Below are positions 1 to 64,000 of a DNA stretch of 64,000 nucleotides, piece after piece (the first letter of the stretch is position 1; each line of letters begins with the position of its first letter). A program made the position numbers and the translations under genes. The notes beneath the pieces were generated by a model. The model ran no database searches. It was not told the origin of the DNA and saw only the letters and a list, made by a program, of their open reading frames with translations. Origin of the DNA: Brachionus koreanus (taxonomy: Eukaryota; Rotifera; Eurotatoria; Ploima; Brachionidae); assembly GCA_016987375.1 (NCBI GenBank), contig PJRA01000313.1:2852942-2916941 (forward strand). The letters are read 5' to 3'.

Positions 1-131
1 TATATGTAATATAGGAATACATATATTAGGAAGACTTTTTAAAATTTTTGAGTGTATTCCAATGAAACCAGGTGAGCTAGAAGACGGTAATTCATCCAGA
101 GCCTTTTTAATATCATCAAAAGTGAACTTAT
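1..131 (-). mobile_element. Non-LTR retrotransposon reverse transcriptase fragment, cut by window edge
   Basis: Read on the minus strand from about 131 down to 1, one open frame gives a peptide of the type FTFDDIKKALDELPSSSSPG followed by FIGIHSKILK. This matches the finger region of LINE reverse transcriptases, where a helix with paired lysines precedes an SPG.(D/I)GI..(K/E)(I/L)L motif. The frame runs off the left edge, so the rest of the element, if present, lies outside. Upstream on the same strand (132-330) I see no continuing open frame, so the 5' part looks truncated or decayed. The forward reading 62-328 is AT-rich and matches nothing, and I treat it as noise. Family (CR1/Jockey-like or RTE-like) cannot be set from this piece. 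Confidence 0.6.
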
Positions 132-576
132 GGAAATTAACTTATGAACTTATGGATTTTAATGCTAACAAAATCTTAAATATAATATTCAAGTATTATT
201 GTCTTCAAAACTTGGAATTGTCTGAAATTTTGAAATTGTTGATAATTGAAAAATTTTCATTTCAACAAAAAAATCAAATCAAACGGTCTGATTTTTGTAC
301 AGAATTATTTTTTTTAGTTTTCAATTAAATTACTAGCTACTTAAATATTAATTTCAATATTGCTTTTGTGATCTATTTGCTTAGTTTTCTTGAAAAATTT
401 ATTTTAAGTTTTTCAAATTTTTATTTATTCAATATCGGAAATCCCAAATCAACATCAAAATTAACATTTAATTTATAAAAAAAATAAAGTTTTCTAAATC
501 ATAAAAAAACATCCATTAGGTTGAGGAATGACATTTAAATTGCTAAAATAGTCAGCGCCAAGCAATTCTTTTTGGT

Positions 577-3500
577 TCATTTAATTCGTTCTTTTCCGGC
601 TGCAATATACGAAAAGACACACAAAACTGCATAACATATTTGACTTGCCTTGTAAAAAAATTAAGTTTTCTCAGTTTTTAAAACGACATTGGTCACAATC
701 AAAAATCCACAACCAAGTAAAAGAAAACTAAGCTAAATGATCAAGCAATTCAACTTGGGCAAAAGGGTTTATATCGAGCAAATGACAGTAAAAAGCTTGG
801 GTTTTACAGTGTTAGGATTTAAGATTTAATAAAAGCTTTCAATTACTCAAGTTGTGAATTATCGAATTACAACAACTAAGTAGTACAAAATAAATGATCT
901 AGCTGATCGCCAGCATATTGACGGTCTTGTTTTAAAGCAAGTTTCGGAGTGATGAATTTAAAAAAAAATTAAGAACAAATAAAATTTTAGAAATATTTAT
1001 TTGTTTGAGTTTAATTTAAAATTTAAATAAATAAAAATTATCTAAAATTAAATAACTTCTTATTTGTACACTAAATAAAAAAACTAACGCATGGAAGAAC
1101 TTAAACAATAATTGCCTGAGAATATATTAAAATAACAAAAATAAAAGTTTATATCATCGGTATCCATAAAGAAATTAATAAAATGAAAAAATTTTTAAAT
1201 CTCTTGATTATTTATCATTATTTGTTCACCAGTTAATTTATTTATGATTATCATTTTGAATGCAATAATCGAGATTTTTATTTCAAAGTCTTAAATAAGA
1301 CTTAACAATTTTAAGGCACGGATCAATTTAGTTTATTATTGCATTTTTGTTATTATAACACTAATGACACGATGAAACGCGAATATTGCCAAAGAAGCCT
1401 AAAAACATTTAAAATAAAAATAACATTTAAACAATTCACAAATAATAAATATAAGCAATTAAATATATAACTAGATAAAATACTTACCATTGTTGACTTG
1501 TATTTTCTTATGACGATTTGCTTCATCTTTGGATCTGAAAAAAAAAAATTATTCCACTTAAAAAACCAAAAATTATAAAAGAGTTAATGAAAAACTTTTC
1601 GTAAGTCTAATTTTTTAAATAATAAAATTTTCAGGTATTTGATCCTGTTCAATATGTGATCAATTAATCACAAAATATATGATCATTTATATAATGCTGG
1701 TTTTGTGAACAAGACTGATCAACAAATCGATTATAACACTTTATGTGATCAGAAAAATAAAAGTTAAAATTAAGGAAAAATAGTTTTTATTTTTGTGATC
1801 AGTCCTCAAAAATGGTCTAAATGTTCCACAATAACTACATCGCCATAAAATAATAGCATTCATGGCATTGGTAGATCTTTTTCTTTTTTTCAAATTCATT
1901 ACTGTACCAAATTTTTGCAGTAAAATTAAGATAATTTCTAATCGTTTTGGATTATGCCAATCTTAGCTTTTTTCTCAAAAAAGTTTTAAACCATTAAACA
2001 TTTTCAAAATTCATTTTAAAGCTATTAAGCGTAATTATGTAATTATATAAAACGATTTAAAAATTTATTTATTTGTTTTCTGTACCAAGCTAATGGTCCA
2101 TCAGATTTCAAAACTGAAGCATTTTAAAAATTATGTGTTAATATTAATGAGTATATTTTTTTAACAAAGAAAGCTGGTGAAAAAGTTAACAGTTTACAGA
2201 TCAATATAAACCTTACTATTTCTTTTTTTTCCCGTACCCATCAGATAATTAAGTATAAGGAATCTATCCTATAACTCTCTAATTTCATTATATATTTTTT
2301 TACTATATTTTTTAGACTTAATTTTATTTTTATTTTTAATTTTTATTTTCTTATCTGAAGGAGCATTAGCTCAGTACAGAAAACAAATAAATAACTATAT
2401 ATATGTATAGTAGGTAGTATAGTAGGTGATACGATTTTTGGACATTGTATTACGGTCAAAAACCGAAAATGCGGGCTTGACCCCGCATTAAAAACTGAAA
2501 ATAATTAAGTAAACTTGAGTTATGGTGCGGTTTACAAAAAAACTGAAAAATTAAATAAAATAATCAAAAATATTTTTTAATCGTCTAATTTAATTCATAT
2601 TTTTCTGTTTTTATTGTGGGGTCAAGCCCGCATTTTCGGTTTTTGACCCAGCGTTAATTAAAAGTTTTTTGAATTTTAACGCCGCGTCAAATTATGAAAT
2701 CTGCATTTTTATGCACGCACTAAAACCATGCATGATATCGCAAGGGTTTACTGTAATTGGGATAAAGGTAGGGGTGGGAAACCGGTTCATGTAATTTAAA
2801 TTTTTTTATAAAACAAAAAAATTCTTACCAAATTCTTCTAACACGAAAACATCATCCTTTTGCGTGGTACATTTCCTAACTCGTTTAAGTGCAATAAACT
2901 CTTCGTTACTTCCAAATTTAATCCCAATACCATCCATGCTTATTTCAAGGGTTCCATCTTCATTTGTCTCTAAATCACTTATTGGAAACTCGCCTCCCAA
3001 TTCTGAAATATTTGGCGAAATATTAGAGTTGGCTAGCGTGCTATTCAGACGTGAAACAGCTTTTTCCATTGCCTCTTTGATCGAAAAATATAAATCACGA
3101 CACTAAAAATTTGATATTTAAAAATTTAGGTTATTTTCATAAATTCAATTTTAGAAACTTTTTTTGTATAGAATTTAGTTAATTGTGTTTCACCATTCAT
3201 TTTACACCATAGACACAGAACTTTTGTTTTGGGACAATAAGTCATGTTGACTAGTTTTTCAAACCACCATCTTTGACATATTTCTCCTTTTACACTTCTT
3301 AGAATCATACAATCTTCACACACCTCCATAAACAACATTTCGCTTTTGTTATCGGTGCCCAAATGGACTGCAAACGTTTGTTTTTGCATCAACCTACTTC
3401 CAGCAGGTCTCAAGTCTACATCATTGCCTCCCTAAAATTAAGATTTTATTTAAAATTCATTTCAAATAAACCATAAAATTTTCTTACTAGATATTCAATG

Positions 3501-6500
3501 CAGTCTAATAATTCGTTAACCTGCTGACTCATTGAAAGGCCAATGTGGCACTTTCCTAACATACGTCTAATTTTACGTCTTATTTCATCTTTGCTTACTC
3601 TCATCATTATCATATAAGCGATTAAATTATAGAGCATCACAGCTAACAAATGATCTTCATCAAATTCGAGCCTTTTCCGCTCGGTATTGCCAAGCTGAGT
3701 GAAGCGTTCCATCATTTCTGACGGGCCTTGATCAAGTCCAATTATATCTCGTTCCTGAGCCACCGCGTCTAGGAAAACATCTTCCCAGAACTGCATTTGG
3801 TCCCACAATGGACTTCTAGGGTTAGTAACAATTGTTTCGAACAAATAAGTTTTGATTTCTGTACTTTGATTTTGAGTTGCAGATAAATTTTGTAAAGGTA
3901 CTTGCACTTGAGTAATAACTTTTTTTGAATATCTGAATCCAGCTGATAATTTGCTTTTTGCTAATGGCATAGTGATTATCATAGATTCACCTGGCATTGA
4001 TTTAGCGCTTAATTGACTAGTGGTCGAGTTAGAGGGTGAATTTTTGATACTTTCGACTCGGAGATCAGCTAAATTTTGAGAATTTGAATGTGAAGGCTGA
4101 GGATTGATTGAATGATGATTGATTTTGGGCTTAAGGCTGAGACGATTTTGTTGCTGATTTGAACTTTCATTTTTAGAATCTGGAGTACTTTTGACTTTTT
4201 CATTTGATTTCTTTTCATTTTCATTTGAGTTTCGACAAAATAACTTTGACGGCCGTTTGAGATCGCTACTATGAATTTCATCTAATTGCTTCACAGCTAG
4301 AAATGTTTTAATTATTATTTTTTAGTCATCAAAATTAATTTTTTATGATTAAAATATTTTACTGTATAAAATCAATTTACAACTAAGGTTGGTAAAAATT
4401 CAAAAAACTTAGTTTGACCCTCATACAGCTTTGATTTGGCTATTTTTGACCCGATGTAAATTTTATTTTCTTTTTTTTTATAATGATTTTTGATTTACTT
4501 ATATTTTCTAATTAAATTAAAGCTTGCATAAAAGAAATATTTGATACTGTCTGTTAAAAGTTCCAAGATAATAGTTTACACAGGGTCATTTTTGACACAT
4601 GTTTTAGTAAACAATGATATTTTTCTCCTTTAACTGTATAAAGATCAAAGATACAAATAAATTGTTTAAAATAATTTAAAATAATTTCTGTATTTTGGAA
4701 ACAAATATTTTTTAAATTTTAAAATTATGAAAAAATCCTATTCTTGAATACACAATAAAAAATTAAAAGCATTTTAAAAATTATACATTTGAAAAGGATT
4801 CAAAAGAACCGGTAGGAAATCGTTAAAATTTCTAAGAATTTAATTCCTAGTTTAACACTAGAACGCCCGAAGGGTTTTTTTAATCCCTTTTTGAAAAATT
4901 GAAACTCGATTTTTACCACATATTAATAAAATTTAAAAAAAACGGTTTTTTTTTCTACAAATTTTGATTGTAATTTTTTATAAAATGAATAAATTTTCAA
5001 AGAAAATGTTTAATTTATCTTGATAACTTTATTTGAAATTTTAATGAGAATTCAGCCGGGCTTTCTAGTGTTAATGGAAATTAAATACAATTAATATTTT
5101 AATTTTTTTTCAGACCAGTGCTTTACGTTTCTTACAAACAATACATTTAACATCATACTACACTTAAAAATACCCAATTTTGAAGATTCTTCTAGTTGAG
5201 ATTTTTGATCTTCATTGTTCTCATAAAACTGATGATTAAGTGTGTTATTGGATAATTCAGAAATTTTATTTACAATAGACTTTGTTGTCAATGGAGATTT
5301 CATGAACTGAGCTGAATCAAGAACAGTTTTATCCAAATTAGTATTAGTATTAGTAGGAGTAAAAGATTTAGTCAAGGTATTTAATTTAGAATTAGTCCAA
5401 AATGTTCCTAAAATTTAATGTTTTTTAAAAGGAAAACAATTTTTTTTGCTTGATTTTACCTAGCTGCGCGACTATACTACCTGTAGACTGAATATTGAAT
5501 TGGTGATAAGGTTGATTAGAGTTAAATGAGTGATTCATTTTGTTAATACCTATAAATGAGTTAGAAGTAGATAATTTACTATTGTTGGATGCACTTGTTT
5601 GACTAGACGAAAGACTCAAGTTTTCTTTGCTATCAAAGGGACTATTGCTTTTTTCAGACATCGGACTACTGCCATCTAGAGAATTACTTTTTCCCAACAA
5701 TTCACTCCCATGTACCCAATAGTGAGTGTGCGCAATTTCAAGTAACTGAAACGCACTTGCCATTCCACCTAGGCCATTATTTGCATAAGTTTGTTCAAGT
5801 CCGGCTATTATTGCATTAAGCAGCTTTGTCATTCCTTTAAAAACTGCCTTAGATACTTTCACGTCTTCAATGTGCTCTTCATCATTTGACAATTTTTTGT
5901 CTAATTGGGTATTTAAACGACTGAGAACAAAATTTCTATTGTTCTCATCTTCCATTAAACGTTTAATTCGATTTATCTTTAACCAACCAACACCTTGTCC
6001 CTCAAAAACACTTGTTAATACTTCTTTAAGAAATATATGATTTTCGTTAACTAATTCTGATGTATGGGAATGAGGTATTGAATTATGATTATCGATTTCC
6101 TTTAAACTAGATATTGATTCACTTATTTTAGTAATATTATTATTTCCATCAACAGATTTAGTTCCCAAATTTGACAAAGAATTCGGCAAGTTTGAAACGG
6201 ATCTTTTTAAATTAGTTATTTCAGATTGGTCTCTAGAATCATCACGTAGAATATGGGCAATTTTTTTTACACTGATTGTCCGAGCTTTATTAGCCATATC
6301 ATGTAAGAAATCGTCACTAAATTGTGTAATAAACATAAAAGAAGATTGCTTATTACTTGAGTTTTTTGGTGTATGTAATGGTGTTTGATTCAAATTTTTA
6401 GCTGTTACTGTATTAGTTGAACTAGAGCTGTTGGTTCTTTGGTTTGTTTTTTGCGCTAAATTTTCAGTTTCAAAAGGTAATTTAGGAAAATTCTTGTTAA

Positions 6501-9500
6501 CAGGTGTCATCGTTGCACTACTTGATTTAGAATCAGAACTGGTAAATGCTTTATATTTATTAGTTAGTATTGGATTTGTTTTTGAATTTTCATCATCCTT
6601 ATTCCATGTTTGATCCTCAGTGAATATATTCTCATCATATTCTTCTGTTAGTTCGTTATGATTTCCGATTGATGAAGAGGAGGCACTCGATGTCATGGAC
6701 GAAGTGTCTGCATTGCTACTTGCCTCAGAAGGCGATCGATCTATTAAATCTTTGAAGTCAGCATCCATTGGAGGAGAATAAACAGTTTCAATGTCAACGC
6801 ACATAGTTTTTTCTTGATTTTTTGGAAACATTCCTATTGGTTTTCCATCAGCAGTAAATGCTTGTACTGGGTGATATTCATCAGATAAATATTTCGATTC
6901 AGAAACATTAGTTTCAATTTCTCCTGATATACTAATTGAAGAGGTTGATGAATACCTGCTACATTCACTTTCAATATTTTCATCTTTATTTAGAAAAAAA
7001 AGTTAATTTGATGAATTTATTTAAAGAAAATAAACTTTTTATTTTTTATTAATTCAAAAATTATTCCTTATAATTATTTTAGATAGATTTTTTGAAATTA
7101 AGGAATTAGCTTGAGCAATCAAATATACACGGTTAATCAGATTAGAAAAATTTTCTTAAAATACTAAATTTTTAAAATTTTTCTTTAAAGGCAAAATCTT
7201 AGAAACAGTCGATTCCTAACGCTATCTAGGTATCGAAATTAATAACAATCTCGACTGGAGTCAAAAGGGGGAAAGAATCATCAAAACACTAACAATGTTC
7301 CGTTTCTCATCAAACTACTCAAAAAACTTGGTTTCAAATATGATATTCTAATGAATAAAAGCACCGAAAAACAAAACAAAATTCCCTATTTAAAATATAA
7401 ATACATATATATATATAACTGTGCCATTAAAATTTATTCAATAAACTAAACTAAAATAGTCAAAATCTAATTTAATTTAATAAATTTGAATTGGATTTAA
7501 TAAATAGAAAAAAGCTCTTTTCTCAACAAAAAAAGTCAAAAAATTTTTTAGAATTGATTGGCCTTTCTTACCTAATTGATTGAGAAAAAATCAACTGCAA
7601 AATCAATTCATTAATAAAATATCAACTAGAGTTAAATATTCAAATAAAAAAATAAATTCGTTATTGAAAATTTTTTACATAACTAAAAATAAATTACAAT
7701 TATTTATAGACTTAAGCTAATTATAATTTATTTTTTACTTCTGCCAAATCAATATATTTCTACAAAAACGGTTTTTATTGTTTAAAAAAAAATTTAAAAC
7801 CATATTGAAAATGAGATTTTTTTTATAAAAAAGTAAAACTCTAAAATCAAAAAATCTATTTTGTAGGAATTTTTTAAAATATATAAAAATTTTTTTAAAG
7901 TGAATCTAATTTTAATTAAACAGATTACCTGTTTCCTCTTCACTCTGACTTCTGCTCTTTGTATTTTCTTGATTTAAAAACTGAATAGCTGATGCTAAAG
8001 TTGATTTTTCCTCATAAGTTTTGAACTGAATTGGAGTTAAGTATCTACAGTACCATTTTGGTTTATCACCAATTAATGATGGGTCAAATATTCCCGTTTG
8101 AATTCTTAAATAAGCAACATTTGAAGGACACAGAGACCATTCAGCCAAAAATTCAACAGCCTTAAATAGTTTCATTAACTTAATCAAAAAATTGAATTAA
8201 TTTAAATAAAATTTACTTGAGTTTTTGCTAACTTTATTATAAAACTCGATTTTACCGGACGAGATCGGATAAAGCTATTATATTGAAATGCAACTACCGG
8301 TCTCGGATATAATCTAAGTATTCTAGTATGTTCATTAAAATTTCCCAGAATATTTTTTGAATTCAAAAATTGAACCATTGTTATTCTAGTAGCTACATCA
8401 ACTGAGTCTACATCATTACCATATATAAGCTGACTAAATGATGTAAATAAATTTTCTTTATTTGGGTTTGTATGCTGCTCGTTGAAAAATATTTCGAAAT
8501 TTTTTATGGGCTGTGGACTACTGCTTAGACTTGCGATTGCTTGACCGAGATGATTTTTTAAGAGTGAAATTTCAGGTTCTGGAATATCTGGAACCGGTTC
8601 TGCTAATTTAGGAGCAATTATCTAAAGTAAAAAGCTTAAATTAAAAAAAAATTGAAGAAAGAAAATTTTTACCAATGTCTTGTCTAAGTCAACTAGCCAC
8701 ACGTCATCTGGTAAAGCAAAATTGTTTTTGTAAACAAAAAAGTTAGCTGGAACTCCAATAATGTATGGAGTTGGTGCCAATAAAAGCTAAATTTTTAATT
8801 TTGTTAATTTTAATAGATTTTATTATTCAAAAATTTAAACTACTTGTTCTGTTTCATTCATGCATCGCGGCAAAAGAGGAATAACCGGAAACATGTACTC
8901 GAGTGGATAGAGCATAGCTACAAATGCCATTATACTCATAGTTAGTGCATTGTAATCACTTGATTGAAATATGACCTTATTCTCAAGCAAAATGAGAGTA
9001 TAGACTTTGATAAAAATGTCTATTCCCAGTAATTCCAATGGTAAATGAAGAGGAAAATCGACTAAATTAAATCGTGTATGATCAGGCAACGCAAACAACA
9101 TGGGTGATTCATTTGGAAGAATATCAATCTTTTTTTTTAAATAAAAAATATAGTACAAAATTGAATTTTATTCAGAAACTTAAAATTACGATTAGCTTAG
9201 TCTTTCCAGGTACGGGTACAGGAGCGCTCAATAAACGCAAAATCCACGTTTCTATTTCTCTGATTTCGCAAGCAACTAGTGGTGATATTTGATCTGTAGA
9301 CTTAGTTCCACTAGATCCAGTCAAAATTCCCCAGACTGTATCCTTGACAATTTTATTGCTCGAGTTGGTCGAAGAATTTGAGCTCGGACTGCCCGGCTTA
9401 GCAGCCAAAGACCTCAAGTGACAAGCTTCAATTATTCGTCTCAGTATGTTAAGACACTCTCGAAATAACGAAAAAAATGGATGGTGACTGATAATACACA

Positions 9501-10020
9501 GAGAAGTCAATGTGTGAGTATACTTTACATCACTAGCTTTTTTGGTTCGCTTTTTCTTGCTATCAATTTTGTTTGGTTCACCCGAATTCTCGTCATCAGA
9601 ATCATCGTTCTGTTGAGCCTTGATTTTTTTTTGCTTATCAAATCTTTTTTCTATAGGCCGAAAAAAGTTTATGCAAACACCGTATCTGACACGGGCCGAG
9701 TCTTTTTCTGTTAGAGTAAAAATGAAGCTTGTAGTGTCGCGGTTGGAATCAGCTCTTTGTTGATTTGAACAGTTGATATTTGTACAACCCTCGGGTTGAC
9801 AAAAGTAGATAACATCTTGAGGAAGAACGAAATCTGCGTGATCTTCGAATGGATACCGACGGAGCAATTCCGGTAATTGTGTTTTATGAAATTTTTCTGT
9901 TTCAATTTGCTCTAAGTGTTTGGAAATAAGTTGCGATGGAGTAGCTGGTTGTTTGCATCCAACGATTATAACAAAGTCAATTAGCCGCGGACAAAAATAT
10001 TTTTTGTAATCACTATTCAT
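577..10020 (-). CDS. MADD: MADD / Rab3 GDP-GTP exchange factor (DENN protein), 12 exons, 1709 aa
   Basis: Guanine-nucleotide exchange factor for Rab3/Rab27 in synaptic and secretory vesicle traffic (family knowledge). Exons, 5' to 3' on the minus strand: 10020-9190, 9128-8844, 8786-8673, 8621-8217, 8160-7929, 6983-5460, 5407-5136, about 4288-3488, 3431-3159, 3102-2829, 1534-1488, 648-577. The ATG at 10020 opens [13 protein letters not shown], the usual MADD N terminus. The tripartite DENN module follows ([71 protein letters not shown]). Later blocks FLKEV(L/V), [15 protein letters not shown] and [16 protein letters not shown], then [19 protein letters not shown] and FVLEEF, are conserved in order. 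The last two exons ([16 protein letters not shown], then [18 protein letters not shown]) match the family C terminus. Human MADD is about 1650 aa. The splice at 4288 is least certain. Introns of 839 to 1294 nt are exceptional here and hold mobile DNA. Confidence 0.93.
2064..2395. mobile_element. MITE-like element with about 40-bp imperfect terminal inverted repeats
   Basis: The left arm (about 2064-2107) and the reverse complement of the right arm (about 2353-2395) share TTTATTTATTTGTTTTCTGT and continue as AC(C/T)(A/G)AGCTAATG(G/C)TCC(A/T)TCAGAT with few mismatches. The roughly 245-bp interior has no open frame. It lies in the penultimate-but-one intron of MADD (1535-2828). Short length, inverted ends and no coding capacity fit a MITE. 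I cannot see a clear target-site duplication because the flanks are AT repeats, so the superfamily is open. Confidence 0.6.
2454..2648. mobile_element. Short hairpin element with 31-bp perfect inverted repeats
   Basis: Bases 2454-2484 and 2618-2648 are perfect inverted complements over 31 bp, beginning GGTCAAAAACCGAAAATGCG on the left and ending TTTCGGTTTTTGACC on the right. The arms are markedly GC-richer than the AT-rich 133-bp spacer. Perfect arms suggest a recent insertion or a selected hairpin. It sits in the same MADD intron as the element at 2064-2395. No coding frame is present. Confidence 0.65.
4852..5074. mobile_element. piggyBac-like MITE with TTAA target sites
   Basis: The element is bounded by TTAA at 4852-4855 and 5071-5074. 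Inward from each TTAA the ends read CACTAGAACGCCCG (left) and CACTAGAAAGCCCG (right, reverse complement), 13 of 14 identical. TTAA target duplication and ends starting C(A/C)CTAGAA are typical of the piggyBac superfamily. The 215-bp interior has no frame, so it would depend on a transposase elsewhere. It lies in the MADD intron 4289-5135. Confidence 0.7.
7223..7352 (+). mobile_element. Reverse transcriptase relic (YLG motif region) in a MADD intron
   Basis: On the plus strand, antisense to MADD, TAT at 7223 opens [20 protein letters not shown], then KTLTMF, and after a frame change [11 protein letters not shown]. The YLGI.I...L.W pattern followed by a helix is the region just after the palm domain in LINE reverse transcriptases. 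The piece is short, frameshifted and inside the 945-nt intron 6984-7928, so it is a dead insertion. Confidence 0.6.
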
Positions 10021-12172
10021 CTAATTTAATTTTGAACAAAATTTAAAATTTTAATTTAATTTAAAAAAATCTATTGATAAATGACAACGAGTTTTTTTTA
10101 ATTTAATATTTAAATCAGTTTTTTTTTTAAAGAGAAAAACCAATATTAATTAAAAATTATTGAACAAAAAACAAGATGCTGAAATTCCATTAGTATTTTG
10201 AAAAGGAAATTATATTTATTAGTAGGCATGAGACACAAATTGTAAATTTGCATTTTTGTTTTGGATTTTGGCGAAAAAATAAACTCAGGCAAAGAATCTA
10301 GTCGATAATTTTGAGTCGATCTCTCACTCGTTTTTCATGTTATTGCAATTCGACTTTTTTTTTTAATCATAATCTAGAATTATAATTTGCAATCGCTTCG
10401 TACTCAAAAGAATTATAATAATATATTTTACAATAAAATATGACAATTAGACAAAATAAAAATAATACAACTTTATATCAGATCTTTATTTACTTCATAC
10501 TATGTGAAAATTATTTGTTTTTAGTTTTAATGGGTTTAATTAGCCAAAATATCACAAAATAAAAATTATCTGAAAAATGTCACTGATATTTAGAGTGAGC
10601 TAAATTTTGGTTATCTGACAAAAAAAAAATTAAATTTAATTTAGCCTTTTAATTAATCAAATCCTAAATATTTTGCTTGTGATTAGAAAAATTCAAATTT
10701 AAATTTTTAAGCTTCTTTCAAGGAAAACTTATTTATTGACGCTGTTTTTTTTCTTTAGATTAAAAAGGAAATTTTTCATAATAAAAGAGAATTTTAATTA
10801 ATAAATTGCCTGAATCAAACTCCTTAGGAATTTAAATTTTTGAATAATAGTTTTTTCTTCTAGATTTTGTCTATTTCTAATTTATATAAGTAAAAATTTG
10901 TTTTATTTTTATTATATTCAGATATTTATTTCTAAAAATAAAAAACTTTTTTTTCTAATTAAATTTTATCGTTTTAAATTTGTTTTAAATGATTAAATAA
11001 CTTCAAATGTGACATTTATTTGAATAAAATCATTATTCTAGATAGGTTTTATGATCTTAATTATAATTTTGAATTATGCGATTTGAAGAAAGTCTAGTTT
11101 AAATTTTTAGTATTCATTCAGTTTAAATATTACTAACAAAATATCACTTAACTCTTTTAATCAAAAATTAAAAAGTACTAGAATCTATATCATAGAAGCT
11201 TTTCCAGTAAATAAAATTTGTCTTCAAGTTCTCTTACAATGGCTGACTTAAATTATTAATATTATAATTATTATTATAATACTTTTTAAAATATAAAAAA
11301 ACTCCTTTTTATACTTAATAAATTTTTTTCTCATTTATTTCTTTAGGGATAAAAATTGTATTTTGAAGCGAGCACAAATAATTACTAGACTTGACAAGAT
11401 CCCTAATTTAAGGTAAATAGGGAATATTTATTTTATCGAAAAAAAAATTAAAATTCGCCCAAACTAAAAATATTTTTTAAATTTAACAGAGAGGTAAAAC
11501 AAAAAATCACTTAGCAGAACTGAATAAAAATACAAAATTGAAAATAATCACCTTATTAATTAATTAAATCCTATTTTGAAAATTTAAAATCCCGCAGTTC
11601 TAATTTAAAGCTTAATTATAATTTAAAATATCTCGTAAAAATCGATTTCGATCAGATAAAAGCCATAAATTTGAAAATATATAGTTTTATTTTTTTGATA
11701 AAGGACTCTTCTGTCTAATAAAACTTATATATTTCCTATTGAAGCTTATTTTAGACATTAATACTTTTTAGTGTTGATTATTCATTCAATTATTTGAGCA
11801 TATAATTCATTTGTTTGTCTTTAAAAAAAAAATTAAATTAATAAATCTACCGAAAATCTAATTTTAAATTCTTTTTTGATTTATTACTATTTGTTAATTG
11901 ATTATAGTCATTTTTAAAATGTTAAAAAAAATCATTTAGTCAATTAGCATTAGAAAATGAATTTGAATTCAATAAATGATTGCTTACAAAAAAAAAAACA
12001 ATTCTTTCTAAATTTACTAAAATATAAAATTAAAAAAATTATTAGACTAAATTTTTGTCTTGACTCAAATTAAAAACTCAAAAATCTATTACATATTTTA
12101 ATATTTAAAAAAATCACTTGATTCCGACTATACTTATCTTATTTTTAAAATTGATTTCAAATTTAATATCAG
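10021..12172. other. AT-rich spacer between divergent MADD and TRAPPC11
   Basis: No open frame of useful length, no RNA gene and no clear repeat was found. As both flanking genes start here in opposite directions, the promoters of MADD and TRAPPC11 must lie in it, but I cannot point to specific elements. Confidence 0.5.
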
Positions 12173-15100
12173 ATGTCTTGGGCTAGCTACATTCCTGAAG
12201 AACTATCAGTTCAACCTTTTCCTTTGGTTGTTCTTACAGGTCTTGATATCAAGCATAATGCAGTCCATAAAGAAATTTGGAATGGATTCAATTCAAGGAG
12301 CAATTTGAAATTTCGATATTTGCTTTTAGATGGCGATCATGAATACCCAAGAGCTAAAAACAAGGTTTTTGAGACAACAAATTTTTTCCCCAGAAAACTT
12401 TTAATCTAAAATTTTAGCGCTCTTTAGAAGTTTACACCGAAAGAGGAATACTTAAAACAAATTGGTTTAATAAGCATTTATTCAATATTCCTAGTTTAGT
12501 TGTAGTTTTTTTTGATCTTGAATGGGATGAACAAAATTGGAAAGAAAAACAAATGGAATGTGCAACCAAAGTTGAACTAGTAAAGTATATACTTGTCATA
12601 ATTTTTACAAACATTCTATTCTATTTTTTTTAATCAAGACAAAGCTTAAATGATAGAAATTCTAAAGTGATATTAATTCTTATTCAAAAAAAACCAAATC
12701 TACCAGTTGACAATGATAATGGTTTGGCAAGAGAACGCTACCCTTCTCTTTGTAGTGCTTGTGGGATTAAAACCAGCAATTTGTATTTACTTCATGCAGA
12801 ATATTTACAAGGATATATTCTTAAGTAATTTAATCTCTATTTTTTTCTACTTAAATAATTAATTCGATTAATTATGTCTAAATTTAAATTAAAATTAAAT
12901 TTTATTTATTTAGATTAGAGGAAGACGCATTTAATGAACCCACTCAATCGTATTACAACCAAGAAATCAGAGCTATTAAATTAAAACGCGACTCGCTGAT
13001 TAAAGTTACTCATCAAGTAAATAAAAAAAAATTAAAATTCTTGTTTAAAATTCTATTTTACTTTAAATTTATTTTAGTATCTTTTAGTTAGATTGTCAAT
13101 TAAAATTGCCTTTTTTTATGAAATAAAACAGGATATCTTAAAAGCAATAGAGTAATTTTAAAAAATATATATTTATGATAAAATATTTAAATAAATTTAA
13201 CCTTTACAAAGATATTATAAACTTGCTTATCAAAACGTTTTGGATATAAGATCAAATGATCCAAACGTGCTTGAAATTAAACTAGTCGCTGGAATTATAA
13301 ACTTTAAATTGTGCAAGCTTTTTTTTGATATCAAGCATCCTCTTGATGCTATTGAACAATTTCGGAAACATATTGACATTTTTAAAGTTAAAATTGGTCC
13401 GGTCGATTTGAGCTTTGAACATTCAGCTTGGTTAGCCAAGCAATTTCAAATAATGGGTGAACTTTTTGAAAATGCGTATAAAAAAGAATACGTGAGCGCT
13501 GTTCAGACCCAACATCCAGGTTTCTATTTTCATTCTGCTGCCACCCATACAATTCAAAGAAGAATGAACTTAAAGGAACTATTAAATAATAAAAGCCTTA
13601 CATTCCAACAATATGATTCGGAAAATAAATCACCCATTGAACTCTTAAATAATTTGGAATACTTCGGTCAGAGACCTTGGCGTCAAGCAAATAAAGCAAT
13701 TGAAATATTAGATCAACAAAAAGAAACTGAAGCACTCACTTGTCTAATTGAGCTAGAAAAGAAAGAAAATTTATCAGTAATTTTATTTTAAAATTTAATT
13801 CTAATTAAAAAAAAAAATATTTATATATATATTTAGCCATTGATAACTAGTTTGTTTAAACAAGCTATTTTTCATTTTAAACAATTCAACTGCAGGCGAA
13901 TGAAACAATATTTAAGTAATTTAAATATTAAAATGGTAAAAATCTAAGTTAAATTGATTTTAAAAAGGTATTAGTATGGCAGAAGAATATTTTAATGCAA
14001 AAGATTATCAAGAATCTTTAAAGTAAAAAAAAAACAAAAAATTATTTACAAAAAAAAATCAAAAAGAAAAATTTTATATTTCAAGTATCTACATAAATGT
14101 GTTAAATGACTATAGCAGCGAACATTGGTGGCCTATATTGACTTCTGTCATTCTTAACGCATTAAAGTAATATTTCCTAATAATTCAATCTAATTAACTA
14201 ACTAATTTGTAAAGATGCGCCTACCTAGTAGTTGATATTCAAAATTATTGTTTGTTATGCACTGAAATTATAGGAAAAAATATTTTACTGTCTGACGAAA
14301 TTAAGTCAAATTTCCAGGAAAATTTAATTCGAATAATTTCTGTAAGTAATAATTTAGCCTTAATATAAACTTATACTTTAAATTATTAAAAAATCTTAGA
14401 ATCAAGTTCCGTTAGCTAAATGTCATCAAATTGATGAATTTATTGATAATAGCATAGAGGAAAAATGGTCTGATGAATTGAGAAAAAGTGCTGAAAATAA
14501 CAAAATAATATCAGCTAATGTCAATCGAATTGTTCCTTTCGGTAATAAAATTTCAAATTTGACTAAAAAATTCAAACAAAAAATAGAAAAGCATAATGCC
14601 ATACTTATCATGATAATAAAGGCTGGCTATTATGAAAATTTTTTAATTCAATATTCATTTTTAGCTATTGTAAACACAAAAGAAGTTAAAAATAATAAAG
14701 TAAAAATAAGGCTTTGTTGTTTGTTTTTTCTTTAAAAAAAATTTAGTCAATAATTTATTGCCTTGTTTGTTTTTAAATTTTTGAAAAATTAAAAAGAAAA
14801 ATTTCTAGAAACATATCAATGAATTTAATTTGAATTTTTGAAGCCTTTGTCAATTTAAAATCAAAATAAATTAAAAATAATTTTTTTAGTTGAGTCTAAA
14901 GCACAATTCAGCTCCACTATATTCAACTCAAACGAATTTATTGACTTGAAGATCTACTTTAGAACTGGATGCATTGACCCGATTCAATTTAACAAACTTA
15001 GCATTTGTTTTAATTTACCAAATTATAATCAAAATTGTGTAATCAATGATAAAAAAAGCCTTTATTTTGAACCGAATAAAATTTACGAGCTTAAATTCTA

Positions 15101-17240
15101 TTTTTTACCTGAAAAAAATGATATAGGAAGAGACTTAGAGATTTCATCAATAAGCTTAGAATTGGGTAGTGTCCAAACACGTATCTTAGTCCTCAATTGG
15201 ACAGGTGAATGTAAAAATGCATTGAATGATGAAAATTTGACCATAAATACTTTTTCTAAATTTTCTAAATGCTACAAACAATTTGAAGAAGATCATGTGC
15301 TAGATTGGGAACAAATTAATATTTTGTCTTACACCAGGTGAGAATATGTTTTAAAATTAGAAATTAATTCAATTAATTTTTTTTATAAAAATTTAGTATA
15401 GTCTCGCGAAAAGCTAAAATTGATATTGCTCTAGATCATATGCCACCATTATTAGTTAATGAATATTATCCGATTAAAATAATTATATTAAATAATGAAG
15501 AAACAACAATTGAAAATTTAAGGTAATTTTTTTTTGATTCATTGATTAGATTTAATATCAATATTTTAAAAGTTTGAGTGCCGAGATTTTGCCAATAAAC
15601 TCGGGAAGTGATTTGGATGCTCCAATAAGTTCAATAGATTCAAAAATAGGTATAATTCTAATTTTTCTATATCTTAATTAAAACTATTGATACTCTAAAG
15701 CCCGAATTTGGATCGAAAATATTGACCAAGATACGAAAGAGCTTGGACAAACAAAGTCTTTAGCAAATGTAGAGCCAAACAAAGAAGTAACGATTAAAAA
15801 ATATAAGATTTAGTCATTAATTTTAAAATTTTTCAGATAAGCATAATAGTATTTATACAGATAAATGAACTGCAACCATTTTTTTTGTCAATAAAAGTAA
15901 CACATTTGAAATTTTATATTAAATGCTTAAAATTGTGATTTTATATGTAATTTTCATATTAAAGGCTAAATATAATGTAGATGTTTTAGTGAGAAGGGTA
16001 AATTCACATATTTAACTAATAATGACTAGCATGAATAATAATAAATTAAAAAAAAATATTATTTTTTTAATTTTTTAAAAATAATTTCAGGTTAATTTCA
16101 CTAATGAAACAGAATTAAAGCGTAAATCATCTGGAGATTCAGACAAAAATGAATTTGGAATTGAGACTATGTCCAGAAAGATTATAAAATGTAGTTGCAT
16201 ACAAGAAAACAAAATTAGATTAGATCCAATACAACCATTTACTTTCAATATTAGATGTCTATCAATGCAAGTGAGTTAAAAAGTCATACAGATTCGAAAA
16301 ATATCTAAATTAATGTTTATTATTTTTTATGCAGCTGAACGAATTAAATTTAGTTCGCTATGGAGAACCATTTTTTATTTTATGTGACATTAAAAACGAG
16401 ACGCCTTTTTCTCTCAAATTTAAAAATAGTAACTTGGCAAAAGTATGTCAATTTAATTTTATTTAGTTTGATTATGTTTATTTTTGTTTTGAAAAAATTA
16501 TAGAATAAATTTGTAAAGTTTAAAACAGAAGAGAATGAATCGCTTTTGAAAGATGAGAATTTAGATCCTGATAAGGTTGCTTCAGAATGTTTTTGTGTTG
16601 TGTGTGAACAAGGTTCGGATGAAAAAAATATACTTCCCGGAGAATTAGTTTTGGAATGGAAAAGGGCCAATTTTGGTTCTGTTCTATATCAAAAATCTAA
16701 TGAAATTGATTATGCTGAAAACAAAGAAGCATCAAATGTTCCAAATACAAATTCAAAATTTCTACTCCCATATATTTCCGCGGAAAAATTCCCTTTTTTA
16801 ATAGAAGCAAAACTACCACCATATGGCTGGTTGGGAAAAGAATTTACTATTTGCTATGAAATCACAAACAAACTTGATCAAGTACTAGAGATCGAATGTT
16901 CACTGGAAGAAAATGAATATTTTGGAATAGCAGGAAAAAAATTGGCAAGTATTAGCACTTATTTATTCAATTTTAATTTAGTTTTAAATTTTAGGAATTA
17001 ATGGAAATAATGCCCTTTGATGTGAACAAATTTTCATTCATGATTTATCCTCTTAAGGTTGGACACTGTCAATTTCCGTCTTTTCATATTAAAGTCCAAA
17101 GTCCAGTAGAATTTAGTGAAGCAGTAAAAAAACAAGAAAATAACAGTTCATATAGCTTCGATTCAATTATTAAAAATATGATACCTTCTCTTCTATTTAT
17201 ATTTCCAGAACAAATTGAATCAATCTTAAAAGAAACATGA
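12173..17240 (+). CDS. TRAPPC11: TRAPP complex subunit 11 (Foie gras family), 21 exons, 1191 aa
   Basis: Subunit of the metazoan TRAPP tethering complex in ER-to-Golgi transport (family knowledge). Exons: 12173-12364, 12418-12584, 12639-12824, 12914-13016, 13078-13151, 13212-13776, 13837-13915, 13968-14022, 14086-14166, 14215-14341, 14400-14541, 14890-15337, 15397-15522, 15573-15649, 15701-15786, 15837-15896, 15965-15997, 16091-16270, 16335-16442, 16504-16944, 16995-17240. The spliced frame matches the family from LTGLD..YNAVH through [31 protein letters not shown], the foie-gras block [18 protein letters not shown] and SFEH..W..KQFQ..G, to the C-terminal ASECFCV.C and P(L/F)..G....PSF. Exon 15965-15997 is only 33 nt. 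The intron at 16945 seems to use a GC donor (GCAAGT). Human TRAPPC11 is 1133 aa. It ends tail to tail with CFAP161, 115 bp away. Confidence 0.93.
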
Positions 17241-17355
17241 AATATCTTATTTATTCATTCTTAAATTTATTTAAATTAATTTTTTAGTTAATAAAATTTG
17301 ATGAAAAATAAAAAAAATTTATTTATAAATATATTTTCAAAAGCTTAAATATATT

Positions 17356-18334
17356 TTAATTTTCTACTGTTTCTGGCTCTGGAACAACTGGTAGATTGGT
17401 TATAATTTTCCAATGGTTTACATCTTCTTCAGCCTTATGTGAATCCAAAAAAGTGTTTGCTACAATTTCAAAGCGAGATTTGTTATTAAAATCGCAAACT
17501 ACGGCTAAGGCTTTATTTGTTTTCATATTTAGAATTACAATTTTTTCATTAGCCTTTGAAAAAATAAATGAATTTCTTTTATCGAAAAAAGCTTAAGTTT
17601 CATACTGGAATATCAGCTCCTTCGGATTCTAGTCTAAATTTTGGATTCAAACATGTGGCAACCCAATCACATTCATGGTTATAAACTGACGTAAAGTCAA
17701 CAATTTGTAGTCGTGATCTTCTAGCAGCTTTATCATAAGCAAGTGGATCACTGTGCAGAAAAAGCTAAAAAAAAAAAAATAATAAAATAAAAAAATTAAA
17801 ACTAAATATTTTCTTACTGTTCCATCAAGAGTAGTAATTATAAATGGCTGGCCAAATTTTATTGGGGTACCTTGGGGGCTTCCATCAACACTTAAAAAAT
17901 TGAATAAATTTTTTGATTTATTTTAAGACAAATAAAGTTACCTTTTAATGACAAAAGCACTGATAGTTGTGGGCGAGTTAGTCGTGACTCCTCCAGCCTG
18001 GCCATTATTGCAAACTACGAAACAGTCATCGCGATATGCTTTAGGTAGTAAAGGACTTGGAGCGTTAATATTTCCATCACATTTCAGCATTATGACATCA
18101 CCTGAATGAACTTTGTGGTCATTCACAGTGGTTAAATTTACCGAACTAATCTGATTTGACAAAGCTTGTTGACTAGCTAGTTGTCCTTTGCTCTTCTTGT
18201 CCAAATAATCTTTAATAATGTCCTAGAAATAAAAATTAGCATTTTTATTTAATAAATTTTTTCTTTACTTCTTCTAGTGCTCTATCCTCGTACCAATTTC
18301 CAATAAGTACATTGCGATTGTATGGGCGAAACAT
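17356..18334 (-). CDS. CFAP161: Cilia- and flagella-associated protein 161, 5 exons, 258 aa
   Basis: Protein of motile cilia that binds inside doublet microtubules (family knowledge). Exons on the minus strand: 18334-18269, 18222-17942, 17890-17818, 17764-17606, 17553-17356. The ATG at 18334 starts MFRPYNRNVLIGNWYEDRAL, which lines up with the conserved (V/R)(L/R)IGNW.ED..LEE opening. Later landmarks are the HSGDVIMLKC block, GTPIKFGQPFIITT, the HSD....K..RRSRLQ.V block, CDWVATC and the closing FLDSHKAEEDVNHWKI, all in family order. Human CFAP161 is 301 aa, so this copy is slightly shorter. It is head to head with PSMD3. Confidence 0.88.
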
Positions 18335-18728
18335 TCCAACGGATTTTAGCCAAACTATTAAGCTGCAAGTCGTTTTTAGAAAAAAAAGTGATTTAAAATT
18401 TTATAAACACTAAATAAGTTTTGGTTGTCATAGCAATTAAAAAAAAATTTGAATTTCTATTTGGGCTGTTGAATAAAAATAAGGTAAGACTGTTTGAAAG
18501 ATCTAGCACTACGAATGCATATTTCAAAAAAAAATTGCAAAAAATAATCTAAAATTAACTTAAATATGCACTAGAAACATTTTAAAATTTGCTTTTAAAT
18601 TTGATTCATCACTCTTTACAGTATTTGAGGATACTAAATATTTTGAAATATTAAATTTAATTTTTTGAAACTATCAATCAAACTGTTGAACTCAACTTTT
18701 TTTTTTAAAGAATTGTACAAATTTTGAG
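18335..18728. promoter_or_regulatory. Candidate bidirectional promoter between CFAP161 and PSMD3
   Basis: This 394-bp gap separates the start codons of two divergently transcribed genes. It is AT-rich, contains homopolymer A/T runs and no open frame. By position it must contain both transcription starts. No sharp motif such as a canonical TATA box at a defined distance stands out to me. Confidence 0.45.
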
Positions 18729-20534
18729 ATGAAAGTTGAAGATAAAAAGCCCGAAATTTCGCAAAAAGACTTGAAAGAAACTAAAGAAGTTAAAGAGACC
18801 AAAGATGCCGACACTCTTACTTTTGATGACATAAGAGAAAATGTTAAATCAATCGAAAAAGGAATTCAACAAAAGGAAAATCGATATTTGATTCGGGTTA
18901 TGAGAACTATATTTTCAATACGAAAGCGTCTTAATGACCCAATTCTAAAAAAAATTTTAAACAATTATTATACAAGTCAAAATGCTCAAGCTGACAAAGA
19001 ATTTTTGCTTTCATTTATTGATACCCAATCTTCTGTAGCGGTATAATTTTTTTTCAAAGTTTCCATTTGATTGTTAAATATTTTAAAATAGCCGATGGAT
19101 ACTGATGAGGCTACCACCAAGCCTGAACAAGCTCCTCCCCAATCGACTTCAAAACCAAAATCTTTATTGCCTGAAGTTGATTTATACATTCATTTATTGG
19201 TTTTAGTTTTTGCCATCGATCGTCAGAAAAACAAACAAGTATTTTTTTACTTAAAATAAAAATAAAAGTAAAATAACTTATCATTTTATTAGGCCATTGA
19301 TTTAGCTGAAAAAATAGTGGAAAAAATAATGAGTCAAAATAGACGTACTTTAGACATTATAGCAGCTCGATGTTACTTTTTTTACACAAGAATCTACGAA
19401 ATAGTTGGAAAATTAGATCAAATAAGATTGTATAATTTTGAGAAGAATTTTTTTAATGTTAAATTTTATTAAAAATTTGTTTAATTAGCTTTTTACATTC
19501 ACGTTTGAGAACTTCTGTGCTTCGCAATGACTATGAGGGCACCGCTGTTCTTATTAACTGTCTATTAAGAAGCTATTTGCATTATAATTTGTATGATCAA
19601 GCTCTTAAACTGGTTAGCAAAGTAACATTTCCGCTACATGCATCTAACAACGAATGGGCCCGGTATTTGTTCTATTACGGCCGAATTAAAGCCATTCAAT
19701 TAGAATACACTGAAGCTCATAAAAATTTGATCCAAGCATTGCGCAAAGCACCTCAACATGAGGCTGTCGGTTTCAAGCAAACAGTACAAAAATTTGCCAT
19801 CGTTGTGGAATTATTACTTGGTGAAATTCCTGATAAAGCTATTTTCCGCAATCCCCAACTGAAAAAGGCACTTCAACCTTATTTTCAGTTGACACAAGCA
19901 GTGCGTGCTGGAAATTTGGCGCAGTTTAATGAAGTATTGGAGAAATTTGGAGAAAAATTTATGAAAGAAAATACATGGACTTTGATTATAAGGTATAAAA
20001 TTTGATTGTACAAGTTTTATTTATTTCAAAGATCTCTATTTCAAATAAAGATTGAGGCATAATGTTATTAAAACTGGAGTTAAAATTATAAGTTTGTCAT
20101 ATTCTAAAATTAGTCTAGAAAATATTGCCAACAAGCTACATTTGGATTCTGCTGTTGACGCAGAATTTATTGTGGCCAAAGCGATCAGAGATGGAGTAAT
20201 AGAGGCTCATATCGATCATGAGGGAGGTTTTGTTCAAACCAAAGACTTGACCGATGTCTATTCAACGTTGGATCCAATGAAAGTTTTCAATCAACGTATC
20301 AAATTTTGTTTGGAATTGCGCAATCAGTCAGTCAAGGCTATGAGATTTCCACCAAAAAAGTATAGCGAAGAATTGGAAACAGCAGAAGTATAAACAACTC
20401 AAATAATGAACTGAAAAAGTTTAAAAATAAAATAAAAAATTATTTTTTTTTTCAAGGAGAGAAGAGCTCGTGAAGAAGAGGAACTTGAATACGCTAAAGA
20501 AATGGCAGATGAAGAAGACGATGGTTTCCCATGA
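18729..20534 (+). CDS. PSMD3: 26S proteasome regulatory subunit 3 (Rpn3), 6 exons, 504 aa
   Basis: Non-ATPase lid subunit of the 19S proteasome cap (family knowledge). Exons: 18729-19040, 19092-19238, 19293-19429, 19489-19992, 20051-20387, 20457-20534. The N terminus is Lys/Glu-rich, followed by [33 protein letters not shown], and the TPR-like block from [14 protein letters not shown] to [17 protein letters not shown]. The PCI domain reads [39 protein letters not shown]. The acceptor at 20050 is chosen because it restores the RLRHN motif. The protein closes with [12 protein letters not shown], the usual acidic Rpn3 tail. Human PSMD3 is 534 aa; the shortfall is in the variable N terminus. Confidence 0.95.
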
Positions 20535-23500
20535 GCATATTTATTTATTTTTGTTTATCTATTATTTAAATCATACACTCTTTTCTTATATCTGTTCTAA
20601 AATTACGAATTAAAAATAAGTATAAAATTTATTTTCGTTTCACAGAAACCTAAAGCTTCTAACTACAAAGCTTAAAATTAACTAATTCTCTCTTTTTTTC
20701 TCAATTTTTATTATTTTTTTTCTAATGAATAAAAAAATCGATTTGGATTCCCCATAAAGTTTAATTTTTTTTCTCAAATATCAAAGAATAATTTGGTTTA
20801 ATTATTTTTTTAGATAGAACAAAGAGCATTCAATCGAATTTATAACTAGTACTAAAATCATCATAAAGCATAATCGTTTATTTTTGGATATCTTGTTATT
20901 TTAAAAAAAAAACAAAACAGATTTATGGCTATCAATTGAATGATACTAACATATAATCATTTTGTTTTTTTTATAGTAAAAATCGATTTGTATTTTTTTT
21001 AAATTAATCATTTAGAAAAAAAATTGTTTTTAAAAATAATTGGATTTTAAACTGACTAAAGAATAGACGAGTGCACAAAATTGTTTTTAAAAGTATTAAT
21101 TTAAAGAATTAAAATAATTGCTAAAAATATATTAAAAGTTTATTTTCAATCAGAAAGATTAATTTTTTTTGTTTGAAACTCATTAGAATTATTTTCTTAG
21201 ATTGTTTTTTAGAATAAATAAAATTATTTTTTACTTAAAAAAATGACTAAAAATCAATAAATTTAAAAAATCAATTTAAGTTTTATGTATTATTTATTTA
21301 TAAATGAGTGGTCTTCATTTATTTTTAACATTCTTTAGTTTTAATGAATTTATATTTAGAGGTACAAATATTATAAATATCATTTTTTAGATTTAAGGAT
21401 AAATTAACAATAAATAATTAACAATTAATCATTTTTCTAAGTCCAAATGTTAATTTTCTCATGTCAAATTATTCAAACCATATAAAATTTATTAATAACA
21501 ATAAGAAATAATCAAAATAAAATCATTTTCATTATTATTTCTACCAATTAGAATGTCTTTGATTTGAATTGAAGATATTAGAAAACTAGGACTGCTTTTA
21601 TTTTCATTTTGAAAGTCAAAGATTAAATCCTTGTTCAATTTTTATATTGCTTTTGCATTTAAGAAAAAGATTAATAACATTAATTGAACATATTTATATA
21701 TGAAATATCGTGGTCTTTTAATTTTGAAGCATAATTTATCAAACTAGGCTAAAAAATACAAGAGTAAAAAGTCTATTCAAAACAGTAATAGCTTCTTTAG
21801 TAAAAACAAGTTTGTTGAATAAACTTAATTAATTTTGATTAATTCGCATTCAATTTATTTATATTGAAATCGATAACTAGATCTAATCAAACGTATATTA
21901 CAAGAGCAAAAAATAACAAAACGGTTCGTAATCAACTATCTAAAAAAGATTCTCTCTGAATTTGGTTAAAGATAATTCATTTGAATTAATATAAGTTTGT
22001 GTATTAGTTTCTAATTTTTTTTGTCAGTTTGTTTTGTTTTTCTGTACTTCAACTTTTCCGATTTCGTCTTGATTATAACATTGAAATTATTGATTTTTTA
22101 ATTTTTTTTCTTTTTAAGAAAAAAAAGAGCACTATTTATTTATTTACAAATCAAAATTTGGAGAGATAAATTTTCTGTTTGTGAAGTTAGTTTTTAGGAA
22201 ATCCTTCGCGGCATTCTTAATCTAATTTTTTCCCTTTCAACCATTTTGGATAATTTTTATTTTATCTCTAAATATCTCGGGAAAAAATCCATAATTAATT
22301 TTTTTTTAAATATGCTATTATTAACGCTAGAAGCAACCATGTGCATTAAATTAAAAAGACCATCCTGTAAATATTGTTCTGGACACTTTGAATTAAATTT
22401 AAAAAAAAAATAATAATTTTCTCTTTTCTTAGATAAATAAATTTATCATTTGAATTTTCATAATACCTCGAATTAAAGTATTTGTTGTTTCTTATGTTAA
22501 TTCAACATTGAGAATAAATAAAGATTTGGGATCTCTTTTTTTTTATAAAAAAGTTTTTAAATGTCAAACAACATATTTGAAAATGAGATAATATCTAAGT
22601 TTTATTTTAATTTTTTTTTATATTTATTTTTTTCAAATTCAATCTTTTTAATTATCGATATTTATATGAAAAGAGATTAATTTTTTGTTTTTATCAATTA
22701 TCAATAGTAATACGTAATAAAATATCATGCAAATTTTATTTTAGTCTATTTGTATGATTTTTATATAAAAATTTTCATGGAAAAATTTTTTTAGAATTTT
22801 TTCAGCAAAATAATTTGACCAATTATCAAGATTAGAAAATTACTCATATTAATTTGATTCTAAACTTCTTTAATGAAATAGAGCGTGTTAAGAGATTGAC
22901 ATTATTAATTTTTTTTTTCTGTTTGTCATTAGTGAAAATTTAAAATTTATTAAATGACACAATAGCATGTTCTTTTCATGAATTATACGATTAAAAAAAT
23001 ATTTTCTCAATTATTTTAGATTGCGATTATAGTAACAATCATAGAATTTCAAGATTATTTCTTCAATCTGAATTTTAAGAATTAATCACAGCTTTTCTTT
23101 CAGATTTATGCTATCGATTCTGTAAATAATAATATGCAATTGTGAAGCTTTTAAATTAAAATTTTCTATAATCTCTTAATTGTCTCTTGTCATTTTCACA
23201 AGAAGCATCAGACAAAAAATGTCTAAATCTTTTTTTTAATTTAAAATCCAAAACAAATCACTATCAAATTTTATTTTTGAAATGACACTTAATTTTGTTA
23301 AATATTAAGTTGTGTAATATTTTAAACGAAATTTGATCCAACTGATGAAGAAAAACACTGGGAAAAATCGTTTCAAATCATATAGTAATTTTTAGAAAAA
23401 TTCAAATGAACCAGATCAAGCGCGTGCGTTATTTCAATGATTTTTTTCCGATCATCAAGTTAATTCTATCGACTCAAATAACTAATTTTTTTTCATATAA

Positions 23501-25372
23501 TCAGCATAATGTGAAAAATAGCTAAAATATATTTCCGAGAATTAGTATTTTTGCTCACTTCGTTACAAAATAGTCAAGTTAGATGACTAGGATATGAAAA
23601 AAGTCTAAGCTTGATAGAAGTTAAATTTTTTTTTTTCTTAATTCACAAGATTGCAAATAATGTATCGCTTGAAATCACAACTTATCAGTCAAAATAAATA
23701 GATTTATTCAGTTTTTCTGTAGCAATGTTTGCCTAGATAAATTTTGAATACGTTTTTGTTTTTTTTTTCAAATCAAGTACTGGAAATAACTATAATCTAG
23801 CATTTTTATTTATTTTTAGATAATTTTTTTCCAATTCCGAATTATATATTTTTATTTACATATTATACACATCTTAATATCTAAATAGACTCAAATAAGT
23901 ATAATTAATATTTGCATTTTTTTGCTGATTTTAATTACTTTTCTATAAAGAAGTACATATTATATTTTATTATAATGATTTCTTGGAGAACTAAAACGAT
24001 CAAATATGGCTATCGCTATAAAGTAATTAATACATTCAGCAAGATTTTAATCAGTTTTTTTTGAAAATTAATTTAAAATGATAAAAATGTAATATTTATT
24101 TTGCAAGACCAAAAATAAAATATTTTAGTTAGGTAACGTAGGCTTTAGTTATTTTAGTCACCTTTTTAAAAAAATATTGATTAGCATTGACAAGGTAAGG
24201 ACAAAAATTGGCACTGATCATATGATTTAATTTAGATATAAATATTTATTTATATGTTAACATGTACAAAGCTAATACTACTTCAAAATAAAAATAAAAA
24301 TTTTTAAGGGTTTAGAAAAAAAAGAAGTTAGTTAGCTATTACATAATGGAGATTCTATAAATTTTAATTATCCTAAATTCTGGTGAAAAAGAAATATTAA
24401 AATAAAAATTTAAAATACATTATTTAATAATTTAAGAAATAAATGAATAAAAACTTTGATTATTAATACATCAATTAATCAATACTAACTACAAGTCATA
24501 TTCACCTTATTTAATAGATAAATTTTTTGGTTGTGTTTGGTTCAGTACGCTAAAGTGATTGGGGAAGCTAATTAAATTCTAAGTAATGATTTTTTTGACA
24601 GATAAATGGTCGAGCATGCGTAAAAGAAGTTAATTAGATTATATTTTTTTTTTGGCTTAAATTACACAATGTTAACATAAAGTTAATTAAATTTTCAATA
24701 TTACTGATTTAGATTAATCGATTTGAACACTCTATGTTTGCTTTTCATCATTGGCATAAAGCGCTAAAACAAATTATTCACTTAAAATTTCAATTATTTT
24801 AGTTCAAATAACCTAAGCTCATAAATCTAAAAAATTATTTGCTTAAATCAAAATCATTCCAAACTTGATTGTAAAATTAATTTACATTTATTGTTATTAA
24901 AAAAATTCAACTTTGAGCAATAACCAATTTCCTTTTATGGAAAAATTGTTTGCCTTTTTATCAAAACATTTAAAAGCAAAAATTTTTTTCTTTAGTCCTA
25001 TTTTAAATTTATTTTTTGTGTTTTACTTAAAAAAAGAAGTTTTGTAGTTGTTCAATCCTTATCCATTCAAATATCTTATTTTTTCTCTAATTCTTGTTAT
25101 TTTTTTATTCTTTATTTATTTTTGTCTAGAGTGTCTTGACAAACTGAAATTTATCATTTTTATTTTTGAATGTTTTAGAGAGTTCGCTCTTGATTTATCT
25201 GTTTTGACATAATCTTAATTTCAACTAGTCAAAACAAATATTGGTTAGTTCCAAAATGAAGAACTTTGACTCAGCTGAAAATTAATTATTTAGTTCTCAC
25301 GAAACAAATTTAAATGTCAAATTTTGCAACGAATTTTCAATATTTGGTAATTTAATACCATATTCTGTATTC
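20535..25372. other. 4.8-kb AT-rich intergenic stretch
   Basis: Long poly-A and poly-T tracts and many stops in all frames. AATAAA-type poly(A) signals for PSMD3 occur near 20727. I see no gene, RNA gene, tandem array or convincing inverted repeat. The promoter of the next channel gene should be in its right part. Confidence 0.5.
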
Positions 25373-27345
25373 ATGTTTTACATGCAATTTATAAGCTCAG
25401 TTTTTGTGCTCATTTATATATTCCGTAAGTTTTTATCTACCAAACATCTATTAAAATAAATAAATTTTATTTATTGCTTAAGTACCTGTAATGGTAGTTG
25501 AGGCATCTGTGGACAAAGTCAGACTAAATAATGAAAAATTACTAATTAAAAAATTGACAGAAAATTATCCACAAAAATTTGGCCGACCTTTAATCAACGA
25601 TACCGAAGGACCAGTAATAATAAAATTAAGAGTTCAATTAATTCAAATAGTTAAATTGGTAAATTTAATCAAAGTTGGAAAAAATCAATTTTTTAAAAAA
25701 AATAAAATTAGGATGCAATCGATCAGACAATGGTCACAAATGTTTGGAACAACTTTCACTGGAGTGATCCGTATTTAACTTGGGATCCTGATCATTACAA
25801 TGGTTTGAGCTCCATCCGAATACCGGCATCATTTGCTTTCGAACATGACATAGTCTTATTGAACAGTGCAGACGATCGTTTGGAAAATAAACGTGATGCT
25901 TTGCTCGTTATTTATTCAAATGGCGAAATTCTCTGGATTCCACGATCCTTGTTTAGTAGCACATGCAATATTGATTTGAAAAATTTTCCATTTGACCAGC
26001 AAAATTGCTCACTTTCATTCGGTTCTTGGAGCTACGACCGAACTCTTATAGATTTGGATTTTTATGATGGCATGGACAAAATCGATCTAAGTGATTATGA
26101 AAGTAGCAAAGAATGGCAGATTGACAAGGAACAAAGCTTTGGTGAACGAACTTTTAGATCTATAGATAACAAAAATTTCACTGTTCTCACATTTTATCTA
26201 ATTTTGCACCGAAATCCCGGCTTTTATACATACTTGTTGATATTTCCATGTATTCTGCTAGCTTTTTTGACTATGGTTGTTTTTTGGCTTCCTCCAGAAA
26301 CACCTTCTAAACTCTTGCTCGGAATGAATGTGTTTAGTGGTTTTTTTCTATTGTTACTTTTACTCGCTGAACTTGTACCAACTTCAACCAACGAGGTACC
26401 CTATATAGGTAAAACTATATTAAATACTTAAATAATATTTTAATCAATTTTTTTTTTTCATTTTTAGGCATTTACTATTGTTTAAACATGATTATGATTG
26501 CATTGTCGAGTTTTTTATGTACCATAGTAGTTCATATATACTTTCGAGCTGATACATTTTGTAAGATGCCATTTATTTTTAGAAAAGTAAGAAAAAAAAA
26601 ATTTTATAAAATATTTTATTTTTTATCTCGATTTAAGATTTTTCTCGAGTGGCTACCAAAGTTATATTGCATGCAGCAAAATAAATCAAATCAAACAATC
26701 AGTCAGCGCAGTTTGCTATCTAGTGGACTTTTGCAAGGAAGCAAAAATGTTCCTAATGCCGACAAATTTGAAAAATTTGAACTGCTCAAAGAACGATTCA
26801 AGACCTATCGGGAAAATGTACTGAAAGCTGGTTTTGACAATTTTGTTAAATCTAATCCTTCATTAAATGGCTCATTTAACGCTGGCCAACCATTCAACCA
26901 AAATTGTAGGCAGTCAACTATGTCTTTAAATATGGGTAAGCCGAATTGTTTTTGCTCTTTCTGCTCCTACTGTTCACAACAACAAGCCATCCTTGCTGAA
27001 TTAGCATATTTAAACAATTTAGAGCATGACATCAAAGAAATTCGTGATTATTTACGAGATACTAGAAAAAAATTGGAGACAAAAGAATTGAAGCAAAAAG
27101 TAGCTGGAGATTGGAAACAAGTTGCTTTGGTGCTTGACAGAACTTTTTTTTATATCTATCTAGTTATTACTGTTTTGACAATTTTTCTCTTATTTCCAAA
27201 AAATGCTTTACCGAAATCGCAAACCGAAATTAAAACAGAAACAATAATCAATACGGTAAATAATTTGGTTGGTAAGGTTACTGCATCGACAAAAAACTAT
27301 GCCAAAAACAACGATGAATCGACGAATACTTTAATATTCTTCTAA
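25373..27345 (+). CDS. Pentameric ligand-gated channel, nAChR-like non-alpha subunit, 5 exons, 583 aa
   Basis: Exons: 25373-25424, 25483-25658, 25712-26408, 26468-26586, 26638-27345. The small first exon gives a signal peptide (MFYMQFISSVFVLIYIFL). The Cys-loop C..13..C with FPFDQQNC, the loop-B FGSWSYD, membrane helices M1-M3 and, after a long cytoplasmic loop, the MA helix (DIKEIRDYLRDTRKKL) and M4 are all present. The family is nicotinic-like, but there is no vicinal cysteine pair in loop C and the loop-A WxPD motif reads FEHD, so it is not an agonist-binding alpha subunit. The stretch before M2 reads ETPSK instead of the cation-type SGEK, which points to anion permeation, and M2 position 9' is Ser instead of Leu. 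The 51-nt intron 26587-26637 is in frame and stop-free, so retention would still give protein. Confidence 0.88.
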
Positions 27346-30300
27346 CAAATTTTAAGTTTAATCGAAATAAATTTTTTTACAAGACAAAATTGAGAACTTT
27401 GTACATATTAATAATAAAATTTCAATTGTTAAAATTGTTTATTTTAATTTGATTTAATTTAAAAAATTTCAAAATCTTCATAAAAATTCATTGAATAAAT
27501 TTAATTTAATTTCCATTTAATTTTTTTTTTAAATAAATGGGTTATTTTTTTTAACAAAAAATAAAGCTATTTGTCAGATTTAGTAATATTCTTTTTACTT
27601 TATAAAATAAAATTATTAAATATATTTAAAAAAAATTAATAAACATATTAAAGTAAATCGATTAATTATTTATTTTTTCTGTTGTTTCAAATTTAATTTT
27701 AACTAACAATGGCATTTTTTTTTGAATTTTTTATTTAATGTCAATTTCATGAATTTAGTTTTTTTTTTTGATTAAATCATGTTTACTTTATTTTACGTTT
27801 ATTGGTTTCAAAAGTGGTCAAAGCTTCTTAATTCATTTGAATTTTTTTTAATTTGGATTAATAGGTTGATTTTTAAATTATCTTTTGAAATAAATTAATT
27901 TTACCTTTTCATTTTTAATTCTGTTAATTTTAATTTAAAATTAGTAATAAACCTAATGCGTCACGCCTTTAGATATTACAAAGATATTTCGCACATCTAT
28001 CGACTCCAACATAAAGATAACTTTTTCTTCGATTGAAGCCCACAATATTAGCAGCTTTAAAGCTGATAGCCAACTACTGTCCAAACTACTACTACTACTA
28101 AAAGGAATGACCACTGCATTGTTACACAAGCATCGTTTAATAAACATTTTTCAGATTAGAATTTAATTTTCTGAAATTTTCTATTGAAATAATAAATTTA
28201 AAAGTATCGTTATGTAAAATATTAGCTTTAATTAGAAATATTGTTTAAATAGATTTTTAATATGGAATTAACTAAAACCGTTTAATCCGTTTTTATTTTT
28301 CATTAAGTTTGTAAATAATTTTTGCTTTCTTTTCAAACATACCTGATTCAGAGATTAATTTCAATTCCTCAAGAAGCCGTCTCTCATGAAAAAATTAATT
28401 CATTCTTTTTTGTTACAAGCAAATATATATTTTAAATCTAATTAATCAAATCTAACCATAAGCTCTTTAATTCATCTGTACCACTAGTTTATTATTTTTC
28501 TCTATTCTAAACAGAAACATTTTAAATCAAAGGTTATCTCGAAATTATGTATATATTCATATTTCTCTAAGATGAATGAATATCAACGCTGAAAGCTTTA
28601 TATCGAAAAGATTTTCAGAGATTTTTGATTGACTTTTACTGAGTAAATTATAGCTTTTGACTAAAGACTCTATCAGTCTTTTGATGTTTTCTTTTCAATC
28701 ATTAAATACCAAAAGAATTTAAAAAGCTAATAATTAGCGTTATTTATACAACAATTTCAATATTTTTAAAATTTTGAATCAATATTTCTTGTTATTTGTT
28801 TCTTTTTATCACTATCTAAAAAATGATTTATAATTTGTTTTAGTTTCTAGCCAAAAGTTCTATGAAAATTTCAAACCACTGACAAGCAATTGTCTAATTA
28901 ATCACTTAAGTTATATTACCATGATAAAATTTAACAGTTGTTGATTTTGTTTCTTAATTTCTTTCTTAAGGTACATGTATAATTATTTTTTCTCCAAGAA
29001 AAACAAAAAGTAAAATTTTAATTTTTAAAAATAAAAAAATTTTATATTTGGCTTTGTCTTTAGATAACTTTGAATAGATGATTATTGATTTGAAAACGAA
29101 ATTTAAGAGAATCTGTTTTTATTTTTAATTAATTACATTTGCCTTTTATGTAAATTTAAAACTGATTTTGAGTCTTAAAACTATTTCTAAATTAAATTAA
29201 AGTAAAAAAAATGAAAAGATAAAATATCTTAAGATTTAGGATTTAAATATACAAAAAAACTGTAATTATTATTTTACATTACAAAACGATAAGCCTTAAA
29301 CATTTTTTTAATGACTTTGATATTCAATATGCTTTTTGCACCTAGCGAAAGTCTATGCTCTTAGAAGAAAGTAAGAAATTTGATATGAATTTTTCTGAAG
29401 TATAGACATTACTTTATTTTGATTTTTTAATAATTGAATTTTGTTGTGTTAACAAATTGATTTCTTGAATTCTCATGGAGACGTACATCTTTGAAAATTT
29501 CATAATGAAATAAATGAATATAAATTAAAACATAATATTTATAATTTAAGTACAGGGAAATTTTTAATTATCAATTGATTGAATATTTATAATAAAAATC
29601 AACAAAAAAACTCCAAAATTTATTAACTATGAATCCCAAGTATACAAATTTAAATAAAATTATCTTAATTAAATGTCAAATAGGCTAAATTTCTTTCTAA
29701 GTTGAGTTTAAATGTTTTTTTTTTGTAAATTTAGTTTTATGGATTAAGATAAGCCACCTTTAAACTACCGATTTTATTAATAAAAACATGTTACTGTTTG
29801 TTAAAATAATAAAAAGTAATGACTTTAAGCTGAAAAATAAAGTTTCAAATCGCTCAACTCACTTGTGAGTGAATTTTCCCATTTCTTTCAAAATCAATTA
29901 GTATAAAATAGTATTGAGGCATTTTTACAGAACTAGAGAGCAAGAGCTGGAATAAAAAGAAATAGAAAATTTCCAATTAACGAGTTCAATAAAAACTATT
30001 CTTAATAATAAAAACTGAAAAGAAAATTTTAATTTTATTTAGATTTTTATTTTGTTTATTTATGCATTTGTTAAACAAGTGCTTTTATTTACCTCGATTT
30101 TCAATAGTTTTTTCGAATCCATATTCATTTCTTGGATTTTTTTCTCTTTTTATTCTCTTGCTGTTTAATGCTGATTAACAAGAAAATTATTGATTATTGT
30201 CAATATAAAATAACTTTAAATAGGAATTAAAATAACAAACAAAAATCAAAATTTATTAGATTTTTTAACTGATGCATGATATGGGTGATAAATTTAACAA

Positions 30301-31873
30301 AATAATAGTTATAATTATTTTCAAATAGAAACTATGAAGAAATTTATTGCATGACATCCCGGCAAATTTGCTTAATTAAGCCAATTTTTTACAGTTTTCT
30401 GTGCAAATTTATTTAGCTTCCAAGTGAAATATAGAAAAAAATTGTAAGTGAAATTATTTCACTGTCAAATGAATCGTCGATTAGATTCAATTACTTAGAG
30501 GAAAATTTCTAAAAATGAATACAGTCATAAAAAGATTGATGTAAGTGTAAGGCAGAAATGACTGTTTAGTTTTATTTTTTTCGTGTTGTAGAATAAAAGG
30601 CTTTAAGTAAAAGTACGACTCCCAGCAGGTTAGGCAATATTAATTTTCCTAAATCTTAAATAATTTATAGTTTTGTTTTTTTATTTTGAATTAAAGAAAT
30701 GTAGAAGGAATGACGTCGAATGAATTCACCAGATCAATTTTACTACAGAATGCAATTATTTTTCTATTTGAAATTTAAGAACAGAAAAAAGGATATTTTT
30801 TGACAGAATTCTAAATAAATCTCTTCAAAATAAACGATGCCAATTTTTATTCTTATTAGTGGGAAATTATAGTTTTCATATCCTAGCATTTCAATTTTCC
30901 TCAATCTTCCGCAATACTTATGGAGCTTAGTCAAATAAATTCATATCGATTTAGCTAACTAACTTTAGTCTAAAACAAAATTAAAAATTGTATATAAATT
31001 TCTATTTCCATTAGAAACGGAAACTGATTTATTTTATAATATTTATTTAAAGATTATTTCAACTTATATTTTTATTCTCACGAGCTGCTGTTTATTAAAC
31101 TCCTTGTTATTTTATATGTAGGCACACTAATTATTTTTGATTAATTTTAATTTTTTTGTCTCTTTCTCTCTTTAATCTCTTAAATAATTTAAAAAATTTA
31201 TACACATTTTGACTCAAATTAGACTAATTTAATTTTAATACATTCTTACTAAAGACGTTACCTCATATTTAATTAGATTATACATTTTTCAATGTATGAG
31301 ATGTTGTGCAGAAGCATCGGCTCATACATTTAGGAAATATTTTTAAGCGGGAATTCCAGCTTTTTTCTAGTAGTTACTTAGAATTAATTAAAATTTTAGG
31401 TAAACTCTGAAAGCAAAATAGAGCACTTAATTGCTATAGAAGAAACCGTATTCCCGAGAGGGTATGTTTGAATTAGACAAATTTTTCGTGAGGCCAATCT
31501 TTGAATTAATAATTGTCATTTTCGGAAGATAAATTAGGTTTTTAGTTATGATAATGAGATATAAAGTACTTGAAGCAAACGATATTAAGCCAAGCTAAAA
31601 CTACAACTATAACTAATGAAACAATAAAAGAAAATTTCGAAAGCCTCAGATGAAAGGCAATGTTTTATTAAAAATGAATAAAAAATATTATTGATTTTGT
31701 TAAAGAGAATTTGCTAATAAAAACTATAATTCAACATTAGAAATAAACTAGTAACAGGAACTTATAGTTTGGTTAATTTTGGCTGGAAATTCAATTTTTT
31801 TAAATAAACGATTAATTGTCAAATAAAAAAGCCAAGTCAGAAAATTTGAATTTTCAATAAATTTTAAAATTCT

Positions 31874-32083
31874 TTAACACTCAAAACAACGGTGTCAATT
31901 TGACACCTTTTTTATGTTCTATATCTTTGGGACTATTCTTCAGATTTTCAAAAATCCAATTTTATTTTAAAATATTTATTTATAGTAACTATTCATCAAG
32001 TTTTAGGTCGATATGATTTATTTTTTATAAGATATATGAGAATAAAGAAAGTTTCAAGTTGTCACCGGTTCTTTGAGTGTTAA
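31874..32083. mobile_element. Second piggyBac-like MITE with TTAA ends
   Basis: Bounded by TTAA at 31874-31877 and 32080-32083. Inward the left end reads CACTCAAAACAACGGTGTC and the right end, reverse-complemented, CACTCAAAGAACCGGTGAC, 16 of 19 identical. As in the element at 4852-5074 the ends start CACT after TTAA, but the rest differs, so these are two families. The 170-bp interior has no frame. Near the left end GGTGTCAATTTGACACC forms a small hairpin. Confidence 0.65.
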
Positions 32084-32380
32084 ATTGGATGCTTAATCAG
32101 AAATTTAAAATTTTTTTCACTAGCTCTTATTTAATTTTATTTATTTTTTTTTCATTTTTAACACATTTAACTAAAAATAACTTATGAACGCTATTTGATC
32201 ATTTTTCTCTATTAATTAAGAATTAAATGTCAGTTAAATTTAGTAAATTATATTTTTTTTGCAGAGTTAAATTTAATTTCAAGAACATAAATCAATTTAA
32301 TTATTAAACGAGTCCATATCCTGGTCGAACCGTTCCAAATCTCAATTATCTGAAAAAAAGTAAAATAAATTATTAAATTT

Positions 32381-32404
32381 ATAATAATAATAATAATAAT
32401 AATA
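32381..32404. repeat. (ATA)n microsatellite
   Basis: About eight uninterrupted ATA units, lying 240 bp upstream of the second channel gene. Confidence 0.9.
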
Positions 32405-32643
32405 AATATTGTAAAATTTTTAATTTATTTGAACGAATTTTATCTAATATTTAATTATATATACTTTTCAAAATTAAATTTCTCACTTGAGTAATATATT
32501 TTTTTCTTCGCTGAACAAAAATTCTATTTTCTATGAATTGATTTTTATTTTATTTAGATTTAAAAGTCAAGGGAATATTCAAATGAATTTTTATTAAGTC
32601 AAAAGATCGGTTAACTTTTTTCAAGCAGTGAAAAATCAATAAG

Positions 32644-34786
32644 ATGCTTTCTCAGTTGACCAGTTTTGTCTGGATATCAAGTAAAAAATTGATTTATCCG
32701 GTGAATTATTTTTTTTATTTTAATTATTGCCGGAAATTCGACTTGTTAACATTGATTACTATTATAAACATTTTTTTAGCTCTTACTGCTTTTATTCTTT
32801 TGAAAAATTTTGAGTCAGTCAATTCGATAATCTTTAACTCAACGGGTCCTATTAAATTGAACAATGAAAAACGTTTAATTGATGACTTGTTAAAAAATTA
32901 CCAAGTAAAATTTGGAAGACCAGTAAATAACATGAGTGAAAAAGTCGTTGTTTATTTTGGGGTCTATCTTATTCAATTAATTGATTTAGTATATATTTCA
33001 GAATTATCTTTTTTTAAAATTAATTATTAAATTGATTAGGATGAAAAAAATCAAGTTCTAGTGACCAATGTTCATTCAGTTTATGTAAGCTATTTTTGAG
33101 TTCATTTTGACTTCTAATTTGTATTCATTTTTTTCAGCAATGGAAGGATAATGAATTAAAATGGAATAAATCTCAATATGGTAATGTCTATGATATTCGA
33201 TTGCCCGTTGAGCGTATTTGGACTCCAGGTTATTTAAAAACTTATTCCTTTATTAATTTATATTTAATTTTGTTTTTAGATATTGTACTATATAATTACG
33301 CTGACTCTCGTCTTGAAGAAAAGCGAGAAGTAATGGCAATAGTTAAATATGATGGCACTGTTACATGGCGTCCTCCAAGTATTTTCAAATCAACTTGTCA
33401 AATAAATATTCAAAAATTTCCTTATGATCAACAAAATTGTTCGATGAAATTTGGTATTTCTAATCATTAGATATAAAAATTGAAAAAAAAATTTATTAAA
33501 AAATAGGAAGTTGGACTTATAATGGAGATTCGATTGATATCAAATTTTATGAAGGACTGGAAGAAATAAATCGAAATCAGTATACAGAATCAAATGAATG
33601 GGATATTATTTCAGCAAAAGGAATTCGAAATGAGGTTAAATATGAATGTTGCAAAGAAATTTTTCCAGACATGTAACATTCTTTAAAATTTCTTAAATTA
33701 TACCAAATTAATTCTAAATTCTAAGAACTTTTTATTTAAAAATGAAACGAAAAGGTGGTTTTTACAACTACATTCTAGTATTACCTTGTGTCCTCTTATC
33801 ATGTTTGACAACAGTAAGATAACAAATAATATTTTAATATTTAGCCTTTTTAATCTAATCAAAAAATTTTTGAGATTCTATTTTGGCTTCCACCAGAGTC
33901 TCCAGCAAAAATGGTCCTCGGCATGAACATATTTACCTCATTTTTTGTGTTGCTACTTCTTTTGTCTAAAAATGTACCATCAGCAAGTGACAACATACCA
34001 GTGATCGGTGCTTATTACTGTCTAAATATGGTAATGATAGCAACTAGCACTTGTTCATGTACAGCTGTAGTTCACATATTTTTTCGTGGACAGGGTCATG
34101 TGCCATATCTAATTAGAAAAATTTTTTTGGAATTTTTAGCTCGAATATTTTGTATGGTTACCCCACCAGCTTTGCCTCCTGCCCCGGTTAAAAAATCTCG
34201 TAAAATGGAATGTCCTGCAACAATTATTACTTCAGTGAATAATACAAGCAATCAATCGAATGGAAATCTTTTACATCATGTAAATAAACTTTCAGTGTAT
34301 CAAACCCTGAGCAATCAAGCTCAATTGAATAGTCAAAGTTGTACTGCTCTAAATGGAAATGAAGAAATAAATAGCTCCAAAACATATTCAAATGATCCAA
34401 ATAATAAGCCAAATTATTATGGTATGGGGCAATGTGAAGTACTTGGTCAACAAATGTTCAATAGTCCTCCAATGTATCAAACATTGCCATCACAAGGACC
34501 TAAATATCCTTCAAATCAAAATTATCAGATTTTTAATCCAATGAATTCTAATCAACATAACAATCATCTTACTAACGATTTAAATTTGAGCTTTAACTTA
34601 ATAGAAAATGATATAAAAGAGATTCGTGATTACTTAAGACATACACGCAAGAAATTAGAGAATACAGATGCTAAAACAAAGCAAACAAATGAATGGAAAC
34701 AAGTAGCATTAGTTTTGGACAGAACTTTATTTTATATTTATATTATTGCCATTATTGTTTCGTTTATATTAATGTTTCCTAGGTAA
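32644..34786 (+). CDS. Pentameric ligand-gated channel, nAChR-like alpha subunit with chloride-type filter, 7 exons, 606 aa
   Basis: Exons: 32644-32988, 33040-33084, 33138-33228, 33280-33453, 33507-33672, 33726-33813, 33875-34786. The N terminus has a hydrophobic stretch at residues about 34-55 that can act as signal or anchor. Loop A is canonical (RIWTPDIVLYNYADS), loop B is FGSWTY, the Cys-loop is C..13..C with FPYDQQNC, and loop C contains YECC, the vicinal cysteines of agonist-binding alpha subunits. M1 to M3 follow, then an Asn/Gln-rich cytoplasmic loop, the MA helix and M4. The M1-M2 link reads ESPAKM: Pro-Ala before the 0' Lys is the motif of acetylcholine-gated chloride channels in snails and schistosomes (family knowledge). 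M2 9' is Thr and 20' is Lys. The last codons CCTAGGTAA could instead be a donor (AG|GTAA), so a short further exon cannot be excluded. Confidence 0.88.
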
Positions 34787-37700
34787 ATTTAACATTAACT
34801 CATAGCCCGTAAAAGAATGATTTAATAAAATGTTAAATTTTGATTTTTAATTAGTTCTTTAAAGATAATAAATAAACGGTGTAAACTTCCTAATTGAACA
34901 ATTTCTTGATACTTGAAATAAAATTAATTCTGATTTTAAATACACTTTTTAAATAAATTAAATAATTTTGACTCAAATAAAAATAAATCTTGCATGAAAA
35001 ACAATGAAAAATGGATCAATATTAAAATGCCATTAAAATATTTTTTTAAATGATTTAGTTAAATAAAAAACCTTAGCTTGAGAGAAATTAAGGCTAAACA
35101 AAATTTTTTATCAAATTAGCTTTTTCAAAAATTACCAAAGTATTTTAAATGCACAATTAAATTTCAAAGCATTTTTAAAAATTACAAAAAATTTTCAAAT
35201 TAATATTTTTTTTCTTAAGTTTTTTATGTTAAGCTAAAATTTGAGTTAGTTAACATGTTTCAAAAAATTTTATTTTCATGTTTCAATTTATTTGACTCAC
35301 TTTTTATTTGATATATTAATCCACACTTAAAAAACTTTTCTTTCAAACAGTTTTATTTTATTTCAAATTAAATGAAGTAGTATGCACCAAATTTTCAACT
35401 TTGAGCAAATCAATCAATAATAAAACCTTGATTGACAAAGTTTAAAATTATTTACATTTTGCCTAATAATTCAGGAAGTGAATAGGAGAGAAGGAAAAAT
35501 TTTGCTAATATTCGATTATATAACCATTCAATTATTTAACATAACGATTTTAATACATTGAAGAAATTGAAAAGGTTTCGTAATGATTATATCTATAAAA
35601 TCCTTTTCGAATGTTAAGTAAGTAATTTCCAATTGACACCAACAACAACAAACAATCCTTGAAAGAGAAAAGAATACAAAAAAATTCTATAATTTATCAT
35701 CATTCTACATTACTGGATGATATGAGGCGCTGCAACCATTGTAATACTCAAGTAAATCTACGACTGGAATGCGAAACCATTTGAAGAACGATCATGGTAT
35801 TTCGCCTCGCAGTGAACCAAGTGCTGAATCTGATGATTCTGTTCACTCAGACTCAGAACATCCCAGTGTTAAAAATGAAAGACAAATTTAAATAAAGCGG
35901 AGGAACTTCTATTACAATTTATAGTTAGCGCAGCCTTGCCGTTCGTAATTGTTGAAAATCCGTTTTTCCGAAAGTTTGTTGAAACTCTAAATCCAAGTTT
36001 TGTTATTCTAACGCGTTATAAATTAACCACACAAATTTTGACCGAAGAATTTACAAAAGTCAAACAGCGCATACAACATGAACTGTTACAAGCACAGGCT
36101 GTTTCAGTTACGCTAGATGGATGGACTTCGATCCAGCGTTATAGTTTAATTTACTTTTTTAATTTAATTTATAGTTTTGGTAAATTAATGACAAAAAAAT
36201 TTCATAAATTATTTGTTTTAATTTTTTGAATTGTTAGTAAATTTTTAAAATATGGTCTTGCACAAGATACTAAATGAAGAAATTAAATATCATAAAAGCA
36301 AAAAAAAACTTGATTTTTGAATTATTATTCAAATTCAAAATTTTTCAAATATTGTATTCAAATTTTACTATTTTTAACTTTTTATTTGAATTTATTTAAA
36401 ATTCGATTTTGTTTTTAAATACAATTTAAGTTCGAATTTAATTTCAAATATAAAAATTAATCAATTTATCTAATTTTCAAGTTTTTATTCGAATATATTG
36501 ATTTTCAAATATTCTTTTCAAATTCTGTAAATATTCAATTTTCGATTTGCTTCTAAACAAGCAATTCGACTTCATCACTATTAATTTTTATCTATATAAT
36601 CTCAAAAAAGATTTATTATCACTCAAAATCCAAATGATTAAATTTTTTTTAACTAAATAGAAAGTAAAGATGTAACATAAAAAGATCAAAAAAATATTCA
36701 GGCTTTAGAGTGTTAATTTTTACAAACTGTTCAAAAGATATGAAGACTAAAAATTTTGTTAAACATAATGATTGAGAATCTTCTATCTGAATATATAAAT
36801 AAAGAGCTGAAATGGATCGTTTAGCACTACTAGAAAACCATATGATATAGAGTAGAAGAGTTGATTGAGAAATGAAACTTAAATTAGATCAAGCGAAATT
36901 TGCCGTCAAGTATGAATAGAATGGAAACTAAGTCTGGATTCTTTATGTTCCAATTAGAAAAGAAGTTAAAAAGGAAACTAAAAAAAACTGATAAAATTCT
37001 CTTTTTTACAGGGTCCCCTGTATAATATATAGACTATAGATTGATTGATATTGAAAAAAATAAAAAAATTTTACTTCAATAAGTACCAAGTCAAACAAAC
37101 AAAATAATGAAATCAATTAATTCAAGAAAGCATTTTTAATATTTCTTGAAGAAAATTGACTTAAACATTTTAGGATTACCAATAGAAAGGATTAAGACAA
37201 AATCAAGATAAATAATTAACGAATTTCGATAATTATATTAATTTTTTTTTATTGATTAATAATGAAATTTAAAAAAAAAATTAGTTTTTTTTTCTAAACA
37301 TATGGGTCTAGAGATTTTTTAATAGCAAAAAATGCAAGTTTACTTAAATTAAAATAGCATATTGAAAATTGAATTTCCAATCATAAATTCTACATAAAAT
37401 TTTAGCATGTTTTTTTAAAATACAAAGAAGATAAAATAAAATTCAGCTTGTTTATATATTTTGAAGGCATTTTTACCTCGAATTTTCAAGATAAAACAAG
37501 CAATAATAAAACAATTAAATGCATAATAAAAAAAATAGCAATAAATAAGCAAAATGGCAATGTGTAATCAAAGCATGGTGTTTTTTTAGGATAATTTTGG
37601 AAGATTTATAAAAACAAAAAACACATCTCATTCTATTTTTTTTGTTTAAAGCAAACCGTATCTTTACCTTTAAAATTTTAAAATATCCTAAAAAAATATT

Positions 37701-38213
37701 ATTTCAATGTTTTTAAAGTAAACGATTGTTCAAAAAATCCTTTTTAAACGAATTTATATTTAAAATGAATGAATTTTACATTTAGTTTAATAAGAAAAAA
37801 ACTAAAAATGATCAAATACTTTTATTTTAATTAATTTAAATAAAATTATAACCAAAACAAATCTGAGCAGATAAATACAAACGTAGAAAAAGAAATGGAA
37901 AAATACAATTTAATTGTCAACTTCTCTGGTTAAACAAAACTTTAAATTGCTAACTTTAAGTTGTCGGATTAAGACGCCTGGAAAAAATTTATCCGCTCTT
38001 AGAAAACTAAAATAAAATCTAAAACTATCATTAGCTTACTAGAATTTAAAACAGATAATTTATAACTTTTAGATAATGCTTTATTAATTTATTTAAAAAA
38101 AAAATTTTTTTGGTCGATCTGTTAAATGTGTATCCTAATAAACCTTAAAAATACATAAGAGATAAATTTATACTTAAAACAAAAATAAAATAAAATTTTA
38201 ATTTGTGTCACAG
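34787..38213. other. 3.4-kb spacer with a dead hAT element
   Basis: AT-rich DNA between the second channel gene and the 3' end of the PKA subunit gene. Apart from the transposase remnant at 35722-36155, I see no coding stretch and no tandem array. The PKA transcript end on the minus strand must fall in its right part. Confidence 0.5.
35722..36155 (+). pseudogene. hAT-superfamily transposase remnant with BED zinc finger
   Basis: ATG at 35722 opens a BED finger: RRCNHCNTQ gives the CxxC pair and, after a missing base near 35753, KSTTGMRNHLKNDHG gives the HxxxxH pair. A second frame break at a TAA near 35890 precedes the transposase part, which reads LPFVIVENPFFRKFVETLNP and ends in VSVTLDGWTSIQRYS. 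The ENP.F..F...LNP block and the DGWTS motif (with the first catalytic Asp) identify hAT transposases of the ZBED type. Everything after the first catalytic motif, including the dimerisation domain, is missing, and full-length relatives are about 600-700 aa. It is therefore a decayed 5' fragment. Confidence 0.82.
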
Positions 38214-39386
38214 CTACTTTTCGATATCTGCTAAGCTAAATTTGTCGCCAAACAATTTCCTCAATTGTTCTTCATAGTCAGGTATGTTTTTTTGCATTAT
38301 CTTAACACAAGGTCCAAGCAGACGCTCAAATGCGTCCACATCTAAGATGGCACACTTGGTCTCATCGCCAGCAGCGTACGCGCTAGCCGCTCTTGGATTT
38401 TTGGTCAGCAAAGCCAGTTCGCCAAAATAGTCGCCTTTTTCATACATTGCAATTTCCTTTGATTGTCCATCCTGTTCCCTCACAATTCTCACTCTTCCTA
38501 GTTCAATAAAATACATACATTGTGCATCCTCGCCTTGTTTGATTATGCTCTCGCCATCTTTGAACGACTTGGAAAAGAGAGCATCAGCTACATTCATTCT
38601 TTCGTAAGAATTCAGCGATTTGAACATGGGCATATTGTCCAGCAGTTGTTCGTACATTTTTCGTTTTTCGAACGCACTCTTTAGCACTATTCTTTTAAAA
38701 GTTAGACGATCCAGAGCCCAGAGCTTGCCTGGTGAAGCAGCAACAATAGTGGCTGCTCTTGGCATATTGTACATCAAAGCGAGTTCTCCGAACGAGCCTT
38801 TTTGGTCATATTCGCCCACTTTTTGCTTATTGACGTAAATGTCATATTTTCCCGATTCGATAACGTAAAAGTTGTCGCCATCGTCGCCTTGCTCGATTAT
38901 CACATCATTTAGGTCTACTTGTCTGCCGAACATAGCATCGATTACTTTGTCGACTTGTTTCTGCTCTAAAGAACGAAAAATGAATATGTGACCAATCGTC
39001 TTGAGAAGATACTGTCGTTCATCGTCAGTTTTGGGATGAACGATGGCCGGCTCTTCACTAGTATCCTCTTCGGGATTGTATTTTTCAGCCGCCACTGAAT
39101 GCCGTCTGCCGCCGGCAGCAAATCGGCCTTTCGGAAGCTCGGGCATGTCGCCTATATCGTCATCATCCGAATATACATCGTCATCGTTGACATGGTTGCT
39201 ATCCAAATGGTTTGGTGAGCTAACTTTTGAAAGAAGATTTTTTGCATTGTCGCTGGCTCGTTTTTCCAGCAAATTGTCGAAATACTGTGCCGCAAATTGT
39301 AGCAGATCTGCCGGTCGTTTGCGTAAAACTTCGACTGTAAAGTCTTGGAGTAAATCAGTAAGACCCTCTGGTATCTCGAAATTCAT
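38214..39386 (-). CDS. PRKAR2: cAMP-dependent protein kinase type II regulatory subunit, single exon, 390 aa
   Basis: Regulatory subunit that holds PKA catalytic subunits inactive until cAMP binds, anchored by AKAPs through its N-terminal dimer (family knowledge). Residues 1-45 form the dimerisation/docking domain ([20 protein letters not shown]). An acidic linker leads to the inhibitor site RRHSVA at 94-99; Ser97 makes it a type II (autophosphorylated) subunit. Two cAMP-binding domains follow, with phosphate-binding cassettes [15 protein letters not shown] (199-213) and [15 protein letters not shown] (321-335), both with the key Glu and Arg. The whole gene is one uninterrupted frame, unlike most of its neighbours. 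It is also GC-richer: hand count of 38341-38400 gives 33 G+C of 60. Its start is the first ATG in frame with the docking domain. Confidence 0.96.
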
Positions 39387-42300
39387 TTTCTATTTATCCA
39401 AATATATTTTTGAGCATAAAAAATAAAAATTTTCTTTTAAATTTCTCTTTACTTTATACAATAATAATAATAATAATAGTAATAATAATAATAATAATAA
39501 ATAGCAAGCTAGTTTTTGATCTAAAACGAAATAAAACAGGTAATTTTTTTATGGGTTTTATTAGTTTATTACTGGCTGCTCCGCCAATATAATTTGTTTG
39601 ATGACAAAGACGACTGCTCTCCTAGAAATGATTTCTTACAAATGGGACTAATCTTTTATTTTTTTTTCAATTTAAAAATTAAAAATGAAACCCAACTCAA
39701 AGCGTATAATATTTAAACAAATTTAAATTTAATGATACTAAATATCAAGATTTCAACTTATATTTTATGTCATTTTATTAGCTATTTTTTTTTTTGGTTA
39801 AATAGAAATTTGAGATAAACAATGAGTTTCTCCCTGAATTAGAACCAGAAAATAAAAATTAAAGATGTATCTTTAAAATAAGAAATAAATTAAACATACA
39901 CAAAATAAAGACAACGTAGCTTCTAATTATTTTTTCTTTTATTCTGAAGTTCCTGTGATTAAACGCATTCCGCTAAAAACTAGAGCCGCCATTTTTTTCT
40001 CTTATTAATAATTTTCAGTTCATTTTTTTCTGAGAAAAAATACCAATTGACGTCATAAATTCATTGATTGATAAGAATTATCTATAATATCCATGGAAAT
40101 TTAGATAAAAAGCTAATTGAAAAGTGATATATCATTTGGATTGATGTTCTAGTTCTAGAAATCCTACTTAGCATCTTTGAATTCTGAATTTATGTAAGTA
40201 TCACGAGAATGATTTAGCAGTTTGTGTTATGTTTTGATTAACATATCGATTAGACGCATTCTTATTTTTTAAGCTTTCTGGTTGAGTTAGGGCAGTTTAT
40301 TATTCACGCGATTCTTTCGAATTCACTTGATAAATTCACCTGATGATAGTGCAAATTTAAATAAAAACAGTTGAACTAAAAATTTTTTTTTTAAATTATA
40401 ATAACTCGATTCAAAGATGATGGCAATAATTATGTTTAGATTTTTAAAAATGAAATTTAATCTATTATTTGAAAAAAAAACTTGCCATGAATTCTAAAAT
40501 TAATTGAATAATTTTTGATCTTTGAAAACTAATCATTATTTACTAGACAATTAGAAATAAAGAATATTTTTAAATTATCAAGCTTTGATTAGTTTATGTT
40601 CAAACTATAATCAATATATCTAAAGAAATTTTGCTATTTATTTTTTAAATTTTCTAGTCGAATTCGTGGCATAAAATATGCTCCAAACGAACAAAAGATA
40701 ATTGCTAAGAACAACATTTGCTCTAGCAAAATTTTTATCACTTAACAAAAAACACATTAAAACTAAACAAAAAAAAATCTAATGTTTTATAATTGGGAAT
40801 AATTTTTTTTATTATCTAAAATTCAAAAATTTACTACAGTTCTAATTTACAGTCTAAAATAAATCAAAAACAATGAAGACTTATTTTAATTTCATTTACT
40901 CACAAAGCTTAGTGATTTGGTAAAATTTTAACAAGACAAATTTAATTTCTACATTAATTACTTATCGTTTATAGACACATTTTGTTTATTAGTATTTTTA
41001 CCGCTCTATTAACCACTTTTACTCAAACCTAATTAAGTCAGTAAAAAGAAATTTGATATCTTACTTGAATTGCTAGCTCTCGGATATCAATTATTAAAAT
41101 CCTTTGTCAGTTTTTGTAAATTAGCAAATACTAAAAATTATTATAATAAAACCGGATGCTATTTAATAAAAACTTTGTTCATAATTCTTAACTCTTCCGG
41201 TAATCTTTCTACTCTTAAGTTAAAAAATATTCGTAGATAAAAAATATCCTAATGAATAATGATTTTTCCTTTATCGATGATTAATCGATTGATATTTAAT
41301 ATAAATCTGATAAATCTTAATTTAAAAACTAATAAATAATTTCTGATTTATGTTCATAGAGATAGTCTAAAATGGGGTCCATTTAAAGCAATGAACTATT
41401 TTGAATTATAAAAACATAAACCAACGCCAGATTGATGAATTCAATTTATGCTACATAAACTTTCTTCTATTTAACCGGTTTTTACTTCTAAGATATCTAA
41501 CATATACTTCTCGAGTTTCTTTGCTTTAATTAAAACTATGTTAAATATTTTCTTGATGCAATTTTAAAGTTTGTGGCATTAAGTCGAATTTAGAAGAAAC
41601 AATATATTATCTGAAATAATTAGAAAACATCTAGTTCCCTAAAAAAATTATTTCAAAAATAAATTTGAATGTCTAGAGGCACAAGTTTTTTGCTTTGAAA
41701 CCATCTAAAAACCTAGAAGCAAAAAAAACAATAAACTTAATGAGATAAAATCGAATTTTGCTAATATTTTGGGCTTATAGAGAAGTTGATTTAAAAAAAT
41801 TTGATTGATTGGAAAATCTCTATAAACTTAAATTAAAAAATGATAAAATTGAATTAAATTAATTAATACTAAAATAAATTCAAAAAATTTCCTATTATTT
41901 GTTATCTAAGTGTACCTTCTTGAAACTACCAGTTCATATGCTCACTTGATTAAATTAAAATTAATGTTTCTTTTACTACTGACTCGAATTTTAAGGCTTT
42001 GACAATTAATTTTATTCATAAGTATTCCATATTTACAATAAAAAATTATTTATCCATTTGTTTTGAGTAATCGTTCAAAAATTTATTAATTTAAAATAAA
42101 ACTAAAAAATTAATTATTTATGATTGCTAAAAACATGAATTTTTCTCTAGCTAGCTTTAGTCAATTGTGTGTATAAATTTTGTACTAACGACGCACTTAG
42201 TATTTATTCTTAAAAGAGAAGGCGCCTAATTTGTTTTCAATTTTGCTCAACTTAATAAACAATTGGTTGCTAAGTAGAGCTATTCCACTGATTAAATAAA

Positions 42301-45236
42301 ATTTGGTAGTCTTTAGTTAAGAATCTCGTGGCAAGACACAAAAAAATTTCAATTAAATTCCTGAGATCGTTTCCAATGATTAATATTGACATTATTTTAG
42401 ATAGAATAGGAAAAATTGAAGCGAATCACTCTAGCTGCATTCAATTTTAATAAGTCTAGAATCCAGAAAATTTACGTATGAAAAATTCTTTTTGAAAAAA
42501 AACATTACTTGATAAAAACAAAAGCTTTTGATTCCACTAAGCAGAGCGCATAACACTCCTTAAAAACAAAACAAAATGCAATTAATTTAAATATTATTTT
42601 TTATTATTTAAATGTAATTATCATAATTTAAATAATGAGCATTTATCATTAATAGAAAAAGCCAAAATTCTATGTTCTATAACGGAAACGTTTAAAAAAT
42701 ATATAAAACTAATGTTATCCATTAATAATAATGGTGTTTTATTTGATTACTTTATTTTTCTAACAAAAGATAATTAATCATTAATTAGCGCAATTTTTCT
42801 GCTTAAATTTTAGCTAGTTTAAAATTTTCTCAGGTATAAATTATTATTTATAAGAAAAAAGGATTTCTTTTTCGCCATTCAAAGGAGCTTTTAAACAGTC
42901 TTTATACAAGCATGATTCACATAATATAATTAGATGTCGGATTCAATTTATATTCTGTGATATCGATTTTTATGCTCTTTCGTTTAAATCAGTAGGAATT
43001 TGACAGAATGATTTTATGCCATTCGATATTCCGTATCACCATTAAACTTGTTAGAGAAAAAAATTGATTTTTTTCTTATATTTTAAAAAATTCCAAAAAA
43101 TATATGGACGTTTGTCTTAATAATTAATTGTAAATAAAAATTCACAATTTTTTTTTGGTTCAAAACAGTTCGTGTTAGATTTCATCAAAATTTTACAAGC
43201 CTAAGCAATTCAAATCAATTTCCTTTTAAACAAATGAGTCTTCTAGAGGAAAACTGAGTCTTTTTTTAATGAAATTCATAGAAAAAAATTCTTTGTTTAA
43301 TAATTTACAATGGGAATTTCAAAAAAATAATTTTAAACGATTTTAGATGTAGATGCATCTAATTTTATTGAAATTGCTAAATATTTTTATCATAAACATA
43401 AAATGAATATTTTATATAAGGAAAAAAATATATTAAAAGAAGGATATCATTATTTTGTTTGAATTGACAAAAATAATTTAAACATTAGAAAAAACTTAAA
43501 ATAAAACAAATGTTGTTTAATAAGCAATTTTAGGATAAAAATTTTGAAAATTTTCAATAATCATTTTACTAAAAACAATTTTCTAAAATATGATTTCTAA
43601 TGTTATCTTAATTTCTTTTCAATAGCAATCAAATACTAAAAGTTATAAAAATCATGATTAATACAAAAAATGATAATTTTTTTTTTCAACTAGAAAATTT
43701 TCAAATAAAAAAATGCGCTTTAAAATGCAATTTTAATTAATGATACCATGATTTAGGAATCATAAAAAAATAATAAATTTTTTAACTAGAATAATATTTA
43801 AAAAACGTGAAATATATGCGAAAAAAATAGGAAATTTCTAATTTAAAAATTTCTAATATTTTTTATTCAATTTATTAGTAAAAGTTTTAGCTTAACGATT
43901 GTGTCTAATTAAATTTCTAAAAATTTTCTTAATATAAAATTAAACTAAATTTTGAATCTCTTAGAAACAGAACCCATAAGTTTGTTATCCTTTGATTTAA
44001 AAAAAAATATTAAAAATATATTGCCTAAGTGAATTTATTTTGTTTTAATAATAAATTAAAAATTTGAATAAAATAAACCGTAAAAATTTTGAATTTTATT
44101 CTATTCTTTAGAAAAAAATTTGAGAATTACTCTTAAGTTGTTTAAATACAATGAAAATAAAAAAAAAGATTTTTTTACATACTTTTTAACATATGTTTTT
44201 TTAATTTAATAATAGGAAAATGATTTATTCCAATTTTATTTTTGCTTTTGAAATCGATTTTTGGAAGTTGGGATTTGTCTAAAATTTTCAAATTAACTAA
44301 AATAATTGATAAGTTTATTTATGCAAATTAGGATAATTAGAAAACAATTTTTGGCACTATGACTGTAAAAAGAAATTTAAAATATACAAAATTGTCATAC
44401 AATAAATGGATGTCACTTAATTTTAATTAAAATTAATATTAAACTTTTAAGACACATCAAATAATGGTTATAAATTGTTGAATTTAATAATTGCAAGAAC
44501 TCATAGATTGACGTAAGAAAAATGAGTTAAAAAATTTATTTCAATTCATCTAAAATGACTAGCATTTATCACATATTTTTTTATCTATATTTTTGTTAAA
44601 AATAAAAACCCGAAAATTAAATTAAATTTTATTGAAAAATTCGACCAGAATAAATTCTTCGCCAAATTTTTTGATTAGATCAACAAAATAATTACTCAAG
44701 TACATAAAAATCAATCGGTCTTAACATAAATTAAAGGATTTAAAACTAAAATTAGAAAAATCAATAATTCAGAATAATCAAAGTATTTCATCATATAATT
44801 AATTTGCGGCATCACGATATAGTTCTAACAAAACTAAAATTGAAAATAAAAATTATTTTTACCATCGTGATATTTCCTAAATGTATGTATAAAACCTCTT
44901 CAGAAAAAAAAAGCTCAATAAATTTTTTAATAACAGATATCCATCATTAAATTGCTTATTTTAATTAATTTGTTTACTCTATAGACTAATGATATTTAAC
45001 AAAATATCGCTCAAAATATGAATTCTTACCAAGAGGTTATCTTCAATATCATATTTTTTTAGGATAGATATTTTCTTGATTAAGAAATTAAATTATTTTT
45101 AGAGTTTTATTGATTCAAAATCCGAAAAATAATTCATTTTGTAAAATTAAACTGCCAGAAAGGTCTTGAGTGTCAATAAAATTCAAAATTATAATCAACA
45201 AAAACGAAATAAAAATATAAAAATAAAACTAAAAAT
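39387..45236. other. 5.8-kb gene-poor AT-rich stretch
   Basis: The 5' flank of the PKA subunit gene and the 3' flank of the DCDC1-type gene. Composition is extremely AT-rich, stops are frequent in all frames and no known family emerged. Apart from the ATA microsatellite next to the PKA start, no tandem array or strong inverted repeat was seen. Confidence 0.5.
39461..39501. repeat. (AAT/ATA)n microsatellite upstream of the PKA subunit
   Basis: About 13 AAT-type units with one GTA interruption, 75 bp upstream of the PKA regulatory subunit start codon, so probably in its promoter or 5' untranslated region. Confidence 0.9.
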
Positions 45237-48200
45237 TTAATCAAGTAAATTTAATATGTCTTCTTCAATAAAACTGTCATTGGAATAAATCGAATTTTCG
45301 ATATCTTCACTTTTTCTAATCTCATTACTTTCTTTTGAATTCATTTTTGGCAAATCTTTGGGGTTGTTTGATATTTGAACTCTTTTTGGAGATTTTGATT
45401 TTGATTTAGGCCTTCTATTCTTAGTTTTTGGAGCTGCACTTTTTGGTCTCGGTACATTTTTTTCTTCTTCCTTTTTATCGATTTCCGTTGCTTCTAGAGG
45501 CAATGTTTCTTTTTTTTTCATATTGTTTAAAAGTGGGGGTCCAAATGGATCAACATCAATTATTGGATTTCTTTTAGCACTCACTTGAATATTCATAGCC
45601 TCAAAGCCCTCTTCTTTTTTCACTCGATTCCAATTTGCTTTTAACTCAACATTTTTGTTTCGTTGTTCAGCTAGAAAATTAATCCATTATTTACAAAAAA
45701 TTTGAAAAAAATCTAATCTTACGAGGAATGAATTCACGACCAGTGCTCACACAAACAAGCTGATCTCTTGTTATATCTTCAAATCTTGATATCTTTAAAA
45801 TTTAGAATAAATATCTATGCTGAGAGAAATGGAAAAAATTAAAATTGAAAGCTAATTTTTTTTAAATATAGAATTAAAAATTTCTTAAATTTTAGACAAA
45901 CCACTAATTTAAGAGATAGCAGTTTTAAATTTTATAAAAATTACAATTTGGCCTTCTTGAGTAAAAAAGAATTTAATCGATTTGGTCAAATTCAACTTTA
46001 TTTTAGCATTTTCATTCAATTCATCCATATTTGAAGCCCAACAGTATACTGCTTTTTCATGGGATTCCCCATTTACATAGATTAGAAGTCGTTTCTGGAA
46101 AAAAATTAAAAATTTTTGTCTATTTAAAAAAATCAAATTACTGTAACAGGATGACTTCCAAATTTCTTATTCAAAATGGGTGGATTTTTCTTTTTTTTAT
46201 TTGGATTTTTAATTTCATCAACATAATTCTACCAAAATAACTAAAAATCAAATAATTTATCACTTAAATATTACTTTAAGCATGTTGACCTCTGCTTGTT
46301 TGAGCTGTTCTTCGTATGGAACTTCTGACCAGTGTCCTTCTTTTACCACAGGAAAATCAGGGTTTTTGATTGATTTATATTGACCATAATTAAGAGCATT
46401 GTACCGTCGACCTGTCATTTGACGTAACATGTGAGTTTGTATTTCGAGTTCATGCTCAGCTTTATCTATTTGTTCTCGTTGAGCCATTTTTTCATTTTCA
46501 ATTTTATTGCGCAATTTTGGTGGAATGAAATGTTCTCCACATGAGACCCATATTTCAACTGGCCATTTAAGAAGTTTTTTAGTATCCACTTTACCAGTTC
46601 TATCATAATGATTCAACATTCTTCTAAGCTCATTCTTGGTCGGACCAAAAATCAATTTAGAATTTCTCGATGTCTGTATAATAGATGATCCGTCGAAAAA
46701 ATTTTCTTAAATAAAATCAATCATAAAAATAAAGAATTTCTATAAAATTTTTTAAAATTTAGTTACGCGAATTATCTTTGATATTTTCTTCATTAAAATC
46801 TACTTTATCAAGAAGGTTTTTATTTTCAGCTGATCGGTTGGAATCAGATTTTTCCTGATTTCTGTTTGTTTCATTTTTGTTAAGCTGCTTTCGATAGAAA
46901 TCTATCAGCCAATTAACAAGGTCTGGAACATCTAAAATCATGGTACCATCTTGAACAAATATTCTTCTTGCAGCTTGAGTCAATTGAAGTTTTGAAGTAG
47001 CCTGTTCCAATAGCTAAAAAAGTATTTAAATTCTATTTTTCCAAAAATATTTGAAATTTACTCCATTGACTGAAGAACTGACTATCAGCTCTCCTGGCTT
47101 GGTCCAGCCATCTCCATTTTTATAGGCCATTATTTTTATAATATTTATATTTTTCGAACAAGATAATTCATTTAAGACAGTCTTGGCATTGGTTACTTTT
47201 CGCCATCTATTAAATAAAAATATATAATTTATCAAATTAACTTTAATATTAGTTTTTAAAAGTTTTTAATCTTATTTACCCAATTAATTTAGAGTACCAG
47301 GATAAAAATGTGTTCTCGATCTCGGCTGAGCTCAAATCGACTTTGTCGTGTAAAAATTTAAAACCATCGTAAGATTTTATGGATTTATCAGCTGCTACAA
47401 ATGATTAAAAGAATTTTTTAAAAAATTTTATTAAAATAAATAATATATTAGATTATTTGCCACTTTATTACTTCAAAGTTTAAATTATGAATAACTCGAA
47501 ACCTTAACTTTTTTTTTTTTACTTTTTTAAAATCAATTTAGATTTCTAATCAGAGTGGTTTATAAGTCTCAAGTCATGACTTCGAATTGAATTTTTCTCC
47601 CAATTTCAAAGAAAAAATACAAGGATTATCATTTTTTTCTTTTTATTGTTTTAGTTTTTAAGTTAAGTAATTATTTTTTTCAATAAATCATTCTAGTACT
47701 TTGACTGTCAAAATAATATGCATGTTAAGTATCAAAAATTAAAAATTTAATCTTAATTCTGTTAAAAATTAATCAAAATTTATTTCTAAAAAGGAAGCTT
47801 ACACTTTCCAATTGAACAAGTAAAATTTTTCTTGTTCGACAATTTGGTAAGTCGGAATTTTCCTCGAGTTGCCGTTGCACATGATAAGCAAACAAAATCT
47901 TTTTCTATTTTAGGTACGGCTTGATCGGGCTGGTTTTTATTGTGCACCAAAAATTCGCAACAATATCCCTTGATTAGAATGATTAAAAAACTTTTTAAAT
48001 GGATAAAATAGACAGAATAAGTTTACATTTTGTGACATTTCTTTATCATAAGCCACGTAATAACTACAAATTCCTGCTTTGTTAGCAGCTGTAATGTCTT
48101 TAAAAGAAAATTAAATTAAAAATAAGTTAATATTATATATATTTCTCTAAAATACCAATATTTTCAATATTAGTAGAAAAAGCATAAATGAAACCGATTT

Positions 48201-51200
48201 CTTCATCAATTAACCATTTTTGATGAGCATTTCCATTTTCGAAATCAACAAACTGTTGTACAGTTATTTGAGATCCTTTTATGATTGACTTTTCCATATA
48301 CTTTGGATCACTTTCGAATAAATTGATGTCTATATCACTATTTTCAATTGGCGGTATTTTTACCGTAAGAACCATAGACGACTTAGCTTTACATGCAATT
48401 GTTCCATCTTGTCTGTAAACCCAACGTTGGTTGATATTATCTTCATTTTTCTTCATTAAAAAGACCTCGCTTTGGGTATTTTCTACGTCCTGAACACCAA
48501 ATACGTAGTTTGGATTATCAATGTTGTAAATAAAGCCTAGTGCTTTGTTATAAGCAAATTTTTGACTAGAATATTTTCGATTTTTGATGCTTTTTCGTGG
48601 TTTTGGTTTAAATCTTTCATTCAGCTCCTGATCAAAAGATTGACTTTTTGAAAATTCTTCGTTCTCACCATTTTCTTCGTGGTTTTCATTTTCCTCTGTT
48701 TTTTTCTCAAAAACTCCATCCATACTTTTATTTACCACAATTTCCCATGGCCAGCGAAATTTTTTAAGGTACATAGCATCGGTTTGCTCATGACTAATTG
48801 TGTGTGCACTCCTTTAAATAATATTAAAAAATTAAAAGAAGCAAAAACACTAACGAAAGATAAAGTTTTCTTATCTAAGAATAAAATCAAGATGACTAAA
48901 GTTCTTAAGAGAAGCTTTAGATCAGAATCCAAAAATTAGATAAAACCTTTTCTGACCTGCTAAAATTGACCTCGAGATTAACATCGAAGTGATAAAGACA
49001 TCAGAGCAGTTATATTTCAAAGACTATTCAGCAAGATATGGTTCAAGAAATCATACCATTACATTGTAAGGTTTACTTTAAAAGGATAAAGCGGTTTTTT
49101 GAAATTTGGTACAAAATTAAAAAATATAATAAAAATTGAGGCTAAAATGACATTGACAACACGGTTAAGTGGTCGAAACGTTGGAGTATGGAATTTAATG
49201 AATCCAAGAGTAAAGCAACTCAAATGTATATTGGCAACTCAAAGATTGCTAGGCAAAAAATCTCAATGTTAAATGCAGATGATTTGAAAGTTTAAATTAG
49301 CTGAGACTACTGCTGAGCGCAATCTTGGTGTAATGGTGAACGACAAACTCAAATAGAATGATCAAATTGGTTTTTGGGTTTTATACCTACTTATATCTTA
49401 TGGCTTGCCACTAAAGATAGTGAACTTAATAAAAAGAACTCTTCTAAGATAAATTTGAATGAAGCATAATTATGGAGAAAGGACCATCTAACACCTTCTA
49501 AGTGTGTACATGAGTCAGACAAAAAATATATTCTCTTCCCGACACTATTCCTAATAATGATTGACTATGTAATCACTATGTAAAACAACTGACAACCCAA
49601 GGAGTATATATAGTATAGTTTATCACATACTTGGGTCTAAGGGAAACTCACAAGAACATCATGAATAGATTAGCTAAAGCAAAAGGTGTTTTAGTTAGAT
49701 TCCGACCAATATGGAAATCAGCCATCTACAGCACATAGACAGCAGGAAACTAAAACTGGACAACGATGTAATTAAATCAACACCGATGAAGAAATAAAAA
49801 AATATTTATAAACTTTTTAATTCTTTGAATTTTATAAATTAAAACTTTATATTCTATTAAATACATGTATATTTATGCAACTTAGCAAAGAATTTTAGTA
49901 ATTATTGTTTAGCTAAAGAGGTAAAAATATTTACTTTTTCTTTTCTTCTCCATTCAGTTCTTCCTCTTTGATTTCTACTTCAATTACATTTTGAACTGAC
50001 TCTCCTTGTTTTATACGATCAATCTGACACTGGCTTAAGCAGCATGGTCCAAGACTTAATTTGGCACCGTCCTGGATACTAACACCATTAGTTTCAATGA
50101 CAAAGTTTTTACAATTTCTCAATTTTAGCAAATAAAGAATTTTATTTAAATCATCATATAAATTAGAAAGAATAATTTTTTTAGATTGTTCATCTTTGAC
50201 CTGTTTAGGATCAATCCATGCCTCACCACAACTAACATAAACATATTCTTCATTTTTTAAATTACTTAGTTCAAAGTGTTCTACACCTTTAAGGTCAAAT
50301 AAACGCCTAGCAGCATTTGGCAAATTTAAGCTAGTTGTGCATATATTAAGAAAGGAGTTGAATTCGAACTGTTTTGGAGTCAAATTTGAACAATGCAAAT
50401 AGTCCTTTAAAAAATGCTTAGCGTTGGTGCGAGTTAAGCTAACTGCACTTTTCAAATCAGTAGCTCCATTTTTTAAAACCCTTATTCTAGATGTCAAGCT
50501 TTCTTCCATATTGTTAAAATTTTTTAAAGGAGGTGCTCCAGCTATTAGGTAACCAGTAATTGGCCATTTAAAATGTTCAATATACTTTTCTTCGTGATCA
50601 ACAGGCCATGTGTAAGCTAATTTATGCCAGAGAGCAGTTGAAAGCTCAGAATAGCGCCATTCTCCTATACTCCGAGAATTTTCTTGCTTTATGGCCCAGC
50701 GTTGACTTGCTGAAAATGTATTTGTTTCAAACTTTTCCAAAACAACTAACCCTATTTCATTTGAATTTAATTCAACAAAGTTTTCTGTGCTCGAATCTGA
50801 ATACTTAAGTTCATATTTTTCTAAATTACCGCTATGTTGAAAAACACTTTTTAACTCTTTTAGTAACTTATCAGTGCACGTCAAGACCATTTGCTCATTT
50901 AGACATTTAGTTATTATATTGCCAAATTTATTAAAAGTCCATTGTTGGTTGCTATCTTTAAAATTTTTGCCTGAATCAGTTAAAGCTCTTGTACTCAAAA
51001 TTACTGCATATCCATTTTTGATAATTGTTTCATTTTCACTTTCTTGATATTTTTTTGTTTTTTTGTCATCAGATTTTATTTTAACTGTGAGCTCAACTCT
51101 AATTACTTTTGATGTGTCAAGAGTAAGACACATTTTCGGAAAAAATTGATTGTATATGTATCCTGATTTGCTAAATTTCCATATTTGGAAATCATGAAAC

Positions 51201-54172
51201 CAAAGCGAGTCCATTTTTGCAGATTTTTTTTTCTCTTTTTGGGACATCTTCAAAACTGGTGCTAATAATATTTTTTCATTTTGATTGTTCTGTACAATCA
51301 AATTGGACACTTTTTTTAACTCTATTTCTTTTAAATCATCATTAGATTGTAAAAGCTCTTGATTATACTCAACAGCTGCATCTTTTAAAATTTCCAAAGT
51401 CTCATTTTCGTTTCGCACATCCCAATGCTCGGATTTATCATATTTTTTAAGTAAAACTGGATTAAGAGATTCCATATAAATTTTTAAATTCGACTGGGGC
51501 TCATAAGAAGTAGTTATTTCTTTAGGCAAAGCTTTTTTTTTATTAGGCTTGGACAACGCTTTTGATTTTCTATTTGAAGAATTTTTGAAAAAATTCTTCA
51601 AATCTTCATCTATATCCGAATCCGAGCTCGAACTTGTGGTCGTTATTTCTTCATTCCCACTATTATCTTCGTTTTTTTCGATTTCGGCCTCTATTCCAAC
51701 ATCTATTTGCTCATCATTTTTACAATATTCTCCATTATTGTTCGTTACCAACAATGATCGAAAGCTAATTGTTACTGCCAATGCAGCGTCAATTTTTCCT
51801 TTCCAATTTTCACCTTGAGATACCCATATTACATCTTTGGATTCCAATTTTTGAATTTGTTTTATATCCTGACCACTATTGTTGAATACTCTGGTAAATT
51901 TATTTGCATAGCCAAATTTTTTATCATAAACTCTATTTATTTCTTCCAATAAAAGATAAATTCTATTTTCAGAGGAATCCCAATCTTTTGTATTAAAAAA
52001 CATATCAAAAGATGTATCCGTTCCATTAATGCATACAGTTAGCTTAACTCCTTTAGCTTTACGTCCACCAAAAATTTTCTCATCTGTTCTTATTTCGGGT
52101 ATATGGTCGAACAAATTTGACTTAGAAATGGTGCGTATGTTTGACAATATCTCCTCTAAATTAGATATTGAATTTTCAAATTCACTAATTTCTTTATCAA
52201 AATTTTCCAGACTCATCTTAAATTCCAAAATTTTTGTTGAAATTTTTTCAACAGTTGATTCCTGATTCAAGTGCTTAATTTGTTTTCTGATTTTGTTTCG
52301 TTTTTGGACGATTTCTCTGCGATTTTTCCTGGTATACTTAATTAAGTTTTGCAAAAAAGCAATGCTTCCATCACAATCAAAACCTTCGCCTTTGCTAACC
52401 CAAACAGGTGCATACTCAACCTCATGAACCAGTGACTGAAGACACTTGTCTAACAAAGGCACATCATCTAAACTTTTAACCAACTCACCATTCCAATTAT
52501 AAACGCATTTTGCAATGCCATTAAGATTAATTTTATTGGTACATGAATCTAAGAAATCATCCAAATAGCTTTTTTCCAACTTGGCTATCTCTTCTTCATT
52601 TAGACTATTCTTAATTATTGAATGTATGCGCTCAAAAACTATTTGAGTCGGGTTATAATCAACACCATTAGGGTAGACTACCAATCGTTTGGTCAAGCGG
52701 GTGTGACGAGTAAAGCGATCTTGTTTTTCAGGCTTGATCGCTTTGGTAAATTTGTGGTCATCATTAAATTGTCTATGCAGTTCCTTTTGTTTTTCTAAGT
52801 CGATAAACTGCAGTCCATCTGATGTCCAAACCAGTGACTTTTGTTTTTCTAGAATATTCCTTTCCTTTAAAAATGGATCTTTAAATTCCTCGCCACAAGA
52901 AACATAGACTGTGGAATTCTTTAAAAATTGATTTTCTTTTTTTATCTCATCACCATTGTCCAAAAATAAACGTCTCGCAGCACGATTCAATTGTAACCGA
53001 TCAGTTGCAATGCCCAAAAACTTTTTTTATAGTTTTTAATTTGACTAAAAAAAAGCTAGAAAAAAAATTACTTCATTTATATTTTTGGCAGTAATATTAA
53101 CACATATGTCTCTGCTTCCATTTTTATAGGCTACTGCTTTAATCATAAAAGCTTGATATTTGTACATATTTCTTGATTTGACTGAGCTAATTGAGTACTT
53201 TGAAGCTGAACTAAAATAAACAAATCAAATTAACTATTTAAGTTTAAACTTTAATAAGAGTTTTAAGAATGCTTAATTGTAGCATATAAATTATTTTCGC
53301 TGGACTAATCGAATAAAGAACAAAAGATTTTTGTTAATATGTAACCAAGTATTTTATTGAGTTTTAATTTTCATCAAGTTTATCTAATTTTTATTAAAAT
53401 AATTAAATAGAAACTTTTTTTTAAGTTTTTATTTAATTGTATCTTTTTTCTAAAATAATGGTTCATTTTATTTTTGAAATGAAAATTAAAAAATATGTTA
53501 ACTTAAACAATGGAATCAGTATAAGAGGATTTTTTTGAAAAAACCTAAATTTTTAGGTATTTGCCAACAAATATATTTGCAAGGAATGGCTTCGATTATA
53601 TTAGGTTTCAATTTAGTTCTAATTAACACGTTGATGATCAATCTATGCTCGATTTGCCAAAATAAAAAAATCTTTCTTACCGTCTAATGGGTGCACTGGA
53701 AGGTCTATTTCTCAGTTTTAAATTTGGCATATTGTTTGTTGAGTTTAAAAATGAAGGATCATCTAAATTGATTAATTTTGAAGTTGATCTATTGCTTACT
53801 GGGCCGGCATAAGGGGCATATTTTTCTATATTAAATGCCGAGTTGGATCTAGAGCCGGTAGCTGAATTGTTTCCAAATTTTCTCATGTTATGTGGATTTC
53901 GTGAACCTTTTTTCTGAGTATAAAGATTTGAACTAGGAAGCTTTTGCAGATATGGCGAAAATTCTAGATTTTTAATTTTCGGCTTGTTCCTTTAAAAAAA
54001 AATTATTCTTTAAACTAATATCTACTATTTAATAGTTATTTTTTTACTCTATTTTACGCAATTCATCCAAATATTTTCCAATGAGAATATCTTCGTATGA
54101 AAATTCCTTTGGATTTATTTTAGAGCGATAACTCGTTTGAGTTGGTTCACCCTGAAGAACGTGACAATTCAT
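45237..54172 (-). CDS. DCDC1: DCDC1-type multi-doublecortin protein with ricin-like repeats, 15 exons, 2076 aa
   Basis: Microtubule-associated protein of the doublecortin superfamily (family knowledge). Exons on the minus strand: 54172-54048, 53989-53681, 53210-53072, 53020-49935, 48811-48156, 48097-48027, 47968-47803, 47394-47280, 47206-47062, 47013-46767, 46705-46275, 46228-46142, 46094-45945, 45792-45723, 45670-45237. DCX-like units recur with the signature (A)YKNG.(R/W) then (QL)..AARR.F and YVSCGE..., for example at 53158-52880, 52690-52380, 52060-51790, 50490-50200, 47130-46530 and 46085-45740. Between them lie beta-trefoil-like segments with QQW, QRW and QKW (around 50940, 50700, 48430 and 48220). 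The order DCX/ricin-like/DCX is that of DCDC1 (human about 1780 aa). The start at 54172 is the first ATG of exon 1 and may be preceded by another exon. The 1123-nt intron 48812-49934 holds LINE relics. Confidence 0.85.
49149..49360 (+). mobile_element. LINE reverse transcriptase relic in DCDC1 intron (thumb region)
   Basis: Plus-strand frame from 49149 reads DIDNTVKWSKRWSMEFNESK and ends near ISMLNADDLKV; after a frame break it continues KLAETTAERNLGVMVNDKLK. The pattern D(L/I)....(W)...W.M.FN..K.. followed by (K)DLGV.V...L is diagnostic of CR1/Jockey-type non-LTR reverse transcriptases just after the palm. Frameshift and stops show it is dead. It lies antisense to DCDC1 in its largest intron. 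Confidence 0.75.
49620..49745 (+). mobile_element. Second reverse transcriptase relic in the same intron
   Basis: A YLG motif (YLGSKGNSQEHHE) is followed after a frame shift by NRLAKAKGVLVRFRPIWKSA. YLGS......EI..R(L/I).KAK..F..(L/F)..IW.S is the conserved C-terminal region of LINE reverse transcriptases. Its phrasing differs from the relic at 49149-49360, so it may come from another element, or be a more distal part of the same one. Confidence 0.65.
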
Positions 54173-54487
54173 ATTAATTTTTGCTTTTATGCAGGGTCCA
54201 AAAAACCGATAAATTTTTTTTGTTAGCACTTAAAAATTCAAATATTTTGCTACCATTTGAAAAAAAAATTTATTCTGAATAACTCAATCGTCATGGAGAT
54301 AAATAAAAATTTACCTTCATAGCAATTTAATACATGTCAAGTCTGAAACAATTACTAAGAGGATTGAAGAATAATCTTGATCTATATTAAGTCTTTGTTG
54401 TTGTCATAGCTCAAAAGTAAATAGCACTTTAAGATTATGTCGGTTATAAAATGAGGGCAAAGCCCAAAGTTCTGATCAAAAAAAAAT

Positions 54488-55789
54488 TTAAATGCAACAA
54501 TTTATTCCAGTATTAGAAATATAATTTTTTAGATTAGTTTTTAAATTAAGATTTTCTTTTTTTAGATTGGTGTTGACTACCTTTAACGATTCTATTTCTA
54601 CCTTTACCTTGGCAAATTTGTAATAAAATTTAAAGTCATTTTCATTAAATTCTTGATCGAGCAAATTGTTCATAAACAAATTGTCAATTTGGTCATCATA
54701 GCCCAATATATTTTTCCAATCAAATTTTTCGCTTATTATATTTGATTTACAGAAAAAAGTATTTCTTTCTTCTAATGTCTCCATTTTGCGACACATACTA
54801 AAAATTGATAGAATTTTTCGACATTTTTCGGTTTGAGTTTTAAGTTTTTCGATAGCTATAGTGCTTGATTTTATTATAATCAAAAGTTTTTCTTTATTTT
54901 TCTTTTTTTTTAGCTCAAAATTTCTATTTAAAAGAGAAAATTGATTAAATTTTTCATGAATAGCTTTTTTTTTATTCAAAAGTAAAAAATCAATGTCAAT
55001 TAAATTAATCTCTTCTCGAATACTTTGGCATTTATCTATCAACAGTAGAATTTTATGCTTGTCTCGTTGAATTTCAAGCTCAATTTTTTCATTTTTTGTA
55101 CTTATTTCATCAGGCTTGGACAAAAAAAACATTTCGCTCTCTATTGATTTTTTGCATTCGTCAAAGTAATTTTGCAACTTAGTAATTTTTTTTCCCATAT
55201 CTACCTTGAGTGTAATTATTTGATCTAGATGCTCACATTTTAACGATTCCTTATTTTGGTTATGAATTTTCTCATCCTCAATCATCTGATAATAAAAATC
55301 TGCTTCCAGTGCAATTATTTGCTCATTAATTGCTTTAATATGATACGAATAGCTATCTTCTATCTTAGTTTTGTCTTTTTCGAATTGTGATTTTATCTCT
55401 TCAACATGCTTGACAAAATTTTCTCGCAAAAAGTCTATGATCTGAACAAAATTTCCAATCAAATCATCTTTTATAAATATAAAATTGCTGAAAATAAATA
55501 AATTAATATCTTGATCATTTTGAAAATTTTTTTCAAATATTGAATCAATTCGAGATTTAAATTGCAGAAATTTCTCAGCTAAATGTTTAATCTCATTTAA
55601 ATTGTTTAAAAGTTCTTGTTTTTTTTCTTTGCGCTTTATTTCCAAATATTTAACGTTTAGATCAAAATTATTCAATTTAACAAGTTCTTTTTCTTTTTTA
55701 AGCTTTTCGGCCAGAAATTTTGTAATCAATGCAGATTTAATTGAGTCGAATTTATCATTTTTTGTAATATCTATAACGTCATCTTTCAT
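54488..55789 (-). CDS. DRC2: Dynein regulatory complex subunit 2 (CCDC65), single exon, 433 aa
   Basis: Coiled-coil subunit of the nexin-dynein regulatory complex in motile cilia (family knowledge). The protein is almost wholly coiled coil and Lys/Glu/Ile-rich. Assignment rests on the C-terminal landmarks ...EKCRKILSIFSMCRKMETLE (family: EKIL.L...CRKFETEEEK), then FYYKFAKVKVEIESLK and NLKKENLNLKTNLKNYISNT (family: FW.RYNKVKL......R..L...N..LR..LKQYLDGI), plus the middle E.FV.HVEEIKSQFE segment. Human CCDC65 is 484 aa. The ATG at 55789 is the first of the frame, and the gene has no intron. It follows the DCDC1 gene head to tail on the same strand with about 315 bp between them. Confidence 0.8.
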   Translation of the reverse strand: MKDDVIDITKNDKFDSIKSALITKFLAEKLKKEKELVKLNNFDLNVKYLEIKRKEKKQELLNNLNEIKHLAEKFLQFKSRIDSIFEKNFQNDQDINLFIFSNFIFIKDDLIGNFVQIIDFLRENFVKHVEEIKSQFEKDKTKIEDSYSYHIKAINEQIIALEADFYYQMIEDEKIHNQNKESLKCEHLDQIITLKVDMGKKITKLQNYFDECKKSIESEMFFLSKPDEISTKNEKIELEIQRDKHKILLLIDKCQSIREEINLIDIDFLLLNKKKAIHEKFNQFSLLNRNFELKKKKNKEKLLIIIKSSTIAIEKLKTQTEKCRKILSIFSMCRKMETLEERNTFFCKSNIISEKFDWKNILGYDDQIDNLFMNNLLDQEFNENDFKFYYKFAKVKVEIESLKVVNTNLKKENLNLKTNLKNYISNTGINCCI

Positions 55790-57138
55790 TTTTTTTATTC
55801 AAGTTTTTATTTTTTAATTTATCAAAAAAAACTAAGATAAATAAAGCGCCTTTTTACAATAAAGCTATTTTGAATATCTTTAGATAAATTGATTCGAAAA
55901 TACTTTTGGAATTAAAGATTTAATAGATTTTCTCACATTCAAAAATCAGCATTATTACTAAACAAGATAACAGACAATTTAACAAAATATGAAATATCTA
56001 AAGTTCAATTTTTATTTTCAGTCTAAATTTGCAGTAAATAAATTGCAGTTAGATTGCTAAATTAATTAAGGTTAAAATTTCTAAAAAAAAATAAAATTTA
56101 TTAAACGTAAATTTTGATGGAAAAAATTTTTTTCTATTGAATTTGAAATAAATGATTAATGCATTGTTTATAATAAATTTAATCCTTGGGTAATAAGTAT
56201 TTCAGTTCATAAAATATTATATCTTAATTAAAAGATTAAAATAAAATTTATTGCTTTTGAAAATTTAGTTGCAAGAATTTAAATAACTTATGATAGATTT
56301 TTTTTTATATGTTTACTAAGATGATGACCTTACAATAAAATAAAAGTATATCATAAACAAAATTCATAAATTCTATTTTTTTTAAGAATAAGTTTTTGAA
56401 TTTTTTAATTCTCAGATATCAGATTCGGTTCAAATTGTTCTTTTTGAAGAGATTTATTTTCAATTTCTTAAAAAAAAATTTTTTACGCTTTAATTAAAAA
56501 AATACTTTAAGTGCATCTTAGTTATATAATTATATCTTTAGTCAGATATTTTGACCCTTTTGTCCTAAAAAATTAAATAGACCATAATTGGCTTCAAAAT
56601 AAAAAATTATTTTTTTATTTTTATTGTTAATTTTCTTTTATAAAAACATGATATCTAGCTTCTAAAACTTGTTGATATTTTGAAAGCAGTTTTTTGTTTC
56701 AACTTGCTTTGTTGGTAAAGTTCAACCTTGTTTTAACGGTAAAATTTGATAATAGGTGAAAAGAAATTTTACTAAATCTTTTGGTAAATTGTAATCAAAT
56801 ATCAATTCATCTTTTTTTTCAAATAGATCAAAATCATTTGCTTAGTAGTTAATTGGATGAATATTAACTAGGAAATTTTGGATGTGATAAATCTAACTAA
56901 AACGTCTTCTTAATACTTAATTTACGATAAAAATAAAAAAGTTAAATAAAGATAAACAAAAGTTAATAATTTGAGCAAACGTTACATATGTTGGTGCAAT
57001 AAAAAAAAAAGGGTGTACCAATATATATCTTGGCAAAGGATTAAGCAAACATTCTAATCTTTAGTAATTAGACTATTTTTAATTAGGACATGCTTTATTT
57101 AGAGAAATTTTTTGCTTTTTGCTTCAAAATTTTAAAAA
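55790..57138. other. Divergent intergenic region DRC2 / UNC-93A-like
   Basis: 1.35 kb of AT-rich DNA between two genes transcribed away from each other. It should hold both promoters. No open frame, RNA gene or repeat was recognised. Confidence 0.45.
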
Positions 57139-58883
57139 ATGAGTGATGAAAAAACTAACCAAGAATGCGAGAAAGGCAAAGATGCTATTGTATCCAATGC
57201 AGGCGAAGCAATAAACCCCGAAGAGGCAAAAAAAGCGAAGCGAATAATTTTAAAAAATTTATTTACTATAGGTTTTGGATGGGTGTTTTTATTTACTGCT
57301 TATTCTTCCATAGCAAACCTTCAAAGTAGTTTGAACAGTGATGATGGTCTAGGTACTGTTAGCTTGAGCACTATTTACGTTTCTTTGATTCTAAGTTGCA
57401 TCTTTTTGCCCACGATTTTGATTAAAAAATTTGGTGTAAAATGGACTATTTTTTTCTCACAGCTAGCATATGTTCTTTACATTGGAGCGAATATTTTTCC
57501 ACGATATTATACTTTGGTCCCAGGTGCCATTATTCTTGGACGTAAGTTCTATTATAAGTATTTAACATATATTTTAATGATTAATTTTAAGTTGGTGGTA
57601 AGGTTTTTTTGATAATTTTTTAAAAAAGATAATTAAAACTTGATATAAGCGGCTCCTTTGTGGACTGCTAAGTGTACATTTCTCACAGATTTGGGCACAA
57701 ATTATGCCAAATATTCCGGCGAATCTACTGAAGTGGTAATTAACAGATTTTTTGGTATTTTTTTTGCTATGTTTCAGTCGGGAAACATTTGGGGAAATAT
57801 CATTAGTTCTACAATTTTGAAACCTGAATTGATAGAAAATAGTACCTTTGTTTCAAATATTTCATTTTGTGGATCAAATGATTGTCCTGGAAGTGAAAGT
57901 GTGGAAATTAAAAAAGCTCAAAAATCAACTGTATGATTTAGAAAAATTCAATATAAAAAAAAATATTTTTTTTTCCTAGGTTTATATTCTATGTGGCATT
58001 TATGTTAGTTGTGCACTATTTGCTGCATTTTTGGTTTTAACATTGATTGACTCATATGATAAAATTGGACTTGTTCACTCGAAAGAAGAAAATAAAAATC
58101 CAATAAAATTATTAGTTAATACTTTGAGACATTTAAGAAATAAGAATCAACTGCTTATAATCCCCTTAACAATGTGGTCAGGGTTTGAACAAGCATTTAT
58201 ATCTGCAGATTTTACTAGAGTAAAATTTTAAAAAACATAAAAATAAAAATGAAAATAAAATTTTTCTAAATTGGAAATTTAATTAAGTCATTTATAAGTT
58301 GCGTAAAAGGAGTTGACTTTGTCGGTTACATAATGATATGTTATGGAGTTTCCGATACATTAGGCTCTTATGGTTTTGGATATGTTATCAAGTTTGTTGG
58401 TAGAATTCCATGTTTTTTAATTGCTGCTGGTCTAAATTATGCTACAATATTGTTAATGACATTTTGGAAGCCTAACGAAGAAAGTAGCTACATTCTTTAC
58501 ATAATCGCAATTCTATGGGGTCTGTCTGATGCAGTGTATTATAACATTAATGCTTAAAAGTTTAATTTAAATTTATTTAATGCATTTATTAAGATGGCAA
58601 ACTCAGATTAATGCTTTTTATGGAGTTATTTTTCAATCATCAGAAGAAGCAGCCTTTTCTAATTATAGACTATGGTAACTTCCTTTTTTTTTTTCTGATA
58701 ACTAATTTTATATTTTTTAGGGAGTCTCTCGGATTTGTGATTGCTTATGCATACTCAAATTACTTGTGTGTACAGATAAAGCTTTATTTGCTGCTATTTT
58801 ACTTAACTGTGGGAATATTGGGATACGGTGCTATTGAATTCAGACTCAAAAGCCAAAAAAGTGTTCAAATAACCCCATTCTAA
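57139..58883 (+). CDS. UNC-93 homolog A-like membrane protein, 6 exons, 471 aa
   Basis: Multi-pass membrane protein of the UNC-93 branch of the major facilitator superfamily; in nematodes UNC-93 regulates a two-pore potassium channel (family knowledge). Exons: 57139-57541, 57650-57930, 57980-58219, 58288-58535, 58594-58674, 58721-58883. Landmarks in order: FLFTAYSSIANLQSSLN, GLGTVSLSTIY, PAPLWTAKCTFLTDLG, TMWSGFEQAFISADFTRSFI, FVGYIMICYGVSD, SDAVWQTQINAFYGVIF, EEAAFSNYRLWESLGFVIAY. The donor at 58535 is inferred because it recreates the conserved VWQTQ. Extracellular NISFCGSNDC gives an N-glycosylation site and two cysteines. Human UNC93A is 457 aa. A decayed copy follows immediately. Confidence 0.9.
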
Positions 58884-59034
58884 TTTCAATTCTAAAAGAA
58901 AAATTCCAAAATATTTGTAAATAAAATTATTTATCAACAATTTTTTTGTAATTCTATAGCAAAAATTTTGATTCTTAACTGAAAAAAATTTTCTAAAAAA
59001 AAAGATAGCCTATTTTAATCTTAATGAAAGTCGT

Positions 59035-60078
59035 ATGATGAATTTTCTTATTATTTCATTAAGAATAAACTTAAGTTGGGTCTTGCTTGAAATAAAAGAA
59101 AACAAGTCTTTAGATTTACTTGAAATCGATCAAGTTACCACACCTAGATTTAAGAGTGAAAAAATAGGGATTTTTAAGAATCTATCTATTATTGGATTCT
59201 CTTGGATGTTTCTATTTACTGCATACAACAATTCGATCGCCAATTTGCAGAGTAGTTTGAATACCGATGCAGGTCTTGGAACAATTAGCTTAAGCATCAT
59301 ATACATTACATTCATTCTCAGTTGTTTGTTTCTACCAACAATCATGATTAAACATTTGGAAATAAAATTGACAATATTTGTCTCTAAATTAACCTATAGT
59401 TTTTATACTGGATTAAATATTTATCCAAAGTATTTCACTTTGGTGCCTTCAGCAGTTTTACTTGGATGTAATTTTAATTTGTTTAAAGAAATTTCTCTTA
59501 ATTTTTTATTTAGTAGGGGGTTTTTAAACTAATAAAAAAGTTATCTCAATATTTTAAATTTTTGAGCTGGTCCACGTCACTGAACCGCTCAATCGACTTT
59601 TATGACCGATCTTGCCTCACAATTATCAAACTGGAACAGTGAAAAAAGGGAAAATTTTAATCAATCTTGTTCATAGAATTTTTTTCTTTTATGGTTGTTT
59701 ACTTTTTTTTGTTGCTTAAATTTGAGTAGATTTAGTTATTTCAAATGTTTTAAAATCTGATGCAAAAGTATATATTCTTAAAAATGTTAGTTTTTGTGGC
59801 AAAAATTATCATCCTTATGTAACAAATGAAACTATTAGAAAACAAAATCAAATATCAGTTTTCATCTTTTGATTTTATATTAATAATTTTGAATCCTTTA
59901 TTTTGGCATGGGTATATACCCTTTGTGTGATTTTTGTTTTTCAGCAGTAATCGATTCTATTTTAATTGCTCTTTTTGTCGATACTTATTTGTTTGATTGG
60001 ATATGTTTCTGTTGAATATAGACTTAGAAAAGTAAACACTGATCAAAATAGTGACAAATTTTTAAAAATTTTACTTTG
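59035..60078 (+). pseudogene. Decayed tandem copy of the UNC-93A-like gene
   Basis: The first exon (59035-59475) is still open and reads FLFTAYNNSIANLQSSLN, GLGTISLSIIY and YPKYFTLVPSAVLLG, ending at a conserved donor position GGAT|GTAATT. The second exon (about 59566-59700) still shows TAQSTFMTDLASQLSNW but is interrupted by in-frame stops (59583 region and a TAG near 59676). A further scrap at 59757-59870 reads LKNVSFCGKNYHP, matching NISFCGSNDCP of the intact gene. The middle exons with the WSGFEQ and AVWQTQ blocks are missing, and the extreme 3' end survives as IGYVSVEYRLRK near 59995-60030. It is a tandem duplicate lost by deletion and nonsense changes. Confidence 0.85.
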
Positions 60079-60652
60079 AACTTAATAAATTAAAACTTTA
60101 CTGGGTCAAAAATTTAAAATAAAATATTTTTTTGATTATTATTTTTCTATGCAGTAACTAAGAAACAAATCAATTCATTTCAAATCCATATTGTTTAATT
60201 AAAAGGTCAAAATAAATTAAATTCTGATAAACCCAAATTAAAAAGTTTATTTTTAAAAAATTCACAAATCAAGAGCTTCTTATTGCTTATAGAAAAAAAT
60301 TTTTATTAAAATAAAAATAAAAAATTTAAGTGCTAAATTAATACTTTATAAAAACTTAAAATAATATGTAGCTCAATTGTTTAAAATTAATAAATAAGCT
60401 CAAAGCTAAGAGCATTTTCAAAAATTAAAAAATTTTTTATCTTCTATTTTCTTAACAATTTAAAATTCGTTTACAAAATTTAGACTATCTGTTTGTTTTC
60501 ACTTCAAAAATTTAATAACTATAAGTTATATACATATTTTTAATTTTTTTTTTAAAGCAAAAGATGCATTGTACTCGATAAAGTTTGTTCAATTTTTCAT
60601 GTCAAATTACTATTTTATAATTTACTTATTTATTAATTTAAATCAAAGAAAC
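60079..60652. other. AT-rich spacer
   Basis: 570 bp between the pseudogene and the 3' end of the amidohydrolase-like gene. No coding or repeat signal seen. Confidence 0.5.
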
Positions 60653-61640
60653 TTAGATTTTTAACGAGTTTAACGAATGTAATTGATAGAAGTCAAAAAT
60701 AGCTGTTGCTATATGTTTGGCGCTCAATTCAATATATTTATCAGTCCTCATCCATAAAGGAAGTTCAATTTGTATTGTATTCAGTCTTTTAGAGATGTCA
60801 TAAAAAGATCCATGACGTTCAGTAATAAAACCACCACTGTAATAGCTTCCTTCTTTTGGAGATTTACAGCCTGGCGATGGAACAACTTTAATTGTACTTT
60901 TGTTTTCTATAAGCGAGCCTAAAGAGACATTTTCTCCCCGAATAATTTCTTCAAGACTTAGAAAGCTTTTGGAATACATTGAATTAATTGAAGTACAAAG
61001 CGAATTGGAAAGTTTATCATTTTCTAAGTCACTTTTTTTTAACAAATAGCCTAATTCAACCCATTGTTCTTCGTGTGAGTTACCATGAATGTCCAATATT
61101 AAGCCTTGATCAAAATTATTCGAAAAAATAAAATTTTTCCTAAAATACAAGTCAATCATTGAATGATAATCGTGATAAGCAGTAAATCCATCATGATTTT
61201 TGTTATGGCAGCAATTTTCTAAATCTCTATTTGGATCCATTTTTATTCTTGAAAATCAGACTCAAAATATTGGTTTAATGAAATTTTTTTAAAAAAATTA
61301 TTTACCTGTGCAAATTATTATAGAGCATAAAAGGTATCAATTTTACTCCATATTTTTTTGAGAACAAAATCTCAAGATCATTCCTAATAAATTTGGTAAA
61401 TTTTCGTGTATTTTTGTCATTCTTCAAATTTCCATTCAAATCATTTTCTCTGTTAGGAATTTCTACAGGACGCAAAGACCCATCATGTGGTACACTAAAC
61501 AATATATTTAAATTTCCAATTTCCAATTCGGTATAATTTTTATAACCATACACGACATTTGCATGTGAGAGGTCATTTGAGAAGCTAGTCAACATCAAAT
61601 ATCTAGCTCTATTAATATACGTTTTCCAAAATCGAGTCAA
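60653..61640 (-). CDS. N-formylglutamate amidohydrolase-like protein, 2 exons, about 294 aa
   Basis: Exons on the minus strand: 61640-61306 and 61247-60653. The frame is open to 61640, where a TGTCAAG acceptor-like site stands; the first ATG is at 61595, giving 294 aa. Either an upstream exon was missed or the AG is a trans-splice site. Three motifs fit the zinc-dependent FGase family: FSVPHDGSLRP near the start of the domain, LDIHGNSHEEQWVELGYLL in the middle and GGFITERHGS near the end, which supply His/Asp residues placed like the metal and substrate ligands of bacterial FGases. In bacteria the enzyme splits N-formyl-L-glutamate in histidine breakdown. The animal substrate is unknown to me. 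The ExxHG part and the length suit this family, but I infer activity only. Confidence 0.72.
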
Positions 61641-62404
61641 CTTGACAATTTTATTTTATGAGGTTTATAATAATAGATTTATATTTGAAATTATATATTT
61701 TAAATTATGAAAAAATTCATAAGATTTAGTTTTGCATAATTATTGAAGCTTTTTTTTTAATTTAGGCAAAATAGGCAGATAAATTTTTTATTAAAATGGT
61801 GAATTTTTATGATTAAAGTAATTGTTTTATCACCAAAGAAATTTGTAAAATTAAAATTGATTAAAATAAAAGTTAAATATCATCAAAAAATAAGTGCGTT
61901 GTTTAGGTGTAAAATATGATGAAATTAGAAATTGCTTAAATAAAAGCGTGATTTTTAGTTTATTTTACTATACTTTAAAATCAAAAAGGAAGTAACTGCT
62001 TCCATATTGAATAAATTTTAAGTAGTTTTTAAATTTTGACTTTTTTTAAAGCGTAAAATTATGACTATTTTTCTGACTTAAGGTAAAACAAAAATAAATA
62101 AAAGCTAGTATAAAATACGATCAAATTTAATCTTTTATTTTAATTAGCAAAAAAAGAAAAAATTTACAAGTTAAATCAGATTATTATTGAAAATTTTCGG
62201 TTTTCAGTTGACTGAAAAAGAATAAACTTTATAATGTTTTTATGAATTTTGTGAATATTTAACCAACTTGAAGCTATCTTTTAAACTTATAAATAAATAA
62301 ATTAAAATTTCTAAACACTTGTTTGATTTATTTATATTGAATTTATAATTTATTTTTTTTATAATTATAATTTTTTTTGGATAGAATAAAATTATTGAAT
62401 AGAA
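61641..62404. promoter_or_regulatory. Divergent intergenic region upstream of the H3-tail-repeat gene
   Basis: 764 bp of AT-rich DNA between two genes transcribed apart. It must hold the start region of both. No open frame or clear motif was found; the immediate upstream of ATG 62405 is almost pure A/T. Confidence 0.4.
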
Positions 62405-62873
62405 ATGACTGATCAAGTTTTGCCTAAATCACCAGAATACTCTACTTCAGCTGAGTCTTCTCCAAGCTATTCAATTGCATATGAAGAATGTGACGATTCC
62501 AGTTTTAATTTTTGTTTAAACACACAAACTAAACAAACAGCACGCAAGAGTACAAATAAAATGCTAACAAAGCTGATAGAAATGAGAGAAGACGAATCGA
62601 TTAATTACAAGATTAGATCAAAAGTAAAACAAACAGCCAGAAAGCAAACATCACCTTATTTTTGTCCTAAAATAAAAAATAAAATGAAACATCAAATTAT
62701 TACAGGTAATTTTACCTATTTTTTCTCTATTTAAATGATAATTTTCTTATGTTTACATTTATTAAGAAATAGATGAATTCTATGCAAATAAAAACAATAA
62801 ACAAATACTTACTAAGCAAACAGCAAGGAAAAAAAGTGTACAAAATCTTTTGGCATCTTTTCCTAAAATATAG
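62405..62873 (+). CDS. Small protein with three histone H3 tail-like repeats, 2 exons, 133 aa
   Basis: Exons 62405-62705 and 62773-62873, joined by a 67-nt GT-AG intron; the join ACA G|AT gives Asp101 and both exons stay in one frame to a TAG. The N-terminal 40 residues are Ser/Tyr/Glu-rich. Then come TKQTARKST (42-50), VKQTARKQT (74-82) and TKQTARKKS (113-121). Histone H3 residues 3-11 are TKQTARKST, so repeat 1 is an exact nine-residue match and all three keep KQTARK, which spans H3 K4 to K9. The spacers (about 23 and 30 residues) are Lys-rich and unrelated to H3, and no histone fold follows, so this is not a histone. An AATAAA lies at 62965. I know no family for it. Possible roles are binding or competing for H3K9/K4 methyltransferases and readers, which is inference. 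Confidence 0.8.
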
Positions 62874-64000
62874 ATCACAATGTTGTAAATTGTTTTATTT
62901 TTAAAACTTAAAATTTTTATTGATAATTTTCGTTTTTTTTTCTCATATGATTTGATTTTAAATTAATAAAATAAAGATGAATTTTCAAAATTATTTCATA
63001 TTCGAAAGCTTTCGGGAACAAACTGAAAAAAAATTATAAGGAATTTGAAATAAGAGGATTCACTCTCATATGAAATCAATTTTGATAAATCTAGAGAGCT
63101 ATCAAAAAAGTGACGAAATAAGTTTTCTTTGAGTTTTCAAATAAAATTTACTTGTGAGTATTTGCAACATTAAAAATTTTCTGAATAATTTTTATATGCG
63201 TTTATAGCTGTAGAACATGCCGAGGAATAAATTAATATAAAATTAAATGGCTTGTTAGATCATTGAGTGAATGGTTTCCACCACTATTCGTAATTCGATA
63301 TAATTCTCTATTATTCGATATAATTCTATAACAGACAAAATTATTGTCCATAACAGAGTATAACAGTTAAAAGTTGACCTTTTTTACAGTGTCAAAAAAA
63401 CGTTCCAGGGGTTCGATCTAATTCAAGTGTACAAGATAAATTAAGTAGTAAAATAAAATTTTGACTAATGCTTTTTGGCTAATATTACATATTGAACATA
63501 TTGGAAAATCATGAAAATAAGATATTGTGACTAATATAATGCAAGGTTTTACTTTATCCAAAATTTAAAAATTTGTTGAAATTTTGAATTATGAATATTC
63601 GAAAATAAGCTACTAGTTAGATTTTTTTTTAAAATAAATCTTTAAAAAAATGGATAAAAATTTAATCAAATCTATTTAATTTTAAATAAAAAGCAATGCT
63701 AAATCGATAAAAATGTTGATGTTGGTTTGTCTTGGTTTGGTGATTAGTCAATTTTGTTTTACCAAATTTAGGCTAAAAATGGAGTGACTAACCAACATAA
63801 TTAAAAAAAAAGACAATTTGAAATCGATAAGTTTCTAAAGCCCAATCTAAACAAACTTAAATTCATTTTTTGGTAATAATTCTACATATTATAATTATAT
63901 GAATAAAATATTCATATTAATGGGAATTTCAATTAAAATATTTGCCCAGATATTGCTAATTTATTAAAATTAGTTATAATGCTTTTATATATTTTATCTA
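62874..64000. other. Right-edge AT-rich stretch
   Basis: 3' flank of the H3-tail-repeat gene. A direct repeat of ATTCGATATAATTCT occurs around 63294-63328, followed by ATAACAGA-type repeats to about 63367. No gene recognised before the window edge. Confidence 0.5.

Follow-up and report, generated by a model that had tools for sequence, protein, structure and literature searches.

The 64,000-nucleotide stretch of Brachionus koreanus DNA analysed here (the window; G+C content 25.7%) harbours close to its end a predicted two-exon gene whose product repeats the H3-like peptide KQTARK three times, which raises the question of whether this peptide is kept as a mimic of the H3 tail and, if so, for which binding partner.

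Gene model and motif copies

In a preliminary description of this DNA the exons were placed at 62405-62705 and 62773-62873, yielding 133 residues followed by a stop codon, and translation of the joined exons bore out that three KQTARK copies are encoded. The first two reside at residues 43-48 and 75-80 as described, whereas the third was located to residues 115-120, the earlier assignment (114-119) being off by one; the codons listed for the three copies were found to be correct. Copy 1 is embedded in TKQTARKST (residues 42-50), which is indeed identical to H3 residues 3-11 and matches six of the seven H3-type genes of the genome at these positions, the seventh (L005) possessing Q instead of T3. 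This seventh locus (C25:306666-310007) is a divergent H3-type gene starting with MARQKQTARKSTAPGTSQ, which may be an H3 variant, centromeric or otherwise. The features of the window gene are as follows:

62405..62705, + strand: exon 1, from the start codon to a phase-1 splice donor, with an acidic Ser-rich N terminus and motif copies 1 and 2; the donor position is matched in relatives
62411..62425, + strand: DQVLP, residues 3-7, with the N-terminal signature Q-x-L-P; Q4, L6 and P7 are invariant in 11 aligned sequences
62531..62548, + strand: KQTARK copy 1, residues 43-48, within TKQTARKST
62627..62644, + strand: KQTARK copy 2, residues 75-80
62651..62662, + strand: SPYF, residues 83-86, resembling the MLH1-binding motif of FAN1; lost in more distant relatives
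62706..62766, + strand: intron with the acceptor favoured by the orthologs; alternative acceptor AG at 62771-62772
62767..62873, + strand: exon 2 including the stop codon (62773-62873 under the acceptor of the preliminary description)
62814..62831, + strand: KQTARK copy 3, residues 115-120 (133-residue model) or 117-122 (135-residue model); degenerate in B. calyciflorus P0006

Exon 1 is closed by a GT donor at 62706, and comparison with the relatives described below supports the intron at the level of predicted sequence. The predicted proteins P0003 and P0006 are without the intron and both possess T-E-I-D-E at the junction, while the donor was apparently read through as 'TG...' in P0002, P0004, P0005 and P0010, the last of which apparently reads through the entire intron into I-E-I-D-E. 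Since T-E-I-D-E of P0003 and P0006 fits the upstream AG at 62765-62766, the acceptor is placed six bases upstream of the one initially assumed, and it is more likely that exon 2 comprises 62767-62873 and that the predicted protein has 135 rather than 133 residues.

The protein thus encoded is small and fast-evolving and probably disordered. Its first 40 residues are acidic (pI 4.05) and the remainder is basic (pI 10.3), and AlphaFold2 applied to exon 1 returned a mean pLDDT of 59.9 with one short helix at residues 52-61, so that this region looks disordered in the model and its motifs look exposed. Pfam at E<=1 returned five matches for the window protein, all below cut-off, and no histone match at this threshold for either the window protein or P0003, a histone fold being absent after the motif. 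A search of solved structures with the whole protein revealed two chains at E 1.7, which is not meaningful.

Occurrence of the motif within the genome

The 83.26-Mb assembly (92 contigs) was scanned with an 18-base degenerate pattern for KQTARK, which occurs 17 times as compared to two occurrences of the backward-read control. These 17 matches are distributed over H3-type genes (seven), the window gene (three), its syntenic copy on contig C27 (three) and sites elsewhere (four). The shorter 15-base pattern for QTARK was found 45 times versus 16 times for the control, and among the genome matches listed only the window gene, the C27 copy and true H3 genes forming a divergent pair ca. 3 kb apart on C31 possess clustered matches. 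In a database of 5.8 billion proteins, one would by rough estimate expect 0.3 proteins to hold two copies by chance, and 1e-6 to hold three, within 250 residues; the calculation takes residues as independent (an assumption violated by DNA repeats), with assumed residue frequencies and proteins of 200 residues on average. Within the window gene, the three copies differ from each other by 3-4 bases over the 18-base core and by 21-26 over the 36 flanking bases, hence the copies do not represent a fresh DNA repeat, in agreement with the preliminary description.

Apart from these clustered matches, two adjacent open reading frames on C1 (L034:3906-7197; C1:2570905-2574196), probably parts of one gene, in which a PWWP and, below cut-off, a Psq helix-turn-helix domain were matched, carry one KQTARK (KRKSNFKQTARKRSSKS) together with a nearby KKQNARKSS and may represent a single-site H3K9 mimic.

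A small protein family and what it conserves

Searching with the single sequence identified two proteins at E<=10, while a profile built from four sequences returned eight proteins and a profile built from eight returned 20; both profile searches scored only those candidates sharing most words with the query (7,984 and 7,981, respectively), so relatives may be missed. The relatives of the window protein comprise those from Brachionus plicatilis (P0003) and B. calyciflorus (P0006), the only named significant ones, and eight further proteins. The N-terminal signature Q-x-L-P is present in ten of the 20 profile matches (P0002-P0008, P0010, P0012 and P0015), each of which carries two or three QTARK copies, and it locates to the first 16 residues in the window protein, the C27 copy and all ten relatives, the chance of this upon shuffling being 0.001-0.004 for each of the six sequences tested. 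Family proteins are 105-202 residues long and were taken to have at least two internal QTARK copies, a count subject to ascertainment via the shared words; the window protein has three. The most distant members, P0012 and P0015, gave profile E-values of 0.017 and 0.42, which are not significant by profile alone, and their membership rests on the N-terminal signature, supplemented in the case of P0012 by a profile alignment that mostly covers the motifs.

The other ten profile matches are of mixed character. P0018 and P0013 have the appearance of short tandem repeats, P0016, P0017 and P0021 are basidiomycete proteins, and P0011, P0014, P0019 and P0020 possess one or two QTARK copies without the signature; P0014 carries two copies of RTKQTARKST and P0011 one KQTARKST next to degenerate copies, neither of which matched Pfam at E<=0.1. 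P0009, assigned to the Pfam histone family by precomputed annotation, represents an H3 variant with repeated ARKST units in its N-terminal tail, of which five were counted. A viral origin of the gene was considered and rejected, as none of the 25 pattern-matching stretches in viral_contigs encodes a relative according to tblastn.

The expectation that orthologs would keep the motif while their spacers diverge was borne out by both relatives whose comparison stems from the single whole-sequence search: towards B. plicatilis P0003, which provides the cleanest figure, identity amounts to 18 of 18 motif residues versus 53 of 107 others (p=1.3e-5), and towards P0002 to 12 of 12 versus 53 of 89 (p=0.003). 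Upon alignment of exon 1 from 11 sequences (for P0002, P0004 and P0005 the sequences cover exon 1 only) all ten QTARK columns are invariant as compared to five of the 90 other columns (M1, Q4, L6, P7 and P84), whereby the invariance of distant members is in part due to ascertainment, the profile drawing its candidates by words that include the motif. Altogether 31 TARK copies were counted in the 11 members, 27 of them with Q and four without. Among the 27 full copies the K4 position is occupied by K in 23, R in two and I in two, the position of H3-S10 is Ser in nine and another residue in 18, and T11 is kept as Thr in 22; the nine-residue H3 match of copy 1 recurs in P0002, P0003, P0004 and P0005. 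Judged from these predicted sequences, the invariant core is QTARK and not KQTARK, and what the family is shown to conserve above all is the presence of two to three complete QTARK copies, with TARK copies numbering up to four. The copy number itself is less strict than the three docking sites initially proposed: three holds true for the window protein, but B. calyciflorus has two full copies and a degenerate third (ETSRK), P0007 and P0008 have three full copies and one without Q, and P0012 has two full copies and two without Q.

Within B. koreanus, a second copy of the gene resides, together with the neighbouring open reading frames, in a syntenic inverted segment on C27. A segment of ca. 25 kb is doubled in the assembly (C2:2891158-2916941 and C27:1044437-1070555, in inverted order), representing either the other haplotype or a duplication; a PKA regulatory subunit located ca. 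25 kb away shows 99% identity between the two segments. Due to a one-base insertion the C27 protein stops after KKSVQNL (128 residues), with all three motifs intact. Between both copies the motif codons differ by no nonsynonymous and one synonymous change, and the remainder by 19 and seven, respectively. Computed on this pair alone, dN/dS is 0.55 for the whole gene, 1.61 for residues 1-40 and 0.20 for residues 41-100 outside the motifs. Three of four neighbouring open reading frames range from 0.05 to 0.20, while the short one at 61302-61652 reaches 0.86 with two synonymous changes, which counts against the reading favoured below. Motif identity between the two copies (18 of 18 versus 91 of 108 elsewhere) is not significant (Fisher p=0.06), and comparison of the motifs with random blocks gave 0.093, a value which is suggestive but likewise not significant (17 amino-acid differences).

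Candidate binding partners and known histone mimics

The reading favoured here, to which we give about an even chance, is that the gene product would be a disordered multivalent mimic of the H3K9 tail whose methylated form clusters HP1-type chromodomains or titrates them. In this process the K9-equivalent lysine of each copy would initially become methylated by the H3K9-type methyltransferases of the genome, and each methylated copy would then occupy the groove of such a chromodomain. As the copies are ca. 30-40 residues apart, with no recognised domain, one molecule could link the two chromodomains within an HP1 dimer, or link several dimers to each other, by which HP1 would be clustered or titrated off chromatin. 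In its preferred form the protein would be a soluble HP1 ligand that tunes silencing and hence, in logic, the K9 counterpart of the PRC2 decoy EZHIP. A candidate reader is encoded in the genome, where L037 was identified as a complete HP1 (chromo 82 bits, chromoshadow 109 bits) with HP1/CBX proteins as closest solved relatives, and two further chromoshadow loci are present. The tandem-Tudor reader UHRF1 gave no match in the genome, the control genomes being likewise silent, so that the result does not speak for its absence.

Phosphorylation of H3-S10 serves as the switch by which HP1 is ejected from H3 in mitosis. As the equivalent residue is not Ser in 18 of the 27 full copies, such a switch could not release HP1 from those, should HP1 bind them.

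The conserved residues are consistent with an HP1-type partner. According to the part of the MPP8 structural report drawn on here, the MPP8 chromodomain holds the H3 main chain from Q5 to R8, and hydrogen-bonds Q5 and S10, with Q5-T6 being offered as discriminator of K9 from K27 (PMC3192050). No copy is N-terminal and Q5-T6-A7-R8-K9 is invariant, in agreement with the early preference for K9-type chromodomains over readers that need a free N terminus. The targeting of both H3K9 and H3K4 proteins suggested at the outset fits the sequences on its K9 side and is weaker on its K4 side, which is disfavoured together with free-N-terminus readers because of the internal position of the copies and the variation at K4. 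The conservation of T11 may indicate a footprint longer than that of a chromodomain, which counts against a simple chromodomain reading.

The protein may instead act on the writer, either a SETDB1- or G9a-like methyltransferase, or on a K9 demethylase, which it would occupy as a sponge substrate or inhibit; methylation itself would then be the output. We regard this possibility as real yet doubtful. ARK-centred sequences are described as the substrate signature of G9a/GLP in the excerpts at hand (PMC6172828; PMC10611923), the genome encodes a SETDB1-like protein, L040, in which MBD and Pre-SET pass their cut-offs while the Tudor matches do not, along with a SET protein (L042) whose Pre-SET match is sub-threshold, and EZHIP provides the precedent of a fast-evolving histone mimic inhibiting a writer (PMC12713659, in part). 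However, the G9a-type search motif as given in PMC10611923 comprises four residues around R-K, and the strict retention of Q5 and T6 goes beyond its needs, which would favour K9-type chromodomains over a writer alone; furthermore, no inhibitory K-to-M-like residue locates to these sites, whereby the counted TARK copies keep the lysine by definition.

Convergence on another short motif unrelated to H3 readers, such as a basic signal for nuclear import or the target site of a basophilic kinase (R-K-x-T), would explain that the copies are basic and that T11 is kept in 22 of 27 full copies with the preceding position free, but not that Q5, T6 and A7 vary no more than R8 and K9 in the alignment, where all ten motif columns are invariant, with only four of 31 copies being without Q. 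Fixation of Q-T-A is not expected of a basic signal, and the H3 match of copy 1 spans nine residues in the window protein as well as in P0002, P0003, P0004 and P0005, hence this explanation is considered unlikely. Still far less probable is a function as mismatch-repair adaptor via SPYF following copy 2: the SPYF motif of FAN1 binds MLH1 with Y and F being critical (PMC8424649, as excerpted), and the sequence is identical in the window protein, the C27 copy, P0002 and P0003, with PYF in P0004, but one or both aromatics are lost in P0005-P0008, P0010, P0012 and P0015 (SPYL, APYV, TPYP, SPPL, SPPF and others), for which reason it was dropped as main reading. That the copies are captured H3-gene fragments, as the protein-level identity of copy 1 to H3 residues 3-11 would allow, or that the open reading frame is spurious, is hardly credible, given that comparison with the seven H3-type genes revealed 20-28 differences over the 36 flanking bases and 3-6 over the 18 core bases, which leaves an origin by capture unsupported, and that orthologs with a matching intron position exist.

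Like the H3K9-like mimics known from ATF7IP (K16), LIG1 (K126), WIZ, CDYL, G9a/EHMT2 and ERCC6, the chromodomain ligand proposed here presents internal ARK-type K9 surroundings, its three KQTARK copies being ARK-containing H3 matches within a non-histone protein. The six proteins named, which belong to the G9a/GLP substrates and chromodomain ligands, all have other known functions. Their sites are described by a short ARK/RK pattern, whereas in the rotifer proteins two to three longer QTARK copies make up most of the conservation. For ATF7IP, both methylation and reading by the MPP8 chromodomain are documented in the excerpt of PMC6172828. Multiplicity within one protein is by itself not new, as four H3K9-like sites (K170, K297, K448 and K1054, the last printed under 'ERRC') are given for ERCC6 in the section of PMC10611923 used here. 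EZHIP, a PRC2 inhibitor of placental mammals with an H3K27M-like peptide, is likewise lineage-restricted and, although the protein is under diversifying selection, carries a conserved histone-tail mimic (PMC12713659, excerpt), but it presents K27M with a methionine where the rotifer proteins present K9 surroundings in several copies with the lysine kept, and the likeness drawn here is one of logic. PMC7192584, as far as its excerpted text goes, moreover cites a case in which an HP1-type protein is the target of an H3 mimic, namely the auto-inhibition of Swi6/HP1; that mimic sits inside HP1 itself, while the rotifer mimic is a separate multi-copy protein.

Among the literature matches listed, none was seen to describe a repeated KQTARK/H3K9 mimic, a dedicated small mimic family or the window gene; the string KQTARK occurs in one of them, a paper on SIRT6 (PMC12591191). 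In the literature consulted, cellular histone mimicry is a matter of sites in larger proteins with other jobs (ATF7IP, LIG1 and WIZ; several sites in ERCC6) or of viral tricks, and within those matches the small dedicated multi-copy family is what is new here. If the proposed reading holds true, the family would provide heterochromatin readers with a competitor or cross-linker that arose by natural evolution. H3K9me3 has been measured in Brachionus manjavacas, with anti-H3K9me antibodies used on dot blots (PMC12571253, in the part available). The predicted mass of the protein is 15.66 kDa as compared to 15.30 kDa for H3 of the same genome, and such antibodies in Brachionus might also detect the protein, provided that it is methylated and abundant.

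Proteins of similar build were found in basidiomycetes, i.e., P0016 (Peniophora), P0017 (Armillaria) and P0021 (Daedalea), which like those of the rotifers carry two to four internal QTARK copies in 180-205 residues and gave no Pfam match at E<=0.1. In their flanks the resemblance to the H3 tail extends further (up to RTKQTARKSTGG), and because they are without Q-x-LP and reach profile E-values of only 1.2-7.0, no homology with the rotifer family is claimed. From sequence they appear unrelated to it, and such mimics may have arisen repeatedly; the broader idea that dedicated multivalent H3K9-tail mimics arose more than once, in rotifers and basidiomycetes, as free ligands competing with chromatin for HP1, is put forward tentatively and considered somewhat improbable. 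In detail, P0016, P0017 and P0021 carry four, three and two QTARK copies, respectively, P0021 with two additional ARKSTG copies, and multivalent mimicry of the H3 tail may thus have emerged independently in these proteins.
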